Below are positions 1 to 64,000 of a DNA stretch of 64,000 bases, piece after piece. Location of the stretch: contig NZ_JAGGOZ010000077.1 of the NCBI RefSeq assembly GCF_018614075.1, positions 16,114 to 80,113 on the forward strand. The letters run 5' to 3'. Position numbers and translations under genes: made by a program. Source of the stretch: Streptomyces sp. ISL-94. Its GTDB lineage: Bacteria > Actinomycetota > Actinomycetes > Streptomycetales > Streptomycetaceae. The notes below the pieces were generated by a model. The model worked only from the letters and a program-made list of their open reading frames with translations. It was not told the DNA's origin and made no database searches. The first letter of the stretch is position 1, and the number at the start of each line of letters is the position of its first letter.

Positions 1-16
1 CTTTCCGGTCACAGCA

Positions 17-583
17 CTAGTCGGCCGGGAGACCGCGCAGCGCGGCCGTCGCCGCCACCGCCAGGCGCGGGTGGGCCTGGGCGCGGGTGAGGAGCTCGCG
101 GGCCCGGGGGTCGCCGAGGGCGCCGAGGCCCTCGACGCAGGCCAGGGCGACCCGCCAGTACGGGTCGTGCGGGGACAGCAGCCGGGACAGCGTCGCCATC
201 AGCGCGGGGGCCGATTCCGGGGCGCGCAGGGCGGTGAGCAGCCGGACCGGCTGGAGGGCGTAGGCCGTGCGCAGGCCGTTGGTGGCGAGGGCCGCGGCCG
301 CGCGGGCGGTGCGGGGGTCGCCGAGCGCGGCCAGCGCCTCGGCGGCGGCCGCGCAGCGCGGCGGGTCGCGGTGGTTGAGCAGCAGCACCAGGGACTCGAA
401 GGCGCGGCGGTCGCCCGCCAGCCCCAGGCGGTAGGCGGCCAGTTCCCGGGCCCACAGGGGCAGGCCGGCCGAGGTCAGGGAGGCCGCCAGGGCATCGGGG
501 TCCGCCGCGAGGAGGACCTCGTACTCCGCACACTCCGGCGAACCCGCGGCTTCCGCCCGCAGTCGCTCCAGCACGTCGTTCAC
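17..583 (-). CDS. HEAT-repeat protein
   Basis: A 188-residue protein starting at GTG. It is made almost entirely of short Ala/Leu-rich helical pairs with the periodic pattern LxxLGDPRAxxxLxxAL (for example around residues 85-95 and 153-163), which is typical of HEAT/PBS-lyase-like repeats. No catalytic motif, signal peptide or membrane segment is visible, so a cytoplasmic protein-interaction scaffold is the reasonable reading. It is divergent from the 3-hydroxyacyl-CoA dehydrogenase gene and shares the upstream region that holds a GATCGAT repeat. Function unknown; the family assignment is by pattern only. Confidence 0.8.
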   Translation of the reverse strand: MNDVLERLRAEAAGSPECAEYEVLLAADPDALAASLTSAGLPLWARELAAYRLGLAGDRRAFESLVLLLNHRDPPRCAAAAEALAALGDPRTARAAAALATNGLRTAYALQPVRLLTALRAPESAPALMATLSRLLSPHDPYWRVALACVEGLGALGDPRARELLTRAQAHPRLAVAATAALRGLPAD

Positions 584-605
584 ACGGCCACCCTAGGGGA
601 GGCCG

Positions 606-633
606 TTGATCGATGATCGATGATCGATACATT
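606..633 (+). promoter_or_regulatory. Probable promoter/operator with GATCGAT tandem repeat
   Basis: TTGATC (606-611), a 16-nt spacer and TACATT (628-633) make a plausible sigma-70-like promoter pointing at the dehydrogenase gene. The spacer is filled by ATCGATG repeats. The reverse complement of this tract matches 4033-4049, upstream of ccr, at 16 of 17 positions. That makes it a candidate operator for the intervening TetR regulator. The transcript would have a leader of about 340 nt. Confidence 0.45.
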
Positions 634-670
634 TGGGCAGTACAGGTCACATCTCCGCACTCTGGCGCGA

Positions 671-690
671 CAGTTACCGGCGAGTTACTG
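671..690. promoter_or_regulatory. Operator-like palindrome CAGTTAC-N6-GTTACTG
   Basis: CAGTTACCGGCGAGTTACTG is a near-palindrome with 7-bp arms and one mismatched pair. A further GGTAAC lies 4 nt beyond its right end. GTTAC/GTAAC half-sites of this kind are used by TetR-type fatty-acid regulators in actinobacteria. It lies in the leader between the putative promoter at 606-633 and the dehydrogenase start. Confidence 0.35.
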
Positions 691-826
691 TCCTGGTAAC
701 ACGCACGAGGACGGCCTGGTGACGCAGCCGCCTCGTGCCAGTCGGTTCTGCACCGCCCCGCACGGCGTGACCCCGGGACAGGGTTACGCCGCTTCGCCCG
801 CCGGGCTCTTCGCCTCCGGGCTCTCT

Positions 827-917
827 CCGTACGGCTCCGTACGGGGCCGTACCGCTTCGTACGGCCCCCTACGCCCCGGTACGCCCTCCGTGCGTTCCGC
901 ACGGCTCTTCCGTACGG
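827..917. repeat. Cluster of CCGTACGG palindromes
   Basis: Perfect CCGTACGG octamers lie at 827-834, 837-844 and 910-917. Degenerate copies (GCCGTACC near 846, TCGTACGG near 858, CGGTACGC near 878) fall between them. They sit in the leader upstream of the dehydrogenase start. No open reading frame in this stretch looks genuine. The tract could form alternative hairpins in RNA or bind a protein; no function can be read from it. Confidence 0.5.
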
Positions 918-978
918 CATTACGCGCGCTGTGCGCCGCGCGTCCCCAGTCGTCACCCTCTTCCACTGGAGTCCCTCG

Positions 979-2775
979 ATGGACCGTCCGTCCAGTCACC
1001 CCACCCTCCAGACCATCGCCGTCGTCGGCCTCGGCACGATGGGCACCGGCATCGCCGAGGTCCTCGCCCGGGCCGGCCGCGAGGTCATCGGCATCGACGT
1101 CAGCCAGGCCGCCGCCCGCCGGGCCGCGGCCTCCCTCGCCGCCGCCACCGCCCGCTCCGTCACCCGGGAGCGCCTCACCGAGCAGGAGCGGGCGGACGTG
1201 CTCGCCCGCTTCCGTACCTACTCGGATCTGGGCGCCGCCGCCGAGGCCGACCTCGTCATCGAGGTCGTGCCAGAGTCGTACGAGCTCAAGCAGCAGGTGT
1301 TCCGCGAGCTGGACGCGATCGTCCGCCCCGACACGATCCTGGCCACCGGCACCAACGCCCTGTCGGTGACCCGTATGGCCGCGGAGTCCCAGCGCCCGGA
1401 GCGCGTGCTGGGCCTGCACTTCTTCAACCCGGCTCCGGCGATGAAGCTGGTCGAGGTCGTCTCCTGCGTCCTGACCGCCCCGTCGGCCGTCGAGGCGGTC
1501 ACCGCACTGGCCCGCGAGCTCGGCAAGGAGCCCGTCTCGGTCGGCGACCGGCCCGGCTTCGTCGCCGACGGCCTGCTCTTCGGCTACCTCAACCAGGCCG
1601 CCGCCATGTACGAGGCCAAGTACGCCTCCCGCGAGGACATCGACGCGGCGATGCGGCTCGGCTGCGGCCTGCCCATGGGCCCGCTCGCGCTGCTCGACCT
1701 GATCGGCGTGGACACCGCCCGCACCGTCCTGGAGGCCATGTACACCTCCTCCGGCGACCGGCTGCACGCCCCGGCCCCGATCCTCGGTCAGCTCGCCGAG
1801 GCCGGGCTGACCGGGCAGAAGTCCGGGCGCGGCTTCTACACGTACGAGGCCCCGGGCAGCTCGGTGATCGTCCGCGACCTGCAGACCCCGCCGGACGGGG
1901 CCCTGCTCGGCGCGGGCCGCCCCGTCACCTCGGTCGGCGTGGCCGGCTCGGGCACGATGGCGAGCGGCATCGCGCAGGTCTTCGCGCAGGCCGGCTTCGC
2001 GGTGGTGCTGGCCGCCCGCAGCCACGAGAAGGCGGAGGCGGCGAAGGCCGCGATCGGCAAGTCCCTCGGCCGTGCGGTGGCCAAGGGCCGGCTGACGGAC
2101 GAGGCCGCGACGCGGACGCTGGACCTGATCACCCCGGCCGGTTCGCTGGACGCCTTCGCCGAGGTGGACCTGGCCGTGGAGGCGGTGGCCGAGGACCTGG
2201 CCGTGAAGCAGGAGCTGTTCGCGGCTCTGGACAAGGTCTGCAAGCCGGGCGCCGTGCTGGCGACGACCACCTCCTCGCTGCCGGTGATCGCAGTGGCCCG
2301 CGTGACCTCGCGTCCGCAGGACGTGATCGGCATGCACTTCTTCAACCCGGCCCCGGCGATGAAGCTGGTCGAGGTGGTCCGCACGGTCCTCACGGCCGAC
2401 GATGTGCACGCCACGGTCCGCGAGATCTGCGTCAAGGTGCGCAAGCACCCGGTGGACTGCGGGGACCGGGCCGGCTTCATCGTGAACGCGCTGCTGTTCC
2501 CGTACCTGAACAACGCGATCAAGATGGTCGAGCAGCACTACGCGAGCCTCGACCAGATCGACGCGGCGATGAAGCTGGGCGGCGGCTACCCGATGGGGCC
2601 CTTCGAGCTCCTCGACGTGGTCGGCCTCGATGTCTCGCTGGCCATCGAGAAGGTCCTCCACAAGGAGTTCCGCGACCCGGGCCTGGCCCCGTCCCCGCTG
2701 CTGGAGCACCTGGTGGCGGCGGGCTGCCTGGGCCGGAAGACCGGCCGCGGATTCCGTGAGCACGCCCGCCGGTAG
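979..2775 (+). CDS. 3-hydroxyacyl-CoA dehydrogenase, tandem-fused double domain
   Basis: A 598-residue protein made of two complete 3HCDH units in tandem. Each has a Rossmann fold (GLGTMG at 17-22; GSGTMA at 323-328), the catalytic HFFNPAP motif (His147 and His453) and the C-terminal helical domain (GDRPGFV near 187; GDRAGFI near 494). The expected reaction is NAD(P)-dependent interconversion of acetoacetyl-CoA and 3-hydroxybutyryl-CoA, which feeds crotonyl-CoA into the ethylmalonyl-CoA pathway encoded just downstream. ATG 979 is chosen because GGAG lies 7 nt upstream and the Rossmann strand begins soon after. A longer in-frame start at 931 adds only non-conserved residues. Both halves keep their motifs, so neither looks dead. 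Confidence 0.92.
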   Translation: MDRPSSHPTLQTIAVVGLGTMGTGIAEVLARAGREVIGIDVSQAAARRAAASLAAATARSVTRERLTEQERADVLARFRTYSDLGAAAEADLVIEVVPESYELKQQVFRELDAIVRPDTILATGTNALSVTRMAAESQRPERVLGLHFFNPAPAMKLVEVVSCVLTAPSAVEAVTALARELGKEPVSVGDRPGFVADGLLFGYLNQAAAMYEAKYASREDIDAAMRLGCGLPMGPLALLDLIGVDTARTVLEAMYTSSGDRLHAPAPILGQLAEAGLTGQKSGRGFYTYEAPGSSVIVRDLQTPPDGALLGAGRPVTSVGVAGSGTMASGIAQVFAQAGFAVVLAARSHEKAEAAKAAIGKSLGRAVAKGRLTDEAATRTLDLITPAGSLDAFAEVDLAVEAVAEDLAVKQELFAALDKVCKPGAVLATTTSSLPVIAVARVTSRPQDVIGMHFFNPAPAMKLVEVVRTVLTADDVHATVREICVKVRKHPVDCGDRAGFIVNALLFPYLNNAIKMVEQHYASLDQIDAAMKLGGGYPMGPFELLDVVGLDVSLAIEKVLHKEFRDPGLAPSPLLEHLVAAGCLGRKTGRGFREHARR

Positions 2776-2936
2776 GGGGGGTCCGGCCGATCAGGGCCGG
2801 ATCAGCCCGGGTCGGCCGGCGCCGTGGATGGCAAGGCGGAGGAGGGAGTCGATGCGGAGCATCGACGACCGACGACAACGCGGCCAGGCGCGGCGCCGAC
2901 CGACCCGGGCCCGGCCATGATCGGCCGGACCCCCCC
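2775..2936. repeat. Long structured repeat element, copy A
   Basis: Nested inverted repeats start on the last base of the dehydrogenase stop codon. The outer arms 2775-2800 and 2911-2936 match at 25 of 26 positions. A second stem pairs 2806-2823 with 2892-2909 (17/18). An inner hairpin pairs 2848-2855 with 2859-2866 (8/8). Between the second stem and the inner hairpin lie two strands, 2824-2842 and 2874-2891, that are nearly identical to those in the element at 57334-57498, while all stem sequences differ. It could act as a transcription barrier between the dehydrogenase and tetR, or be a palindromic mobile repeat. Confidence 0.7.
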
Positions 2937-3117
2937 TGACCCCCGGCCGGGCCAAGAGCCGGATGCGTGGGGAGGGCTCCTCGGGCCCGCCGGACCCTCA
3001 CGGCGGGCAAACCCTCCCGACGAGCACTGTGTGCCCAGTGCCTGCCCTCCCCCGCATCCCTCCCCGTCCCACCCCCCTCAGGCGCGCTCACCCGCGCGAA
3101 TGAAGTACTTTCGCTCT

Positions 3118-3933
3118 ATGTCCCAGCCCGCCAAGACCTCGCCCCGCGCCTCCTCGGCCGCCGACGCCCCGGAGAGCGCGGCCGGCACCCGGGCTGCCGC
3201 TCAGCGGCTCAAGATGCGCCGCGAGCTCGCCGCGGCCGCCATGGAGCTGTTCGCGACCAAGGGGTACGAGGCGACGACGGTCGACGAGATCGCCGCGACC
3301 GCCGGGGTGGCGCGCCGGACCTTCTTCCGGCACTTCCGGTCCAAGGAAGAGGCGATCTTCCCCGACCACGACGACACCCTGACCCGCGCCGAGGCCGTCC
3401 TGGACGTGGCCCCGGCGCACGAGCACCCGCTCGACACGGTGTGCCGGGGGATCAAGGAAGTCATGAAGATGTACGCCGCCTCGCCGGCGGTGTCGGTGGA
3501 GCGCTACCGGCTGACCCGCGAGGTGCCGGCGCTGCGGGAGCGGGAGATCGCCTCGGTGGCCCGGTACGAGCGGCTGTTCACCCGCTACCTGCTGGCCCAC
3601 TTCGACGAGACCGACCACCACGACGGCAACGACGATCCGCTGCTGGCCGAGGTGGCCGCCTCGGCGGTGGTGACCGCCCACAACCACGTGCTGCGGCGCT
3701 GGCTGCGGGCGGGCGGCCAGGGGGACGTGGAGGCGCAGCTGGACCACGCCTTCTCGATCGTCCGCAAGACCTTCGGTACGGGCATCGGCGCGGGCCGCAC
3801 CCTGAACACGGCCGCGCCGGCCGCCCGGGCGGCGGTCCGCACGGAGGGCGAGGTGCTGGTGGCGGTGGCCCGTACGGACGCCCCGCTGGACGAGGTCATG
3901 CGGACCATCGAAGAAGCACTGCGCAACAAGTAG
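3118..3933 (+). CDS. TetR-family transcriptional regulator
   Basis: A 271-residue regulator. Residues about 35-85 form a TetR helix-turn-helix (AATAGVARRTFFRHFRSKEE), followed by an alpha-helical ligand domain with a long, poorly conserved C-terminal tail. It sits between the hydroxyacyl-CoA dehydrogenase and ccr genes, all on the plus strand, so local control of the ethylmalonyl-CoA genes is the natural inference. Candidate operators lie upstream of both flanking genes. ATG 3118 is preferred; an in-frame ATG at 3100 would add six residues. A palindromic AAGTACTT lies at 3103-3110, just before the start. The ligand is not evident; an acyl-CoA is plausible. Confidence 0.88.
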   Translation: MSQPAKTSPRASSAADAPESAAGTRAAAQRLKMRRELAAAAMELFATKGYEATTVDEIAATAGVARRTFFRHFRSKEEAIFPDHDDTLTRAEAVLDVAPAHEHPLDTVCRGIKEVMKMYAASPAVSVERYRLTREVPALREREIASVARYERLFTRYLLAHFDETDHHDGNDDPLLAEVAASAVVTAHNHVLRRWLRAGGQGDVEAQLDHAFSIVRKTFGTGIGAGRTLNTAAPAARAAVRTEGEVLVAVARTDAPLDEVMRTIEEALRNK

Positions 3934-3966
3934 TCGAAAAGCAACACGCGCGACCCTCCTCACACA

Positions 3967-3998
3967 GGCCGCCCCGGAGACCGGGGCGGCCTTTTCTT
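3967..3998 (+). terminator. Rho-independent terminator of tetR
   Basis: GGCCGCCCCGG (3967-3977) and CCGGGGCGGCC (3981-3991) form a perfect 11-bp stem with an AGA loop. It is followed by TTTTCTT. It lies 33 nt after the tetR stop and isolates tetR from ccr. Confidence 0.88.
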
Positions 3999-4032
3999 AT
4001 GCCCGACTTGCCCCTACTCGCGGGTAACTTTG

Positions 4033-4049
4033 ATCGATCATCGCTCATC
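4033..4049. promoter_or_regulatory. Putative operator shared with the dehydrogenase promoter
   Basis: ATCGATCATCGCTCATC matches the reverse complement of the GATCGAT tract at 612-628 at 16 of 17 positions. It lies about 280 nt upstream of the ccr start, beyond the tetR terminator. Confidence 0.4.
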
Positions 4050-4083
4050 TGCGCAGGTCAATAGGCAAATGAGAGAAAGTTTT

Positions 4084-4125
4084 GGCACGCGGTGCCTTGT
4101 CGAGTGACACGGGGTGCCATACGTT
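4084..4125 (+). promoter_or_regulatory. Probable ccr promoter with paired operator-like sites
   Basis: TTGTCG (4097-4102), a 17-nt spacer and TACGTT (4120-4125) form a reasonable promoter about 200 nt before ccr. GGCACGCGGTGCC (4084-4096) and GACACGGGGTGCC (4106-4118) agree at 11 of 13 positions. They are spaced 22 bp apart (two helical turns) and flank the -35 box. This is the geometry expected of a repressor-controlled promoter. Confidence 0.45.
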
Positions 4126-4323
4126 GAATCTCGTCCGGACGTCCCCGCGGTCCACACCCACACGGTGCAGACCGCGCCCCGGATGCCTGCGTCACCAGGC
4201 CCCGCACGCCCCACCACAGGCGCGCCCGCACCACACTCGCCGGACCGACGGCACCCACCACCCGTTCCACGCACCTGCGTATCCCTCAGCGCACCCTCAT
4301 CAGCGCTAGCCGGAGGCTCTACC

Positions 4324-5661
4324 GTGAAGGACATCCTGGACGCGATCCAGTCGCAGGCCGCTACGGCCGCCGACTTCGCGGCCCTGCCGCTCCCCGACTC
4401 GTACCGCGCGATCACCGTGCACAAGGACGAGGCGGAGATGTTCGCCGGGCTCACCACCCGCGAGAAGGACCCGCGCAAGTCCCTGCACCTGGACCAGGTC
4501 CCGGTGCCGGAACTCGGCCCGGGCGAGGCCCTGGTGGCCGTCATGGCCTCCTCGGTCAACTACAACTCCGTGTGGACCTCGATCTTCGAGCCGGTGTCCA
4601 CCTTCAGCTTCCTTGAGCGCTACGGGCGCCTGTCGGAGCTCACCAAGCGCCACGACCTTCCGTACCACATCATCGGCTCCGACCTCGCGGGCGTCGTGCT
4701 GCGCACCGGCCCCGGCGTCAACGCCTGGAAGCCCGGCGACGAGGTCGTCGCGCACTGCCTCTCGGTCGAGCTGGAGTCCTCCGACGGCCACAACGACACG
4801 ATGCTCGACCCCGAGCAGCGCATCTGGGGCTTCGAGACCAACTTCGGCGGCCTGGCGGAGATCGCGCTCGTCAAGTCGAACCAGCTGATGCCGAAGCCCG
4901 ACCACCTGAGCTGGGAGGAGGCCGCCTCCCCCGGCCTGGTGAACTCCACCGCCTACCGCCAGCTGGTCTCGCGCAACGGCGCCGGCATGAAGCAGGGCGA
5001 CAACGTCCTGATCTGGGGCGCCAGCGGCGGCCTCGGCTCCTACGCCACCCAGTTCGCCCTGGCCGGCGGCGCCAACCCCATCTGCGTGGTCTCCAGCCCC
5101 GAGAAGGCGGACATCTGCCGCGCGATGGGCGCCACCGCGGTCATCGACCGCAACGCCGAGGGCTACAAGTTCTGGAAGGACGAGCACACCCAGGACCCGA
5201 AGGAGTGGAAGCGCTTCGGCAAGCGCATCCGCGAGCTGACCGGCGGCGAGGACATCGACATCGTCTTCGAGCACCCGGGCCGCGAGACCTTCGGCGCGAG
5301 CGTCTACGTCACCCGCAAGGGCGGCACCATCACCACCTGCGCCTCGACCTCGGGCTACATGCACGAGTACGACAACCGCTACCTGTGGATGTCGCTCAAG
5401 CGGATCATCGGCTCGCACTTCGCGAACTACCGCGAGGCATGGGAGGCCAACCGCCTGATCTCGAAGGGCAAGATCCACCCCACCCTGTCGAAGGTCTACT
5501 CCCTGGAGGAGACCGGCCAGGCCGCCTACGACGTCCACCGCAACCTCCACCAGGGCAAGGTCGGCGTCCTGGCGCTGGCCCCCGAGGAGGGCCTGGGCGT
5601 CCGCGACCACGAGCTGCGTGCGACGCACCTCGAGGCCATCAACCGCTTCCGCAACGTCTGA
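4324..5661 (+). CDS. ccr: Crotonyl-CoA carboxylase/reductase
   Basis: A 445-residue cytoplasmic enzyme of the medium-chain dehydrogenase/reductase superfamily. It reductively carboxylates crotonyl-CoA with NADPH and CO2 to (2S)-ethylmalonyl-CoA, the key step of the ethylmalonyl-CoA pathway and a source of polyketide extender units. The nucleotide-binding motif WGASGGLGSYATQ lies near residues 233-245. The four residues known to bind CO2 in the Kitasatospora setae enzyme (Asn81, Phe170, Glu171, His365) are all present at the same numbers. The GTG start at 4324 has GGAGG 7 nt upstream and gives the usual family length. It leads an apparent operon running to the acyl-CoA dehydrogenase at 10493. 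Confidence 0.97.
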   Translation: MKDILDAIQSQAATAADFAALPLPDSYRAITVHKDEAEMFAGLTTREKDPRKSLHLDQVPVPELGPGEALVAVMASSVNYNSVWTSIFEPVSTFSFLERYGRLSELTKRHDLPYHIIGSDLAGVVLRTGPGVNAWKPGDEVVAHCLSVELESSDGHNDTMLDPEQRIWGFETNFGGLAEIALVKSNQLMPKPDHLSWEEAASPGLVNSTAYRQLVSRNGAGMKQGDNVLIWGASGGLGSYATQFALAGGANPICVVSSPEKADICRAMGATAVIDRNAEGYKFWKDEHTQDPKEWKRFGKRIRELTGGEDIDIVFEHPGRETFGASVYVTRKGGTITTCASTSGYMHEYDNRYLWMSLKRIIGSHFANYREAWEANRLISKGKIHPTLSKVYSLEETGQAAYDVHRNLHQGKVGVLALAPEEGLGVRDHELRATHLEAINRFRNV

Positions 5662-5691
5662 GAAGCCCAGAGGCCAAAGGGACAGCCTGAG

Positions 5692-7779
5692 ATGACAGAG
5701 CGCCAGAAGGACCGTCCGTGGCTCATGCGGACGTACGCCGGCCACTCCACGGCCGAGGCGTCCAACGAGTTGTACCGCCGCAACCTCGCCAAGGGCCAGA
5801 CCGGCCTGTCGGTCGCGTTCGACCTGCCGACGCAGACCGGCTACGACCCCGACCACATCCTCGCCCGCGGCGAGGTGGGCCGGGTCGGGGTCCCGGTCTC
5901 CCATCTGGGCGACATGCGGCGGCTGTTCCAGGACATACCGCTGGAGCAGATGAACACCTCGATGACGATCAACGCCACCGCCATGTGGCTGCTGGCGCTC
6001 TACCAGGTGGCCGCCGAGGAGCAGGGGGCGGACGTCTCCCAGCTCCAGGGCACCACCCAGAACGACATCGTCAAGGAGTACCTCTCGCGCGGGACGCACG
6101 TCTTCCCGCCCGGGCCGTCCCTCCGCCTGACGACGGACATGATCGCGTACACGGTCAACCACATCCCGAAGTGGAACCCGATCAACATCTGCAGCTACCA
6201 CCTGCAGGAGGCCGGGGCCACCCCGGTCCAGGAGATCTCGTACGCGATGTCCACGGCGATCGCCGTCCTGGACTCGGTGCGCGACTCGGGCCAGGTGCCC
6301 GAGGAGCGCTTCGGCGAGGTGGTCGCCCGTATCTCCTTCTTCGTGAACGCGGGCGTCCGCTTCATCGAGGAGATGTGCAAGATGCGCGCCTTCGGCCGCA
6401 TCTGGGACCAGGTCACCCGCGAGCGCTACGGCATCGAGAACGAAAAGCAGCGCCGCTTCCGCTACGGCGTCCAGGTCAACTCCCTGGGTCTGACCGAGGC
6501 GCAGCCGGAGAACAACGTCCAGCGCATCGTGCTGGAGATGCTGGCGGTCACCCTCTCCAAGGACGCCCGGGCCCGCGCGGTCCAGCTGCCGGCCTGGAAC
6601 GAGGCGCTGGGCCTGCCCCGGCCCTGGGACCAGCAGTGGTCGCTGCGCATCCAGCAGGTCCTGGCGCACGAGAGCGACCTGCTGGAGTACGAGGACATCT
6701 TCGCCGGATCCCACGTCATCGAGGCCAAAGTCGACTCCCTGGTCGCCGACTGCCTGGCCGAGATCGGCCGGATCCAGGAGATGGGCGGGGCGATGGCCGC
6801 CGTCGAGTCCGGGTACCTGAAGTCCCAGCTGGTTTCCTCGCACGCCGAGCGCCGCGCCCGGATCGAGGCCGGCGAGGACAAGATCGTCGGCGTGAACTGC
6901 TTCCAGCAGACGGAGGAGAACCCGCTCACCTCCGACCTGGACGGCGCCATCATGACGGTGGACCCGGCGGTGGAGGCGCTCACCGTCGAGCGCATCGGCC
7001 GCTGGCGGGCCGAGCGGCAGGAGTCCTCGGACCGGCAGGGGAACGGCGATCCCTTCGTCTTCCCCACCACCCAGCAGGCTCTGGAGCGCCTCAAGGAGGC
7101 CGCCGCCGGCACCGAGAACCTGATGGAGGCCACCCTGGAGTGCGCCCGGGCGGGCGTCACCACCGGCGAGTGGTCGAGCGCGCTGCGCGAGGTGTTCGGC
7201 GAGTTCCGCGCCCCGACCGGGGTCTCCTCGGCGCCGGTGGCGGTCACCGCCGAGCCCGGTACGCCGATGCACGAGGTCCGCGAGAAGGTGGCCCGTACGG
7301 CCGACGAGCTCGGCTCGGGCCGGCTGCGGCTGCTGGTCGGCAAGCCGGGCCTGGACGGGCACTCCAACGGCGCGGAGCAGATCGCCGTCCGCGCCCGCGA
7401 CGCCGGCTTCGAGGTGGTCTACCAGGGCATCCGGCTGACGCCCGAGGAGATCTCCTCGGCGGCGCTGGCCGAGGACGTGCACTGCGTGGGACTGTCCATC
7501 CTGTCCGGTTCGCACAGCGCGCTCGTCCCCGACGTGCTGGAACGCCTGCGCCTGGCGGGGGCGGGCGACATCCCCGTCATCGTGGGCGGCATCATTCCGA
7601 ATGCCGACGCGGTGACACTCAAGGCGGCCGGCGTGGCCGCCGTGTTCACCCCCAAGGACTTCGGCATCACGGAGATCATCGGCCGTATCGTCGACGAGAT
7701 CCGCAAGGCCAACAAGCTCGATCCCATCAACAGCGCCGACAACGCTGACGTCGTTGAAAGCACGGAGGTTCCCGCATGA
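5692..7779 (+). CDS. meaA: Ethylmalonyl-CoA mutase (B12-dependent)
   Basis: A 695-residue methylmalonyl-CoA-mutase-family protein. The N-terminal TIM-barrel substrate domain (about 1-510) includes FDLPTQTGYDPDH and NTSMTINATA. The C-terminal cobalamin-binding domain (about 545-680) has the DGHSNG motif with the cobalt-ligating His557. It rearranges ethylmalonyl-CoA to methylsuccinyl-CoA. Position directly between ccr (30 nt away) and the methylmalyl-CoA lyase favours ethylmalonyl-CoA over methylmalonyl-CoA as substrate. Its stop overlaps the next start (ATGA), indicating translational coupling. Confidence 0.94.
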   Translation: MTERQKDRPWLMRTYAGHSTAEASNELYRRNLAKGQTGLSVAFDLPTQTGYDPDHILARGEVGRVGVPVSHLGDMRRLFQDIPLEQMNTSMTINATAMWLLALYQVAAEEQGADVSQLQGTTQNDIVKEYLSRGTHVFPPGPSLRLTTDMIAYTVNHIPKWNPINICSYHLQEAGATPVQEISYAMSTAIAVLDSVRDSGQVPEERFGEVVARISFFVNAGVRFIEEMCKMRAFGRIWDQVTRERYGIENEKQRRFRYGVQVNSLGLTEAQPENNVQRIVLEMLAVTLSKDARARAVQLPAWNEALGLPRPWDQQWSLRIQQVLAHESDLLEYEDIFAGSHVIEAKVDSLVADCLAEIGRIQEMGGAMAAVESGYLKSQLVSSHAERRARIEAGEDKIVGVNCFQQTEENPLTSDLDGAIMTVDPAVEALTVERIGRWRAERQESSDRQGNGDPFVFPTTQQALERLKEAAAGTENLMEATLECARAGVTTGEWSSALREVFGEFRAPTGVSSAPVAVTAEPGTPMHEVREKVARTADELGSGRLRLLVGKPGLDGHSNGAEQIAVRARDAGFEVVYQGIRLTPEEISSAALAEDVHCVGLSILSGSHSALVPDVLERLRLAGAGDIPVIVGGIIPNADAVTLKAAGVAAVFTPKDFGITEIIGRIVDEIRKANKLDPINSADNADVVESTEVPA

Positions 7780-8768
7780 CCACGCCCTCTTCCCCGGTCA
7801 ACCGGCTCCGGCCGCGCCGCTCCTGCCTCGCGGTGCCGGGCTCCAACCCCCGGTTCCTGGAGAAGGCGCAGGGCCTGCCGGCCGACCAGGTCTTCCTGGA
7901 CCTGGAGGACGCCTGCGCGCCGCTCGCCAAGGAAGGCGCCCGCCACACCATCGTGGACGCGCTGAACAACGGTGACTGGACGGGCAAGACCCGGGTCGTG
8001 CGCGTCAACGACTGGACCACCCACTGGACGTACCGCGATGTGATCACGGTCGTCGAGGGGGCCGGCCAGAACCTCGACTGCATCATGCTGCCGAAGGTCC
8101 AGGACGCCCAGCAGGTCGTCGCCCTCGACCTGCTCCTGACCCAGATCGAGAAGACCATGGGCTTCGAGGTCGGCAAGATCGGCATCGAGGCGCAGATCGA
8201 GAACGCCAAGGGCCTGGTGAACGTCGACGAGATCGCGGGCGCCTCCTCGCGGCTGGAGACCATCATCTTCGGCCCGGCCGACTTCATGGCCTCCATCAAC
8301 ATGAAGTCCCTGGTCGTGGGCATGCAGCCGCCCGGCTACGGCGCGGACGCCTACCACTACATCCTGATGCGGATCCTGATGGCGGCCCGTATGCACGACC
8401 TCCAGGCGATCGACGGGCCCTTCCTCCAGATCAAGAACGTGGACGGCTACCGCGAGGTCGCGGGCCGCGCCGCCGCCCTCGGCTTCGACGGCAAGTGGGT
8501 GCTGCACCCCGGCCAGGTCGACGCCGCGAACGAGGTCTTCTCTCCCTCGCAGGAGGACTACGACCACGCCGAGCTGATCCTGGACGCCTACGACTGGTGC
8601 ACCTCCGAGGCCGGCGGCAAGAAGGGCTCGGCAATGCTCGGCGACGAGATGATCGACGAGGCCAGCCGCAAGATGGCCCTGGTCATCTCCGGCAAGGGCC
8701 GCGCCGCGGGCATGCAGCGCACCACCAAGTTCGAACACCCCTCGATCGAGAAGACGGCGGAGGCGTAG
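7776..8768 (+). CDS. L-malyl-CoA / beta-methylmalyl-CoA lyase (CitE-like)
   Basis: A 330-residue HpcH/HpaI aldolase / citrate-lyase-beta-like protein. Motifs include RSCLAVPGSNPRF near the N-terminus, VFLDLEDACAP (metal-binding acidic residues), IEAQIENAKGL and GKWVLHPGQVD. In the ethylmalonyl-CoA pathway this type cleaves methylmalyl-CoA to glyoxylate and propionyl-CoA, and may also act on malyl-CoA. It starts inside the meaA stop codon and ends 4 nt before the next gene, so it is in the same operon. Confidence 0.92.
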   Translation: MTTPSSPVNRLRPRRSCLAVPGSNPRFLEKAQGLPADQVFLDLEDACAPLAKEGARHTIVDALNNGDWTGKTRVVRVNDWTTHWTYRDVITVVEGAGQNLDCIMLPKVQDAQQVVALDLLLTQIEKTMGFEVGKIGIEAQIENAKGLVNVDEIAGASSRLETIIFGPADFMASINMKSLVVGMQPPGYGADAYHYILMRILMAARMHDLQAIDGPFLQIKNVDGYREVAGRAAALGFDGKWVLHPGQVDAANEVFSPSQEDYDHAELILDAYDWCTSEAGGKKGSAMLGDEMIDEASRKMALVISGKGRAAGMQRTTKFEHPSIEKTAEA

Positions 8769-8772
8769 GGCC

Positions 8773-9285
8773 ATGCAGTTCGGACGCACGTACGAAGAGT
8801 TCGAGGTCGGGGCGGTCTACAAGCACTGGCCCGGAAAGACGGTCACCGAGTACGACGACCACCTCTTCTGTCTGCTGACCATGAACCACCACCCGCTCCA
8901 CATGGACAGCAACTACGCCGAGAACACCACCGACTTCGGCAAGAACGTCGTGGTGGGCAACTACATCTACTCCCTGCTGCTGGGCATGTCGGTCCCCGAC
9001 GTCTCCGGGAAGGCCATCGCCAACCTGGAGATCGAGTCCCTGCGGCACGTGGCCCCGACCTTCCACGGCGACACGCTCTACGGCGAGACCACGGTCCTCG
9101 ACAAGACCCCGTCGAAGTCGAAGAACGACCGCGGGATCGTCTACGTCGAGACCAAGGGCTACAAGCAGGACGGCACCCTCGTCTGCGTCTTCCGGCGCAA
9201 GGTGATGGTCCCGACCGAGACGTACATCAAGGAGCGCGGCGGCGAGCAGCCCGGCCGCCCGCAGCTGAAGGAACAGGGGAAGTAG
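8773..9285 (+). CDS. Mesaconyl-CoA hydratase (MaoC-like hot-dog fold)
   Basis: A 170-residue MaoC dehydratase-like protein. Residues about 24-45 (TEYDDHLFCLLTMNHHPLHMD) hold the acidic and histidine residues of the hydratase active site, followed by the conserved GKNVVVGNYIYSLLLGMS. It should hydrate mesaconyl-C1-CoA to beta-methylmalyl-CoA, supplying the lyase encoded 4 nt upstream. Substrate is inferred from the operon rather than from residues specific to mesaconyl-CoA. Confidence 0.9.
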   Translation: MQFGRTYEEFEVGAVYKHWPGKTVTEYDDHLFCLLTMNHHPLHMDSNYAENTTDFGKNVVVGNYIYSLLLGMSVPDVSGKAIANLEIESLRHVAPTFHGDTLYGETTVLDKTPSKSKNDRGIVYVETKGYKQDGTLVCVFRRKVMVPTETYIKERGGEQPGRPQLKEQGK

Positions 9286-9287
9286 CC

Positions 9288-10493
9288 ATGGCCCGACTCG
9301 CCCAGACCGCCGGGCTGAACGACGTCCAGCGGGAGATCCTCAAGACCGTCCGCGAGTTCGTCGACAAGGAGATCATCCCGGTCGCGACCGAGCTCGAGCA
9401 CCGCGACGAGTACCCGCAGCAGATCGTCGACGGCCTCAAGGAACTCGGCCTCTTCGGCCTCATGATTCCGGAGGAGTACGGCGGCCTGGGTGAGTCGCTC
9501 CTCACCTACGCCCTGTGCGTCGAGGAGATAGCGCGGGGCTGGATGTCCGTCTCGGGCATCATCAACACGCACTTCATCGTGGCGTACATGCTCAAGCAGC
9601 ACGGCACGCAGGAGCAGAAGGACTACTTCCTCCCCCGCATGGCCCTGGGCGAGGTGCGCGGCGCGTTCTCGATGTCCGAGCCGGGGCTGGGCTCCGATGT
9701 GTCGGCCATCACCTCCAAGGCGGTGAAGGACGGCGACGAGTACGTCCTGAACGGCCAGAAGATGTGGCTGACGAACGGCGGCACGTCCACCCTGGTCGCG
9801 GTCCTCGTGCGCAGTGACGAAGGACACCCCGAGGGCACCGCGCCCCACAAGTCGATGACGACCTTCCTCGTGGAGAAGGAGCCGGGCTTCGGCGAGGTGC
9901 GCCCCGGCCTGACCATCCCGGGCAAGATCGACAAGATGGGCTACAAGGGCGTCGACACGACCGAGCTCATCATGGACGGACTGCGCATTCCGGCCAATCG
10001 CGTCCTCGGCGGCGAGACCGGCCGAGGGTTTTACCAAATGATGGACGGGGTCGAGGTCGGCCGCGTCAACGTGGCGGCGCGTGGTTGCGGTGTCGCTCAG
10101 CGTGCGTTCGAGCTGGGTGTCTCATATGCCCAGCAACGTCATACTTTCGGCAAGGCGATCGCCGAGCATCAGGCCATCCAGTTCAAGCTGGCCGAAATGG
10201 CTACCAAGGTCGAAGCCGCCCATGCGATGATGGTCAACGCAGCACGCAAAAAGGACTCCGGGGAACGAAACGACCTCGAAGCAGGGATGGCGAAGTACCT
10301 CGCCTCCGAGTACTGCAAGGAGGTCGTGGAGGACGCCTTCCGTATCCATGGCGGCTACGGGTTCTCGAAGGAGTACGAGATCGAGCGCCTCTACCGGGAG
10401 GCTCCGATGCTGCTGATCGGTGAAGGTACCGCCGAGATTCAGAAAATGATCATCGGGCGACGCCTGCTTGAGGAGTACCGACTCCAGGGCTGA
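9288..10493 (+). CDS. Methylsuccinyl-CoA dehydrogenase (acyl-CoA dehydrogenase family)
   Basis: A 401-residue FAD-dependent acyl-CoA dehydrogenase with N-terminal helical, central beta (SEPGLGSD, WLTNGG) and C-terminal helical domains. The predicted catalytic base Glu379 lies in IGEGTAEIQ. In this operon it should oxidise methylsuccinyl-CoA to mesaconyl-CoA. It is a standard-length ACAD and lacks the N-terminal extension known from the Rhodobacter enzyme. Its ATG lies 2 nt after the hydratase stop. The stretch from about 10030 to 10290 uses visibly more A/T at third positions than the rest of the operon. Confidence 0.9.
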   Translation: MARLAQTAGLNDVQREILKTVREFVDKEIIPVATELEHRDEYPQQIVDGLKELGLFGLMIPEEYGGLGESLLTYALCVEEIARGWMSVSGIINTHFIVAYMLKQHGTQEQKDYFLPRMALGEVRGAFSMSEPGLGSDVSAITSKAVKDGDEYVLNGQKMWLTNGGTSTLVAVLVRSDEGHPEGTAPHKSMTTFLVEKEPGFGEVRPGLTIPGKIDKMGYKGVDTTELIMDGLRIPANRVLGGETGRGFYQMMDGVEVGRVNVAARGCGVAQRAFELGVSYAQQRHTFGKAIAEHQAIQFKLAEMATKVEAAHAMMVNAARKKDSGERNDLEAGMAKYLASEYCKEVVEDAFRIHGGYGFSKEYEIERLYREAPMLLIGEGTAEIQKMIIGRRLLEEYRLQG

Positions 10494-10582
10494 AAGTACT
10501 TTTTGCGGCGGATCCTCCCGGGATTCGTCGCAGAAGTGTCACTGGCAGTCACTGGCCGACGGCCATCGACTCGTCTTCTGGC

Positions 10583-10613
10583 TTGCCCAGTTGTTGCGCG
10601 CAACCGATAGCAT
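10583..10613 (+). promoter_or_regulatory. Possible psd promoter region
   Basis: The 186-nt gap between the acyl-CoA dehydrogenase and psd is relatively AT-rich. It contains TTGCCC (10583-10588) and TAGCAT (10608-10613) with a long 19-nt spacer, and the palindrome TTGCGCGCAA (10594-10603) between them. The gap also opens with the palindrome AAAGTACTTT at 10493-10502. The promoter assignment is weak; no strong terminator is visible for the upstream operon. Confidence 0.25.
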
Positions 10614-10679
10614 TCCAGTAAAGCCGCCGTCCCGTCCCCCTGTTTGCGGCGCGGCAATCACCCGCTACGAAGGTCATCC

Positions 10680-11336
10680 ATGCCCCACAGCCAAACCTCT
10701 GCACCTCGCGACAGCCTCCTTGGCGTACGCCTCGCGCGCGGAGCATCGCCGTGGCTTCTGCCGACCGTCGCCACCGCGGCGCTCAGCCTCACCCGGGCCC
10801 GCAAGTCCGGACGCTGGGCCGCGGCGGCCGTGCCCGCCACCGCTCTCGCGGCGGGCATGCTGTGGTTCTTCCGCGACCCCGAGCGTGAGATCGCCCAGGG
10901 CCGTGTCATCTCGCCCGCCGACGGTGTGGTGCAGAGCATCATGCCGTGGAAGGACGGACGGACCCGGGTCGCGATCTTCATGAGCCCGCTGAACGTCCAC
11001 GTCAACCGCGCGCCCCTCGCGGGCACGGTGACGTCCGTGGAGCACATCCCCGGCGGATTCGTCCCGGCGTTCAACAAGGAGAGCGAGAACAACGAGCGCG
11101 TTGTCTGGCACTTCGACACCGAGCTCGGTGACATCGAAATGGTGCAGATCGCCGGCGCCGTCGCCCGCCGCATCGTCCCGTACCTGCCGGCCGGCACCAA
11201 GGTGGAGCAGGGCGAACGCATCGGTCTGATCCGCTTCGGTTCGCGCGTCGACATCTACCTCCCCGAGGGCGTCGAGGTCGCGGTCGAGGTCGGTCAGGCC
11301 ACCACCGCGGGGGTGACCCGAATTGACCGTGACTGA
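10680..11336 (+). CDS. psd: Phosphatidylserine decarboxylase proenzyme
   Basis: A 218-residue membrane-associated pyruvoyl enzyme that converts phosphatidylserine to phosphatidylethanolamine. The FGS self-cleavage site sits at Gly187-Ser188; Ser188 would become the pyruvoyl group of the alpha chain. Conserved PADG, MSPLNVHVNRAP and NKESENNERV motifs of the short bacterial PSD type are present. A hydrophobic stretch covers about residues 32-60. ATG 10680 is preferred to the in-frame ATG at 10644 because the added 12 residues are not conserved-looking and AAGG precedes 10680. The end overlaps pssA. Confidence 0.93.
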   Translation: MPHSQTSAPRDSLLGVRLARGASPWLLPTVATAALSLTRARKSGRWAAAAVPATALAAGMLWFFRDPEREIAQGRVISPADGVVQSIMPWKDGRTRVAIFMSPLNVHVNRAPLAGTVTSVEHIPGGFVPAFNKESENNERVVWHFDTELGDIEMVQIAGAVARRIVPYLPAGTKVEQGERIGLIRFGSRVDIYLPEGVEVAVEVGQATTAGVTRIDRD

Positions 11337-12183
11337 CCCTGAGACTCCCGCCGCAGGCTGGGTTCCGGAGTCCGCCGAGGAGGAGTCCGCCGAGGACGAC
11401 ATGCCGCTGTCACTGCGGCTGTCGATAGCGGACACCCTCACCCTCGGCAACGCGACGTGCGGATTCATGGCGGTGTACTTCACCACCACCGGAATCCTCA
11501 TCCCGCACCTCACCGGCAGTGGCGAGTCGGGCATGGCCCGCAGCAGCGCCGCGACGGCAGTGATACTGATGCTGCTCGCCGCGGTCTTCGACCTCTTCGA
11601 CGGCATCGTGGCCCGCAAGCTGCGCAGCTCGCCGATGGGTGCGGAGCTGGACAACCTGTCCGACCTGATCAGCTTCGGCCTGGCTCCCGCGTACTTCGTG
11701 CTCGTCTACGGCATGGTCGCTGTCGACGCGCACCAGAAGATGTCGGCGCTGGCCGCGATCGTGGTGCTGCTGGCGGTGGTGCTCAGACTCGCGCGATTCA
11801 GCTGCGTGACGATGAAGGACGGCATGTTCCAGGGCATGCCGAGCCCCTTCGGCGCGCTGACGGTCGTCTCGATCGTGCTGCTGGAGCTGCCGTTCGTCCC
11901 GACGCTGCTGGCGATCATCGGGGTGGCCTGGCTGATGGTGAGCCGGGTCGAGTACCCCAAGCCGCGCGGTGTCCTCGCGGTGGCGATGCTCAGCTGGATC
12001 GTCGGGGCGATGGGGCTGCTGGCGGCCTGGGCGTTCGACGCCCCGGGCGGTCAGCTGCTGCTCCAGACCGGCTGCGCCCTGCAGATCGCTCTGGCGGCCA
12101 CCATTCCGCTGTTCGCCACGACCCGTCGTGCGAACACGTTCCGGCACAACCGGCGCGAGGCGCGAGCCGCGACGCTGCGCTAG
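11323..12183 (+). CDS. pssA: CDP-diacylglycerol-serine O-phosphatidyltransferase
   Basis: A 286-residue integral membrane protein of the CDP-alcohol phosphatidyltransferase family, making phosphatidylserine, the substrate of Psd. The signature reads DGIVAR, seven residues, then GAELDNLSD: the usual D-G-x2-A-R...G-x3-D-x3-D motif, with seven residues between AR and G rather than the commonly quoted eight. Several transmembrane helices follow. The start is TTG 11323 (14-nt overlap with psd) or GTG 11329 (8-nt overlap); either means translational coupling. Confidence 0.92.
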   Translation: MTVTDPETPAAGWVPESAEEESAEDDMPLSLRLSIADTLTLGNATCGFMAVYFTTTGILIPHLTGSGESGMARSSAATAVILMLLAAVFDLFDGIVARKLRSSPMGAELDNLSDLISFGLAPAYFVLVYGMVAVDAHQKMSALAAIVVLLAVVLRLARFSCVTMKDGMFQGMPSPFGALTVVSIVLLELPFVPTLLAIIGVAWLMVSRVEYPKPRGVLAVAMLSWIVGAMGLLAAWAFDAPGGQLLLQTGCALQIALAATIPLFATTRRANTFRHNRREARAATLR

Positions 12184-12192
12184 CTGTTGTGT

Positions 12193-12231
12193 GAGAGGGC
12201 CCCGGATGCCGATGGCATCCGGGGCCCTCTC
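12193..12231 (+). terminator. Strong hairpin terminator after pssA
   Basis: A perfect 18-bp stem (12193-12210 with 12214-12231) has a 3-nt GAT loop and begins 10 nt after the pssA stop. There is no U-tract, as is common in Streptomyces. Confidence 0.75.
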
Positions 12232-12280
12232 GCATGCGGCCGCGGCCCCGCTGCCGGGGCTCCGCCCCAGACCCCGCGCC

Positions 12281-12518
12281 TCAAACGCCGGCGGGGCTGG
12301 ATTTGCCCGCCCTGCGCATTCGGGTGCGGCTCAACGAAGTCTCGGCGGCACTTGGCAGCGGAGTCCAGCCACATCCAGTCGCGCCGGCGTTTCAGGCGCG
12401 GGGGACCGGGGGCGGAGCCCCTGGGCCTTTCAGCCTCGCCCGCGTTTGAGGCGCAGGGGGCCGGGGCGGAGCCCCTGAGCCTTTCAGCCTCGCCGCGTTT
12501 GAGGCGCAGGGGGCCGGG
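12281..12518. repeat. Intergenic GC-rich repeat cluster
   Basis: The stretch between pssA and the ada/alkA gene holds no credible gene. A 21-nt element at 12281-12301 recurs inverted within 12372-12396 (GCCGGCGTTT core). It recurs again at 17217-17243 downstream of glycerate kinase, where the match begins CACATCCAGC. A unit of about 53 bp containing CTTTCAGCCTCGCC is then tandemly duplicated (12412-12464 and 12465-12518), with a partial third copy at 12383-12410. These look like the interspersed palindromic repeats common between Streptomyces genes. Confidence 0.7.
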
Positions 12519-12649
12519 TGGCGCCCCCCGGGAGCGGCGCCGCGCGCCCCGGCCCCGCAGGGGGACACGGCGGGCCCGCGCTGGAGGCGACTAGGCTTGA
12601 TGTCGGAAAGTCGCCAGCCGCCGACTCCTTCGCCCCCGATCCTGGAGCC

Positions 12650-14134
12650 ATGCACACCGACACCGAGCGCTGCGTCAGAGCCGTGCAGTCGAAGGACGCC
12701 CGCTTCGACGGATGGTTCTTCACCGCCGTCCTGACCACCCGGATCTACTGCCGGCCCAGCTGCCCCGCCGTGCCGCCCAAGGTCGAGAACATGACCTTCC
12801 TGCCCAGCGCCGCCGCCTGCCAGCAGGCCGGGTTCCGGGCCTGCAAGCGGTGCCGGCCCGACACCAGCCCCGGATCCCCCGAGTGGAACGCCCGCGCCGA
12901 TGCCGTCGCACGCGCGATGCGGCTGATCCAGGACGGGGTCGTGGACCGGGAGGGAGTCCCGGGGCTCGCCGCCCGCCTCGGGTACTCCGCCCGCCAGGTG
13001 GAGCGGCAGCTCAACGCCGAGCTCGGGGCCGGTCCGCTCGCCCTGGCCAGGGCCCAGCGTGCGCAGACCGCCCGGCTGCTCATCGAGACCTCCGCGCTCC
13101 CGATGGGCGATGTGGCCTTCGCCTCCGGGTTCGCTTCCATCCGCACCTTCAACGACACCGTCCGCGAGGTCTTCGCCCTCTCCCCCACCGAGCTGCGCGA
13201 GCGGTCCGTGAAGGCCGGCCTCCGCAAGGACGCCCAGCCGCGGATCCCGGGGACGATCAGCCTCCGGCTGCCGTTCCGGGCCCCGCTCAACCCCGACAAC
13301 CTCTTCGGGCACCTCGCCGCGACCGCCGTCCCCGGCGTCGAGGAGTGGCGCGACGGCGCGTACCGCCGGACCCTGCGCCTCCCGTACGGCACCGGCGTGG
13401 TCGCGCTCACCCCGCAGCCCGACCACATCGGCTGCCGCCTCGCCCTGACCGACCTGCGCGACCTCACCATCGCCATCAGCCGCTGCCGCTGGATGCTCGA
13501 CCTGGACGCCGACCCCGAGGCCGTGGACGAGCAGCTGCGCTCCGACCCGCTGCTGGCGCCCTTGGTGGACAAGGCTCCCGGCCGCCGGGTTCCCCGTACG
13601 GTCGACGCGCAGGAGTTCGCCGTACGGGCGGTCCTCGGCCAGCAGGTGTCCACGGCGGCGGCGCGCACGCACGCGGCCCGCCTGGTCGCCGCTCACGGAG
13701 AACCGGTCGAGGACCCGCTGGGCGGGCTGACCCGTCTCTTCCCCTCCCCTCAGGCCCTCGCCGGGCTGGACCCGGAGGCCCTGGCCCTGCCGCGCAGCCG
13801 GCGCGCCACGCTCACCACCCTGGTGTCGGCCCTCACCGACGGCTCGCTGCCGCTCGGCATCGACAGCGACTGGGAGGCGGCGCGTGCACAGCTCTCGGCG
13901 CTGCCGGGCTTCGGCCCGTGGACCACCGAGATCATCGCCATGCGGGCGCTCGGCGACCCCGACGCGTTCCTCCCGTCCGACCTCGGCGTACGGCGGTCCG
14001 CGCGGGGGCTGGGGCTGCCCTCCGCCCCCTCCGCGCTGACCGCCCGCGCGGCCGGCTGGCGGCCTTGGCGCGCGTACGCCGTGCAGTACCTGTGGGCCAC
14101 CGAGGACCACGCCATCAACCACCTGCCCGTCTGA
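12650..14134 (+). CDS. Ada-type methyl sensor / AlkA DNA glycosylase fusion
   Basis: A 494-residue multidomain alkylation-repair protein. Residues 1-75 are the Ada methylphosphotriester/zinc domain with Cys34, Cys38, Cys65 and Cys68. Residues about 85-185 are an AraC helix-turn-helix. Residues about 200-290 are the AlkA N-terminal domain. Residues about 300-490 are the HhH-GPD glycosylase with LPGFGPWTT and the predicted catalytic Asp444. It should sense phosphotriester methylation, activate transcription and excise 3-methyladenine-type bases. ogt follows after 12 nt, so the pair forms a self-contained adaptive response. ATG 12650 has GGAG close upstream and starts just before the Zn domain. 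Confidence 0.92.
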   Translation: MHTDTERCVRAVQSKDARFDGWFFTAVLTTRIYCRPSCPAVPPKVENMTFLPSAAACQQAGFRACKRCRPDTSPGSPEWNARADAVARAMRLIQDGVVDREGVPGLAARLGYSARQVERQLNAELGAGPLALARAQRAQTARLLIETSALPMGDVAFASGFASIRTFNDTVREVFALSPTELRERSVKAGLRKDAQPRIPGTISLRLPFRAPLNPDNLFGHLAATAVPGVEEWRDGAYRRTLRLPYGTGVVALTPQPDHIGCRLALTDLRDLTIAISRCRWMLDLDADPEAVDEQLRSDPLLAPLVDKAPGRRVPRTVDAQEFAVRAVLGQQVSTAAARTHAARLVAAHGEPVEDPLGGLTRLFPSPQALAGLDPEALALPRSRRATLTTLVSALTDGSLPLGIDSDWEAARAQLSALPGFGPWTTEIIAMRALGDPDAFLPSDLGVRRSARGLGLPSAPSALTARAAGWRPWRAYAVQYLWATEDHAINHLPV

Positions 14135-14146
14135 GGAGCACCAGCA

Positions 14147-14707
14147 ATGAGCGTCAAGCAGCACACCGTCGTCGACAGCCCCTACGGCCCGCTCACCCTG
14201 GTGTCCGCGGACGGCGTCCTCAGCGGCCTCTACATGGCCGGGCAGCGTCACCGCCCGGCCGAGGAGTCCTTCGGGGAGCGGGTCGCGCCCACCGAGGAGC
14301 CCTTCCCGGCGGTGACCCGGCAGCTGACCGCGTACTTCGCCGGGGAGCTCACCGCGTTCGACCTCCCGCTCCGGCTGGAGGGCACCGACTTCCAGCGCAG
14401 GGTGTGGGACCAGCTGGTACGGATCCCCTACGGCGAGACGTGGTCGTACGGGCAGCTCGCGGCCAGGCTCGGCAAGCCGAACGCCTCGCGTGCGGTGGGT
14501 CTGGCGAACGGGAAGAACCCGATCGGGATCATCGTGCCCTGCCACCGGGTGATCGGCGCCTCGGGCGGCATGACCGGCTACGGCGGCGGCGTCGAGCGCA
14601 AGGTGCAGCTGCTGGCCTTCGAGTCCGGGAGCGGCATCCAGGGCCTGGCCTACACCACGAGCAGCGGGACGAGCAGTGCGAAGGCGGCGCCCGCCTCGAC
14701 GGCGTAG
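14147..14707 (+). CDS. ogt: Methylated-DNA-[protein]-cysteine S-methyltransferase
   Basis: A 186-residue O6-methylguanine-DNA methyltransferase with the active-site PCHRV motif (acceptor Cys132) and the YGQLA and ASRAVGLANGKNPI motifs. It directly removes alkyl groups from O6-guanine in a single-turnover reaction. It lies 12 nt downstream of the Ada/AlkA fusion. The last about 25 residues, after LLAFESGSG, look non-conserved and are read antiparallel to the end of the next gene (58-bp overlap). Confidence 0.94.
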   Translation: MSVKQHTVVDSPYGPLTLVSADGVLSGLYMAGQRHRPAEESFGERVAPTEEPFPAVTRQLTAYFAGELTAFDLPLRLEGTDFQRRVWDQLVRIPYGETWSYGQLAARLGKPNASRAVGLANGKNPIGIIVPCHRVIGASGGMTGYGGGVERKVQLLAFESGSGIQGLAYTTSSGTSSAKAAPASTA

Positions 14708-15078
14708 CTGTAGAGCGAGGGGTGCTGGACGGGGGCGGCGAGCAGGACCACGCTCTGCTGGGCGGCGCCGGCCGCCACCCATTCGGCATCGGCGCCGAGG
14801 TTGCCCTGGTACCAGCCTTCGCAGGAGCCGGGGCCGCTGACGGCGAGGAGGTCGTCCTCGCGGCGGTAGAAGGCCTGCCACTGGGTGGCGGGCACGGACC
14901 AGCCCTCGAAATCGGTGAACCGGGCCCAGCCGCCCTCGCGTATCGCGGTGTCGAACAGCCAGACCGGCGTTCCCTCCGGGGTGACTTCGCCGCCCGCCTG
15001 CTGGTCGGTGGTGAAGTGGACCATGGGCAGGGCGTCAGGCCCGTCGGCGGTGCTGGGCCAGGCGTACATCGTGATCAT
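14650..15078 (-). CDS. Hypothetical protein
   Basis: A 142-residue acidic, tryptophan-rich cytoplasmic protein starting MITMYAWPS. It contains WLFDTAIREGGWARF and FEGWSVPATQWQAFYRREDD. I do not recognise a family. It has no signal peptide; the C-terminus (AGAAFALLVPLLVV) is hydrophobic but short. It runs convergently into ogt with a 58-bp overlap, so one of the two 3' ends may be extended relative to orthologues. Confidence 0.72.
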   Translation of the reverse strand: MITMYAWPSTADGPDALPMVHFTTDQQAGGEVTPEGTPVWLFDTAIREGGWARFTDFEGWSVPATQWQAFYRREDDLLAVSGPGSCEGWYQGNLGADAEWVAAGAAQQSVVLLAAPVQHPSLYSYAVEAGAAFALLVPLLVV

Positions 15079-15127
15079 CAGCTGATTCTGTCCTGCTCGG
15101 AGTAAGCCCGGTGTTACGGGCTGGATC

Positions 15128-15628
15128 TTACGAGGAGGGCGGGCGCCGGCCGTTCTCCAGCTCCGCGGTTCCCTCTCCGGACAGGAGGACCCGGTAGGCC
15201 TCTTGGGTGCGCAGCCCGAGCGCTCCGGGGAGGTACGCGGTGAGTTCGGCGGGCTCGACCAGCCGCCAGGAGATCAGCTCCTCCTCCTGGAGCCTGATGG
15301 AGGCGAGCTGTTCGGCGTCCAGCACCCCGCCGTCGTAGAGGTAGGCGACGAGCGGCGGGCGGGCCGCGTCGAGGGTCCAGTCGACGGCGAGGAGCCGGCC
15401 GAGCGGTACGTCGATGCCGATCTCCTCGGCGCTCTCGCGGCGGGCGGCCGTACGCGGTGACTCGCCCCGGTCCGACTCGATCGTGCCGCCCGGCAGGGCC
15501 CAGCCCGCGCGGTAGTCGGGCTCGACGAGCAGGACCCGGCCCTCGGCGTCCCGGTAGAGGGCGGCCGCGCCGGCCAGCACCCGGGGCAGGCTCGCGATGT
15601 ACGTGGCGTAGTCATCCGTGGTGGTCAC
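15128..15628 (-). CDS. Nudix hydrolase
   Basis: A 166-residue Nudix-fold protein starting at GTG. The Nudix box reads GGTIESDRGE-x7-REsaEEIGI, with the catalytic REUxEE part intact. The loop between its first Gly and Glu is about two residues longer than the textbook GX5E spacing. The substrate (a nucleoside diphosphate linked to another group) cannot be told from sequence. It is a single gene on the minus strand with its own upstream gap. Confidence 0.9.
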   Translation of the reverse strand: MTTTDDYATYIASLPRVLAGAAALYRDAEGRVLLVEPDYRAGWALPGGTIESDRGESPRTAARRESAEEIGIDVPLGRLLAVDWTLDAARPPLVAYLYDGGVLDAEQLASIRLQEEELISWRLVEPAELTAYLPGALGLRTQEAYRVLLSGEGTAELENGRRPPSS

Positions 15629-15805
15629 CGGGCCACCCTACCGAGGGTCAGGCGTCGGAACCGCCGGGATTGCCGGGGCCGCCGGGGCCGCGGGGCCGCC
15701 CTCGCGGTCCCGAGGAGTAGGGGGGCGACGGCGGGGGCCCGCCGGGGGAATCCGGACGTGGCTGTTCCAGTGAATCCGCGACCATGCGGCCACACTATGC
15801 AGGCG

Positions 15806-15875
15806 TATATCCCCATTTAGGGGCATGCCGCGTCCGGTGTGTGCCAGGCCACGCATGGGCATAGGAGGATCCTCC
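15806..15875 (+). promoter_or_regulatory. AT-rich motif and palindrome upstream of glycerate kinase
   Basis: The 300-nt gap between the Nudix gene and glycerate kinase holds TATATCCCCATTTAGG at 15806-15821. This matches, apart from one extra base, the minus-strand motif TATATCCCCTTTAGG at 55348-55362 upstream of an ABC ATPase gene. It also holds the perfect palindrome GGAGGATCCTCC at 15864-15875, followed by TAGGCT (15879-15884), a possible -10. No gene is convincing in this gap. Confidence 0.35.
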
Positions 15876-15928
15876 GGATAGGCTCAGGGGGGCGCGACTG
15901 CACTGTTCGATAGCAAGGGATTAGCAAG

Positions 15929-17077
15929 GTGACGGACGGAGCAGTAACTGAGACCGCGCGCGTGCTCATCGCCGCGGACAAATTCAAGGGCTCGCTCACG
16001 GCCGTTCAGGTCGCGGAGCGGGTGACGGCCGGCCTTCGCAAGGCCGTACCGGGCGTGGAGATCGAGACCCTCCCCGTCGCGGACGGCGGCGACGGCACGG
16101 TCGCGGCCGCTGTGGCGGCCGGTTTCGAACGCCGGGAGGTACGGGTCACCGGGCCCCTCGGCGACCAGGTCACGGCCGCTTTCGCCCTGCGCGACGGCAC
16201 CGCCGTGGTCGAGATGGCGGAGGCCTCCGGGCTGCAGCTGCTGCCGCCGGGCACCTTCGCCCCGCTGACGGCCACCACGTACGGCTCGGGCGAGCTGCTG
16301 AAGGCCGCGCTGGACGCGGGTGCGCGCTCGATCGTCTTCGGCGTGGGCGGCAGCGCCACCACGGACGGCGGCGCGGGCATGCTGGCGGCGCTCGGCGCGG
16401 TGTTCCTCGATGCGGACGGTGAACCGGTCGGCCCGGGCGGCGGCGCACTGGCGTCCCTGGCCTCGGCGGACCTGTCCGGGATCGACCCGCGCTTCGCGGA
16501 CGTGGAGTTCGTGCTGGCGAGCGACGTGGACAACCCGCTGACGGGCCCGAAGGGCGCCCCGGCGGTCTACGGCCCGCAGAAGGGGGCGTCGCCCCAGGAC
16601 GTGGCGACGCTGGACGCCGCGCTGGCGCACTTCGCGGTGGTGCTGGAGAAGTCGATCGGCCCGAAGGCCGCCGAGTGCGCGGTGCTGCCGGGTGCGGGCG
16701 GCGCGGGCGGCATCGGCTACGGGGCGCTGCTCCTCGGTGCCACGTTCCGCCCCGGGATCGAGCTGATGCTGGAGGTGCTGGGCTTCGCGCCGGCGCTGGA
16801 GCGGGCCACGCTGGTCATCACCGGTGAGGGCTCGCTGGACGAGCAGACGCTGCACGGCAAGGCCCCGGCGGGTGTCGCGGCCGCCGCGCGCGCCGCGGGC
16901 AAGCCGGTGGTGGCGGTCTGCGGGCGGCTGCTGCTGAGCCAGGAGGCCCTGGAGGCGGCCGGCATCCGCCACGCGTACCCCCTGACGGACCTGGAGCCCG
17001 ACCCGGCCAAGTCCATCCCGAACGCGGGTCCCCTGCTGGAGCGGGTCGCGGCCGGCATCGCCGCCGACGTCCTCTGA
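15929..17077 (+). CDS. Glycerate 2-kinase (GlxK family)
   Basis: A 382-residue glycerate kinase of type GK-I. Motifs include AADKFKGSLTA at the N-terminus, VADGGDGT, GVGGSATTDGGAGM and ITGEGSLDEQT. It phosphorylates D-glycerate for entry into lower glycolysis, as in glyoxylate/allantoin or sugar-acid catabolism. GTG 15929 is preceded by AAGGGA. It is monocistronic, ending with a strong hairpin. Confidence 0.93.
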   Translation: MTDGAVTETARVLIAADKFKGSLTAVQVAERVTAGLRKAVPGVEIETLPVADGGDGTVAAAVAAGFERREVRVTGPLGDQVTAAFALRDGTAVVEMAEASGLQLLPPGTFAPLTATTYGSGELLKAALDAGARSIVFGVGGSATTDGGAGMLAALGAVFLDADGEPVGPGGGALASLASADLSGIDPRFADVEFVLASDVDNPLTGPKGAPAVYGPQKGASPQDVATLDAALAHFAVVLEKSIGPKAAECAVLPGAGGAGGIGYGALLLGATFRPGIELMLEVLGFAPALERATLVITGEGSLDEQTLHGKAPAGVAAAARAAGKPVVAVCGRLLLSQEALEAAGIRHAYPLTDLEPDPAKSIPNAGPLLERVAAGIAADVL

Positions 17078-17090
17078 CCCCGGCAACCCT

Positions 17091-17125
17091 GAGGCCCGGT
17101 ACCCCGCGTGGGGGTACCGGGCCTC
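17091..17125 (+). terminator. Terminator of glycerate kinase gene
   Basis: GAGGCCCGGTACCCC (17091-17105) pairs perfectly with 17111-17125 around a 5-nt GCGTG loop, starting 14 nt after the stop codon. Confidence 0.8.
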
Positions 17126-17149
17126 ATCCGTTCCCGCCGCTGCCCCGAG

Positions 17150-17290
17150 GCTCGCGCTTGCCGGGGTGCGGGGCGGCGCCCCGGTTCTTGAGCCGCGCGG
17201 ACGCACCCAGCCGCGCCACATCCAGCCCCGCCGGCGCTTGAGGGGCGGGGGGCGGGGGCGGCGCCCCAGGGAGCGGGAGCGCGGGCGGCC
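17150..17290. repeat. Intergenic GC-rich repeat (second location)
   Basis: The gap between glycerate kinase and the first SpoIIE gene contains a member of the repeat family seen at 12281-12518. The segment 17217-17243 (CACATCCAGC...GGCGCTTGAGG) differs from 12370-12396 at only a few positions. It is surrounded by GGCGGCGCCCC-type palindromes. No gene seen. Confidence 0.6.
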
Positions 17291-17338
17291 GCCCCGGCAG
17301 CCACTCCCAAACCCACTGGACAGTGTTAGAAATGGCTC

Positions 17339-20131
17339 ATGACCGGACGATTTGATCGTCAGCCGACCGGATGGGGCCCGCGACTGCGCGCGCGCCTGTC
17401 CCAGGGGCTGCGCAGTGTCGCCGGTCAGGTCTTCGCCCTCCAGGCGGTGATCGTGCTGCTGCTGATCACGGCGGCCGCCGTGGCCCTGGTGGTCCAGGCC
17501 CGCTACGACAGCACGCGCGAAGCGCGAAACCGCTCGCTCGCTGCCGCCGAGGCCTTCGCGCACGCCCCCGGCCTCCCCGCGGCGCTGAAGTCGGCGGACC
17601 CCACCGCCAAGCTCCAGCCGCTGGCCGATGCCGCCCGGCGGGCCTCGGGCGTCGACTTCATCGCCGTGATGACCACCGACGGCATCCGGTACACCGACTC
17701 GCGGCCCGAGCTGATCGGCCAGCGGGCCACCGGCGACCTGGCCCGCGCCGCCGCCGGGGAGTCGTTCACCGAGAGCTTCAGGGGCGAGCCGAGCGACGCG
17801 GTGCGGGCCGTCGTGCCCGTACGGGACGCCAGTGGCGCCGTCGTCGGCCTGGTCGGCACCGGCATCGAGGTGGTCAACGTCACCGACGCGGTCGCGGACC
17901 AGTTCCCGCTGCTCCTCGGCGCCGCCGGCGGCGCCCTGCTGCTCGGCACCGGCGGCGCGGCCCTGGTCAGCAAGCGGCTGCGGCGCCAGACCCACGGCTG
18001 GGGCGTCGCCGAGATGACCCGCATGAACGAACACCACGAGGCCGTCCTGCACGCCGTACGCGAGGGCGTGCTCATCATCGGCGCCGACCGCCGGCTGCTC
18101 CTGGCCAACGACGAGGCCCGCCGGCTGCTCGACCTGCCGTCCGACGCCGAACAGCGGCACGTCGGCGATCTCGGCCTCGACCCGCGCACCGCCGAGCTGC
18201 TCGCCTCGGGCCGGTCCGCGACGGACGAGGTGCACCTGGCGGGCGACCGGCTGCTCGCGGTCAACGTCCGCCCCACCAAGCCGTACGCGGGCCAGCCCTC
18301 GGGCACCGTCATGACCCTGCGCGACACCACCGAGCTCGCCGCGCTCTCCGGCCGGGCCGAGGTGGCCCGCGAGCGGCTCCAGATGCTCTACGACGCGGGC
18401 GTGCGGATCGGGACGACCCTGGACGTGGTCCGCACCGCCGAGGAGCTGTCGGAGGTCGCCGTGCCGCGCTTCGCCGACTTCGTCACCGTGGAGCTGCTGG
18501 ATCCGGTGCTGCGCGGCGACGAGCCCTCGGCGGCCGACGGCGTGTACAGCGAGATGCGGCGGGCGGCCATGACGGCTGTCCGCACCGACCACCCGCTCCA
18601 GCCGGTCGGCGACATCATCCGGTTCGAGGTGCCGACGGCGCCGATGGCGTCGGCCCTGGCCGCCGGGCACGCGGTGCTCGCGGCCGACCTGCACGCCGCG
18701 ATGGGCTGGCGGGCCCAGGATGCCGGCGGGACCCATGTCGCCCTGGACTACGGGCTGCACTCGCTGATCTCCGTACCGCTCCAGGCCCGTGGCGTGGTGC
18801 TGGGCATGGCGAACTTCTGGCGGGCCGCCGACACCCCGGAGTCCTTCGACGAGGAGGACCTGTCCTTCGCAGAGGAGCTGGGGGCGCGCGCGGCCGTCTC
18901 CATCGACAACGCCCGGCGCTTCACGCGCGAGCACGCGACGGCCGTGGCCCTCCAGCGCAGCCTGCTGCCGCGGGTGCTGCCCGACCAGACCGCCGTGGAG
19001 GTCGCCTTCCGCTACCTGCCGGCGAAAGCGGGGGTGGGAGGGGACTGGTTCGACGTGATCGCGCTGCCGGGTGCGCGGGTGGCGCTGGTCGTCGGCGACG
19101 TCGTCGGGCACGGGGTGCACGCCGCGGCCACGATGGGGCGGCTGCGGACCGCCGTGCACAACTTCTCCACCCTGGACCTGCCGCCGGACGAACTGCTCGG
19201 GCACCTGGACGAGCTGATCAACCGGATCGACCAGGACGAGACCGGGGACCGCGGCGGCGACGAGGAGGGCGCCGCCGACGGGGTGGACGGCGCCGCCGGG
19301 ATCACCGGCGCCACCTGCCTGTACGCGGTCTACGACCCGGTGTCCGGGCGGTGCGTGATGGCCAGCGCCGGGCACCCCGGGCCGGCGCTGGTCAGCGAGG
19401 GCGGGGTGGTGGAGTTCCCCGAGCTGCCGGCCGGGCTCCCGCTGGGCGTGGGCGGCATGCCCTTCGAGGCCACCGAGCTCCAGCTGCCCGAGGGGAGCCG
19501 CCTCGTGCTGTTCACCGACGGCCTGGTGGAGGACCGCCACCGGGACTACGACGCCGGCGTGACCCTGCTCGCCGAGACCTTGTCCCGGCCCGGCCGCAGC
19601 CCCGAACAGGCCTGCGCGGACGTGCTCGCCTCGCTGCTGTACCCGGTGCAGAGCGACGACATCGCCCTGCTGATCGCCGACACCCGGCTGCTGGAGCGGG
19701 ACCGGATCGCGGAGTGGGAGGTGCCGGGCGACCCCTCGGCCGTGTCGCGGGTGCGCAACGCCGGGGCCGCACAGCTGATGGCCTGGGGTCTGGAGGACAT
19801 CTCCTTCACCACCGAGCTGATCCTCAGCGAGCTGATCACCAACGCCATCCGGTACGGGAGCGCGCCCGTCCGTGTACGGCTGCTGCGCGACCGCAGCCTG
19901 ATCTGCGAGGTCTCCGACGGCAGCAGCACCGCCCCGCACCTGCGGTACGCGGCCACCACCGACGAGGGCGGCCGCGGGCTGTTCCTCGTCGCGCAGTACT
20001 CCGAACGGTGGGGCACCCGCTACACGGAGCGCGGCAAGGTCATCTGGGCGGAGCTGCCGCTGACCGGGGGCGCCGAGCCGCCGGCGCGGGTTCCGCTGGA
20101 CTTGGACGAGCTGGAGGACCTGGCCTGGTGA
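17339..20131 (+). CDS. Membrane sensor SpoIIE-family PP2C phosphatase with anti-sigma-like kinase domain
   Basis: A 930-residue modular signalling protein. The order is TM1 (about 31-53), an extracytoplasmic sensor domain (about 55-185), TM2 (about 190-212), PAS (about 225-340), GAF (about 365-535), a SpoIIE/PP2C phosphatase (about 555-770; GGDWFD at 567-572, then VVGDVVGHG) and a C-terminal HATPase of the RsbW type (about 785-905, ELITNAIRYG). By family knowledge it would dephosphorylate an anti-anti-sigma factor, with the kinase domain opposing this. It is therefore a one-protein partner switch responding to an external signal. No anti-anti-sigma gene is adjacent. ATG 17339. Confidence 0.93.
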   Translation: MTGRFDRQPTGWGPRLRARLSQGLRSVAGQVFALQAVIVLLLITAAAVALVVQARYDSTREARNRSLAAAEAFAHAPGLPAALKSADPTAKLQPLADAARRASGVDFIAVMTTDGIRYTDSRPELIGQRATGDLARAAAGESFTESFRGEPSDAVRAVVPVRDASGAVVGLVGTGIEVVNVTDAVADQFPLLLGAAGGALLLGTGGAALVSKRLRRQTHGWGVAEMTRMNEHHEAVLHAVREGVLIIGADRRLLLANDEARRLLDLPSDAEQRHVGDLGLDPRTAELLASGRSATDEVHLAGDRLLAVNVRPTKPYAGQPSGTVMTLRDTTELAALSGRAEVARERLQMLYDAGVRIGTTLDVVRTAEELSEVAVPRFADFVTVELLDPVLRGDEPSAADGVYSEMRRAAMTAVRTDHPLQPVGDIIRFEVPTAPMASALAAGHAVLAADLHAAMGWRAQDAGGTHVALDYGLHSLISVPLQARGVVLGMANFWRAADTPESFDEEDLSFAEELGARAAVSIDNARRFTREHATAVALQRSLLPRVLPDQTAVEVAFRYLPAKAGVGGDWFDVIALPGARVALVVGDVVGHGVHAAATMGRLRTAVHNFSTLDLPPDELLGHLDELINRIDQDETGDRGGDEEGAADGVDGAAGITGATCLYAVYDPVSGRCVMASAGHPGPALVSEGGVVEFPELPAGLPLGVGGMPFEATELQLPEGSRLVLFTDGLVEDRHRDYDAGVTLLAETLSRPGRSPEQACADVLASLLYPVQSDDIALLIADTRLLERDRIAEWEVPGDPSAVSRVRNAGAAQLMAWGLEDISFTTELILSELITNAIRYGSAPVRVRLLRDRSLICEVSDGSSTAPHLRYAATTDEGGRGLFLVAQYSERWGTRYTERGKVIWAELPLTGGAEPPARVPLDLDELEDLAW

Positions 20132-20166
20132 GCCGGTCGCCGCACGGCCCCGGCCGTGGGCGTACG

Positions 20167-20282
20167 GGTCACACACGGGACGGGTCACACACGCGTCTGG
20201 TCACACGGGACAGGTCACACGGGCCGGGTCACACGGGCAAGGTCACACGGGCAAGGTCACACGGGCAAGGTCACACGGGCAG
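20167..20282. repeat. 14-bp minisatellite between convergent phosphatase genes
   Basis: Eight tandem units begin GGTCACAC. Two are 16-bp variants (20167-20182, 20183-20198) and six are 14-bp units (20199-20282). Three consecutive units (20227-20268) are identical GGTCACACGGGCAA. The last units overlap the stop codon of the minus-strand phosphatase gene, so its final residues and stop are encoded by repeat sequence. Confidence 0.92.
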
Positions 20283-22337
20283 GGTCCGGGCCAGCAGGAC
20301 CGCCACGTCGTCCTGCGGAGCACGCGGCAGCAGGCTCTCCAGGATCCCGTCGCACAGCTCCTCCAGCGGCTGCCGCACCCCGCGCAGCGCCTGCGCCAGC
20401 CGGTCCATGCCCTCGTCGAGGTCCCGGTCCCGGGCCTCGATGAGGCCGTCGGTGTAGAGCACGAGCAGGCTTCCCGGGGGCAGCGGCACCTCCTCGGTGC
20501 GGAAGTCCTGCCCGCCGGTGCCGAGCGGGGTTCCGGGCGGGCCGTCGAGGAAGGTGATGGTGCCGTCGGCCGCGGCCACGGCCGGCGGCGGGTGGCCGGC
20601 GCGGGCGATCACGCAGCCGCCCGTGGCCGGGTCGTGGACGGCGTAGACGCAGGTGGCCATCTCGTCCTCGCCCAGGTCGGCCACCACCGCGTCGAGCGAG
20701 CGGAGCATCCGCTCCGGGGGCACGTCGAGGCGCGCGAGGGTCCGTACGGCCGTGCGCAGCTGTCCCATGACGGCCGCCGCGTGGACCCCGTGGCCCATGA
20801 CGTCCCCGATGACCAGCCCGGTCCGGCCGCCGGGCAGCTGTATGACGTCGAACCAGTCCCCGCCGACGTCGTGGTCGCTGGCCGGCAGGTAGCGCCCGGT
20901 GAGTTCGAGGCCGGTGACCTCGGGCAGCGCGCTGTTGGTGAGGCTGCGCTGGAGGGTGAGGGCGGCCTGCCGCTGCCGGGTGTACATCCGGGCGTTGTCG
21001 ATGTTGAGGGCGGCGCGGGCGACCAGTTCGTCGATGAGGACGCGGTCCTCCTCGTCGAAGGGCTCGCGGTCGCGGACCCGGGTGACGGCGACCGCGCCGA
21101 GTACGGTGCCGCGCGCGACCAGCGGGACCAGGCGCGCTGAGCCCAGGGTGGCGAGGTAGCCGCGCAGGGGCCCGGCGCGCGGGTCCGTGATCAGCGCCGG
21201 GACGTCGGAGGCGTAGAGGTTCATGGGCCGGCCCTCGGCGATGACCTGTTCGTAGACCGAGTCCGCGGGGATCCGGAAGGTCTGGCCGGCGACGAGTTTC
21301 GCGGTGGGGGCGCCCGGGTCGGGGAAGGCGGCCGCCAGCCGGCGCATGAGGCCGCGTGTGGAGGCGGCGGCGACGGCGCCCTCGTCAGGACCGAGGACCG
21401 CTTCGAGGAGCTGTACGTCGGCCGAGTCCGCGAGCTGCGGCACCAGGACGTCCACGATCTCCTGGGCGGTCTGCCGCAGGTCCAGGGTGGTGCCGATGCG
21501 GGTGCCCGCCTCCGCCAGCAGGGCGAACCGGTGGCGGGCCCGTTCGGCGTCGGCCTGGGCCCGCTGGCCCTCGGTGATGTCGATGAGGGAGGCGATCAGG
21601 CCGAGGCGGCGCCCGGAGCCGTCGAGCAGCGGGGCGTACGAGCAGGACCAGGTCCGGTCGTGCTCGGGGTCGGCGGGGGTGCGCCCGGTGCGCCGGACGT
21701 CGACGACGGCCGTGCCCCGGTCGAGCACCTGCTGCATCATCGCCTCCAGCGCGGTGGCGTTGACCCCGGGCACCACCTCGGTGAGCCGTCGGCCGAGGTG
21801 TTCGGCGGCGGAGACCCCGTTCATATGGGCCAGGGCGTCGTTGACCCGCAGGAATCGCAGGTCGGGGCCGAGGGTGCCGAGGCCGATGGGCGACTGGGTG
21901 AAGAGGCTCTGGAGGGCGGCGAGGGAGTCCCGCATGTGGAGCACCTCGGAGGTCTCCACGGCGATGAGCATGGCCCCTCTGCGGCCCTGCGGGTCGGCGG
22001 CGGGGACGATCCACATCTCCATCGCGACGCGGTGGCCGTCGCGGTGGCGCACGGGCAGGGTGCCGACGACGGTCTCGCCCGCCTGGACGCGGCGGGTCAG
22101 CTGGTCGGCGAGCTCGCGGTTGGCCTCGGGGACGAGGACGGCGGTGCCGGGGCGGCCGAGGATGTCCTCCGGGCGGTGTCCGAGCAGGTCCTGGGCGGCG
22201 AGCGACCACTCTACGACGCGGCCGTCCGCGTCCTCCCGCCACAGGGCGATGGGCAGCAGCTCGCGGAGCACGCCCGCGTAGCCGACAGCCGCCACCGGCG
22301 GATCCGGGACCTCGCTCGTCGACTGGTACGTGTCCAA
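20271..22337 (-). CDS. PAS/GAF-regulated SpoIIE-family PP2C phosphatase
   Basis: A 688-residue soluble phosphatase. PAS1 (about 20-135) and PAS2 (about 140-260) are followed by GAF (about 275-450) and SpoIIE/PP2C (about 475-685, with GGDWFDV and IGDVMGHGVHAA). There is no membrane segment and no HATPase domain, unlike the convergent neighbour. The start is TTG at 22337 with GAGG upstream. It should dephosphorylate an STAS anti-anti-sigma factor in response to a cytoplasmic cue. The 3' end runs into the minisatellite, which encodes the stop. Confidence 0.92.
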   Translation of the reverse strand: MDTYQSTSEVPDPPVAAVGYAGVLRELLPIALWREDADGRVVEWSLAAQDLLGHRPEDILGRPGTAVLVPEANRELADQLTRRVQAGETVVGTLPVRHRDGHRVAMEMWIVPAADPQGRRGAMLIAVETSEVLHMRDSLAALQSLFTQSPIGLGTLGPDLRFLRVNDALAHMNGVSAAEHLGRRLTEVVPGVNATALEAMMQQVLDRGTAVVDVRRTGRTPADPEHDRTWSCSYAPLLDGSGRRLGLIASLIDITEGQRAQADAERARHRFALLAEAGTRIGTTLDLRQTAQEIVDVLVPQLADSADVQLLEAVLGPDEGAVAAASTRGLMRRLAAAFPDPGAPTAKLVAGQTFRIPADSVYEQVIAEGRPMNLYASDVPALITDPRAGPLRGYLATLGSARLVPLVARGTVLGAVAVTRVRDREPFDEEDRVLIDELVARAALNIDNARMYTRQRQAALTLQRSLTNSALPEVTGLELTGRYLPASDHDVGGDWFDVIQLPGGRTGLVIGDVMGHGVHAAAVMGQLRTAVRTLARLDVPPERMLRSLDAVVADLGEDEMATCVYAVHDPATGGCVIARAGHPPPAVAAADGTITFLDGPPGTPLGTGGQDFRTEEVPLPPGSLLVLYTDGLIEARDRDLDEGMDRLAQALRGVRQPLEELCDGILESLLPRAPQDDVAVLLARTLPV

Positions 22338-22587
22338 TGCACCGACCTCACCCGGGGGGCCCGATTCCTACCGATTCACCCTATCCGAGGCATCGGCGCG
22401 GGGCTCTCCGTCCGGCGCCGCCGCAACCTGCTCGAATCCGGCTCTTGACTCCGGAGAAATAGGGAGGAAACTCATCAATACACCGGAATACCGGAAAGAG
22501 CCGCACCTCCCTCCGGAGACGTCCAGAGGCCCGCGTGACCCTGTTCCAGGCTCTGGCCAGGCCCCCGGCAGTACGTGCGAACCACGG

Positions 22588-22613
22588 GAGCCATCGGCGA
22601 CGGCGGATGGCTC
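22588..22613 (-). terminator. Hairpin at the 3' end of the aminotransferase gene
   Basis: GAGCCATC (22588-22595) and GATGGCTC (22606-22613) pair perfectly and overlap the stop codon of the minus-strand aminotransferase. The rest of the 274-nt gap to the SpoIIE gene has an 8-bp inverted repeat, CGGCTCTT at 22439-22446 with AAGAGCCG at 22496-22503, and no gene. Confidence 0.4.
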
Positions 22614-23901
22614 ATGGCATCGACGAGACTGCCGGGGACTGTCGTGCCCGGGCCCCGTCGCCCGTATCCGCACCGGCAGCCGCAACCGCGTCGGCACTCG
22701 CGCCCGAACCCGTACCGAGGACCGCCGCGATGCCCTGCGCGAGGAACGGGATGCGGTGCGCCGGGATCCCCGCGATGTTGATCCGCCCCGAGGTCGTGCC
22801 GTAGATCGCGAACTGCCTGCGCAGCCGGAGCATCTGCTCGGCCGAAAGCGGCAGCATCGAGAACATTCCCTTCTGCCGCGCGAGCGACCGCGCCTGCACC
22901 TCGCAGCCCAGGGCGCTCAAGTGCGCGGTCAGGTCGGTGCGGTTGGCCGCGATGCGGCCGCGCATGACATCCAGTTCCGCCCGCCACAGGGCGCTCAGCC
23001 GCTCGTCCTCCAGGATCGTCGTCACGACGGCCGCGCCGTGCTCGGGCGGCATCGAGTAGAGCGTCCGGGCGGCGTTCTGGAGGGTCGTCTCGGCGTGCCG
23101 CACGGCCTGCCCCGACGCGCCGAGGACGATCGCGCAGCCGGTGCGGTCGCTGTAGAGGCCGAAGTTCTTCGAGCAGCTGACGGCTATGAGCATCTCCGGG
23201 ACGCGAGCGGCCAGCATGCGGGTGGCCGCCAGGTCGGCTTCCAGGCCGCCGCCGAGCCCGTGGTAGGCGAGGTCGACGAAGGGCACCCAGCCGTCCCGGA
23301 CGGCCAGTTCGGCCAGCGCCGCCCAGTCCTGCGGCGACGGGTCGACACCCGTGGGGTTGTGGCAGCAGCCTTGGAGCAGCACGACGTCGTCCCGCCGCAC
23401 GCCGCTCAGCTCGCGCAGCACTCCGGCCGCGTCGAAGCCGCCGTCCGCGTCGACCCACCCGTACGGGCGCACCCGCAGCCCGGCGGCCTCCAGGATGGGG
23501 CGGTGGTTGACGTAGGCCGGGTCGCTGATCCAGACCGTGGTGCCGGGGCGGGTCCGGCAGACCAGGTCCGCCAGCAGCCGCAGCGCGCCGGAGCCCGCGA
23601 CGGTCTGGACCGCCGCGGCCCGGCCGGCGGGGCCGCCGGACCCCTCGGAGCCCAGGACCATCTCCACCAGGGCGCGGTTGAAGGCGGTGTTGCCGGACAG
23701 GCCCCGGTACTCCTTGGACGCGGAGCGCTCCGCCAGACGGATCTCCGCCTCGCGCACGGCGGCCATGACGGGCGTGCGGCCCGCGGCGTCGCGGTAGACG
23801 CCGAGGACGAGGTTCAGGCGCTCGGGCCGCTCGTCGGCCGCGAACTCGGCGGTCAGGTCCCACAGCGGGTCGGTGGGGGGCGGCGGGAGGAGCTCAAGCA
23901 T
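22612..23901 (-). CDS. PLP-dependent aromatic/aspartate aminotransferase (class I)
   Basis: A 429-residue fold-type I aminotransferase of the AspC/TyrB type. It has VAGSGALR (cofactor loop), HNPTGVDPS, FVDLAYHGLG and the PLP lysine in SCSKNFGLYSDRTG, plus the C-terminal GRINIAG substrate-carboxylate arginine. It should transaminate aspartate or aromatic amino acids. It overlaps the upstream exporter gene by 8 nt, so the two are co-transcribed. The last about 35 residues form an Ala-rich unconserved tail. Confidence 0.92.
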   Translation of the reverse strand: MLELLPPPPTDPLWDLTAEFAADERPERLNLVLGVYRDAAGRTPVMAAVREAEIRLAERSASKEYRGLSGNTAFNRALVEMVLGSEGSGGPAGRAAAVQTVAGSGALRLLADLVCRTRPGTTVWISDPAYVNHRPILEAAGLRVRPYGWVDADGGFDAAGVLRELSGVRRDDVVLLQGCCHNPTGVDPSPQDWAALAELAVRDGWVPFVDLAYHGLGGGLEADLAATRMLAARVPEMLIAVSCSKNFGLYSDRTGCAIVLGASGQAVRHAETTLQNAARTLYSMPPEHGAAVVTTILEDERLSALWRAELDVMRGRIAANRTDLTAHLSALGCEVQARSLARQKGMFSMLPLSAEQMLRLRRQFAIYGTTSGRINIAGIPAHRIPFLAQGIAAVLGTGSGASADAVAAAGADTGDGARARQSPAVSSMP

Positions 23902-24991
23902 CTGCGGGAACCTCGGGGCGGGGGTGGGGGCGGACGGAGGGACGGCGGTTGGCGAGGACCACGCCGGCGGTGATGAGGGGTACGCCGACGAGGACGGCGA
24001 GGGCGGGCGACTCGTCGAGCAGGGGGATGGCGAGCAGCACCACGGCCACGGGGCTCAGGCTGCCGACGACGGCGCTGCGCTCGGCGCCCAGCCGGCGGAT
24101 GGCGTAGGCGTACAGCAGGCCGGCGCACAGCCCGACCCCCAGCCCCTGCACCACGAGGAAGAGGACGATGTCGGCGCCCGCCGCGTGGGCGAGACCGGTG
24201 GGAAGCACCCCGGTCAGGACTAGGAGCCCGATCACCGCGAAGGAGGGCAGGCAGAGCAGTCCGATGGATCCGACCGGATCGAGGTCCACATCGCGCAGGC
24301 CCACCGTGTACAGGGCCCACAGGCCGCTGGCCACCAGGAGCGTGCCCGCGCCCGCCAGGACGCCGGTGTCCACCGGGACGACGTAGCGCCAGACGAGGGC
24401 GGCCACGCCGACGGCGATCAGCGCGAGCCCCGCCGCCTGTGTTCCCCGCGGGGCGCGGTGGCCGCGAGCGACCATGAGCGCGGAGACGAAGAGCGGGACC
24501 ATGCCGGGGACGATCGAGCCGACGAAGGCGGCCGAGGTGAGGGCGCCGCCGTGCATCGCGGCCAGGAAGAACGGCACCCCCGCCCCGCAGATGATCTTGG
24601 CTGCGGGGCCCGGCCGCACTGCGGCGATGCGCCGGCGACGGCGCCACAGCGCGGGCAGCAGGACGACCAGCGGGACACCGAACCGCAGCAGGGCCGCGTC
24701 GGCGGGCAGCAGGGTGGAGGCGCTCAGGGCGCGGGCGCTGAGCGCGAAGGCGGCCCAGATCGACACGGTCACGAGCAGCGCCAGGGTGCCCCGGGCCTGT
24801 GGGGAGAGCCCGCGCCGGCCGGGGTGTCCGGCGCGCGGGCCCGCCGCATCGGGAGGCGCGGCCGCTGTGGAGGTGTTCGTCGCGACCAAGGGAAGTGCTC
24901 CAGCCTCTGAAACGGAACCGGTCTGGTCCGTCACTGGCAACGCTAGGGCTTCGGGCGGGGCAGCCGATTGCCAGTTCTGCCGCTCGGACAT
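23894..24991 (-). CDS. EamA/DMT-family transporter
   Basis: A 365-residue membrane protein with about ten predicted transmembrane helices in two EamA repeats (from about residue 68 onward), resembling amino-acid/metabolite exporters. The first about 65 residues are hydrophilic and Pro/Ala-rich, and the true start may be downstream of 24991. If so, the operator-like site at 24969-24981 would be non-coding. It is divergent from an AsnC-type regulator and co-operonic with an aminotransferase, suggesting amino-acid efflux. Confidence 0.88.
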   Translation of the reverse strand: MSERQNWQSAAPPEALALPVTDQTGSVSEAGALPLVATNTSTAAAPPDAAGPRAGHPGRRGLSPQARGTLALLVTVSIWAAFALSARALSASTLLPADAALLRFGVPLVVLLPALWRRRRRIAAVRPGPAAKIICGAGVPFFLAAMHGGALTSAAFVGSIVPGMVPLFVSALMVARGHRAPRGTQAAGLALIAVGVAALVWRYVVPVDTGVLAGAGTLLVASGLWALYTVGLRDVDLDPVGSIGLLCLPSFAVIGLLVLTGVLPTGLAHAAGADIVLFLVVQGLGVGLCAGLLYAYAIRRLGAERSAVVGSLSPVAVVLLAIPLLDESPALAVLVGVPLITAGVVLANRRPSVRPHPRPEVPADA

Positions 24992-25012
24992 ACGTTTGGG
25001 GCAGAATCTGCC
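24969..25012. promoter_or_regulatory. Operator-like repeats in the AsnC/EamA divergent region
   Basis: GGCAGAATCTGCC (25000-25012) is a perfect odd palindrome just upstream of the asnC ribosome-binding site. The reverse complement of 24969-24981 reads GGCAGAACTGGCA, sharing the GGCAGAA half. The two are 31 bp apart (about three turns). This fits autoregulation plus control of the exporter by the adjacent Lrp/AsnC protein. Confidence 0.45.
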
Positions 25013-25023
25013 AAGGAGTGGCC

Positions 25024-25497
25024 ATGGACGCAGTCGATCTGCAGATCATCCGGGAATTGCAGGCCGACGGACGCCTGACCAACCAGGACCTCGCCGACCG
25101 GGTCCGGCTCTCCCCGTCCCCCTGCCTGCGCCGGGTCCGGCGCCTGGAGGAGGCGGGCCTCATCCGCGGCTACACGGCCATGGTCGACCAGGTCGCCTTC
25201 GGACTGCCGGTCACCGTCTTCGTCCGGATCCGGCTGGAGCGGCACACGGCGGAGGCGGTCCGGCTCTTCGAAGAGCACGTCGCGGTCATCGAGCACATCC
25301 AGGACTGCTACCTGATGGCGGGCAGCAGCGACTACCTGCTCCGCGTCGTCATCGAGGACCTGGAGGCGTACGAGGCCCTGGTGCGCCACCGGATCCACGC
25401 CATTCCCGGCATCGCCTCGATCGAGTCGAGCTTCGCCTTCGGCAGCGTCAAGCAGTCCAGGACGTACCCCCGCCCGGCACCGGGCAGGGCCCGTTGA
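25024..25497 (+). CDS. Lrp/AsnC-family transcriptional regulator
   Basis: A 157-residue protein with an N-terminal winged helix-turn-helix (LDAVDLQIIRELQADGR-like start; LSPSPCLRRVRRLEEAG recognition helix) and a C-terminal RAM/AsnC ligand domain (about 65-145). ATG 25024 is preceded by AAGGAG. It probably controls the divergent exporter-aminotransferase operon in response to an amino acid. It is convergent with the response-regulator gene, the two stops almost touching. Confidence 0.92.
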   Translation: MDAVDLQIIRELQADGRLTNQDLADRVRLSPSPCLRRVRRLEEAGLIRGYTAMVDQVAFGLPVTVFVRIRLERHTAEAVRLFEEHVAVIEHIQDCYLMAGSSDYLLRVVIEDLEAYEALVRHRIHAIPGIASIESSFAFGSVKQSRTYPRPAPGRAR

Positions 25498-26163
25498 TCA
25501 CGGACCGTCGACGACGCGGTAGCCCACTCCCGGGGTGGTGGTGATGACCTGCGGGTCACCGAGTTTGCGGCGGAGGCGGCCGATGGTCACCGCGACGGTG
25601 TTGGTGAAGGGATCGGCGTGCTCGTCCCAGACCTGTTCGAGCAGCGCCTCCGCGCTACGGAACGCCGGGCTCGCGTCCATCAGGGCTTCGAGCAGGGAGA
25701 ACTCCTTCACCGAGAGGTCGAGCTGCCGCCCGTCGCGGGTGACCGTGCGGCGCAGCGGATCGAGTTCGATCCCGGCTGCGCGCAGGACGCGCGCCCGCAC
25801 GGCAGGCCGGCGCCGGGCCAGGGAGCGGATGCGCAGGACGAGTTCGGGAAAATGGAACGGCTTGGCGAGGTAGTCGTCGGCGCCCAGGAGCAGCCCGCCG
25901 ACCCGGTCGCCGGGCGCGTCGGCCGCGGTCAGCATCAGGACCATGACGCGGTCGTCCCGCGAGGTGATCATCCGGCAGAGGGTGTCGCCGTGGATGCCCG
26001 GCAGGTCGCGGTCGAGGACGACCACGTCGTAGGCAGTGGCGTCGAGCTTCGCCGCGGCCTCCAGCCCGTCGTAGGCGACGTCCACGGCCATGCCCTGGTC
26101 GCGCAGCCCCTCGACGAGGATGTCAGCGAGGGAGCGCGCGTCCTCGACCACCAGCACCCTCAT
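25498..26163 (-). CDS. OmpR-family response regulator
   Basis: A 221-residue regulator with a receiver domain (acidic pocket Glu7/Asp8, phospho-acceptor Asp51 in VVVLDRDLPG, Lys in LAKPF) and a C-terminal winged helix. It is encoded downstream of its kinase with a 4-nt ATGA overlap; the kinase-first order is less common. The divergent ABC exporter at 27463 is the likely target operon. Confidence 0.93.
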   Translation of the reverse strand: MRVLVVEDARSLADILVEGLRDQGMAVDVAYDGLEAAAKLDATAYDVVVLDRDLPGIHGDTLCRMITSRDDRVMVLMLTAADAPGDRVGGLLLGADDYLAKPFHFPELVLRIRSLARRRPAVRARVLRAAGIELDPLRRTVTRDGRQLDLSVKEFSLLEALMDASPAFRSAEALLEQVWDEHADPFTNTVAVTIGRLRRKLGDPQVITTTPGVGYRVVDGP

Positions 26164-27341
26164 GCCGCCGCTCCGTCGGCTCGGTCGGCCCCTGGCAGGG
26201 TGACGGTGACCCGTAGGCCGCCCTCGGGGCGCGCCCTCAGCTCCAGCGTGCCGCCGTGCGCCTCTGCGACGGCCGCGACGATGGAGAGGCCGAGCCCGGA
26301 CCCGCGGCCCCGCCCGGTCCGGTCCGCGCCCAGCCGCCGGAACGGCTGGGCCAGCTCCGCGACCTGCCCCGGGTCCAGCACCGGCCCACCGGTCTCGACG
26401 GCCAGCCGCACCGTATCGCCGCCCGCCCGGGTGGAGACGCCGATCCGGCCCCCGGTGTCGTTGTGCGTGATCGCGTTGTCGACCAGGTTGTCGACCAGGC
26501 GGCGCAGCAGGCTCCGGCTGGCCCACACCTGCGCGCGGCCGTCCGCATCCGTACGGCGCACGGTGAGCTCCTTGGCGGCGATGTCCGGCGCCCGCGCGCC
26601 CAACGAGGCGGACACGACCTCCTCCAAGGGGACGCGCGCGGCATCGGTGAAATCGCCGTGCCGGCTGCGGGCGAGCACGAGGAAGCCCTCCAGCAGCCGG
26701 TCGACCTGATCGAGCTCGCCCCGCATCCGGCCCGCAAGCGCGAGCGTCTGCTCGGGTACGGGACCGGGCTTGGCGACGGCCACGTCCACGGCGGCCCGCA
26801 TGGTGGCCAGCGGGGTGCGCAGTTCGTGGGAGGCGTTGGCCACGAAACGGCGCTGGGCGGCGAAGGAGCCCTCCAGCCGCTCCAGCAGTCCGTCGATGGT
26901 GTCGGCGAGGTCCTTCACCTCGTCGCCGGGGCCGGGGACGGCGAGCCGCTCGTGCAGGTTGTCGGCGGAGATGCGGCGGGTCGCCTCGGTCACCGTCCGC
27001 AGCGGGCGCAGCACCCGCCCGGCGACGAACCAGCCCAGGACGAGCGACACCACCGCCATGACGGCCAGCGCGACGGCCGAGCCCAGCAGGATCTGCGCGG
27101 ACTGTGACTCCTGGACCCGCGCCAGCTGCTGCTCCAGCTCCTCGATACGGGCCTGCGCCCGCGCGGGTGTTCCGGGTTGTTCCGGGGCGGTGCCCGGCAC
27201 GGCCCGGCTGGCCCTGCTGCCGGAGGCCACGGCCGCGGCGATGAGGAGCAGGGCGGTTCCGGAGAGCAGGAAGAGGCCGGCGTACAAGGCGGTGAAGCGC
27301 GCCCGCACGGTGCCGAGCCGACGGGGAGGAGCCCACTTCAT
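26160..27341 (-). CDS. Two-component sensor histidine kinase
   Basis: A 393-residue membrane kinase. The order is TM1 (about 16-38), a short extracytoplasmic loop with a coiled-coil-like Gln/Glu stretch, TM2 (about 85-108), HAMP, HisKA (His in FVANASHELRTPL) and HATPase_c (NLVDNAITHND, GRGSGLGLS). The small sensor loop (about 45 residues) is typical of kinases that sense in or at the membrane, often in concert with an ABC transporter such as the one encoded divergently. The ATG at 27341 is used. Confidence 0.92.
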   Translation of the reverse strand: MKWAPPRRLGTVRARFTALYAGLFLLSGTALLLIAAAVASGSRASRAVPGTAPEQPGTPARAQARIEELEQQLARVQESQSAQILLGSAVALAVMAVVSLVLGWFVAGRVLRPLRTVTEATRRISADNLHERLAVPGPGDEVKDLADTIDGLLERLEGSFAAQRRFVANASHELRTPLATMRAAVDVAVAKPGPVPEQTLALAGRMRGELDQVDRLLEGFLVLARSRHGDFTDAARVPLEEVVSASLGARAPDIAAKELTVRRTDADGRAQVWASRSLLRRLVDNLVDNAITHNDTGGRIGVSTRAGGDTVRLAVETGGPVLDPGQVAELAQPFRRLGADRTGRGRGSGLGLSIVAAVAEAHGGTLELRARPEGGLRVTVTLPGADRADGAAA

Positions 27342-27403
27342 CGTCCTGGTCCTCCCTCGGCGCCCGGTCCGGATCCGGTCCCCAGGGTATGCGCAGGGGC
27401 CTA

Positions 27404-27440
27404 ACAGCGGCATGACAGCGCCCGTTCGGCCGGTGTCATG
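27404..27440. promoter_or_regulatory. Candidate response-regulator binding sites
   Basis: ACAGCG occurs at 27404-27409 and 27415-27420, exactly 11 bp apart, the spacing of direct-repeat half-sites for OmpR/PhoB-type regulators. CATGACA (27411-27417) and TGTCATG (27434-27440) form a 7-bp inverted repeat in the same 120-nt divergent region between the kinase and the ABC ATPase gene. Confidence 0.4.
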
Positions 27441-27462
27441 GCCTCCGCCGCAGGGTAGGGCC

Positions 27463-28404
27463 ATGAACGATGAATCGAGGGCGACCATCGAGGTCGTCGG
27501 CCTGCGCAAACGCTTCGGACCGCAAGTGGCGCTGGACGGGATGGCCTTCACCGTCCGGCCGGGGCAGGTGACCGGCTTCGTCGGCCCCAACGGCGCCGGG
27601 AAGTCCACCACGATGCGGGTGATCCTGGGCCTGGACGCCCCCGACGGGGGCCGGGCCCTGGTCTGCGGGCGACCGTACCGGGACCTGCGCCATCCGCTGA
27701 AACACCTCGGGGCGCTGCTCGACGCCTCGGCGCTGCAGCCGGGCCGCACCGCCCGCAACCACCTGCTGTGGCTGGCCCACTCCCAGGGTCTGCCCGCCCG
27801 GCGGGTGGACTCGGTCATCGAGCAGGCCGGGCTGGGCAAGGCCGCCCGGAGGAAGGCGGGCGGCTTCTCGCTGGGCATGCGGCAGCGGCTCGGGATCGCC
27901 GCGGCGCTGCTCGGCGACCCGCCGGTCCTCATGCTGGACGAGCCGTTCAACGGGCTGGACCCTGACGGCATCGTCTGGATGCGCGGCTTCCTCTCCTCGC
28001 TGGCCCGGCAGGGCCGCGCCGTGCTCGTCTCCACCCATCTGATGGGCGAGCTCCAGGACACCGCCGACCATCTGGTGGTGGTCGGCCGCGGGAAGGTCGT
28101 CGCGGACACCGGCGTACGGGAGCTGCTGGCGGCCGCCTCCGGCGACCGGGTCACGGTACGGACGACGGCGCTCCTGCGGGCGACGTCCGTACTGCAGGCC
28201 GCCGGAGCGGTGGTGCGGGCGATGGGGCACGACGCGCTCAGTGTCTCGGGGCTGGCCGACGAGGGGATCGTGGCCGCGCTCACCGGGAGCGCGGTGCCGT
28301 TCTCCCACGTGTCGGCGCATCGCGCGACGCTGGAGGAGGCCTACATGGAGCTCACCCGGGACGCGGTGGAGTACCGCGGGGTGCCGGCCGGGGAGACGGC
28401 ATGA
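27463..28404 (+). CDS. ABC-2 exporter ATP-binding protein
   Basis: A 313-residue ATPase with Walker A GPNGAGKST (about 41-49), signature FSLGMRQRL, Walker B VLMLDEPFNGLD and the H-loop STH. It is of the DrrA/BcrA-like family that pairs with ABC-2 permeases. It is followed by two permease genes with 4-nt ATGA overlaps each. The substrate is unknown; antimicrobial peptide or lipid export is common for TCS-linked systems of this type. Confidence 0.93.
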   Translation: MNDESRATIEVVGLRKRFGPQVALDGMAFTVRPGQVTGFVGPNGAGKSTTMRVILGLDAPDGGRALVCGRPYRDLRHPLKHLGALLDASALQPGRTARNHLLWLAHSQGLPARRVDSVIEQAGLGKAARRKAGGFSLGMRQRLGIAAALLGDPPVLMLDEPFNGLDPDGIVWMRGFLSSLARQGRAVLVSTHLMGELQDTADHLVVVGRGKVVADTGVRELLAAASGDRVTVRTTALLRATSVLQAAGAVVRAMGHDALSVSGLADEGIVAALTGSAVPFSHVSAHRATLEEAYMELTRDAVEYRGVPAGETA

Positions 28405-29927
28405 GGGCCTCGGCCGGCTTCGCCCGGCTGCTGCACGCGGAGTGGACCAAGCTCCGTACGGTACGCGGCTGGGTGCTCGGCATGGCCGCCGCGGCCCTGG
28501 TGACGGTGGTGGTCGGGCTCCTCGGCACGGCCGCCCCGGAGCCTCCCGGCCAAAGCTCCTCCGGCCAGGGCGACGGCTTCCCCCTGGGCCCCGGCGGCGA
28601 GGCCGTCAACGACAGCTTCTACTTCGTCCACCGGACGCTGGAGGGCGACGGCAGCATCACGGTTCCGGTGACCGCGCTCGCCGGGGTGCTCGACACCGCT
28701 CCCGGGAGGACGGCCGGGGGCGTCCCGCCCTGGGCTAAGGCCGGGATCATCGTCAAGGCGAGCCTGGAGCAGGGGTCTTCGTACGCCGCGGTCATGGTCA
28801 CCGGCGGCCACGGGGTGCGCATGCAGTACGACTACACCCACGACACGGCCGGCGTCCCCGGCGGGGTGTCCGAACGGTCCCCGCGCTGGCTGCGGCTGGT
28901 CCGGTCGGGCTCCACCCTCACCGGCTACGCGTCGGTGGACGGCGCGGGCTGGAGCCGGGTCGGCGCCGCCGACCTGTCCGGGCTGCCGGCGACCGTGCAG
29001 GCGGGGCTGTTCGTGACGACCCCCCAGGCCAAGGACGAGACGGCGGTCGGCACGGGCTTCAGCCCCGCCGTGGCGACCGGCACCTTCGGCCGCCCCGACC
29101 TCCGGGGCGACTGGTCCGGCGGGAGCTGGACCGGCACACCGGTCGGCGACGACGCCGGCACCTCCGGCAGCTACACGAACACCACGAAGGGCGGATTCAC
29201 CGAGTCCGGCTCCACGCTCAGCGTGACCGGGGCTGGGGACATCGCCCCGGTGGTGGGCGGACCCGCCATGGGCAACGCCTACTCCCTGGAGAACTTCCTC
29301 GTCGGCGCGTTCGCCGGGCTGATCGTGGTGATCTCCCTGGGCACGGTCTTCATCACCGCCGAGTACCGGCGCGGGCTGATCCGCACCACCCTGGCCGCCC
29401 ACCCCGGGCGCGGCCGGGTACTCGCCGCCAAGGCCTCCGTGGCAGGGTCCGCCGCCTTCGCCGCCGGGCTGGTCGCCGCCGCCGTCACGATCCCGCTCGG
29501 TGAACAGGGCGCGCGGGGCCGGGGCTTCCGGGTCTTCCCGGTCTCCACCGCCACGGAACTGCGCGTCGTGGTGGGCACCGCCCTGCTGTTCGCCGTCACC
29601 GCCGTGCTCGCCCTGTGCGTCGGCGCCCTGCTGCGGCGCAGCGCCCCGGCGGTCGCCCTGGTCGTCGCGTCGCTGGTGCTGCCCTACGTGCTCGCCACTG
29701 CCTCGGTGCTGCCCGCGGGCGCCTCGGAGTGGCTGCTGCGGGTGACCCCGGCCGCCGGTTTCGCCGTCCAGCAGACGCTCCCCCGCTACGCGCAGGTCGT
29801 CAGCGTCTACGAGCCCTCGACCGGCTACCACCCGCTGCCGCCTTGGGGCGGTCTCGCGGTGCTCTGCGGGTATGCGGCGCTCGTCGGCGGCCTGGCGCTC
29901 GTACGACTCCGCGGGAGGGACGCATGA
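28401..29927 (+). CDS. ABC-2 permease with a large extracellular lectin-like domain
   Basis: A 508-residue permease. The N-terminal [13 protein letters not shown] and TM1 (about 26-46) are followed by a soluble insert of about 250 residues before the next membrane helices start near 300. Within it, residues about 110-215 (WAKAGIIVKASLEQG, MVTGGHGVRMQY, RWLRLVRSGSTLTGY, VQAGLFVTTP) resemble a concanavalin-like DUF1349/laminin-G-type beta-sandwich. The C-terminal part has about five transmembrane helices. The topology places the sandwich outside the cell, where it could bind glycans or an exported ligand. Confidence 0.85.
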   Translation: MRASAGFARLLHAEWTKLRTVRGWVLGMAAAALVTVVVGLLGTAAPEPPGQSSSGQGDGFPLGPGGEAVNDSFYFVHRTLEGDGSITVPVTALAGVLDTAPGRTAGGVPPWAKAGIIVKASLEQGSSYAAVMVTGGHGVRMQYDYTHDTAGVPGGVSERSPRWLRLVRSGSTLTGYASVDGAGWSRVGAADLSGLPATVQAGLFVTTPQAKDETAVGTGFSPAVATGTFGRPDLRGDWSGGSWTGTPVGDDAGTSGSYTNTTKGGFTESGSTLSVTGAGDIAPVVGGPAMGNAYSLENFLVGAFAGLIVVISLGTVFITAEYRRGLIRTTLAAHPGRGRVLAAKASVAGSAAFAAGLVAAAVTIPLGEQGARGRGFRVFPVSTATELRVVVGTALLFAVTAVLALCVGALLRRSAPAVALVVASLVLPYVLATASVLPAGASEWLLRVTPAAGFAVQQTLPRYAQVVSVYEPSTGYHPLPPWGGLAVLCGYAALVGGLALVRLRGRDA

Positions 29928-30700
29928 GGCACGTACTGCACGCCGAGTGGACCAAGCTGCGCACCGCCGGGGGAACGGGCGCGCTGCTGCTCCTGGCGAT
30001 CGCGCTGACCGTGGCGCTGGGTGCCGGGACGTCCCGGGCGGTGATCTGCCCCGACGCGGGGTGTGGTGAGGACGGCGTGCGGGTCGCCCTCACCGGCGTC
30101 ACGCTCGGCCAGGCGGTCGTCGCCATCGCCGCCGTGCTGGCGGTCAGCGGGGAGTACGGCACCGGCATGATGCGCACCACCCTCACGGCCGTGCCGCACC
30201 GGATCGGCGTCCTGACCGCGAAGGCCGCGGTGCTCACCGCGGTGGTGTCGGCCGCCGGGACCGTCGCCGTCCTCGGCTCCCTTCTTGCCGGGCGCCTCAT
30301 CCTGCCGGGCAACGGCTTCACCGCGGCCCACGGCTACCCGCCGCTGTCCCTGGCGGACGGGGCGACCCTGCGCGCCGCCGCGGGGTCGGTCCTCTACCTC
30401 GCCCTGATCGCCCTGCTCAGCCTCGGCGTCGCGGCGGCGGTCCGGGAGGCCGCGACCGCCGTCGGCACCGTCCTCGGGCTGCTGTACCTCTTCCCGGTCG
30501 TCGCGCACGTGGTGGGCGACCCGGAGTGGCAGCGCCGCCTGGCGCAGGTCGCGCCGATGAGCGCCGGGCTCGCCGTGCAGTCCACCACCGGCCTGGACCG
30601 GCTGGTCATCGGCCCCTGGGCCGGCCTGGGCGTACTCGCCGCGTGGGCGGCCGCGGCCCTGCTCACCGGCGGGCTCGTGCTGCGCCGGCGCGACGCCTAG
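29924..30700 (+). CDS. ABC-2 permease subunit
   Basis: A 258-residue six-helix membrane protein beginning [14 protein letters not shown], the same N-terminal signature as the preceding permease, and containing [12 protein letters not shown] as the coupling-helix region. It overlaps the preceding gene by 4 nt (ATGA) and is the last gene of the exporter operon. Its TAG stop overlaps the convergent macrodomain gene stop in the shared CTAG. Confidence 0.9.
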
Positions 30701-31218
30701 CCCCCCGCGCCGGCGACCTGCCCGGCGAAAGCCGCGTAGGCCTTCTCGTCGAAGAGGACGAACCGGACCTCCTCCACCTCGGTCCGGGCCTCCCGTACGG
30801 TCTGCACCGCGATCCGCGCCCCGTCGTCCATGGGCCACCCGTAGATGCCGGTGGAGATCGCGGGGAAGGCGACCGTACGGGCTCCCAACTCGTCGGCGAC
30901 CCGCAGGGATGCGCGGTAGCAGGAGGCGAGGAGCTCCGAGCGGTCCTCCTCGCGGGACCAGACCGGGCCGACGGTGTGGATGACGTGCGCGGCGGGCAGG
31001 CGGCCGGCCGTGGTGGCGACGGCCCGGCCCGTGGGCAGGCCCTTGCCGTAGTGCGAGCGGCGCAGGTCCTCGCAGGCGGCGAGGATCTCCGGGCCGCCGC
31101 GCCGGTGGATGGCGCCGTCGACCCCGCCGCCGCCGAGCAGCGAGGAGTTCGCGGCGTTGACGATCGCGTCGGCCTTCTCGGCGGTGATGTCGCCGCGGAC
31201 CAGGGTGATGCGGACCAT
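30697..31218 (-). CDS. Macrodomain protein (O-acetyl-ADP-ribose deacetylase type)
   Basis: A 173-residue single macrodomain. The motifs [31 protein letters not shown] and [13 protein letters not shown] are the ADP-ribose-binding loops of the MacroD/YmdB class. It should remove acetyl or ADP-ribosyl groups linked to ADP-ribose. It abuts the upstream FAD oxidoreductase gene (the stop of that gene shares a base with this ATG), so they are co-transcribed. Confidence 0.93.
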
Positions 31219-32636
31219 CAGGAGTCCTTTCGCAGGTGGCGCCAGACCGCCTTGGCCGCGTTGTGCCCGGACATGCCGTGGACGCCCGGTCCGGGCGGGG
31301 TCGCCGAGGAGCAGATGAAGACGGCCGGGTGGGCCGTGGCGTACGGAAAGAGGGAGATCCTCGGGCGCAGCAGGAGCTGGAGTCCCGAGGCGGCGCCGCA
31401 GGCGATGTCCCCGCCGACGTAGTTGGGGTTGCGGGCGGCGAGTTCGGGCGGACCGGCGGTGGCGCGGGCCAGGACCAGGTCGCGGAAGCCCGGTGCGAAG
31501 CGCTCCAGTTGGCGTTCGACGGCGTCGGTGAGGTCTCCGTCCCAGCCGGCGGGGACATGGCCGTACGCCCAGAACACGTGCTTGCCCGCGGGTGCGCGGC
31601 CGGGGTCGGCGAGGCTGGGCTGCGCGGTGATGAGGAAGGGGTTGCGCGGGGCGCGGCCGCCCGAGGCGAGCTGGAGGGCGGCGTCGATGTCGCGGGCGAG
31701 GGGGCCGATCTGGACGGTGCCGGCCCGGCGGGGCTCCTCGGCGGTCCACGGGACGGGTCCGTCCAGGGCGTAGTCGATCTTGAACACGGAGGCGCCGTAC
31801 CGGTAGCCGTCGTAGGCGCGCCCCAGGCGGGCGATCCGGGCCAGCGCCGTCGGCGAGGTGTCGAAGACGTAGGTGCGGGCGGGAGGGAGGTCGTCGAGCC
31901 GTTTGACCTCGAAGCCGGTGTGGACGGTGCCGCCGAGGTCGCGCAGGTACGCGGCGAGGGCGTCGGGGACGGCCTGCGAGCCGCCGCGCGGCATCGGCCA
32001 GCCGTTCGCGTGCGCGGCCAGGGCGAAGACCAGGCCGACGGCGCCGGTGGCGATCCCGCCGAGCGGGGCGATGACGTGCGCCACGAGCCCGGCGAACAGG
32101 GCGCGCGCCCGCTCGTCGCGGAAACGGCGCAGGAGCCAGGTGGAGGGGGGCAGTCCGGCCAGCCCGAAGCGGGCGAGGGTGAGCGGGTCGCGGGGCAGCG
32201 CGGTGCTCGGCAGGGACATGAAGTCCCGGGCCAGGGTGTCCCATTTGCCGAGGAACGGCGCGACGAGCCGCCGGTAGGTGCCCGCGTCCCGGGGGCCGAA
32301 GGACGCCGCCGTCTCCGCGACCGAGCGGGAGAGGACGGCGGCCGTGCCGTCGTCGAAGGGGTGCGCCATCGGGAGCGGGGCGTGCAGCCACTCCAGCCCG
32401 TACCGCTTCAGCGGCATGGTGGCGAAGACCGGCGAGCCGATGCCGAGCGGGTGCACCGCCGAGCAGGGGTCGTGCCGGAAGCCGGGCAGGGTCAGCTCCT
32501 CGGTCCGGGCTCCGCCGCCGATCGTGTCGGCGGCTTCGAAGACGGCCACCGAGAGGCCGCGCCGGGCCAGTTCGACGGCGGCCGTCAGCCCGTTGGGCCC
32601 CGCCCCCACCACGACCGCATCGAGAATCGACGGCAC
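31218..32636 (-). CDS. FAD-dependent oxidoreductase, phytoene desaturase-like
   Basis: A 472-residue flavoprotein of the amine-oxidase/phytoene-desaturase superfamily. The N-terminal dinucleotide-binding motif is [20 protein letters not shown], then [12 protein letters not shown], and the C-terminal FAD motif is [17 protein letters not shown]. No carotenoid genes are nearby, so a role in pigment biosynthesis is not supported. Related proteins act as housekeeping NAD(P)/FAD oxidoreductases of unknown substrate. Confidence 0.88.
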
Positions 32637-32706
32637 TTGCGACTCCTTCGTCCGGCGGCGCCTGCGCCCCCAGGATATTCCGCCCGACCGGGCGGGCCGA
32701 CCCGCT

Positions 32707-33531
32707 CTACGCGCCCCGCAGCAGCTCCCGGATCCGTACGGCGGTGGCCTCGTCCCGTCCGACGGCGAACGGCAGCGTGTTGTCCCGGTCCACCCGGAAG
32801 GGGATGCCGGCGACGGTGCTCTGCGCCCCGCCCGCCTCGGCGACCAGCAGCAGGCCGGCCGCGTGGTCCCAGGCCGAGGGCCAGGTGAAGGCCAGGCCGT
32901 CCATCTCGCCGCGGGCCACCCTCAGGTACTCCAGGCCCGCGGAACCGCACGGGCGGGCGGCGATCCCGGGCACGTCCAGGCGGCTCAGGGTCTGCTTGTC
33001 CGCCTCGGAGGTGTACAGCGGGTGGGCCATGGCCACGCGCAGGTCGGCGCCGGGCTCCGGGGAGCCGCTGCGGATCCGCTCGCCGTTGACGTACGCGCCC
33101 TGCCCGCGCACGGCGGTCGCCAGCTCCTCCAGCGCCGGGGCGAAGGTCCACGAGGCGAGGATCTCCCCGCGGTGGGCCAGCGCCACCAGGGTGCAGAAGG
33201 CGGGGTCGCCGTTCACGAACTGCCGGGTGCCGTCGACCGGGTCCACGATCCACACCGGCGCGTCGGCGCGCAGCGCCCCGTACACGGTCGGATCGGCGTG
33301 CACGGCCTCCTCGCCGACGACGGCCGAGCCGGGCAGCAGCCGGGTCAGGGCGGCCGTGAGGTTCTCCTCCGCCCGGCGGTCGGCGATGGTCACGAGATCG
33401 TGCGGGCCGCTCTTCTCGTCGACCTCGTGCTCGGCGAGCTGCCGGAACCGCGGCATGATCTCGACCGCCGCCGCCTTGCGGACGGCTTCTTCCACGTCGG
33501 ACAGGCCCTGGGCCAGGAACTCATCGATCAT
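32707..33531 (-). CDS. Inositol monophosphatase-family phosphatase
   Basis: A 274-residue Mg2+-dependent phosphatase with the family motifs [20 protein letters not shown] and [10 protein letters not shown]. The substrate could be inositol phosphate, histidinol phosphate or another small phosphomonoester; the sequence does not decide. ATG 33531 is chosen over an upstream in-frame start at 33573 because [10 protein letters not shown] begins the conserved helix. Confidence 0.9.
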
Positions 33532-33645
33532 GTGTCCATCACACCACGCCCGGCCGGCAAACCCCACCGGCAATCCCCGGCGCCGGGCCGGACACCGGGT
33601 GGACTCCCGGTGAACCGGCCTGTCCGGGCGCCCGGGAAGCCGAGA

Positions 33646-35145
33646 TCAGCGGGGCAGGCGGTCGCGCCACATGAGCGCCGTGTACAGCAGCAGGGACGAG
33701 GCCAGTCCCACCGCCCAGCCGTAGTCCGAGAGCGGGCGCAGGAGCGGGATCAGCCCGTCCTCGGGGAAGGGGCCCCGGCCGGGAGCCGAGTGCGAGCCGC
33801 CGATGGCCAGCACGCCGCCGGCGAGGAACACGGCCACCGCCCGCGGGTTCCAGCCGCCCCGGTACCAGTACGGCCCGGCCGCCCGGTAGAGGTCGGGCAG
33901 CGACAGCCGGGTGTGGCGGACGATCCAGTAGTCGGCGATGAGGATGCCCGCCACCGTGCCGAGCAGCCCGCCGACCAGGCCGAGCCAGGTGAAGATGTAC
34001 AGCTCGGGGGTGGAGGTCAGCTTCCACGGCATGATCAGTACGCCGACCACCCCGGTGATCAGCGCCCCCCTGCGGAAGTTGATCAGGCGGGGCGCCAGGT
34101 TGGCCAGGTCGTAGGCCGGGGAGACCACGTTCGCCGCGATGTTCACCGAGATGGTCGCGACGAGCACGGTGACCAGGGCGTAGAGCAGCCCGAAGGCGTT
34201 GTCGGCCTTGGCGACCAGCTCCACCGGGTCCCAGATCGGCGTGCCGTACACCGCCTCGGAGCCGGAGGTGACGAACACCGACAGCAGCGCGAAGAGGGTC
34301 ATCGTCGTCGGCAGCCCCAGGGACTGGCCGAGGATCTGGGAGCGCTGGCCGGCGCCGAAGCGCGTGAAGTCCGGGATGTTGAGCGAGAGGGTCGACCAGA
34401 AGGCGATCATCCCCATCAGCGACGGGAAGAAGACCGGCCAGAAGTCCGCGCCCCAGCCGAGCCGGGACGGCTGGTTCAGCAGCTCGCCGAAGCCGCCGGC
34501 CTTCACCCCGATCCACACCAACAGCGCCAGGGCGCCGACGATGACGAAGGGCGCGGCCCAGTTCTCGAAGCGCCGCAGGGTCTCCATCCCCCGGTAGATG
34601 ATGGCGAGTTCGAGGGCCCAGAAGAGGACGAAGCACAGCCACAGCGTCCAGGGCTGGCCGGCGATCTCCCCCGCGTCCGCCCAGCCGCCGAAGATCTTGC
34701 CGAGCAGGACGAAGATCCCGGACCCGCCGATCCAGGTCTGGATCCCGAACCAGGCGCAGGCCACCGCCGCCCGGATCAGCGCGGCCAGATTGGCCCCGCG
34801 CACCCCGAAGGAGGCCCGCGCCAGCACCGGGAACGGGATCCCGTACTTGGGTCCGGCGTGCCCGGTGAGCAGCATCGGTACCAGCACGATCAGGTTGGCC
34901 AGGGCGATGGTGAAGACGGCCTGTTTCCAGTCCATCCCCAGGGCCACCAGCCCGGAGGCGAGCAGCCAGGAGGGGATGTTGTGCGCCATGCCGACCCACA
35001 GGGCCGTGAAGTTGTACGTCGTCCAGCGCCTGGCCTCGACCGGTACGGGGAGCAGGTCGGTATTGGCGAAGCGGCCGTCGGAGGGAACTTCCCCGGGCGC
35101 GAGCTCGACGCGGTCCCCGGTGTCGCCGATCGTGTGCTCCGGCAT
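33646..35145 (-). CDS. NCS1-family nucleobase/cation symporter
   Basis: A 499-residue membrane protein with about twelve transmembrane helices. Characteristic NCS1 motifs are present: RRWTTYNFTALWVGMAHN, GIPFPVLARASFGVRGAN and SLNIPDFTRF. It should import uracil, thymine, allantoin or a hydantoin. As the last gene of the dihydropyrimidinase operon, a pyrimidine-type substrate is the best guess. Confidence 0.92.
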   Translation of the reverse strand: MPEHTIGDTGDRVELAPGEVPSDGRFANTDLLPVPVEARRWTTYNFTALWVGMAHNIPSWLLASGLVALGMDWKQAVFTIALANLIVLVPMLLTGHAGPKYGIPFPVLARASFGVRGANLAALIRAAVACAWFGIQTWIGGSGIFVLLGKIFGGWADAGEIAGQPWTLWLCFVLFWALELAIIYRGMETLRRFENWAAPFVIVGALALLVWIGVKAGGFGELLNQPSRLGWGADFWPVFFPSLMGMIAFWSTLSLNIPDFTRFGAGQRSQILGQSLGLPTTMTLFALLSVFVTSGSEAVYGTPIWDPVELVAKADNAFGLLYALVTVLVATISVNIAANVVSPAYDLANLAPRLINFRRGALITGVVGVLIMPWKLTSTPELYIFTWLGLVGGLLGTVAGILIADYWIVRHTRLSLPDLYRAAGPYWYRGGWNPRAVAVFLAGGVLAIGGSHSAPGRGPFPEDGLIPLLRPLSDYGWAVGLASSLLLYTALMWRDRLPR

Positions 35146-35174
35146 GCGCGCACGTCCCTTCGGGTCGGGAGGGG

Positions 35175-36176
35175 TCAGGGTCTGAACGCGGGGATGACGT
35201 GCAGGCCGTAGGCGTCGATCGCGGCCTCCCGCGCGTCGTGCATGGCGTAGACGGCGAACTGGTCGACGCCGAGGTCGCGCAGGGCCCGCAGCTTCTCGAT
35301 GTGGGCCTCGACCGGTCCCAGCAGGCAGAAGCGGTCGACGATCTCGTCGGGGACGAAGTCGGTCGACGGGTTGCCTGCGCGGCCGTGGTGGCTGTAGTCG
35401 TAGCCCTGGCGGGACTTGATGTACTCGGTGAGCTCGTCCGGGACCATGGAGGAGTGCTCGCCGTAGCGGCCGACCAGGTCGGCGACGTGGTTGCCGACCA
35501 TGCCGCCGAACCAGCGGCACTGGTCGCGGGCGTGGTCGAGGTCCTCGCTCACGTACGCGGGGGCCGCCACGCAGATGGTGATGTCGGCCGGGTCGCGGCC
35601 GGCCGCCGCCGCGGCCTCCCGGACCGACTTGACCATCCGCTCGGTGAGGTAGAGGTCGGCGAGCTGGAGGATGAACCCGTCCGCCTTCTCGCCGGCGAGC
35701 GCGAGCGCCTTGGGCCCGTACGCCGCCATCCAGACCGGGAGGCGGCCCTCCCGGACCCAGGGGAGGCGGACCGGGTTCCCGTCCACGAGCGCCTCGCGGC
35801 CTTCCGCCAGATCGCGGATGACCCCGATGGCCTCGCCGAGGCGGGCCAGGGTGTTGGGTCTGCGCCCGGCGACCCGCATCGCGGAGTCCCCACGCCCGAT
35901 CCCGCACACGGTGCGGTTGCCGAACATGTCGTTGAGGGTGGCGAAGGTGGAGGCGGTCACCTCCCAGGTGCGGGTGCCCGGGTTGGTGACCATCGGGCCG
36001 ACGTGCAGCTTCCGGGTGTGCTCCAGGATCTGGCTGTAGATGACGAACGGCTCCTGCCACAGCACGGCGGAGTCGAAGGTCCAGCCGTAGCGGAACCCGT
36101 TGCGCTCCGCGCGGCGCATGAGGCTGACGACCTGCGAGGCGGGCGGGTCGGTTTGCAGGACGAGGCCGAAGTCCAT
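35175..36176 (-). CDS. LLM-class flavin/F420-dependent oxidoreductase (TIGR03842-like)
   Basis: A 333-residue luciferase-like monooxygenase/F420-reductase fold protein (MDFGLVLQTDPPASQVV, then HVGPMVTNPGTRTWEVTAST, GIGRGDSAMR, RLPVWMAAYGPKALALAGE). It lies 23 nt downstream of dihydropyrimidinase and 29 nt upstream of the permease, so it is in the pyrimidine catabolism operon. No dihydropyrimidine dehydrogenase gene is in the window, and this is the only redox enzyme in the operon. Whether it reduces the pyrimidine ring or oxidises a product is unknown. Confidence 0.88.
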   Translation of the reverse strand: MDFGLVLQTDPPASQVVSLMRRAERNGFRYGWTFDSAVLWQEPFVIYSQILEHTRKLHVGPMVTNPGTRTWEVTASTFATLNDMFGNRTVCGIGRGDSAMRVAGRRPNTLARLGEAIGVIRDLAEGREALVDGNPVRLPWVREGRLPVWMAAYGPKALALAGEKADGFILQLADLYLTERMVKSVREAAAAAGRDPADITICVAAPAYVSEDLDHARDQCRWFGGMVGNHVADLVGRYGEHSSMVPDELTEYIKSRQGYDYSHHGRAGNPSTDFVPDEIVDRFCLLGPVEAHIEKLRALRDLGVDQFAVYAMHDAREAAIDAYGLHVIPAFRP

Positions 36177-36199
36177 GGCGGGCTGCTCCTTGCGTGCGC

Positions 36200-37600
36200 T
36201 TACAGGTACTGGCAGGTGGAGCGGTGGATGAAGGCGCCGTGCCCGGCGCGGCCGGTGAACTCGCGCCGGTCGATGACGAGTTCACCGCGGGAGAGGACCG
36301 TGTCGACGCGTCCGGTGATCCGCTTGCCCTCGTACGCCGAGTAGTCCACGTTCATGTGGTGCGTCTCGGCGGAGATGACCTGCTCGGCGTGCGGATCGTA
36401 GAGGACGATGTCGGCGTCGGAACCGGGCGCGATGGTGCCCTTGCGGGGGTAGAGGCCGAACATCCGGGCCGGGGTCGCGCAGGCGATCTCGATCCAGCGG
36501 CGGCGGCTGATGTGCCCGTCCAGGACAGCCTGGTGGAGGAGGTCCATCCGGTTCTCCACCCCCGGCAGTCCGTTGGGGATCTTGGAGAAGTCGCCGCGGC
36601 CCAGATCCTTCTGGCCGCGGAAACAGAAGGGGCAGTGGTCGGTGGAGACCACTTGGAGGTCGTTGGTCCGCAGCCCCCGCCACAGCGCCGCCTGGTGTTC
36701 GCGGGGGCGCAGCGGGGTGGAGCAGACGTACTTGGCGCCCTGGAAGTCGGGCTCGGCGAGGTTGTCGGTGGACAGGAAGAGGTACTGCGGGCAGGTCTCC
36801 CCGAAGACGGGCAGGCCCTTGTCGCGGGCGGCGGCCAGCTCGGCCACCGCCTCCTCCGCCGAGACGTGGACGACGTAGAGCGGGGAGCCGGCGACGCGCG
36901 CCAGCTGGATGGCGCGGTGCGTGGCCTCGGCTTCGAGGAGCACCTTGCGGACCTCGCCGTGGTGGCGGGGGTCGGTCTCCCCGCGGGCCAGGGCCTGCTC
37001 GACGAGGACGTCGATCGCGATGCCGTTCTCGGCGTGCATCATGATCAGCCCGCCGTTGGAGGAGGCCCGCTGCATGGCGCGCAGGATCTGCCCGTCGTCG
37101 CTGTAGAACACGCCGGGGTAGGCCATGAACAGCTTGAAGGAGGTGACGCCTTCCCCGACGAGGAGGTCCATCTCCTTCAGAGTGCCCTCGTTGACGTCCG
37201 AGAGGATCATGTGGAAGGCGTAGTCGACGGCGCAGTGGCCGTCGGCCTTGTCGTACCAGGTGTCGAGCCCGGCGCGCAGCGGCTGGCCCACGCTCTGCAC
37301 GGCGAAGTCGACGATGGTGGTGGTGCCGCCCCAGGCGGCGGCCCGGGTTCCCGTCTCGAAGGTGTCCGAGGCGGAGGTGCCGCCGAAGGGGAGCTCCATG
37401 TGGGTGTGCGCGTCGACCCCGCCCGGGATGACGTACTTCCCGCCCGCGTCGATCGTACGGTCGGCCGTCCAGGCCTCGGCGGCGGCCGAGCCGTGCGCGG
37501 CCAAGGCCGCCACGCGGCCGTCCTCGATCAGGACGTCCGCGTGCAGTTCGTCGGCGGCGGTGACGACCAGGCCGCCGCGGATCAGGGTGCGGATGCTCAT
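36200..37600 (-). CDS. hydA: Dihydropyrimidinase (D-hydantoinase)
   Basis: A 466-residue cyclic amidohydrolase. The binuclear zinc site is intact: His65 and His67 (DAHTHME), the carbamylated Lys156 (SFKLFMAYPG), His189, His245 and Asp321 (STDHCPF). It hydrolyses 5,6-dihydrouracil/dihydrothymine to N-carbamoyl-beta-amino acids, which the nitrilase-family enzyme encoded upstream would then deaminate and decarboxylate. Confidence 0.95.
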   Translation of the reverse strand: MSIRTLIRGGLVVTAADELHADVLIEDGRVAALAAHGSAAAEAWTADRTIDAGGKYVIPGGVDAHTHMELPFGGTSASDTFETGTRAAAWGGTTTIVDFAVQSVGQPLRAGLDTWYDKADGHCAVDYAFHMILSDVNEGTLKEMDLLVGEGVTSFKLFMAYPGVFYSDDGQILRAMQRASSNGGLIMMHAENGIAIDVLVEQALARGETDPRHHGEVRKVLLEAEATHRAIQLARVAGSPLYVVHVSAEEAVAELAAARDKGLPVFGETCPQYLFLSTDNLAEPDFQGAKYVCSTPLRPREHQAALWRGLRTNDLQVVSTDHCPFCFRGQKDLGRGDFSKIPNGLPGVENRMDLLHQAVLDGHISRRRWIEIACATPARMFGLYPRKGTIAPGSDADIVLYDPHAEQVISAETHHMNVDYSAYEGKRITGRVDTVLSRGELVIDRREFTGRAGHGAFIHRSTCQYL

Positions 37601-37609
37601 CGGATCCCC

Positions 37610-38905
37610 CTACTGGATGCTGCGGAGCGCCTGTTCGAGGATCTCGGCGCCCTCTTCCGCCTCGGCGACGGTCAGGGAGAGCGGCGGCGCGATGCGCAGC
37701 ACGCTGGTGTCGTACCCGCCGCCCTTGCCGACCAGCAGTCCGCCCGCGCGGGCGGCCTCCAGGACGGCGGCGGCCGCGTCCGGGTCGGCCTGGTCGGTGC
37801 CGGGCCTGGTCAGCTCCAGGCCGGCCATCAGGCCCCGGCCGCGTACCTCCCGTACGGCGGGCGCGTGGGCGGCGATCGCGCGCAGCCGCTCCAGGAGGAG
37901 GCCGCCGACGCGCCGGGCGTTGCCCTGGAGGTCGTGGTCCAGCAGGTAGGCGAGGTTGGCGTTGCCCGCCGCCATGGTGACCGGGGAGCCGCCGAAGGTG
38001 GAGATGGAGTTGGAGTCGAGGCAGTTCATCACCTCCGCGCGGGCGACGACCCCGCCGATGGACATGCCGTTGCCGATGCCCTTGGCGAAGGTGAGGATGT
38101 CCGGCGGGCCGTTCTGGGCGTGGGCCTGCCAGCCCCAGAAGTTGTCGCCCGTACGCCCCCAGCCGGTCTGCACCTCGTCGCTGATCCAGAGGATGCCGTG
38201 GCGGTCCAGGACCTCGCGGAAGGCTCCGTAGAGGCCGTCGGGCGGGGAGGTGAAGCCGCCGACGCCCTGGACGGGCTCGGCGATGAGCGCGGCCGCTCCC
38301 CCGCGGGCCTGGCCGAGGACGTCTTCGAGGTCCGCGACGGCGGCGGCGGTGAAGTCGGCGTCGGAGAGGTGGGCGAAGGGGCCGCGGGTGCGGACGGCGC
38401 CGTGGACGTAGTACGTCTGGAGCGGCGAGAGGCTGGTCGGGGACCAGCCGCGGTTGCCCGTGACGGACACGGTGGAGAAGGACCGGCCGTGGTAGCTGTT
38501 GCGCATCGCCAGGATCTGGTTGGAGCGGCGGTACGCCGTCGCGAGCAGCAGGGCGGTGTCGTTGGCCTCGGTGCCTGAGGTGGTGAAGAAGACCCGGGCG
38601 TCGGGGATGCCGGACAGGGCGGCGATCCGCTCGGCCAGCTCGATCATCGGGCGGTTGAGGTAGAGGGTGGAGGAGTGGATGATCCGTCCGGCCTGTTCGG
38701 AGACGGCCTTGGTGACCTCGGGCAGGGCGTGGGCGGTCATCGTGGTGAGGATGCCGCCGAAGAAGTCGAGGTAGCGGTTGCCGTCGGCGTCCCAGACGTG
38801 GCGGCCCTCGCCGTGGGTCAGCTCGATGGGGCGGTCGTAGTAGAGCGCGAGCCAGTCGGGCAGGACGGAACGGTGGCGGCTGTGCAGGGGGATGGGGTTG
38901 CTCAC
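37610..38905 (-). CDS. Class III aminotransferase (beta-alanine/GABA type)
   Basis: A 431-residue PLP enzyme with TSGTEANDTALLLAT, the ISDEVQTGWGRTG motif and PLP-lysine Lys275 in FAKGIGNGMS. In this operon it should transaminate beta-alanine (from uracil) or 3-aminoisobutyrate (from thymine) to the semialdehyde. The start is GTG 38905, overlapping the nitrilase stop as GTGA. This completes the ring-opening, decarbamoylation and transamination sequence with its neighbours. Confidence 0.92.
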   Translation of the reverse strand: MSNPIPLHSRHRSVLPDWLALYYDRPIELTHGEGRHVWDADGNRYLDFFGGILTTMTAHALPEVTKAVSEQAGRIIHSSTLYLNRPMIELAERIAALSGIPDARVFFTTSGTEANDTALLLATAYRRSNQILAMRNSYHGRSFSTVSVTGNRGWSPTSLSPLQTYYVHGAVRTRGPFAHLSDADFTAAAVADLEDVLGQARGGAAALIAEPVQGVGGFTSPPDGLYGAFREVLDRHGILWISDEVQTGWGRTGDNFWGWQAHAQNGPPDILTFAKGIGNGMSIGGVVARAEVMNCLDSNSISTFGGSPVTMAAGNANLAYLLDHDLQGNARRVGGLLLERLRAIAAHAPAVREVRGRGLMAGLELTRPGTDQADPDAAAAVLEAARAGGLLVGKGGGYDTSVLRIAPPLSLTVAEAEEGAEILEQALRSIQ

Positions 38906-39744
38906 GGTTGTACAAGCCCTCCGTAGGCGTCGGGGCGGCGGTCGCGGTAGAAGGCCCACTGGGTGCGGACTTCCTCGATGAGGCCGAAGTCGAGGTCGCG
39001 GATGAGGAGTTCCTCCTCCTTGTCGCTGGCGACATCGCCCACGAACTTGCCGCGCGGGTCCACGAAGTAGCTGGTGCCGTAGAAGTCGTTGTCGCCGTAC
39101 TCCTCCCGGCCCACGCGGTTGATGGCCGCGACGAAGTACTCGTTGGCCACGGCGGATGCGGGCTGTTCCAGCTGCCACAGGTGCGAGGAGAGGCCGCGGT
39201 GGGTGGCGGACGGGTTGTACACCAGCTGGGCGCCGGCCAGGCCCAGTTGGCGCCATCCCTCGGGGAAGTGGCGGTCGTAGCAGATGTACACGCCGACCCG
39301 GCCGACGGCGGTGTCGAAGACGGGCCAGCCGAGGTTGCCCGGGCGGAAGTAGTACTTCTCCCAGAAGCCCTTGACCTGGGGGATGTGGTGCTTGCGGTAC
39401 TTGCCGAGGTAGCTGCCGTCGGCGTCGATGACGGCGGCGGTGTTGTAGTAGAAACCCTCGCTCTCCCGCTCGAAGACGGGGACGACGACCACCATGCCGG
39501 TCTCGCGGGCGAGGTCCTGCATGCGGTGGACGGTCGGGCCTTCGGGGACGGCCTCGGCCCATCGGTAGTGCTCGGGCTCCTGGACCTGGCAGAAGTAGGG
39601 GGCGTTGAACACCTCCTGGAAGCCGATGATCTTCGCACCCTGGGCGGCGGCCCGGCGGGCGTGCTCCTCGTGCTTGGCGATCATCGACTCGGTGTCTCCG
39701 GTCCAGGTGGCCTGGACCAGCGCGGCGCGGACGACTTGGGCCAT
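38902..39744 (-). CDS. Nitrilase-family beta-ureidopropionase / N-carbamoyl amidohydrolase
   Basis: A 280-residue carbon-nitrogen hydrolase with an intact Glu44-Lys118-Cys155 triad (GFQEVFN, KYRKHHIP, ICYDRHFPE). It cleaves N-carbamoyl-beta-alanine to beta-alanine, CO2 and ammonia. It is the first gene of the minus-strand pyrimidine operon. ATG 39744 is preceded by GAGGAG and is preferred to an in-frame start 15 codons upstream. Confidence 0.94.
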   Translation of the reverse strand: MAQVVRAALVQATWTGDTESMIAKHEEHARRAAAQGAKIIGFQEVFNAPYFCQVQEPEHYRWAEAVPEGPTVHRMQDLARETGMVVVVPVFERESEGFYYNTAAVIDADGSYLGKYRKHHIPQVKGFWEKYYFRPGNLGWPVFDTAVGRVGVYICYDRHFPEGWRQLGLAGAQLVYNPSATHRGLSSHLWQLEQPASAVANEYFVAAINRVGREEYGDNDFYGTSYFVDPRGKFVGDVASDKEEELLIRDLDFGLIEEVRTQWAFYRDRRPDAYGGLVQP

Positions 39745-39778
39745 GAGCTGCTCCTCGCGACGGGCGACGGGAACGCCG

Positions 39779-39820
39779 GTTCTACGCACGTAGACGGTGT
39801 ACGTAGGGAGTAGAACGTAG
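39779..39820. promoter_or_regulatory. Operator-like repeats upstream of the pyrimidine operon
   Basis: GTTCTAC (39779-39785) and GTAGAAC (39810-39816) form a perfect 7-bp inverted repeat. ACGTAG occurs three times at 39788, 39801 and 39815, at 13-14 bp spacing. The element starts 35 nt upstream of the nitrilase start. The rest of the 413-nt gap to 40158 holds a 25-bp direct repeat and no convincing gene. Confidence 0.5.
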
Positions 39821-39965
39821 GCCTCGTCACAGCGTGGGGCAAGACCGCCGTGCGCGGTTGGAGTAGTCGATCACGTTACGTCGTCCCGTGGTCGATTGCG
39901 GTCAGGAGACGGGCGGTTTACGCCGTGGCGATGCCTGCCACGCGGCGTCGGCGCGTTCCGCCCGC

Positions 39966-40047
39966 GGCCGAAGCGGGCGCCGCGCGGGGCCTGCCGGGCC
40001 GTCTCGGGCTCCCGTTCCGGGGGGCCGAAGCGGGCGCCGCGCGGGGC
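39966..40047. repeat. 25-bp direct repeat, two copies
   Basis: An identical 25-mer beginning GGCCGAAGCGGGCGCC occurs at 39966-39990 and 40023-40047 (57-bp period). The intervening sequence is GC-rich. It lies in the gap between the nitrilase and PPOX-protein genes. Confidence 0.85.
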
Positions 40048-40157
40048 GGGGGCGGTGAAACGCCCCGCGCCGCCGCCAGTTGACTGATCACCAGCGAAGT
40101 CGCGGTCTCCATGACCGCATTGGACCCCACCAGTGTTACGGGCGGGCTACGGGCGTC

Positions 40158-40538
40158 TCAAAGCTTCACGGCGATCCCGGTGTGCGGCCGCTTCCCCCGC
40201 CGCGCCACCGAGGCGGGCAGGTCCACCGCCCAGAACTGCCAGGTGTACTTCCGGGACATCAGCCGGCGCACCCTCTTCAGCCCGGCCTCGTCCAGCAGCC
40301 GCGCCTCGCCCTCCAGCACGGGCGCCCCCTCCGCCACGCGCCCCCGCACGTCGCACGCGGCGACGGTGACCCGCGCGTTGTTGCGTATCCGCTTCACCTT
40401 CCACGAATCGCTGCGCGTCCATACGTACAGCTCACCGCCGTCGGCCACCGCCCACACCGGAGTGGCGACGGGTGTGCCGTCCTTCCGGAAGGTGGTGAGG
40501 CTGACGTACCTGCCCCGGTCCAGCTCTTCAAGAGTCAT
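40158..40538 (-). CDS. PPOX-class F420-dependent oxidoreductase
   Basis: A 126-residue split-barrel flavin/F420-binding protein (LEELDRGRYVSLTTFRKDGTPVATPVWAVADGGELYVWT; WKVKRIRNNARVTVAACDVRG). This is the pattern of small actinobacterial F420-binding PPOX proteins. Substrate unknown. It overlaps the small lipoprotein gene upstream by 4 nt. Confidence 0.9.
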   Translation of the reverse strand: MTLEELDRGRYVSLTTFRKDGTPVATPVWAVADGGELYVWTRSDSWKVKRIRNNARVTVAACDVRGRVAEGAPVLEGEARLLDEAGLKRVRRLMSRKYTWQFWAVDLPASVARRGKRPHTGIAVKL

Positions 40539-40762
40539 GACCGGAGCCTAAGGGTGGCGGTGGCCCCCTCCAGCCGGCGGGCCTGCCGGCTGGAGCCGGT
40601 GTGGCCGGCGGCGGCGCCCGGGTGGCGGAGGACCAGGTCGCCCTGGTCCTTGGCACGGCCTCGGCCCTCGGGGACGGCGCAGGCCGCGAGCAGGAGACCG
40701 ACCGCGAGCAGCGCACCGAGGAGTCCGAGACCGAGTCGCTTGGATGCGTTCGTGGCTGACAC
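40535..40762 (-). CDS. Small putative lipoprotein
   Basis: A 75-residue protein from GTG 40762 with a positively charged start, a hydrophobic core and a lipobox (VGLLLAACAVPEG). About 40 low-complexity Gly/Arg-rich residues follow. Its end overlaps the PPOX gene start (ATGA). A start at 40789 is also possible. Because the mature part has no recognisable fold, this is only moderately supported. Confidence 0.45.
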   Translation of the reverse strand: MSATNASKRLGLGLLGALLAVGLLLAACAVPEGRGRAKDQGDLVLRHPGAAAGHTGSSRQARRLEGATATLRLRS

Positions 40763-40879
40763 GCCTTCACGCTTCCCCCGCGCTCTCACCGCCGATTGGT
40801 CCGTTCGGCCGCCGCGCCCGCCCGAACGACGGGGCCCGTGGGGCCGGTCGGACCCGCACCGGGCCCGGGGCGGCGGGAA

Positions 40880-41131
40880 CTAGGCGGGAACGACGGCGCA
40901 GCGCCTCAGCAGCTCGTCCAGGGAGAGCCCGAGCGCCTCGGCGAGGGCCGCGACCGTGAAGAAGGCGGGGGTGGGCGCCCGGCCGGTCTCGATCTTGCGC
41001 AGGGTCTCGGCGGAGAGCCCGGCGCCAGCGGCGACCTCGACCATGCTGCGGGCGCCGCGAGCCTCGCGCAGAAGGGCGCCCAGACGCTCGCCGCGCTCGC
41101 GCTCTTCGGGGGTGAGAGGGGTACGGACCAT
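40880..41131 (-). CDS. XRE-family HTH regulator
   Basis: An 83-residue stand-alone helix-turn-helix protein (RLGALLREARGARSMVEVAAGAGLSAETLRKIETGRAPTP). It is divergent from a methionine aminopeptidase gene, with 64 nt between starts. That gap is unusually AT-rich and contains a perfect 12-bp palindrome, so autoregulation and control of map are likely. Confidence 0.9.
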   Translation of the reverse strand: MVRTPLTPEERERGERLGALLREARGARSMVEVAAGAGLSAETLRKIETGRAPTPAFFTVAALAEALGLSLDELLRRCAVVPA

Positions 41132-41174
41132 GCCCTCATCCTACCCGACACACCAATAAGTATCCCGTTATAGT

Positions 41175-41188
41175 TATACCGGTATAGT
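41175..41188 (+). promoter_or_regulatory. Palindromic operator and leaderless promoter of map
   Basis: TATACCGGTATA (41175-41186) is a perfect palindrome. TATAGT (41183-41188) would be a -10 box ending 7 nt before the map ATG, implying a leaderless transcript. TATAGTTAT is also repeated at 41169 and 41183. This places the repressor site on top of the promoter. Confidence 0.55.
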
Positions 41189-41195
41189 TATTGGC

Positions 41196-41963
41196 ATGGT
41201 GGAACTGAAGACGGACCGACAGATCGACGAGATGCGCGCCGCGGGCCGGGTGGTCGCGCACGCCTTGGCAGCCGTACGGGAGGCCGCGCGCACCGGGGTG
41301 TCCCTGCTGGACCTGGACCGGGTGGCCCACGAGGTGCTGCGGGAGGCCGGCGCGAGCTCTCCCTTCCTGGGCTACCGGCCGCAGTTCGCGCCCGTGCCCT
41401 TTCCCGCCGTGGTGTGCGCTTCGGTCAACGACGCGATCGTGCACGGCATCCCCGACGGGTACCGGCTGCGCGACGGCGACCTGATCAGCATCGACTGCGG
41501 GGCGGAGCTCGGCGGCTGGGTCGGGGACGCGGCGGTGAGCTTCACGGTCGGCCGGCCGCGCCCGGCCGACCTCCGGCTGATCGAGGCCGCCGAGGCGGCC
41601 CTCGCGGCCGGGATCGCCGCCGCCGTGCCCGGCAACAGGATCGGGGACATCGCCCACGCCATCGGCACGGTCGGCCGCGCCGCCGGATACGGCATTCCGG
41701 ACGGCTTCGGCGGCCACGGCGTCGGCCGCGGCATGCACGAGGACCCGGGCGTGCCCAACGAGGGCCGGCCGGGCCGCGGCATGAAGCTGCGCCCCGGCAT
41801 GGTCCTCGCCATCGAGCCGATGCTGATCGCCGGCGGTACGGACGACTACCGGTGCGACGGGGACGGCTGGACCCTGCGCACCCTCGACGGCAGCCGGGCC
41901 GCGCACGCGGAGCACACGGTCGCGATCACCGACGAGGGCCCGAGGGTCCTCACCTCGCCGTAA
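41196..41963 (+). CDS. map: Methionine aminopeptidase, type I
   Basis: A 255-residue metallopeptidase with the five metal ligands Asp100, Asp111, His174, Glu207 and Glu239 and substrate-binding His83. It removes N-terminal methionine co-translationally. It lacks the N-terminal zinc-finger or SH3-binding extension. The XRE partner and operator-covered promoter suggest an inducible accessory copy rather than the housekeeping enzyme, which is usually in the ribosomal-protein/secY region. Confidence 0.95.
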   Translation: MVELKTDRQIDEMRAAGRVVAHALAAVREAARTGVSLLDLDRVAHEVLREAGASSPFLGYRPQFAPVPFPAVVCASVNDAIVHGIPDGYRLRDGDLISIDCGAELGGWVGDAAVSFTVGRPRPADLRLIEAAEAALAAGIAAAVPGNRIGDIAHAIGTVGRAAGYGIPDGFGGHGVGRGMHEDPGVPNEGRPGRGMKLRPGMVLAIEPMLIAGGTDDYRCDGDGWTLRTLDGSRAAHAEHTVAITDEGPRVLTSP

Positions 41964-41992
41964 GGCCCCAAGTCCCCAAGGCCCCCGAGCCC

Positions 41993-43792
41993 CTACGGCT
42001 TCCCGTGCGGGCGGACCACCATGGCGGAGCCGCCGCCCCGCCGGCTCGTCTCGGCCGCCGCCAGCCAGCGGCCGTCCGGCAGCCGCTGCACGCCGGTCGC
42101 GGCGCCGATCTCCGGGTTCTGCCGGAAGCCCTGGCCGAGCGCCTCCAGCTCCGCGCGCAGCGGGCTGTTCCACAGGCCCGGCTCCAGCTCGGTGGTGGTC
42201 TGGTTGCGCTGGCTGGCCCGCGGCGCCGCGATGGCGTCGACGAGCGGCAGGCCCCGGTCCAGGTGGCCGGTCAGGGTCTGCAGGACGGTGGTGATGATGG
42301 TGGCACCGCCCGGGGAGCCCACCGCGAGGACGGGCCGCCCGTCGTCCAGCACGATGGTCGGGGACATGGAGGACCGCGGCCGCTTGCCGGGGCCGGGCAG
42401 GTTCGGGTCCGGGACACCGGGCGCGGCCGGAGCGAAGGAGAAGTCCGTCAGCTCGTTGTTGAGCAGGAAGCCGCGGCCCGGGACGGTGATCGCGCTGCCG
42501 CCCGTGGACTCGATGGTCAGGGTGTAGGAGACCACGTTGCCCCAGCGGTCGGCGACCGTCAGGTGGGTGGTGTTCTCCCCCTCGTAGGTGGTCGGGGCGG
42601 CCTGCCCGGTCGTGGCGCAGGGTACGGGGCTGCGCGGGTCCCCGGGGGCCAGCGGGCTGGTCAGCGCCCGGTCCGGCCTGATCAGGCAGGCGCGCGAGTC
42701 GGCGAACCGCTGGGAGAGCAGTTCGCGCGTCGGCACGTCCTCGGCGGCCGGATCGCCGACCCAGCGGCCCCGGTCGGCGAAGGAGATCCGGGAGGCTTCG
42801 ATGAACCGGTGCAGGTACTGCGCCTCGGACAGCTTCGAGAGGTCGGTCCCCTCCAGGATGTTCAGCGCCTCGCCGACGGTGGTGCCGCCGGAGGAGGAGG
42901 GCGCCATGCTGTAGACGTCCAGGCCGCGGTAGCCCACCCGGGTCGGGGCCTGGCGCTTGGTCGCGTACGCGCGCAGGTCGCCGGCGGTCAGGTCGCCGGG
43001 CCGGACGTTGCGCGTGGCCGCCGGGTCCACCGGTGGCTTGCGGACGGCTTGGACGATGTCGTCGGCGATGGGCCCCTTGTAGAGGGCGCCGGTTCCCTTT
43101 CGCCCGAGCTCGGCGTACGTGGCGGCCAGGTCCGGGTTCTTGAAGGTGGAGCCCACCACGGGCAGGGCGCCGTTCGGCAGGAACAGCTTCCGCGTGTCGG
43201 GGAAGTCCTTGAACCGGTTTTGGTTGGCCTCGGTCTGGGCCCGGAAGGTGGGATCCACGGTGAAGCCGTCGCGGGCCAGTTTCCCGGCGGGCTCGAGCAG
43301 CCGGCCGAGCGGGCGGCTGCCCCAGGCGTCGAGCGCGCTCTTCCAGGTGGCCGGGGTGCCGGGGACGCCGACCCCGCGGCCGCTGGTCTGGCCCTCGGCG
43401 AAGGGGATGGGGACGCCGTTCTCCTGGAAGAGGGTGGCGGTGGCCGTGGCGGGGGCGGTTTCGCGGCCGTCGATGGTCTGCACCCGGCGGGACGCGGCGT
43501 CGTAGTAGACGAAGTAGCCGCCTCCGCCGATGCCGGCCGAGTAGGGCTCGGTGACGCCCAGCGCGGCGGCCGTGGCGACGGCCGCGTCGACGGCGTTGCC
43601 GCCGGAGCGCAGGACGGCGATACCGGCGGCGGAGGCGTCCGCGTCGACGCTGGCGACGGCCCCGCCGTAGCCGGCGGCGACGGGCACCTTGGGCGGGGTG
43701 GCCTGGGCCGAAGGCGGGGCGGCGGCTCCGGTCGAGACGAGTGCGGCGGCGACGGCCAGCAGCGGTAGCGTACGGGCGGCGCGACGGTGCAT
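41993..43792 (-). CDS. ggt: Secreted gamma-glutamyltransferase
   Basis: A 599-residue Ntn-hydrolase precursor. The Sec signal peptide covers about 1-31, followed by the large subunit. The autocleavage nucleophile is predicted to be Thr408 (ENTTHLTVAD), which would begin the small subunit. The GSPGGATIITTVLQ substrate loop is present. It cleaves gamma-glutamyl bonds of glutathione and related peptides outside the cytoplasm. It converges on map with a 29-nt gap. Confidence 0.94.
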   Translation of the reverse strand: MHRRAARTLPLLAVAAALVSTGAAAPPSAQATPPKVPVAAGYGGAVASVDADASAAGIAVLRSGGNAVDAAVATAAALGVTEPYSAGIGGGGYFVYYDAASRRVQTIDGRETAPATATATLFQENGVPIPFAEGQTSGRGVGVPGTPATWKSALDAWGSRPLGRLLEPAGKLARDGFTVDPTFRAQTEANQNRFKDFPDTRKLFLPNGALPVVGSTFKNPDLAATYAELGRKGTGALYKGPIADDIVQAVRKPPVDPAATRNVRPGDLTAGDLRAYATKRQAPTRVGYRGLDVYSMAPSSSGGTTVGEALNILEGTDLSKLSEAQYLHRFIEASRISFADRGRWVGDPAAEDVPTRELLSQRFADSRACLIRPDRALTSPLAPGDPRSPVPCATTGQAAPTTYEGENTTHLTVADRWGNVVSYTLTIESTGGSAITVPGRGFLLNNELTDFSFAPAAPGVPDPNLPGPGKRPRSSMSPTIVLDDGRPVLAVGSPGGATIITTVLQTLTGHLDRGLPLVDAIAAPRASQRNQTTTELEPGLWNSPLRAELEALGQGFRQNPEIGAATGVQRLPDGRWLAAAETSRRGGGSAMVVRPHGKP

Positions 43793-43928
43793 CCGGACCT
43801 CCAGTGGCAGCGTGCGCCGAGCCTAGCGGGCGCCCCGCCGTCCCGTCAGGACGTCGGGCCGGCCGTGCGGTTCGCGGGCCGGACACCGGCTGGTGACCCC
43901 CGACATCGGATGCCCTAGCATCCCGCGC

Positions 43929-44657
43929 ATGAACGACGACGTGCGCAACATCGTGCTCGGGGTGATGGCCACCGCCTGCAGCGGCGGGTTCGGCTGGTTC
44001 ACCCGGACCTACCTCTGGCGGCGCGCGCTGCGCCGCAAGCAGGCCTTCTTCGGCCTGCCGACCGGGTCCGACTGTCTGTTCGTGGTCAACCGCCAGATGG
44101 GCGGCACCGATTCCTCCCTGCACCGCAACGATGCCTTCGCCCTCCTGGAGATATCCGCCCTCATCAAGGACTGCGGGGCGAACGTGCAGATCGTCACCCA
44201 CGACGGGGCCCGCCAGGGCTTCGGCGAGCGGGCCGAGTTCTGCGTGGGCGGGCCCGTCTCCAATGCCCGTACGACGGCGCATCTGGCCTCCATGCTGCCG
44301 GGGGTGCGCACCGACGTCGGCCTGGAGCCGGGCCATCCGGATCGCGGGGCCATCCGCGTCGGCGAGGAGAAGTACCGCTGGGAGAAGGGCCGGGTCGAGC
44401 ACGTCCTGCTGGCGCGGCTGACGACCGGGCAGGGCTCGCGGCCGGTGTTCCTGCTGTCGGGCCAGACCGCCAACAGCAACCAGGCCGCCGCCCGTTATCT
44501 CGCCAAGCACCATGTGCAGCTGGCCCGCGAGTACGGCAACGAGTCGTTCTGCGTGATGCTGAAGGTGATCAACTCCGATGCCTACGGGCCGGATGTGACG
44601 GAGCTGGTGGCCGATGTCACCCGGCAGGCCCGGACACCCGTAGCGGAAGCCGCGTGA
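43929..44657 (+). CDS. Hypothetical membrane-anchored protein
   Basis: A 242-residue protein with one N-terminal hydrophobic segment (about 7-25) and a soluble domain that contains CLFVVNRQMGGTDSSLHRNDAFALLEISALIKDCG and PVFLLSGQTANSNQAAARYLAKHH. I do not recognise the family. TAGCAT (43916-43921), 7 nt before ATG, with GTGACC 17 nt upstream, suggests a leaderless transcript; GGATGC/GCATCC flank the -10. The 3' end overlaps the convergent P450 gene by 41 bp. Confidence 0.8.
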   Translation: MNDDVRNIVLGVMATACSGGFGWFTRTYLWRRALRRKQAFFGLPTGSDCLFVVNRQMGGTDSSLHRNDAFALLEISALIKDCGANVQIVTHDGARQGFGERAEFCVGGPVSNARTTAHLASMLPGVRTDVGLEPGHPDRGAIRVGEEKYRWEKGRVEHVLLARLTTGQGSRPVFLLSGQTANSNQAAARYLAKHHVQLAREYGNESFCVMLKVINSDAYGPDVTELVADVTRQARTPVAEAA

Positions 44658-45882
44658 TCCCGTTGATGAAGTTGGACACCAGTCGCCGCGGCGGGCCCGC
44701 CAGTTCGGGTACGGGCATGGTCGCGCACCACTCCTCGTAGAGGGTGCGCAACTGGAGCCGGGCGAAGTGGGCGCCGAGGCAGACGTGCGGGCCGTCCCCG
44801 AAGGAGACGTGCGGGTTGGGCGCCCGGCCGAGGTCGAGGCGGCCGGGGGCGGGGTCGGTGAAGACGCGCTCGTCGTGGTTGGCGGAGGCGTGGAAGACGA
44901 CCACCTTGTCCCCGGCCCGGATCGGCTGCCCGGCCAGTACGGTGTCGGCGGCGGCCGTGCGGCGGAAGCTGAGCACCGGCGGGTGGACGCGCAGCAGTTC
45001 GTCGACGGCCCGCTCCACCGGGACCTGTCCTGCGGCGAGTTGCCGGTAGGCATCCGGTGCGTGGGCGAGCGCGAGCAGCCCGCCGGGCGCGGCGCTGCGG
45101 ACGGTGTCGTTGCCGGCGACGGTGAGCAGGAAGAAGAACATCTCCAGTTCGGCGTCGTCGAGTCCGGCGTGCGCCAGCGCGGTCATCACGTCGTCGCCGG
45201 GGTGCGCCCGCTTGTGGGCGGCCAGTTCCCGGGCGTACGCGAACATCTCGCCGAGCAGCGCCGGGGAGCGCGGGTTCAGCGGCTTGCCGTCGGGGCCGAG
45301 CAGGGGCGCGGGCGCGTCCTCGGGATCCTGGTAGCCGATGACCCGTACGGTCCACTCCAGGAGCAGCGCGCGGTCGGCGGGCGGGACGCCCAGCAGGTCG
45401 GTGAGGTTGAGCAGGGCGTACTCGTCGGTGACCGTGCGCACCAGGTCGGCGGTCCCGTCCTCGGCCCGGTCCCGGGCGGCGGCCAGCAGCGTACGGGCCC
45501 GCTCGCGCACCCGCCCGGCGAAGGCCTCGACGCGGGCGGGGGTGAAGGCGCGGGCGACGAGGCGGCGCAGGCGCCCGTGCTGCGGCGGATCCTGGTTGAG
45601 CATGGTCCGGCGCAGGAAGGGCAGGTCGGCCGGGTCGGGGTCGCGGATCTGGGTGGCGCCGAGCCAGGAGGAGTACGTGCGGTGGTCGCGCAGGACGCGC
45701 ACCACGTCGGCGTGCCGGGTGACCGCCCAGAAGCCGGGGCCTGCGGGCCAGCCCTCGATCTCCGGCTCCGCCTGCCAGGCCACGGGGTGCCGATCGCGCA
45801 GCAGCCGGTATCGCTCGTGCGGGATGCCGTCGGCGTAGATGCGGGGGTCGAAGACGTCTGGGACGTCCGCGGCGTGGTCCAT
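44617..45882 (-). CDS. Cytochrome P450
   Basis: A 421-residue class I P450 with I-helix AGNDT (256-260), the ExxR motif in ELLR (295-298) and heme-ligand Cys368 in FGDGPHVCLGAH. The N-terminal DPRIYADGIPHERYRLLR layout is reminiscent of the CYP124/125/142 group of sterol or branched-lipid hydroxylases, but that is only an impression. No ferredoxin gene is adjacent. ATG 45882 is chosen over an upstream in-frame start. Confidence 0.93.
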   Translation of the reverse strand: MDHAADVPDVFDPRIYADGIPHERYRLLRDRHPVAWQAEPEIEGWPAGPGFWAVTRHADVVRVLRDHRTYSSWLGATQIRDPDPADLPFLRRTMLNQDPPQHGRLRRLVARAFTPARVEAFAGRVRERARTLLAAARDRAEDGTADLVRTVTDEYALLNLTDLLGVPPADRALLLEWTVRVIGYQDPEDAPAPLLGPDGKPLNPRSPALLGEMFAYARELAAHKRAHPGDDVMTALAHAGLDDAELEMFFFLLTVAGNDTVRSAAPGGLLALAHAPDAYRQLAAGQVPVERAVDELLRVHPPVLSFRRTAAADTVLAGQPIRAGDKVVVFHASANHDERVFTDPAPGRLDLGRAPNPHVSFGDGPHVCLGAHFARLQLRTLYEEWCATMPVPELAGPPRRLVSNFINGITRLPLRVSGPAG

Positions 45883-45952
45883 GGGGCCACCGTGACGGGT
45901 GCGCTGCCCCGACCGCAAGGGCGCGCGGCCGACCGCGGGCCGGCCGCACACG

Positions 45953-46486
45953 TCAGCGCTTCAGGTCGCACTCGGCGGACGGGATGGTGGTGTCGGTGCC
46001 CTGCAGGGTGACCCGGCTGAGGGTGTCCGGCACGGCGGAGACGCCGACGGTGCACACGAGCTGGCTGCGGGCCAGTTCCGACAGGTCGCCCACGGCGAAC
46101 GGCACACGGACCGTCATCCCCTCGCTCGGCGAGTACTCGCTCACCGTCACCGAGTCCTCCTTCCCGGCGGGCAGCCGGGGCAGCGCCGTGGTGAGCCCGG
46201 CCTCCCCTGCCCGGCCGCCGGGGCCGTCCAGCAGCAGGTGCACGAGCGCCAGGGGCGCGATGGTGTAGCCGTCGAACAACGTGAACGGGGCCGGGACGAG
46301 CCGGTCGCCCTCCTTGGAGAGGAAGTAGAGGACGGTGCTCTTGCCGGCCCCGGGGACCTTGACGGTGGCGGCGTGGCCGCTGTCGATCACCCCGGTGGTT
46401 TTGATCCCGCATCCGGCGAGCAGCAGGGTGCAGCCCGCCAGCGCCGTGGCCGCCGCGGCCCGGGACCTCGTCTTCCGCGCTGTCAT
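45953..46486 (-). CDS. Lipoprotein, last gene of a two-component system operon
   Basis: A 177-residue exported lipoprotein (lipobox LLLAGCG) starting 4 nt inside the end of the histidine kinase gene (ATGA). The mature domain, with TVLYFLSKEGDRLVPAP, resembles the GerMN/LpqB-type sporulation-germination lipoprotein fold. By position it may modulate the sensor kinase, as CseA does for CseC, but it is not a clear CseA orthologue. Confidence 0.85.
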   Translation of the reverse strand: MTARKTRSRAAAATALAGCTLLLAGCGIKTTGVIDSGHAATVKVPGAGKSTVLYFLSKEGDRLVPAPFTLFDGYTIAPLALVHLLLDGPGGRAGEAGLTTALPRLPAGKEDSVTVSEYSPSEGMTVRVPFAVGDLSELARSQLVCTVGVSAVPDTLSRVTLQGTDTTIPSAECDLKR

Positions 46487-47928
46487 ACCTGTGCCTCCAG
46501 CGGCATGTCGAGGGTGAAGACCGCTCCCCCGGAAGGCGCGTTGGCCGCGCGGAGGGTGCCACCGTGCAGGCGGACGTTCTCCAGGGTGATGGCGAGCCCG
46601 AGGCCGCTGCCGGCGGAGCGGGTCCTGGCCGCGTCGGCCTTGAAGAAGCGGTCGAAGATGTGCGGCAGCACCTCGGGGGCGATGCCGGGTCCGCTGTCGG
46701 CGACGCCGATCAGCAGCCGTTCGCCGTCCTCGCCCGGTGCGGTGCGCACGGTGACGCTCACGGGGGCACCGCCGTGCCGCAGGGCGTTGCCGACGAGGTT
46801 GGCGAGGACCACGTCGAAGCGGCGCGGGTCGAGCCGGGCGCGCACCTGATCCGGCAGCTCGGTGACGACGCGGCCGTCGTCCCAGTGGCGGCGTTCGAGG
46901 GTCTTGCGCACGGCTTCGGCGATGTCCACGTCGTCGAGATTGAGCTCGGCGGCCCGGGCGTCGAAGCGGGAGATCTCCATCAGGTCCTCGACGAGGCCGG
47001 CGAGTTTGCCCGTCTCGGAGCTGACCAGGCGCAGGGCCTTGGCGGTGTCGGCGTCGAGGCGCTCGGCGTCCTCGTCGAGGACCTCGGTGACGGCGAGCAT
47101 CCCGGCGAGGGGGGTGCGCAGTTCGTGGGAGACGTCGGAGGCGAAGCGGCGGGCGCGGACCTCCGCGTCCTGGAGCTCTCGCACGGACTGCTCCAGGGCG
47201 CGGGCGGTCTCGTTGAAGGTGCGGGCGAGTCCGGCGAGTTCGTCGGCGCCCCGGACCTCGATGCGGGTGTCGAGGTGGCCGCGGCCCAGCCGCTGGGCGG
47301 CCCGGCGCATGTCGCGGACCGGCCGCAGCACACTGCGGGCGGCCAGCAGGGCGGGGATGACGGCGATGGCCAGGCCCGGGACGGCGCCCTGCTTGGCGGC
47401 GTCGACCATGGCCTCGACGGTCTGCTTCTCGGTGGAGAGCGGGATGCCGGCGAAGAAGACGGCCCCGGTGGATTCGGCGGAGCCGTTGTGCTCGAAGAGG
47501 GCGGGGACGCCGACGGTGAGCCACGGGTTGCCGCGCTGGTCCTCGACCCGCTGGAAGGCGGTGTACTGGTTGTTGCGGACCTTGTCGCGCAGGTTGTCGG
47601 TGATCACGCCGGAGGTGGGCGTGCCGGGGTTGGTGGAGACGCGCAGACTGCCGTACTCGCCGAAGACGATCCACGGGTGCGGTTTGCCGCGCTTGCCGAG
47701 CTCGATGACGACGCGCTGGAGCTCCTGCTGGTCCAGGGGGAGGCGGATCTCCTGCTGCTCCACCTGGTCCCGCAGGGTGTTGACGGCGGTGTCCTGGGTC
47801 TGTTTGAGGATCGCGTTGCGCGCCTGCTGGTAGGTGAGGGCGGCGGTGGTCACCGCGCTGATCGCGGCGACCAGCAGGAAGGCCGCGATCAGCCGGGTGC
47901 GCAGGCCCAGCGGCGCTATGCGTTTCAC
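46483..47928 (-). CDS. Two-component sensor histidine kinase
   Basis: A 481-residue kinase from GTG 47928. The order is TM1 (about 12-32), a periplasmic-type sensor domain (about 35-180), TM2 (about 183-203), HAMP, HisKA (His in FASDVSHELRTPLAGML) and HATPase_c (NLVGNALRHGG, DSGPGI, GSGLGLAI). It is co-operonic with the response regulator 6 nt upstream and the lipoprotein downstream. Location next to murJ suggests envelope sensing. Confidence 0.92.
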   Translation of the reverse strand: MKRIAPLGLRTRLIAAFLLVAAISAVTTAALTYQQARNAILKQTQDTAVNTLRDQVEQQEIRLPLDQQELQRVVIELGKRGKPHPWIVFGEYGSLRVSTNPGTPTSGVITDNLRDKVRNNQYTAFQRVEDQRGNPWLTVGVPALFEHNGSAESTGAVFFAGIPLSTEKQTVEAMVDAAKQGAVPGLAIAVIPALLAARSVLRPVRDMRRAAQRLGRGHLDTRIEVRGADELAGLARTFNETARALEQSVRELQDAEVRARRFASDVSHELRTPLAGMLAVTEVLDEDAERLDADTAKALRLVSSETGKLAGLVEDLMEISRFDARAAELNLDDVDIAEAVRKTLERRHWDDGRVVTELPDQVRARLDPRRFDVVLANLVGNALRHGGAPVSVTVRTAPGEDGERLLIGVADSGPGIAPEVLPHIFDRFFKADAARTRSAGSGLGLAITLENVRLHGGTLRAANAPSGGAVFTLDMPLEAQV

Positions 47929-47934
47929 CGGGGC

Positions 47935-48618
47935 CTACAGGGGGCCGAAGCGGTAGCCGAAGCCCCGCACGGTCTGTATGTAGCGGGGGCTGCCGGCGGG
48001 GTCCTCGATCTTGTGGCGCAGGCGGCGGACGCAGGCGTCCACGAGCCGGGCGTCGGCGTGGTAGCTGTGGTCCCAGACGTACTCCAGGAGCTGCTGGCGG
48101 GAGAAGACCTGCTCGGGTGAGGCCGACAGGTGCAGCAGGAGCTTGATCTCGCTGGGCGCCAGTGCGACGCGTTCGCCGTTCTTGGCGACGGTCAGCCCGG
48201 CGCGGTCGATGGCCAGTTCGCCGTGGACCTGGACCTCGGGGCGGGCGCCGACGGGGTCGGTGAGCCGGCGCAGCACGGCCCTGATCCGGGCCTCTATGAC
48301 CTGGGTGCGGGCGGGTTTGACGATGTAGTCGTCGGCGCCTGCCTCGAGGCCGATGACGATGTCGAAGTCGTCGCCGCGTGCGGTGAGCATGATGATCGGC
48401 ACTTCGCTGGTCTCGCGGATGCGGTGGCAGACCTGGACGCCGCTGATCCCCGGCAGCATCAGGTCGAGCAGGACGAGCTCGGGGCGGAAGGCCCCCATCA
48501 GGGCGAGGCCTTCCTCGCCGGTCTCGGCGGAGCTCACCTCGTGGCCGCGCCGGCGCAGGCCGAGGCCCACTCCCTCCCGGATGGACGGGTCGTCCTCGAT
48601 CAGCAGTACGCGTGGCAT
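47935..48618 (-). CDS. OmpR-family response regulator
   Basis: A 227-residue regulator with the acidic pocket Glu8/Asp9/Asp10, phospho-acceptor Asp52 in LVLLDLMLPG and a C-terminal winged helix ending YIQTVRGFGYRFGPL. It begins 40 nt downstream of murJ on the same strand and 6 nt before the kinase gene, so one transcript could cover murJ, regulator, kinase and lipoprotein. Confidence 0.93.
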   Translation of the reverse strand: MPRVLLIEDDPSIREGVGLGLRRRGHEVSSAETGEEGLALMGAFRPELVLLDLMLPGISGVQVCHRIRETSEVPIIMLTARGDDFDIVIGLEAGADDYIVKPARTQVIEARIRAVLRRLTDPVGARPEVQVHGELAIDRAGLTVAKNGERVALAPSEIKLLLHLSASPEQVFSRQQLLEYVWDHSYHADARLVDACVRRLRHKIEDPAGSPRYIQTVRGFGYRFGPL

Positions 48619-48658
48619 CCGGTCAGTATCCCAAGGTGTTCCACCGCTTCTCCTCCCC

Positions 48659-50416
48659 CTACCGGCCGGTCTTGCGCCGCAGGGAGTCCAGCAGGTCGGT
48701 GATCTCCGTCAGGCGCAGCGGCCCGGCGAGGAGGACGACGACGAGCGCCAGCGCCGCGGTTCCCGCCCCGACGGCGGCGAAGTCGCCGAAGCGGTCGGCG
48801 GCGCGGGCGGCGGCGTACCCGGCGGCCGCCGCCGGGGTGCAGGCGGCGAGCAGGCGCAGGTGGGTCCGTACGGCGGTCGCGCGCCGCTCCGTACGGGTGG
48901 CCGCGTGCGGGCCGAGCCGGCGGGAGAGGGTGTGGGCGGTCACGGCGGCCCCCGCGAGGAAGGCGAGGGAGGTGGCGGCGGCCATGCCGGTGACGGCCCA
49001 GCGCGGGCTGAGGAGGAAGTACGCGGCCGCGGACAGTCCGGCGTTCAGCGCGGCGACGACCAGGTTCAGGAAGAAGGGGGTGCGGGTGTCGGAGAGGGCG
49101 TAGAAGCCGCGGGAGAGCACGTACTGGGCGGAGTAGGCGATCAGTCCGGGCGCGAAGGCCATGAGTATGCCCGCCATCACCTCGATGTCGGCGGCGCCGG
49201 TGCGGCCGTACTCGAAGACGCTGCCGATCACCCAGGGGGCGAGGGCGGCGAAGAGCGCGGCGGCGGGGACGACGAGGGCCGCGCTGGAGCGCAGGGCGTA
49301 CGAGATGTCCCGGCGGACGGCGCCGAGGTCGGCGTCGGAGGCGGCGGCGCTCATCCGGGGCATCAGGGCGGTGACGAGGGAGACGGTGATGATGCCCTGG
49401 GGGACGATCCACAGCTGGTAGGCGTTGCTGTAGGCGGTGTAGCCGGCGCCGCCCGCGAGGCCGGCTTCGACGGCGTGCTGCCCGGTGGCGGTGGAGAGCC
49501 GGGTGACGACCCAGTAGGCGATCTGGTTGGTGAAGACGAGCATGACCAGCCAGCCCGCGTTGCGCAGCGGGCGGCCCAGTCCGCTGCCGCGCCAGTCGAA
49601 GCGGGGGCGCCAGCGGAATCCTGCGGCGCGCAGCGAGGGGACCAGGGCGAGGGCCTGGATGACGATGCCGGCGGTGGTGCCGAGGCCCAGCAGCCGGGTC
49701 TCGGAGGCGGTCAGGCCGTCGGCGGCGTCGTGGGAGACGTAGAGGAAGAGCCCGAAGACGCCGATGATCACGAAGTTGTTGAGGACCGGGGTCCACATCA
49801 TCGCGCCGAACCTGCCGCGGGCGTTCAGCACTTGGCCGAGCAGGGTGAAGAGCCCGTAGAAGAGGATCTGCGGCAGGCAGTACCGGGCCAGGGCCACGGT
49901 GGTGTCCGCCTGGGCTCCGCTGTAGTCGGTGTACGCCGAGACGATCACCGGGGCGGCGAGGACCGCGACGGCGGTGAGCGCGACGAGGGCGGCGGTGCAG
50001 GCGGTGAGCAGCCGGTCGGTGTAGGCGGAGCCGCCGTCGGAGTGCTCCTTGGCGGCGCGCACCAGCTCGGGGACGAAGACGGCGTTGAGGGCGCCGCCGA
50101 TGAGCAGCATGTAGAGGATGTTGGGGACCGTGTTGGCGACGGCGTAGCCGTCGCCGAGCAGTCCGGTGCCGAGCGCCGCGACGACGACGGCGGAGCGGAC
50201 GAAACCGGTGGCGCGGGAGACGAGGGAGCCGGCCGCCATGAGGGCGCCGCTGCGCAGCACGGAGGTCTTTTTCGGCGCCGCGGTGTCGGCGCCCGCCTCG
50301 GCGGGTCTGGCGCCGGTGGACGTGTCGGCGGCGGTGCCGTTGGCGGTGTCGGTGCCGTTGGCGGTGTCGGTGCCGTTGGCGGTGTCGGTGCCGTTGGCGG
50401 TGTCGGTGGCCGTCAC
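48659..50416 (-). CDS. murJ: Lipid II flippase MurJ (MviN family)
   Basis: A 585-residue polytopic membrane protein with about 14 helices and the MviN signature (SRATGFVRSAVVVAALGTG; PNILYMLLIGGALNAVFVPEL). It translocates lipid II for peptidoglycan synthesis. The start is GTG 50416, overlapping the femX-like stop. The first 45 residues are an unusual hydrophilic tail encoded by an 18-bp tandem repeat giving DTANGT repeats, ahead of the membrane domain at about residue 55. Confidence 0.93.
   Translation of the reverse strand: MTATDTANGTDTANGTDTANGTDTANGTAADTSTGARPAEAGADTAAPKKTSVLRSGALMAAGSLVSRATGFVRSAVVVAALGTGLLGDGYAVANTVPNILYMLLIGGALNAVFVPELVRAAKEHSDGGSAYTDRLLTACTAALVALTAVAVLAAPVIVSAYTDYSGAQADTTVALARYCLPQILFYGLFTLLGQVLNARGRFGAMMWTPVLNNFVIIGVFGLFLYVSHDAADGLTASETRLLGLGTTAGIVIQALALVPSLRAAGFRWRPRFDWRGSGLGRPLRNAGWLVMLVFTNQIAYWVVTRLSTATGQHAVEAGLAGGAGYTAYSNAYQLWIVPQGIITVSLVTALMPRMSAAASDADLGAVRRDISYALRSSAALVVPAAALFAALAPWVIGSVFEYGRTGAADIEVMAGILMAFAPGLIAYSAQYVLSRGFYALSDTRTPFFLNLVVAALNAGLSAAAYFLLSPRWAVTGMAAATSLAFLAGAAVTAHTLSRRLGPHAATRTERRATAVRTHLRLLAACTPAAAAGYAAARAADRFGDFAAVGAGTAALALVVVLLAGPLRLTEITDLLDSLRRKTGR
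50337..50408. repeat. 18-bp in-frame minisatellite in murJ
   Basis: Four exact copies of CCGTTGGCGGTGTCGGTG (50337-50354, 50355-50372, 50373-50390, 50391-50408) encode repeated T-D-T-A-N-G in the cytoplasmic N-terminus of MurJ. Copy-number change would alter the tail length without breaking the frame. Confidence 0.95.
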
Positions 50417-51572
50417 CGGCGGGCCATGTAGGCCTGGAACGCCTTGTAGAGCGCCGTGTTGGTGTATCCGTCCATCGGGGTCTCCCACTCTCCGAGCGTC
50501 TCGACGACCTGTCCGCCGGTGCCGAGCTTCCAGCGCAGCAGCCCGAAAGAGCGTTCGCCGGGGTCGAGGGTGGAGGGTACCCCGCGCATGTCGCATTCGT
50601 CCGCTCCGAGGGCATGGGCGTCCCGCATCATGCGCCACTGAAGGGCGTTGCTGGGGCGGACCTCGCGGCGGTGGTCGGCGGAGGCGCCGGTCTGGTACCA
50701 GACCCGGGTCCCGGTGCTGATCATCGTGTGGGCGGCGAGGACCTCGCCCTGGTGGATGCCCAGGTAGAGCCGCATCCGCCCCGGCTGCTCGGCGTTGAGG
50801 ACCTTGTACTGCCGCTCGTAGTACGCGAGGGAGCGGCCGAGCCGGAAGCCGTCGCGCTCCTCGGTGATCCGCAGCAGCCGGTAGAACTCGGGCAGGTCGG
50901 CGGCGGTGCCGACGACCGTCTCCACGCCCGCCTTCCCTTGCGCACATTGCGCCGCCACTCCTGGTTCAGGCCCGACCACAGGTCGTCGAGGGTGCGGCCG
51001 GCCAGCGGTACGCGGAAGACGTGGCGGGGCTGTGCGTCACCGTCGTCCTCGCCGCCGCAGCGCTTCCAGCCGCGGGTGCGCAGCCGGTCGGCCAGGGCGG
51101 CGCCGACGGGGTCGACCTCGGTGGCGAGGACATCGGACACCTGGCGGCCGGGGCCGGTGCCCGATTTGACGGTGGCCGCGTCCCAGCGGCGGTAGGCGGG
51201 GGTGGGGCCGATGCGGACGGCGAAGGCTCCGGCGGCTCTCAGGTGGCGCATGAGGGGGGTGAGCCAGCGGTCGATGTGCGGGTCGGACCAGTCGGCAACG
51301 GGCCCCTCGGGGAGGTAGGCGAAGTATTTGCGGGTGCCGGGAAATTGGCGATAGAGAACGAGTCCGGCACCGACCAGGGTCCCGTCGGACAAGTGCCATC
51401 CGACCCTTTCCGAGTGCCAAAGGTCCTTCACCTCGCCCCACGACGGGTACTGCAGAAAGCTCGCCCGCCGGTGCCGTGAAAGGAACCACAGGTATTCGGA
51501 AACGGACAGGGCGCGCACGCCGAGCTCCTGGCCCTGGTCCTGCTGATGGGTGGTCACGAGCAGTGCACACAC
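50413..51572 (-). pseudogene. FemX/FemA-like peptidoglycan interpeptide ligase, frameshifted
   Basis: The reading frame from GTG 51572 encodes the N-terminal FemAB half (FLQYPSWGEVKDLWHSERVGWHLSDG, GLNQEWRRNVRKG). It then runs into non-homologous arginine/serine-rich sequence. The C-terminal half (AGVETVVGTAADLPEFYRLL, AHTMISTGTRVWYQTGAS) continues in another frame to 50413. The break lies at about 50931-50940 (AAGGGAAGGC in the coding strand) and fits loss of 1 or 4 nt. Intact relatives add Gly to lipid II. Either the gene is broken or the sequence has an error here. The stop overlaps murJ, so both were one operon. Confidence 0.8.
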
Positions 51573-51794
51573 GGCTGACGGCCTTCCTGTCCGGTCCGAT
51601 GGATACGCACAGGACTCTCACAGCCGCCCGTGACCGGAGGGCGCGGCGAATGTGACCGGACGATGACCGTTTCGCCGCGGTCCACGTCACAGCCGAAATG
51701 CCGACCTTTTCCCCGAGTTCCGCAACCTAAAGTCGCTCTGTCCGCTCCTACTTTGCGGACGCTCATTACTACTGCTACCCGAAGGGGCCCTTCG

Positions 51795-52604
51795 TTGAGC
51801 CGCACACGCCACACCGCCATGGCCGGCACCGCACTACTGGCCCTCGCGCTGACCGCCTGCGGGGGCGGCTCCGGAACCGTCGGAAGCGGCTCCGGCCAGG
51901 CGGAGACGAAGCAGGAGCAGAAGGCGGACATGGCGATCTCCGTGAACCTCACGGGCAATCAGGTCAAGGCCGGTGAGCCGGTGAAGGTGACCCTCTCCGA
52001 GGGCAAGCTGTCGCTGGTGAAGGTGACGGACGGCAAGGGCGGGGAACTGCCGGGCCGGATATCCGCCGACGGCAGGACCTGGACCTCGGAGCGCAACGCC
52101 CCGCCCGGCACGGACTACAAGGTGGAGGCGCAGAACACCGACACCAGGAAGATGACGGTGACCGAGGACGGCCAGACGGTGAAGACCATCCCGGTCTCGG
52201 CCGGAACCCCCGGCGGCCAGAAGGCCTCCTGGTCCGGGAAGATGGTGCTGATGTCCAAGGAGGGCACCATCCGGATGGACTCCCGGTCGGTGGGCCTGGG
52301 CGACGCCTACGACAAGACGGTCGACTACTCGATGCGGCTGACCTGGTCGGGCATGTACGCGCACGCCGCGCCGTGGAACAGCGGCAACTTCGGGAGCGCC
52401 AACACCAGTTCGGGCTGTGTGGGGATGAGCGACGCCAACGCGCGCGCCCTCTACGCCGAGGTGCAGGTCGGCGACCCCTTCGAGGTCGTCGGCGAGGGCT
52501 CGAAGGGCAATGCCGACATGGGCAACGGCTACGGCGAGTGGAACCTCTCCTGGGACCGGTGGAAGGCCAAGAGCGCCCTGTCCGGGGCCCCGCTGAACGG
52601 CTGA
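51795..52604 (+). CDS. L,D-transpeptidase lipoprotein (YkuD fold) with atypical active-site motif
   Basis: A 269-residue exported lipoprotein from TTG 51795 (AAGGGG upstream; lipobox LALTACG). Residues about 45-130 are an Ig-like domain and about 140-255 the YkuD catalytic domain. The motif around the nucleophile Cys208 reads NTSSGCVGMS: the usual S/T-H-G-C has Ser in place of His. An upstream His in YAHAAPW is kept. It would form 3-3 crosslinks in peptidoglycan. It is divergent from the femX/murJ operon. A start at ATG 51819 is possible but shortens the signal peptide. Confidence 0.88.
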   Translation: MSRTRHTAMAGTALLALALTACGGGSGTVGSGSGQAETKQEQKADMAISVNLTGNQVKAGEPVKVTLSEGKLSLVKVTDGKGGELPGRISADGRTWTSERNAPPGTDYKVEAQNTDTRKMTVTEDGQTVKTIPVSAGTPGGQKASWSGKMVLMSKEGTIRMDSRSVGLGDAYDKTVDYSMRLTWSGMYAHAAPWNSGNFGSANTSSGCVGMSDANARALYAEVQVGDPFEVVGEGSKGNADMGNGYGEWNLSWDRWKAKSALSGAPLNG

Positions 52605-52629
52605 GCGGTCGACTGACTCTCGTTCAATC

Positions 52630-52700
52630 GTTACCAGCGCGTAACTTACCGATGGGTTACCTCCAGTAACCCCCTCCGGTTACCGTCGGGTCACTTTGAC
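52630..52700 (+). promoter_or_regulatory. Cluster of GTTAC/GTAAC boxes before the hydrolase gene
   Basis: GTTACC (52630-52635), GTAAC (52641-52645), TTACC (52646-52650), GGTTACC (52655-52661), GTAACC (52666-52671) and GGTTACC (52678-52684) crowd into 55 bp. GTTACCAGCGCGTAAC is a palindrome with 5-bp arms. TTGACAA follows at 52697. It resembles a multi-site repressor or activator region. Confidence 0.5.
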
Positions 52701-52726
52701 AACCCGGCGTACGCGAGGAGTGATTG

Positions 52727-54322
52727 ATGGAACGCACCACCACCGCCGCAGCCGTGGCAGCCCTGCTGGCGGCAGCCGCCCTGGGCCTGGCCCCCCACCA
52801 GGCCCAGGCGGCGCCCGCAGTCTCCGCGACCGTCTCCGCCGATGCCCCGGCAGGCTCGTCGGGGCTGACCTTCCACGACATCCCGGGCTCCGGAGGCATC
52901 ACCCTCAAGGGCAACGTCTTCACCCCGGCGGGCGCCGAGGCCGGCCGGAAGTACCCGCTGATCGTGCTGCCCACCAGCTGGGGCATGCCGCAGATCGAAT
53001 ACATCGCCCAGGCCAAGCAGCTCGCCGACTCCGGCTACGTGGTGGTGAGTTACACCTCCCGCGGCTTCTGGCTCTCCGGCGGCCAGATCGAGGTGGCCGG
53101 CCCGCCGGACATCGCCGACGTCTCCGCCGTCATCGACTGGGCCCTCGCCCACTCCCCCGCCGACGCCGCCCGCATCGGGCTCGGCGGCGTCTCGTACGGC
53201 GCGGGCATCAGCCTGCTGGCCTCCGCGCACGACCCGCGCATCAAGGCCGTGGTCGCGCTCAGCGGCTGGGCCGACCTCATCGAGTCCATCTACTCCGGCC
53301 GCACCCAGCACCTCCAGGCCGCCGGCATGCTCGGCGCCGCCGGCTACCTCACCGGCCGCCCCGGCCCCGAACTCCAGCAGATCCTCGGCGACTTCCTCGG
53401 CTCGAAGCTGGAGAACGAGCAGGCGATGATCGACTGGGGCAAGAAGCGCTCGGCCGCCGACCAGGTGGACCGGATCAACGCCAACGGCGCCGCGATCATG
53501 CTGGGCAACGCCTGGGGCGACACCATCTTCCCGCCCAACCAGTACGCGGAGTTCTTCGAGGAGCTGACCGGCCCCAAGCGCCTGGAGTTCCGCCCCGGCG
53601 ACCACGCCACCGCCGAGGCCACCGGCCTGCTCGGCCTGCCCAACGACACCTGGACCAACGCCCGCCGCTGGTTCGACCGCTACCTCAAGGGCGAGCGCAA
53701 CGGCGTCGACGCCGAGGCCCCGGTGCAGATCAAGTCCCGCAGCCACGACGGCTACGAGGGCTACGCCGACTGGAAGTCGGTCGGCTCCGGCGGCACCGAG
53801 AAGCTCGCGCTCTCCGACAGCGAGCACCTCTTCGCCAACGTGGACTCCGGCGCCAACGGCGGGATCATCTTCCTCTCCAGCATCCTCGACCAGTTCGCCA
53901 AGGCGCCCCCGACCGCCTCCATCCCGCTCCTCCCCCGCGCCTTCGCGGCGGTCTGGCAGTCCGAGCGCTACGGCGAGGACCGCCGCGTGCGCGGCACGGC
54001 CCGGCTGCACACCACCGTCACGCCCACGAAGGCCGACGGCACCTTCGTCGCGTACCTCTACGACGTGGGCCCGCTCGGCATCGGCAAGCTGGTCAGCAAC
54101 GCCCCGTACACCTTCCACGACCGCACGCCCGGGCAGGCGTTCGGCGTGGACCTGGAGCTCTTCTCCACCGCCTACGACGTGCCCGCGGGCCACCGGCTCG
54201 CCCTCGTCGTCGACACCGTGGACCCGCTCTACATCGAGCACAACCCCACCGGCGCGCAGCTGACCTTCTCCTCGCCGAGCACCGATCCCTCGTACGTCTC
54301 GGTGCCGCTGCGCGAGCAGTGA
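52727..54322 (+). CDS. Secreted CocE/NonD-family alpha/beta hydrolase
   Basis: A 531-residue exported protein. The Sec signal peptide covers about 1-28 (AHQAQAAP-type cleavage region). The alpha/beta-hydrolase domain (about 45-370) has nucleophile motif GVSYGAG and an Asp-His region (GDTIFP, PGDHAT). The C-terminal jelly-roll PepX_C-like domain covers about 410-525. X-Pro dipeptidyl-peptidase or esterase activity is possible. ATG 52727 has GAGGAG 6 nt upstream; TTG immediately before it is an alternative. Confidence 0.9.
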   Translation: MERTTTAAAVAALLAAAALGLAPHQAQAAPAVSATVSADAPAGSSGLTFHDIPGSGGITLKGNVFTPAGAEAGRKYPLIVLPTSWGMPQIEYIAQAKQLADSGYVVVSYTSRGFWLSGGQIEVAGPPDIADVSAVIDWALAHSPADAARIGLGGVSYGAGISLLASAHDPRIKAVVALSGWADLIESIYSGRTQHLQAAGMLGAAGYLTGRPGPELQQILGDFLGSKLENEQAMIDWGKKRSAADQVDRINANGAAIMLGNAWGDTIFPPNQYAEFFEELTGPKRLEFRPGDHATAEATGLLGLPNDTWTNARRWFDRYLKGERNGVDAEAPVQIKSRSHDGYEGYADWKSVGSGGTEKLALSDSEHLFANVDSGANGGIIFLSSILDQFAKAPPTASIPLLPRAFAAVWQSERYGEDRRVRGTARLHTTVTPTKADGTFVAYLYDVGPLGIGKLVSNAPYTFHDRTPGQAFGVDLELFSTAYDVPAGHRLALVVDTVDPLYIEHNPTGAQLTFSSPSTDPSYVSVPLREQ

Positions 54323-54390
54323 TCCACGGCTGCTGCCGGACCGGGGTCGCCCCACGCCCCCGGGCACAGGGGCGGAAGGCTCCTTGGGGG

Positions 54391-54513
54391 CTACTCCCGG
54401 CCCGGCAGCACGGGCTGCGGTCCCTTGACCGGGGGGCTGCCGGACCTGCCGCAGCCGGTGGCGGCGGCCGCGAGCAGGACGGCGACGAGGGCCAGTGTGC
54501 GCAGGTGTCTCAT
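54391..54513 (-). CDS. 40-residue lipoprotein stub, probable remnant of an amino-acid-binding protein
   Basis: It encodes a signal peptide with lipobox (LLAAAATGCG) and only 18 further residues (RSGSPPVKGPQPVLPGRE). It lies 13 nt downstream of an amino-acid ABC ATPase gene, where a full-length solute-binding protein and permeases are normally found. The SPPVKGPQ start of the mature part resembles what I recall of Streptomyces glutamate-type binding proteins. The remainder, and any permease genes, are missing. It may be a truncated remnant or a genuine small lipoprotein. Confidence 0.5.
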   Translation of the reverse strand: MRHLRTLALVAVLLAAAATGCGRSGSPPVKGPQPVLPGRE

Positions 54514-54526
54514 CGGTCGGGCTCCC

Positions 54527-55270
54527 TCAGTGCTTGAGGATCTTGGAAAGGAAGTCCCTGGCCCGCGCGCTCTCGGGCGCGGTGAAGAACTCCTCCGGGG
54601 TCCGGTCCTCGACGATCTTCCCGTCGGCCATGAACACGACGCGGTTGGCGGCGGAGCGGGCGAAGCCCATCTCATGGGTCACCACGACCATGGTCATGCC
54701 CTCTGCGGCCAGCTGCTGCATGACCTCCAGCACCTCGTTGATCATCTCCGGGTCGAGCGCGGAGGTGGGCTCGTCGAAGAGCAGGGCCTTGGGGTTCATG
54801 GCGAGGGCGCGGGCGATGGCGACGCGCTGCTGCTGGCCGCCGGAGAGCTGGGCGGGGTACTTGTCGGCCTGGTCGGCGAGGTCGACGCGGTCCAGGAGCT
54901 CCCGGGAGCGCTTGTCCGCCTCCCCCTTGCGGCGCCCCCGGACCTTGACCTGGGCGAGGGAGATGTTCGCGAGGACGGTCTTGTGCGCGAAGAGGTTGAA
55001 GGACTGGAAGACCATCCCCACCTCGGCGCGCAGGTGGGCCAGTTCCCTGCCCTCGGCGGGCAGCGGCTGTCCGTCGAGGAGGATCGTGCCCGATTCGACG
55101 GTCTCCAGCCGGTTCATGGCCCGGCAGAGGGTCGATTTCCCCGATCCGGAGGGGCCGATGACCACCACCACCTCCCCGCGGCCGACGGTGAGGTTGATGT
55201 CTTGGAGTACGTGCAACTGTCCGAAGTGCTTGTTGACGTCCCGCAGCTCGATCAACGGATCGACGGCCAT
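54527..55270 (-). CDS. Polar amino-acid ABC transporter ATP-binding protein
   Basis: A 247-residue GlnQ/GluA-type ATPase: Walker [11 protein letters not shown]-loop VFQSFNLF, signature LSGGQQQR, Walker [15 protein letters not shown]-loop THE. It would energise glutamate/glutamine uptake, but no permease or full-length binding protein follows it here. ATG 55270 is preferred to an in-frame start 21 codons upstream. Confidence 0.92.
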
Positions 55271-55347
55271 GCGCTGCCCTGCCCACTTGTCGGTGTCGAG
55301 GTCAGCGCAAACTATCCAGCCCGGGAAGAGCACTTCCCCTCGACACG

Positions 55348-55362
55348 CCTAAAGGGGATATA
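55348..55362 (-). promoter_or_regulatory. Motif shared with the glycerate kinase upstream region
   Basis: On the minus strand this reads TATATCCCCTTTAGG, the same as 15806-15821 apart from one missing A. In both places it points toward the downstream gene, about 80-110 nt before the start codon, in otherwise GC-rich DNA. Confidence 0.35.
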
Positions 55363-55375
55363 AAGCTCGGCGGGG

Positions 55376-55816
55376 TCAGCCCTCCGAGGCTTCGGCGTAG
55401 GCCTGGCTGAGCTCGGGGGAGCCGGTCATCGCCCAGGAAACTCCCGATTCGATCACATTCAGCTCCCGGCCCGAGACCAGCCGGATCACCGGCTGGCCGT
55501 TGGGCCACACCTGCCAGCCGGCGCCGGGGATGGTGCGGATGATCACGGTCCCGAGGTAGAAGCCCGCGTCGTTGCCGAGCCACGGCACGATCTCGGGATC
55601 CCGCCGCCAGCGGGGCATCAGCTGATCGAGCGCCTCCAACGAGGCCTGGCTCTCGTCCAGTTCGAGCCCGGCCGCCCTCGCCTGGACACGCAGCATCTCG
55701 CACTCCGAGAACAACTCGGCGACGCCGTCGGGATCATCCGCGAGGGCGGCGGCGAGACCCGCGCCCTGTTCCGATTCGTGCCGGTTCAGCCAGTTGCCCA
55801 GGAAAGGGATGTTCAT
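55376..55816 (-). CDS. Hypothetical protein, DUF6278-like
   Basis: A 146-residue soluble protein (MNIPFLGNWLNRHESEQGAGLAAALADD; FYLGTVIIRTIPGAGWQVWPNGQPVIRL). It resembles a Streptomyces-restricted family I know as DUF6278, of unknown function. It has no signal peptide. It is monocistronic or leads the ABC ATPase gene, with a 105-nt gap. Confidence 0.82.
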   Translation of the reverse strand: MNIPFLGNWLNRHESEQGAGLAAALADDPDGVAELFSECEMLRVQARAAGLELDESQASLEALDQLMPRWRRDPEIVPWLGNDAGFYLGTVIIRTIPGAGWQVWPNGQPVIRLVSGRELNVIESGVSWAMTGSPELSQAYAEASEG

Positions 55817-55873
55817 ACCGCCCAGCGTCGCACCAGGATCCGCCCCTGGCCACAGGGCGCGCCTGGACAGGTT

Positions 55874-56659
55874 TCAGCGGTCGAGGTCCAGGTCCACGAC
55901 GACCGGGGCGTGGTCGGAGGCACCCTTGCCCTTGCGCTCCTCGCGGTCGACGTAGGCGTCGGTGACGGCCTTGGCGAAGGGCGCGTTCCCGTACACCAGG
56001 TCGATGCGCATGCCCCTGTTCTTGGGGAAGGCGAGCTGGCGGTAGTCCCAGTACGTGTACGGACGGTCGTACTTGAGGGGGCGCGGCAGCACATCGGAGA
56101 GCCCGGCGGCCCGCAGCGACTCCAGGGCGGCCCGCTCGGCGGGGGTGACGTGGGTGAGGCCGGCGAAGAGGGCCGGGTCGTAGACGTCCTCGTCGGTCGG
56201 GGCCACGTTGAAGTCGCCGAGCACGGCGAAGGGGCGGGGCCCGGCCGCGTCCTCGGTGACGGCGGCGGTCAGGGCGCGGAACCAGTCCAGCTTGTAGCCG
56301 TAGTGGTCGTGCTCGACCTCGCGGCCGTTGGGCACGTAGACCGACCAGAGGCGGACCCCGCCGCAGGTGGCGGAGATCGCGCGGGGCTCGTCGACGCCCT
56401 CGTAGGCGGGCCCGCCGGGCAGCCCCGTCACCACGTCGTCCAGGCCGACCTTGGAGAGCAGGGCCACGCCGTTCCACCGGCCGGTGGCGTTGACCGCCGA
56501 CTCGTAGCCCAGCTCGCGCAGCTCGGCGTGCGGGAACTGCTCGGCGGAGCACTTGGTCTCCTGGACGCACAGGACGTCCGGGCCGGAGCTCTCCAGCCAG
56601 GCCAGCAGGCGGGGCAGCCGGGCGGTGATGGAGTTGACGTTGAACGTGGCAATACGCAT
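55874..56659 (-). CDS. xth: Exodeoxyribonuclease III
   Basis: A 261-residue endonuclease/exonuclease/phosphatase-fold AP endonuclease. Its metal and catalytic motifs are present: NVNSIT (Asn7), CVQETK (Glu34), YGYKLDW, GDFNVAPTDEDVYD and SDHAPV. It cuts at abasic sites and trims damaged 3' ends in base excision repair. ATG 56659 opens directly on the conserved MRIATFNVNS. Confidence 0.95.
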   Translation of the reverse strand: MRIATFNVNSITARLPRLLAWLESSGPDVLCVQETKCSAEQFPHAELRELGYESAVNATGRWNGVALLSKVGLDDVVTGLPGGPAYEGVDEPRAISATCGGVRLWSVYVPNGREVEHDHYGYKLDWFRALTAAVTEDAAGPRPFAVLGDFNVAPTDEDVYDPALFAGLTHVTPAERAALESLRAAGLSDVLPRPLKYDRPYTYWDYRQLAFPKNRGMRIDLVYGNAPFAKAVTDAYVDREERKGKGASDHAPVVVDLDLDR

Positions 56660-56689
56660 GCCTCCCAACCTACCGCCCGGCACCGACAG

Positions 56690-57322
56690 TCACAGATGGG
56701 CGCTGTCCCCGGCGGAGAGCCGGCCGTGGTCGGTGCGGCCCAGGGTGTCCAGGGCGAAGTCGTAGATAGGCCGCGCGATGTCGGAGAGGTAGGCGTCGTG
56801 GATGTCGATGGCGCGGAGCGGTTTGACCTCGCGGACGTAGTCGATCACCTCGGAGATCTTGTTCCAGGGCGCGTGCACCGGGAGCATCAGCGTCTCCACC
56901 GGGACCCCGGGCACGGTCAGGGCGTCCCCGGGGTGGAAGAGCGAAGCCTCCACCAGGTAGCCGACGTTCGTGACCCGCGGCAGGTCCGGGTGGATCACCG
57001 CGTGCAGTTCCCCGTGCACCTGGACCTCGAACCCGGCGGCGGTGAAGGCGTCGCCGTGGCCCACGGTGTGCACCCGGCCCGGATAGGCGGGGGCCAGCTT
57101 CTCCGCGACGCTGCGCAGGGTCCACAGCCCGGCCGCCGGATTCGCGTCGAGGGCGGCCCGCAGCCGGCCCTCCTCGAAGTGGTCGGGGTGTTCGTGCGTG
57201 ACCAGCAGGGCGCCCGCCCCGAGGCCCGCGTCCGGTTCGCTGAAGGCGCCCGGGTCGATGACGAGCGTGCGCCCGTCCTTCTCCAGCTGGACGCAGGAGT
57301 GCAGCCGCTTGGTGAGCTTCAT
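56690..57322 (-). CDS. Metallo-beta-lactamase-fold hydrolase
   Basis: A 210-residue protein with the metal-binding THEHPDHF motif, FHPGDAL and HDAYLSD, of the UlaG/YqjP-like branch. Substrate unknown. It lies 30 nt upstream of xth in the same direction, so the two may be co-transcribed. Its upstream region is occupied by the structured repeat at 57334-57498. Confidence 0.88.
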   Translation of the reverse strand: MKLTKRLHSCVQLEKDGRTLVIDPGAFSEPDAGLGAGALLVTHEHPDHFEEGRLRAALDANPAAGLWTLRSVAEKLAPAYPGRVHTVGHGDAFTAAGFEVQVHGELHAVIHPDLPRVTNVGYLVEASLFHPGDALTVPGVPVETLMLPVHAPWNKISEVIDYVREVKPLRAIDIHDAYLSDIARPIYDFALDTLGRTDHGRLSAGDSAHL

Positions 57323-57333
57323 GATCCAAGGTT

Positions 57334-57498
57334 AGGCCGTCTCTTTCGGATCTTGTCGGCCGTGCCCGCGGTGTCCGGCGCCGTGCATGGCAAGGCGGAG
57401 GGGCGCCCGTGTACTGGACGTACTCGGGCGCCCCGACAACGCGGCCAGGTGCGGTGCCGGGCGCCGCGGGCCCCGACAAGATCCGGAAGAGACGGCCT
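57334..57498. repeat. Long structured repeat element, copy B
   Basis: The outer arms 57334-57359 and 57473-57498 match at 25 of 26 positions. The second stem 57362-57382 pairs with 57453-57473 with several differences, mostly G-U compatible. The inner hairpin 57400-57414 pairs with 57420-57434 (14/15). The two core strands 57383-57401 and 57435-57452 match those of copy A (2824-2842, 2874-2891) at 18/19 and 17/18, while every stem differs. It lies between the membrane-protein gene ending at 57516 and the metallo-hydrolase gene, both on the minus strand. Confidence 0.72.
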
Positions 57499-57515
57499 GG
57501 CCCCGGGAGCAGGCG

Positions 57516-58109
57516 TCAGGGGGTCGTGGAGGAGACCACGTAGACCTTGGGCTGCTCCGGATGCGTGAGGTCGACCGTGATGTCCCGGGTCGGGCGCGGG
57601 TTCGGCTGCTCCAGGGTGATCCCGTACCAGGTGGCCTTCGGGCTCCAGCTCCATCCCGCGACCTCGGCGTCGTGCGGGGAGATCGCGACCTCGCCGGGGT
57701 TCAGCGCGGCCCGGCTGGTGCCGGCGTCGGCCAGGAAGGTGTCCAGGTCGGCGGGAGTGACCGAGAACGCGATGAACAGCCGGCTGGTGCGCCAGTTGTT
57801 GGTCTCCAGGAACCCGACCCGCCAGGCCTTCGGCGGGATCGGGACCTCGTAGATGCTGCGCTGCACCTTCGAGGGCCAGCCGGGGCGCACCTTGGTCGCG
57901 CCGATCTTGGCGGCCTTGTCGCGGCCGCTCTGGCGGCTCTGCTGGGCGGAGACGGCGAGGTAGCCCGCGGGGACGCCGACCAGCAGCAGGATGGTGATCG
58001 CGGTGATCCAGCGGCGCCGGACGACGTGTCTGCGGTCCTCGGCGGGGGGCGCCGGCGTGCCGCCCTCGTCGGGGGCGGACGCCTGGCCGGGCAGGGGGTG
58101 CGGTGTCAC
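57516..58109 (-). CDS. Hypothetical single-pass membrane protein
   Basis: A 197-residue protein from GTG 58109, overlapping the ROK kinase stop as GTGA. It has a Pro-rich cytoplasmic N-terminus, one membrane helix (about 33-53, ITAITILLLVGVPAGYLAV) and an extracytoplasmic domain of about 140 residues (WRTSRLFIAFSVTPADLDTFL, WSPKATWYGITLEQP). I do not recognise the domain. The overlap suggests it is co-expressed with the sugar-kinase/ABC operon. Confidence 0.82.
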   Translation of the reverse strand: MTPHPLPGQASAPDEGGTPAPPAEDRRHVVRRRWITAITILLLVGVPAGYLAVSAQQSRQSGRDKAAKIGATKVRPGWPSKVQRSIYEVPIPPKAWRVGFLETNNWRTSRLFIAFSVTPADLDTFLADAGTSRAALNPGEVAISPHDAEVAGWSWSPKATWYGITLEQPNPRPTRDITVDLTHPEQPKVYVVSSTTP

Positions 58110-59281
58110 GCTTTCGGTTCCTGGTCCTCGGGGCCGGTGGTGTCGCGCCGGCCCAGCTGCTGCGCGTAGCGCTCGTACCGTTCGTAGCGCTCCACGCGGC
58201 GGCGGGTGGCCCGGCGGAAGCGGCGGGCGACCAGCCGGGCGAGGTCGGCGGCTCCGACCATACCCGCCTCGGGGCCGAGCTGGGCCTTGGCGATCCGGGC
58301 CTCGGGCCGGTAGCCGCGGCCCGTGAGGTGGCGGCGGAAGGCGTCCCGGGCGGGGCCGATCAGCAGGTCGTCGGCGGCGCTGACGCCGCCGCCGATGACG
58401 AAGCAGGCGGGGTCGAGGGCGGCGGCGAGGTTCGCGATCCCGACGCCGAGCCACTGGCCGATGTCCTGGAGCAGCTCGACGCACATGGCGTCGCCCTCGC
58501 GGGCCAGCTCGGTGATGAGCGGCCCGGTGATCTCCGAGACGTTGCCGCCGACCCTGGCGATGAGGTTGTACGCGACCGGGGAGTCGGCGGCGGCCAGCTC
58601 GCGGGCTTCGCGCACCAGGGCGTTGCCGGAGCTGTACTGCTCCCAGCAGCCGCGGTTGCCGCAGGGGCAGCGGTGTCCGCCGGGGACGACCTGCATGTGG
58701 CCGAACTCGCCGGCGACCCCGTACCGGCCGCGCTTGACCTGTCCGCCTTCGAGGATGGCCCCGCCGATGCCGGTGCCCAGCGTGATCATGACGAGGTGGT
58801 CCTCGCCGCGCCCGGCGCCGAAGCGCCACTCCGCCCAGGCGGCGGTGTTGGCATCGTTGTCGACCATGACCGGGACCGCGAGCCGGGACTGGAGGGCGTC
58901 GCGCAGCGGCTCGTCGCGCCAGGCCAGGTGCGGGGCGAACAGGACGCGGGAGCGGTCGGCGTCGACCCAGCCGGCCGCCCCGATGCCCACCGCGTGCACG
59001 TCGTGCCGGTCGGAGAGGTCCAGCACCAGCTCGACGATGGTGTCCTCGACCACCTTGGCGCTCTTGGACTTGTCGGGGGTCTCGGCGCGGATCTTCTCCA
59101 GGATGATGCCGTCGGCGTCGACGACACCGGCCATCACCTTGGTGCCGCCGATGTCGATGCCGACGGTCGGGACGCGCGGGGCGGTCAGGTGCGACCGTCG
59201 CTCACGGGTTCCGATGGTCCGCAGGACGGTGCCTCGCGCCGAACCCCGGTGGGCGAGCGTGAAGTCCCGGTACGTGCTCAT
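58106..59281 (-). CDS. ROK-family sugar kinase (glucokinase-like)
   Basis: A 391-residue ROK protein: ATP site GIDIGGTK (about 41-48), GTGIGGAI, and the ROK signature GEFGHMQV followed by the zinc motif [11 protein letters not shown]. It has no helix-turn-helix, so it is a kinase rather than a repressor. The about 35 N-terminal residues before the ROK domain and an Arg/Tyr-rich C-terminal tail are non-conserved. It probably phosphorylates the sugar imported by the ABC transporter encoded just upstream (4-nt overlap). Confidence 0.92.
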
Positions 59282-60147
59282 CGAGTCGTGTCGTCCCTCG
59301 TGGGTGCGGTGGTGCCGGAGGTTTCTTCCGGCCGTGATGGGCCTGATTCTGCCACCCGCTCCAGTTCGTGGCTCAGTTCGTCCAGCTCGGAGCCGCCCGC
59401 CATCTGCCGGGTGAGCTCGTCGAGGGTGATCGAGTCGCGGGTGTGGCTGCCCGCCATGGCGCCGCGCTTGAGGAGGACGAACCGGTCCCCGACCAGGTGG
59501 GCGTGGTGCGGGTTGTGGGTGATCAGGACCACGCCGAGGCCCGCGTCGCGGGCGGCGGCGACGTACTTGAGGACGACGCCGGACTGCTTGACGCCGAGGG
59601 CCGCGGTGGGCTCGTCCAGGACGAGGACCTTCGCGCCGAAGTGGACGGCGCGGGCGATGGCCACGCACTGCCGCTCGCCGCCGGAGAGGGTGCCGATGGG
59701 CTGGTCGACGTCGCGCAGGTCGATGCCCATGCGCAGCAGCTCGGCGCGGGTGGTCTCGCGCATGAACTGCGCGTCGAGGCGGCGGAAGGGGCCGCGGCCC
59801 CTGGTCGGCTCGGAGCCGAGGAAGAAGTTGCGCCAGACCGGCATCAGGGGGACGACGGCCAGGTCCTGGTAGACGGTCGCGATGCCGCGGTCAAGGGCCG
59901 CGCGCGGGTTGGCGAGCGCGGTCTCCTCCCCCTCGATCTCGAAGGATCCGGCGTCGTGCCGGTGCAGCCCCGCGATGATCTTGATGAGGGTGGACTTGCC
60001 GGCGCCGTTGTCGCCCAGGACGCAGGTGATCTCGCCGGGCGACACCTCCAGGGAGACCCCCTGGAGCGCGCGGATGTTGCCGTAGTACTTGCTGACGCCG
60101 GTCAGCTTCACCAGGGCGGGTGCGCCCCTCTCATCGGACACGGTCAT
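59278..60147 (-). CDS. Sugar ABC transporter ATP-binding protein, single-NBD type
   Basis: A 289-residue ATPase with Walker [11 protein letters not shown], signature [15 protein letters not shown], Walker [13 protein letters not shown] and H-loop ITHN. The closest type is the ribose/fructose-class (RbsA/FrcA) ATPase, but with one nucleotide-binding domain, so it must dimerise. A charged C-terminal tail of about 40 residues follows. It is encoded between the permease (2-nt gap) and the ROK kinase. Confidence 0.92.
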
Positions 60148-60149
60148 GG

Positions 60150-61181
60150 TCACTTCGCCTCCGCCCGCTTGCGGACCCATGCGTTGAGCAGCGTCGCGAG
60201 CAGCAGCATCGCGCCGAGGAAGAACTTGAACCAGTCCGGGTTCCACTGGGCGTAGACGATGCCGTTGCTGGTCATGCCGAAGATGAAGGCGCCGACCGCC
60301 GAACCGATGGCGGAGCCGTAGCCGCCGGTCATCAGACAGCCGCCGATGACGGCCGCGATGATGTAGAGGAACTCGTTGCCGACGCCCTCGCCCGACTGGA
60401 CCACGTCGAACGAGAAGAGGATGTGCTGCCCGGAGATCCAGGCGCACAGGGCGACGCCCATGTAGAGGCCGATACGGGTCTTCACGACGGGCACGCCGGT
60501 CGCGCGGGCGGCGTCGGCCCCGCCGCCCACCGCGAAGATCCAGTTGCCGACGCGGGTGCGCAGCAGGATCCACGTGGCCACGGCGACCAGGGCCAGCCAC
60601 CACAGGATGGTGACCTTGAGGGTGACCGAGCCGACGTTCCACTGCGAGGCGAAGAGGGCGCGGGCGGAGGGGAAGCCCTCCATGTCGGCGATGGTCTTGG
60701 TGGAGACCGACCCGCTGATCAGCTTGGTGAAGCCGAGGTTCAGGCCGGTCAGCATCAGGAAGGTGCCGAGCGTGATGATGAAGCTCGGCAGCTTCGTGCG
60801 GGTCAGCATGAAGCCGTTGAAGAAGCCGACGGCCAGGGTGACCAGCAGGGAGACCAGCACGCCGACCCAGACGTCGGCGGTCATCTGGTAGCTGAACATC
60901 GAGCTCAGCAGCGCCGAGGTGGTGACCATGACACCGGCGGACAGGTCGAACTCGCCGCCGATCATCAGCAGCGCCACGGGGACGGCCATGATCCCGATGG
61001 TGGACGCCGAATACAGGATCGTGCTCAGGCTGGAGGCCCGCAGGAAGCTGTCGGCTGCGAAGGAGAAGAAGACGAAGACGGCGGCGGCGCCGACGACCGC
61101 GCCGAGCTCGGGGCGGCCCAGCAGCTTGCGGACGACGGAGGTGGGGGCCAGCCGTTCGTCGACGGCGGTGGCGGTGCTCAT
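60150..61181 (-). CDS. Sugar ABC transporter permease
   Basis: A 343-residue membrane protein of the RbsC/BPD_transp_2 family with about ten helices. It has [46 protein letters not shown] and [25 protein letters not shown], all conserved in ribose/xylose/inositol-class permeases. ATGA overlap with the binding-protein gene. Confidence 0.94.
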
Positions 61182-62188
61182 CGGCTGCCCCGCTTGATGA
61201 ACTCCTCCAGCTTGGCGGCCTCGGCGCCGGTGACGATCTGCGGTCCGGTGAGGACCGGGCGGCCGCCGCCGAGCACGTCCGCGTTGTAGCGGTAGAGCCA
61301 GAGCAGGTCGATGGCCTCGTAGCCCTGGAGGTAGGGCTGCTGGTCGACGGCGAAGCCGAGGGCGCCGGACTTCAGGTCGCGGGCGACGGATTCGTTGAGG
61401 TCGAAGGTGTCCACCTCGGCCTTGCTCGCGGCCGCGTCCTTGGCCTTGATCGCGGTCGGGGCGAAGGGCGCGCCGAGCGTGAGGATCGCGTCGACGGAGG
61501 GGTCCGCCTGGAGCTTGGCCTGGACGGCCGCCTGGACGGAGGGCATGTTGGTGCCCTCGACGTACAGGTTCTCCATCGTCCCGGTGAAGGTCTTCTTGGC
61601 CCCGGCGCAGCGCTGCTCGTGGCCGACGTTGCCCTGCTCGTGCAGGACGCAGACGGCCTTCTTGCGGCCGCGCCTGCTCAGCTCGGCGCCGACCGCCTCG
61701 CCCGCGATCTGCTCGTCCTGGCCGATGTGGGTCAGCGCCCCGTACTCGGCGGACTGGGCGGATCCGGAGTTGACCGTGACCACCGGGATGCCGGCCTTGA
61801 CGGCCTTGGCGATGACGTCCTTGAGGGCCTCGGGCTTGGCGAGGCTGACGACGATCCCGTCGACCTTCTGGTCGATGGCGTTCTGTACGAACTGCGCCTG
61901 CTGCTGCGCCTGGTCGTCATGGGAGTAGACGAAGTTGATGTTGTCCTTCGCCGCGGCCTCCTTGGCACCCTTCTGGACGATGTCCCAGAAGGTGTCGCCA
62001 TCGCCCGCGTGGGTGACCATCGCGAAGGTCCAGCGCGGGGTGGACACGGCGGGACGGCCCGCCTCGGCGGCCTTCGCGCGCTCCTCGGCGCGCTTGCCGC
62101 CCGTGCTGCTGCAGCCCGCGAGCGAGGCCCCCAGTACCGCCGCGAGCACGGCGCCCACGACCCGTACCCCTGTCCGAACCCTAGCCAC
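61178..62188 (-). CDS. Sugar ABC transporter substrate-binding lipoprotein
   Basis: A 336-residue periplasmic-binding-protein type 1 domain protein with lipobox [10 protein letters not shown] (about 13-22). It has [46 protein letters not shown] and [15 protein letters not shown], like ribose/inositol binders. GTG 62188 gives a normal-length signal peptide with GGAAGGG upstream; longer in-frame starts would put about 55 charged residues before it. It is the first gene of the importer operon. Confidence 0.9.
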
Positions 62189-62199
62189 GTCGCCGCGCC

Positions 62200-62300
62200 C
62201 TTCCCTCGTCCGTCTCGTCCGTCGTCCCCGGCCGTCGTCGTCCCCGGCCGTCATCGCCGGGCCGTCATCGTCCGGCTGCCGTCGTCCGGCCGTCACCATT
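62200..62300. repeat. Degenerate tandem repeat upstream of the importer operon
   Basis: About seven imperfect units of the form CCGTCGTC / CCGTCATCG separated by CCCCGG or CGGGC, including two copies of GTCGTCCCCGGCC. It lies in the 232-nt divergent region between the binding protein and the Gfo/Idh gene. No gene seen. Confidence 0.6.
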
Positions 62301-62385
62301 CGGTCATTCCGGTTCCATCCGGTTCCAGCCGCCCAGTATCCGCCACAGTGGACCATGCGGGGTCATCGGGGCATGCGCGGGCAGA

Positions 62386-62414
62386 TTGACAGGTCCCCCG
62401 TACGGGGTCACGTT
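62386..62414 (+). promoter_or_regulatory. Probable leaderless promoter with palindromic operator
   Basis: A perfect TTGACA (62386-62391) lies 17 nt before CACGTT (62409-62414), which ends 6 nt before the ATG at 62421. The spacer holds the perfect palindrome CCCCGTACGGGG (62396-62407). It is a candidate control site for the divergent dehydrogenase and importer genes. Confidence 0.45.
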
Positions 62415-62420
62415 GAGTGC

Positions 62421-63425
62421 ATGCGCATCGGGCTCATCGGAACGGGCCGGATCGGCTCCTTCCACGCGGCGGCGCTGGCCCGCCACCCGGATGCGGGCTC
62501 GCTCCTGCTCGCGGACGCCGTCCCCGCGCGGGCGGCCCGCCTCGCCGACCGGCTCGGGGCCACCGCCGCGCCCTCCGTGGAGCAGATCTTCACCTGGGGC
62601 GTGGACGCGGTGGTCGTGGCCTGCGCCACCGAGGGGCACGCCGAGCTGGTCGTACGGGCCGTGCGCGGCGGGCTGCCGGTGTTCTGCGAGAAGCCGGTGG
62701 CCCCGGACCTGGCCAGCTCCCTGGACGTGCTGCGCGAGGTGGACGCCGGCGGCGGTCTGCTCCAGGTGGGCTTCATGCGCCGCTTCGACGCGGGCTACCG
62801 CACCGCCCGCGAGCTGGTCCGTTCGGGCGCCCTGGGGCGGCTGCACACCGTACGGACGATGACGGCCGATCCCGCGCCGCCGACCCCGGAGTACCTGGCG
62901 CTCTCCGGCGGGCTGTACCGGGACTGCCTGGTGCACGACTTCGACATGGTGCGCTGGGTGACCGGGCGCGAGGTGACGGAGGTGTACGCGGCCGGGTCGG
63001 ACGCCGGTCCGGCGCGCTTCCGGGAGACGGGTGACATCGACACGGCGGCGGCCGTGCTGACCCTGGACGACGGGACCCTGGTCACGGCCACCGGCACCCG
63101 GTGCAACGGCGCCGGCTACGACGTGCGGATGGAGCTGGCCGGGGAGCTGGACCAGGTCTCCGCCGGGCTGGACGACCGTACGCCGATCGCGTCGACGGAA
63201 CCGCACGGCCCGCCCCCGGCGAGCAAGCCGTGGACGGGGTTCCTGGAGCGGTTCGCCCCGGCGTACGAGGCGGAGCTGGCGGCCTTCGTACGCCTGGTGC
63301 GCGACGAGGGCCCCAACCCCTGCGACGGCCGCGAGGCGCTGGCCGCGCTCCGGATCGCGGAGGCGTGCGAGCTGTCGCGGCGGGAGCGGCGCCGGGTCCG
63401 GATGGAGGAGCTGCCGGCTCTGTGA
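62421..63425 (+). CDS. Gfo/Idh/MocA-family oxidoreductase
   Basis: A 334-residue NAD(P)-dependent dehydrogenase with Rossmann motif GLIGTGRIGSFHA, the CEKPVA motif carrying the catalytic lysine, GFMRRFDAGY, and LVHDFDMVRWVTG in the substrate domain. The last two motifs recall inositol 2-dehydrogenases. With the divergent RbsABC-type importer and ROK kinase it suggests uptake and oxidation of a cyclitol or sugar; which one cannot be told. Confidence 0.93.
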   Translation: MRIGLIGTGRIGSFHAAALARHPDAGSLLLADAVPARAARLADRLGATAAPSVEQIFTWGVDAVVVACATEGHAELVVRAVRGGLPVFCEKPVAPDLASSLDVLREVDAGGGLLQVGFMRRFDAGYRTARELVRSGALGRLHTVRTMTADPAPPTPEYLALSGGLYRDCLVHDFDMVRWVTGREVTEVYAAGSDAGPARFRETGDIDTAAAVLTLDDGTLVTATGTRCNGAGYDVRMELAGELDQVSAGLDDRTPIASTEPHGPPPASKPWTGFLERFAPAYEAELAAFVRLVRDEGPNPCDGREALAALRIAEACELSRRERRRVRMEELPAL

Positions 63426-63449
63426 GCGGGTTCGGGTTCCCATGGACGG

Positions 63450-64000
63450 CTACCAGCGCACCGGCAGCTGTTTCACGCCCCGGATCAGGGTGCCGGGGAT
63501 CCACTCGCGGGGTCCGGCGGCCGGGTCCTCGGCCAGCCCGGGGAAACGTTCCAGCAGGGTCCGGATCGCGATGCGGCCCTCCATCCGGGCGAGCGGGGCG
63601 CCGATGCAGAAGTGGATGCCGTGGCCGAAAGCCATGTGGCTCTGGCCGGTGCGGCGGATGTCGAAGACATCGGGTTGCGCGAAGCGCACCGGATCGCGGT
63701 CGGCGGCGGCGAGGGCGACCAGGACGGCGGAGCCGGCCTCGATGCAGGTGCCGCCGATCTCCAGGTCCGCACGGGCGAAACGGAAGGTGGCGCTCTCCAG
63801 GGGGCCGTCGTAGCGGAGCATCTCCTCCACCGCGCCGTCGATCAGGCCGTCGGGGTCGGCGCGCAGGGCGGCCAGCTGGTCGGGGTGGGCGAGCAGGGCC
63901 CGTACGCCGTTGCCGATCAGGTTCACGGTGGTCTCGTGGCCCGCGACGAGCAGCAGGAAGGCCATGCCGACCAGCTCCTCCGGGGACAGCCGGTCACCGT
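63450..64000 (-). CDS. Cytochrome P450, 5' end beyond the window
   Basis: The C-terminal half of a P450: I-helix LLVAGHETT, EEMLRYDGP (ExxR), heme loop FGHGIHFCIGAPLAR. The coding frame stays open to the window edge (RLSPEELVG precedes the I-helix), so about 200 N-terminal residues are missing. It resembles the CYP107/CYP105 type of actinomycete secondary-metabolism P450s. It converges on the Gfo/Idh gene with a 24-nt gap. Confidence 0.92.
   Translation of the reverse strand, partial: GDRLSPEELVGMAFLLLVAGHETTVNLIGNGVRALLAHPDQLAALRADPDGLIDGAVEEMLRYDGPLESATFRFARADLEIGGTCIEAGSAVLVALAAADRDPVRFAQPDVFDIRRTGQSHMAFGHGIHFCIGAPLARMEGRIAIRTLLERFPGLAEDPAAGPREWIPGTLIRGVKQLPVRW

Follow-up and report, generated by a model that had tools for sequence, protein, structure and literature searches.

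A divergently encoded XRE-family regulator as the probable dedicated autorepressor of an accessory methionine aminopeptidase in Streptomyces

In the genome of Streptomyces sp. ISL-94, an XRE-family regulator gene and a gene for an accessory methionine aminopeptidase (MetAP) diverge from a short gap filled with operator-like repeats, and our comparison across genomes revealed that the two genes form a real, widespread and apparently undescribed pair. Most probably, the pair is a module in which accessory N-terminal methionine excision is controlled by a dedicated autorepressor. Presumably as a dimer, the XRE protein would bind CCGGTAT-N4-ATACCGG sites that cover the −10 region and start of the MetAP gene (map) as well as the upstream part of the XRE promoter, and would repress both map and its own gene. 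The accessory enzyme would then add to two other MetAPs once the repressor is lost, diluted or inactivated. XRE proteins may act as activators as well, but repression is favoured here because a predicted site lies over the map −10 and start. Methionine excision is usually regarded as constitutive. If our reading is correct, Streptomyces and other actinobacteria adjust their capacity for methionine excision by conserved transcriptional control devoted to a spare MetAP. In the accessible parts of the open-licence PMC literature, nothing pointed to the XRE–MetAP pair apart from a gene map of S. erythraea (PMC7435583), and we found no paper on the expression of this accessory MetAP gene. The features of the locus are given below, with positions counted in the window, i.e., the whole stretch of 64,000 nucleotides that was analysed.

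40880-41131, minus strand: XRE-family regulator gene, 83 aa, single HTH domain, conserved N-terminal arm MVRTPLTPEE (ORF and Pfam)
41132-41195, unstranded: divergent promoter/operator gap, 64 nt, 45.3% G+C
41138-41143, minus strand: predicted XRE −10 TAGGAT, 6 nt before the XRE ATG, leaderless type
41151-41168, unstranded: predicted operator site 1, CACCAATAAGTATCCCGT, matrix score 13.7-13.8, over the expected XRE −35 region
41165-41182, unstranded: predicted operator site 2, CCGTTATAGTTATACCGG, matrix score 20.9-21.2, top-scoring of the three
41175-41186, unstranded: 12-mer TATACCGGTATA, overlapping the map −10 TATAGT, at the junction of predicted sites 2 and 3
41179-41196, unstranded: predicted operator site 3, CCGGTATAGTTATTGGCA, matrix score 15.1-15.2, over the map −10 and start
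41183-41188, plus strand: predicted map −10 TATAGT, ending 7 nt before the map ATG, leaderless type
41196-41963, plus strand: accessory type I methionine aminopeptidase gene (map), 255 aa (ORF and TIGR00500)

A preliminary description of this DNA had proposed a small XRE repressor divergent from a MetAP over an AT-rich gap, and ORFs, Pfam, TIGR00500 and base composition all agree with this layout. Two regions only of the window reach the AT content of the gap over 64 nt; besides the gap itself, this is 4020-4089 upstream of a zinc-binding dehydrogenase ORF, which may hold a regulated promoter. The XRE protein consists of the HTH domain, the arm and a short tail. It scored 43.6 bits with HTH_31 (Pfam gathering score 27) and 37.2 bits with HTH_3 (cut-off 23), which makes it a member of the XRE regulators, and Pfam and NCBIfam profile scans found no sensor domain. 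We also considered an antitoxin of a type II toxin–antitoxin system and rejected it, since the protein reached only 25.3 bits with the HipB/Y4mF model TIGR03070 (cut-off 71.65) and 20.1 bits with the HI1420-type model TIGR02684 (cut-off 53.7). Among solved structures, the putative XRE-family transcriptional regulator 2ofy is a relative (2ofy_A, E 1.8e-37 over profile positions 1-80) that matches the window XRE including its arm, there MVRVPLT. A simulation study handled 2ofy as a dimer, according to the part of its text accessible to us (PMC9861041). The XRE–MetAP pair thus suggests a function for this orphan regulator.

The map product scored 256.7 bits with TIGR00500 against a curated cut-off of 171.35 and hence belongs to the type I methionyl aminopeptidases. 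In an eight-row alignment including both paralogues from the same genome, the residues D100, D111, H174, E207 and E239, which we take to be the metal ligands, are invariant, as are H83 and H181, presumably the active-site histidines. Judged from its sequence, the enzyme looks catalytically intact and is predicted to be active. Two further MetAPs of the genome exceed the TIGR00500 cut-off, so the idea of an extra MetAP holds, with the correction that the window enzyme is the third and not the second; a lack of any other MetAP, which would have spoken against the preliminary description, is excluded. One paralogue, 47% identical to the window MetAP, sits in the order secY-adk-map-infA; the other, 38% identical, carries an N-terminal extension. 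Both split off from the subfamily of the window MetAP in a 50-row tree (support 93/97), in which XRE-linked and XRE-free members of the subfamily are mixed together.

For the analysis of the gaps, we call class A those pairs whose MetAP is more than 66% identical to the window MetAP. Gaps were counted as distinct sequences, which are still related by descent, and the 93 class-A and 34 other gaps, 127 in total, leave out locus L039 and loci L202-L251, which were fetched by operator pattern or coordinates. We also excluded duplicates, pairs encoded on one strand, gaps of ≤20 nt or ≥260 nt, and pairs whose match failed to start at residue 1 of the XRE or within residues 1-4 of the MetAP. Wider sets including the pattern- or coordinate-fetched loci (105, 35 and 140 gaps, respectively) gave the same picture.

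Promoter positions are highly constrained in these gaps. A TANNNT motif stands 7 nt ahead of map in 88/93 distinct class-A gaps (shuffled mean 5.8 at 5-8 nt) and 6-7 nt ahead of the XRE start in 124/127 distinct gaps (shuffled mean 8.6); an SD-like motif precedes XRE in 30 of the 127. Given the placement of the −10 elements so close before both starts, the two class-A transcripts look leaderless. Outside class A, none of the 34 gaps has TANNNT at 5-8 nt before map, and 33 of them have an SD-like motif there, a motif that is likewise found for map in all five class-A exceptions lacking the −10 at 7 nt. The class-A pairs L079, L091, L102, L172 and L199 have an SD-like motif and no −10 at 7 nt before map, yet retain the operator core; their map probably is not leaderless.

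Between the two genes, the window gap holds three imperfect copies of CCGGTAT-N4-ATACCGG stepped by 14 bp, and predicted site 2 differs from this consensus by a single mismatch. The preliminary description had instead singled out the palindrome TATACCGGTATA at the −10 of a leaderless map promoter. This palindrome is present as noted and does overlap TATAGT; as the key element, however, it gives way to the N4-centred dyad. The 12-mer core ATACCGGTAT occurs in 75/93 distinct class-A gaps and 3/34 others and is thus far less conserved than GGTAT-N4-ATNSG, which is found in 93/93 and 17/34, respectively, and the 12-mer was hence dismissed as operator unit. With any spacer from 0 to 12 other than 4, the same half-sites were absent from all 93 class-A gaps, and at spacer 4 shuffled class-A gaps gave a mean of 0.13. 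Sites that stand alone, e.g., CGGTATAAAAATACCG at L089 and L090, also point to the N4-centred dyad as the unit. Outside class A, the complete palindrome GGTAT-N4-ATACC is present in 10 of the 34 gaps and the looser GG[TG]AT-N4-AT in 32, which leaves two without even the latter.

A symmetric matrix, CCGGTATTATAATACCGG, detects one to four dyad sites in each of the 127 distinct gaps, the same gaps on which it was trained. Neighbouring matrix sites lie 14 bp apart in 131/187 cases, adjacent sites sharing CCGG; this spacing was not used in training, although a neighbour at 14 bp also gains score from the palindromic CCGG. Between gap lengths of 64 and 78 nt, as seen in L008 and L010, the difference is one 14-bp unit, and a comparison of L010 and L093 with the window gap suggests that the array gains and loses whole repeat units.

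Of 101 genus genomes, 82 contain the pattern CGGTATN4ATTGG, most of them at a single place, compared with nine matches in 7/101 for the reversed control, and in the Streptomyces sp. ISL-94 genome its only occurrence is predicted site 3. Thirty of these places were fetched as loci, of which 23 hold the pair, one MetAP alone and six neither gene. In four genomes (G072, G037, G133 and G034), the sole XRE found lies apart from the operator-bearing MetAP, which suggests that XRE may act in trans. In G023, the MetAP is truncated, yet the operators persist beside an intact XRE. Such trans and decay cases would tie the operator to XRE beyond simple linkage. G168 retains MetAP and operator with no XRE at E≤1e-6, and G028 has MetAP with operators and no adjoining XRE, a partial 42% match lying elsewhere in its genome.

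Within the Streptomyces sp. ISL-94 genome, WATACCGGTATW with at most one mismatch has a single place, while its reversed control has two matches per strand. CCGGTATN4ATACCGG with up to two mismatches has 22 places against five for the reversed control, an excess that would point to further targets, but about 19 are estimated by chance from base composition; the only other place with at most one mismatch falls inside a predicted ORF. A wider regulon was rejected on these grounds, and our pattern searches, in which the 20 two-mismatch places were read in part, showed no other convincing XRE target in this genome.

The two genes are also inherited together. At E≤1e-8, 280 of the 295 genomes of the genus have XRE, a number that includes G290, where a match over residues 14-82 at 46% probably is another XRE. 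MetAP was found in 264/295 at E≤1e-75, a threshold that drops some class-B pairs which are present, e.g., L178-L180, L182, L187, L190, L193, L196 and L198. At this threshold, MetAP is absent from 13 of the 15 XRE-negative and from 18 of the 280 XRE-positive genomes (Fisher p 1.2e-12, kinship among genomes ignored), and the pair accordingly tends to be lost together. Among 396 phylum genomes, XRE occurs at E≤1e-12 in 23 (7 of 236 genera), 12 of the genus and 11 outside it, and all 11 outside the genus face a MetAP 49-55% identical to that of the window. Shared operators, co-occurrence and co-loss together support a regulator dedicated to the accessory MetAP.

Named loci, the best 80 of at least 573 XRE relatives, give a similar view. 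Among the matches listed, the nearest named relatives of the window locus are Streptomyces; 74/80 have a divergent MetAP, and the other six show none in the stretch examined. L139, L152, L157, L160, L163 and L169 have XRE without MetAP within an 8-kb stretch, and a CGGTAT-N4-AT site is still found upstream of XRE in L139, L152 and L163. At the 80 loci, some with short flanks, genes for a gamma-glutamyltransferase (64/80), a carbon-nitrogen hydrolase (62/80) and an F420-dependent PPOX enzyme (25/80) recur. Members of the MetAP subfamily from other actinobacterial families lacked a recognisable XRE at all 16 XRE-free loci read, and none of these had an operator within 250 nt upstream of MetAP, where three positive controls were all detected; the enzyme hence does not need the repressor. 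A further pair type within the genus was seen at L200 and L201 (genomes G109 and G121), with identities of 56-64% for XRE and 52-53% for MetAP. This type has one full TGGTATAAATATACCGG palindrome, and in the tree its MetAPs join those from another family.

The accessory enzyme could also be a resistant or stress-specific backup with an altered pocket, normally off and switched on when MetAP is inhibited or under some other stress. The two other MetAPs of the genome fit a backup, and so does an insertion of six residues after the GY motif that sets the window MetAP apart from both paralogues in the alignment; a strict insertion pattern matches 153 of 168 fetched relatives and misses 15. Against this stand the standard metal ligands and the near-core occurrence of XRE with its recurring neighbours, and we consider such a backup unlikely. 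In its more specific form, put forward in the preliminary description as an enzyme resistant to a MetAP-targeting natural product, the idea is not supported by our results: a near-core distribution with shared synteny speaks against a cluster-borne resistance enzyme, the neighbours as read are not those of a biosynthetic cluster, and the catalytic residues are like those of the paralogues. From the distribution and the neighbours as read, a self-resistance copy carried by such a cluster was rejected.

Some known systems resemble parts of the module. According to the accessible text of PMC1266368, B. subtilis map/yflG likewise includes a second MetAP, which is non-essential, has an expression level 50- to 100-fold lower than that of the main enzyme and is possibly under a weak repressor. 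The regulator described there is YvoA of the GntR family, with a two-fold effect, and not a divergent neighbour, in contrast to the divergent XRE with its own operator-like array in Streptomyces. For the S. erythraea sace_3599 region, an xre regulator is named together with a gene for methionine aminopeptidase within 10.5 kb; PMC7435583, in its accessible part, concerns a glycosyltransferase and does not discuss orientation or a link of the two genes. In the XRE–metalloprotease pairs of the DdrO/IrrE type, a repressor of the XRE family is likewise linked to a metallopeptidase, and DdrO is a weak match to the window XRE (6rnz, E 2.1e-6). The window pair differs in having an M24 aminopeptidase as its peptidase and a repressor made of one HTH domain; no endoprotease partner was seen.

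The dedicated autorepressor proposed here might in addition be a substrate of the kind of enzyme that it controls. Its near-invariant N-terminus, MVR-x-PLT, is of the MetAP-cleavable type, and among 171 distinct XREs (including L092, a lone XRE-like protein with Ala2) the arm residues M1, V2, R3 and P5 are conserved at 99-100%, on par with the HTH core. Residue 2 is Val in 169/171, the remaining two being G and A, and residue 3 is R in 171/171. The codons of V2 and R3 differ synonymously across XRE genes; selection hence acts on the protein. One could imagine that the repressor reads methionine-excision capacity at its N-terminus: good binding to the operator would require a Val-Arg arm freed of its Met, and unprocessed Met-XRE, accumulating upon shortage of MetAP or deformylase, would release it and let MetAP rise. 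With its PLTxE stretch, the arm also seems to resemble that of lambda cI. E. coli-type MAP cleaves before a P1′ Val in its top tier, as stated in the accessible part of PMC12930335, so that Val2 makes XRE an expected MetAP substrate. On the other hand, Val2 may merely belong to a DNA-contacting arm, 50-70% of proteins are targets of methionine excision anyway (PMC5593965, accessible part), and the MetAPs themselves carry Val2 in 127/167. The Val2 arm permits such a feedback rather than showing it, and we regard it as improbable, more so than a backup role. Were it true, the repressor would serve as a reporter substrate for its own target pathway, and N-terminal methionine excision would be under a transcriptional homeostat.

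That two leaderless genes share an AT-rich promoter by chance while XRE regulates something else is very improbable. Leaderless mRNAs are indeed frequent in Streptomyces and make up 21% of primary TSSs in S. coelicolor (accessible part of PMC4895711), which would fit such a coincidence, but the spacing-specific conservation of the operator across families, the co-loss and the trans cases all stand against it.

Rfam and tRNA scans of the window found nothing. Elsewhere in the window, on the minus strand at 33646-39789, genes for a permease, an LLM-type oxidoreductase, a hydantoinase/dihydropyrimidinase-like protein, an aminotransferase and a carbon-nitrogen hydrolase stand in a row that looks like a reductive pyrimidine/hydantoin degradation cluster; the hydrolase was assigned to PF00795 by a family test, the other genes by eye from their ORFs. 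On the plus strand at 2824-7776, a TetR regulator, a zinc-binding dehydrogenase and a methylmalonyl-CoA-mutase-type protein are encoded in an order that we take to be that of an ethylmalonyl-CoA pathway cluster.
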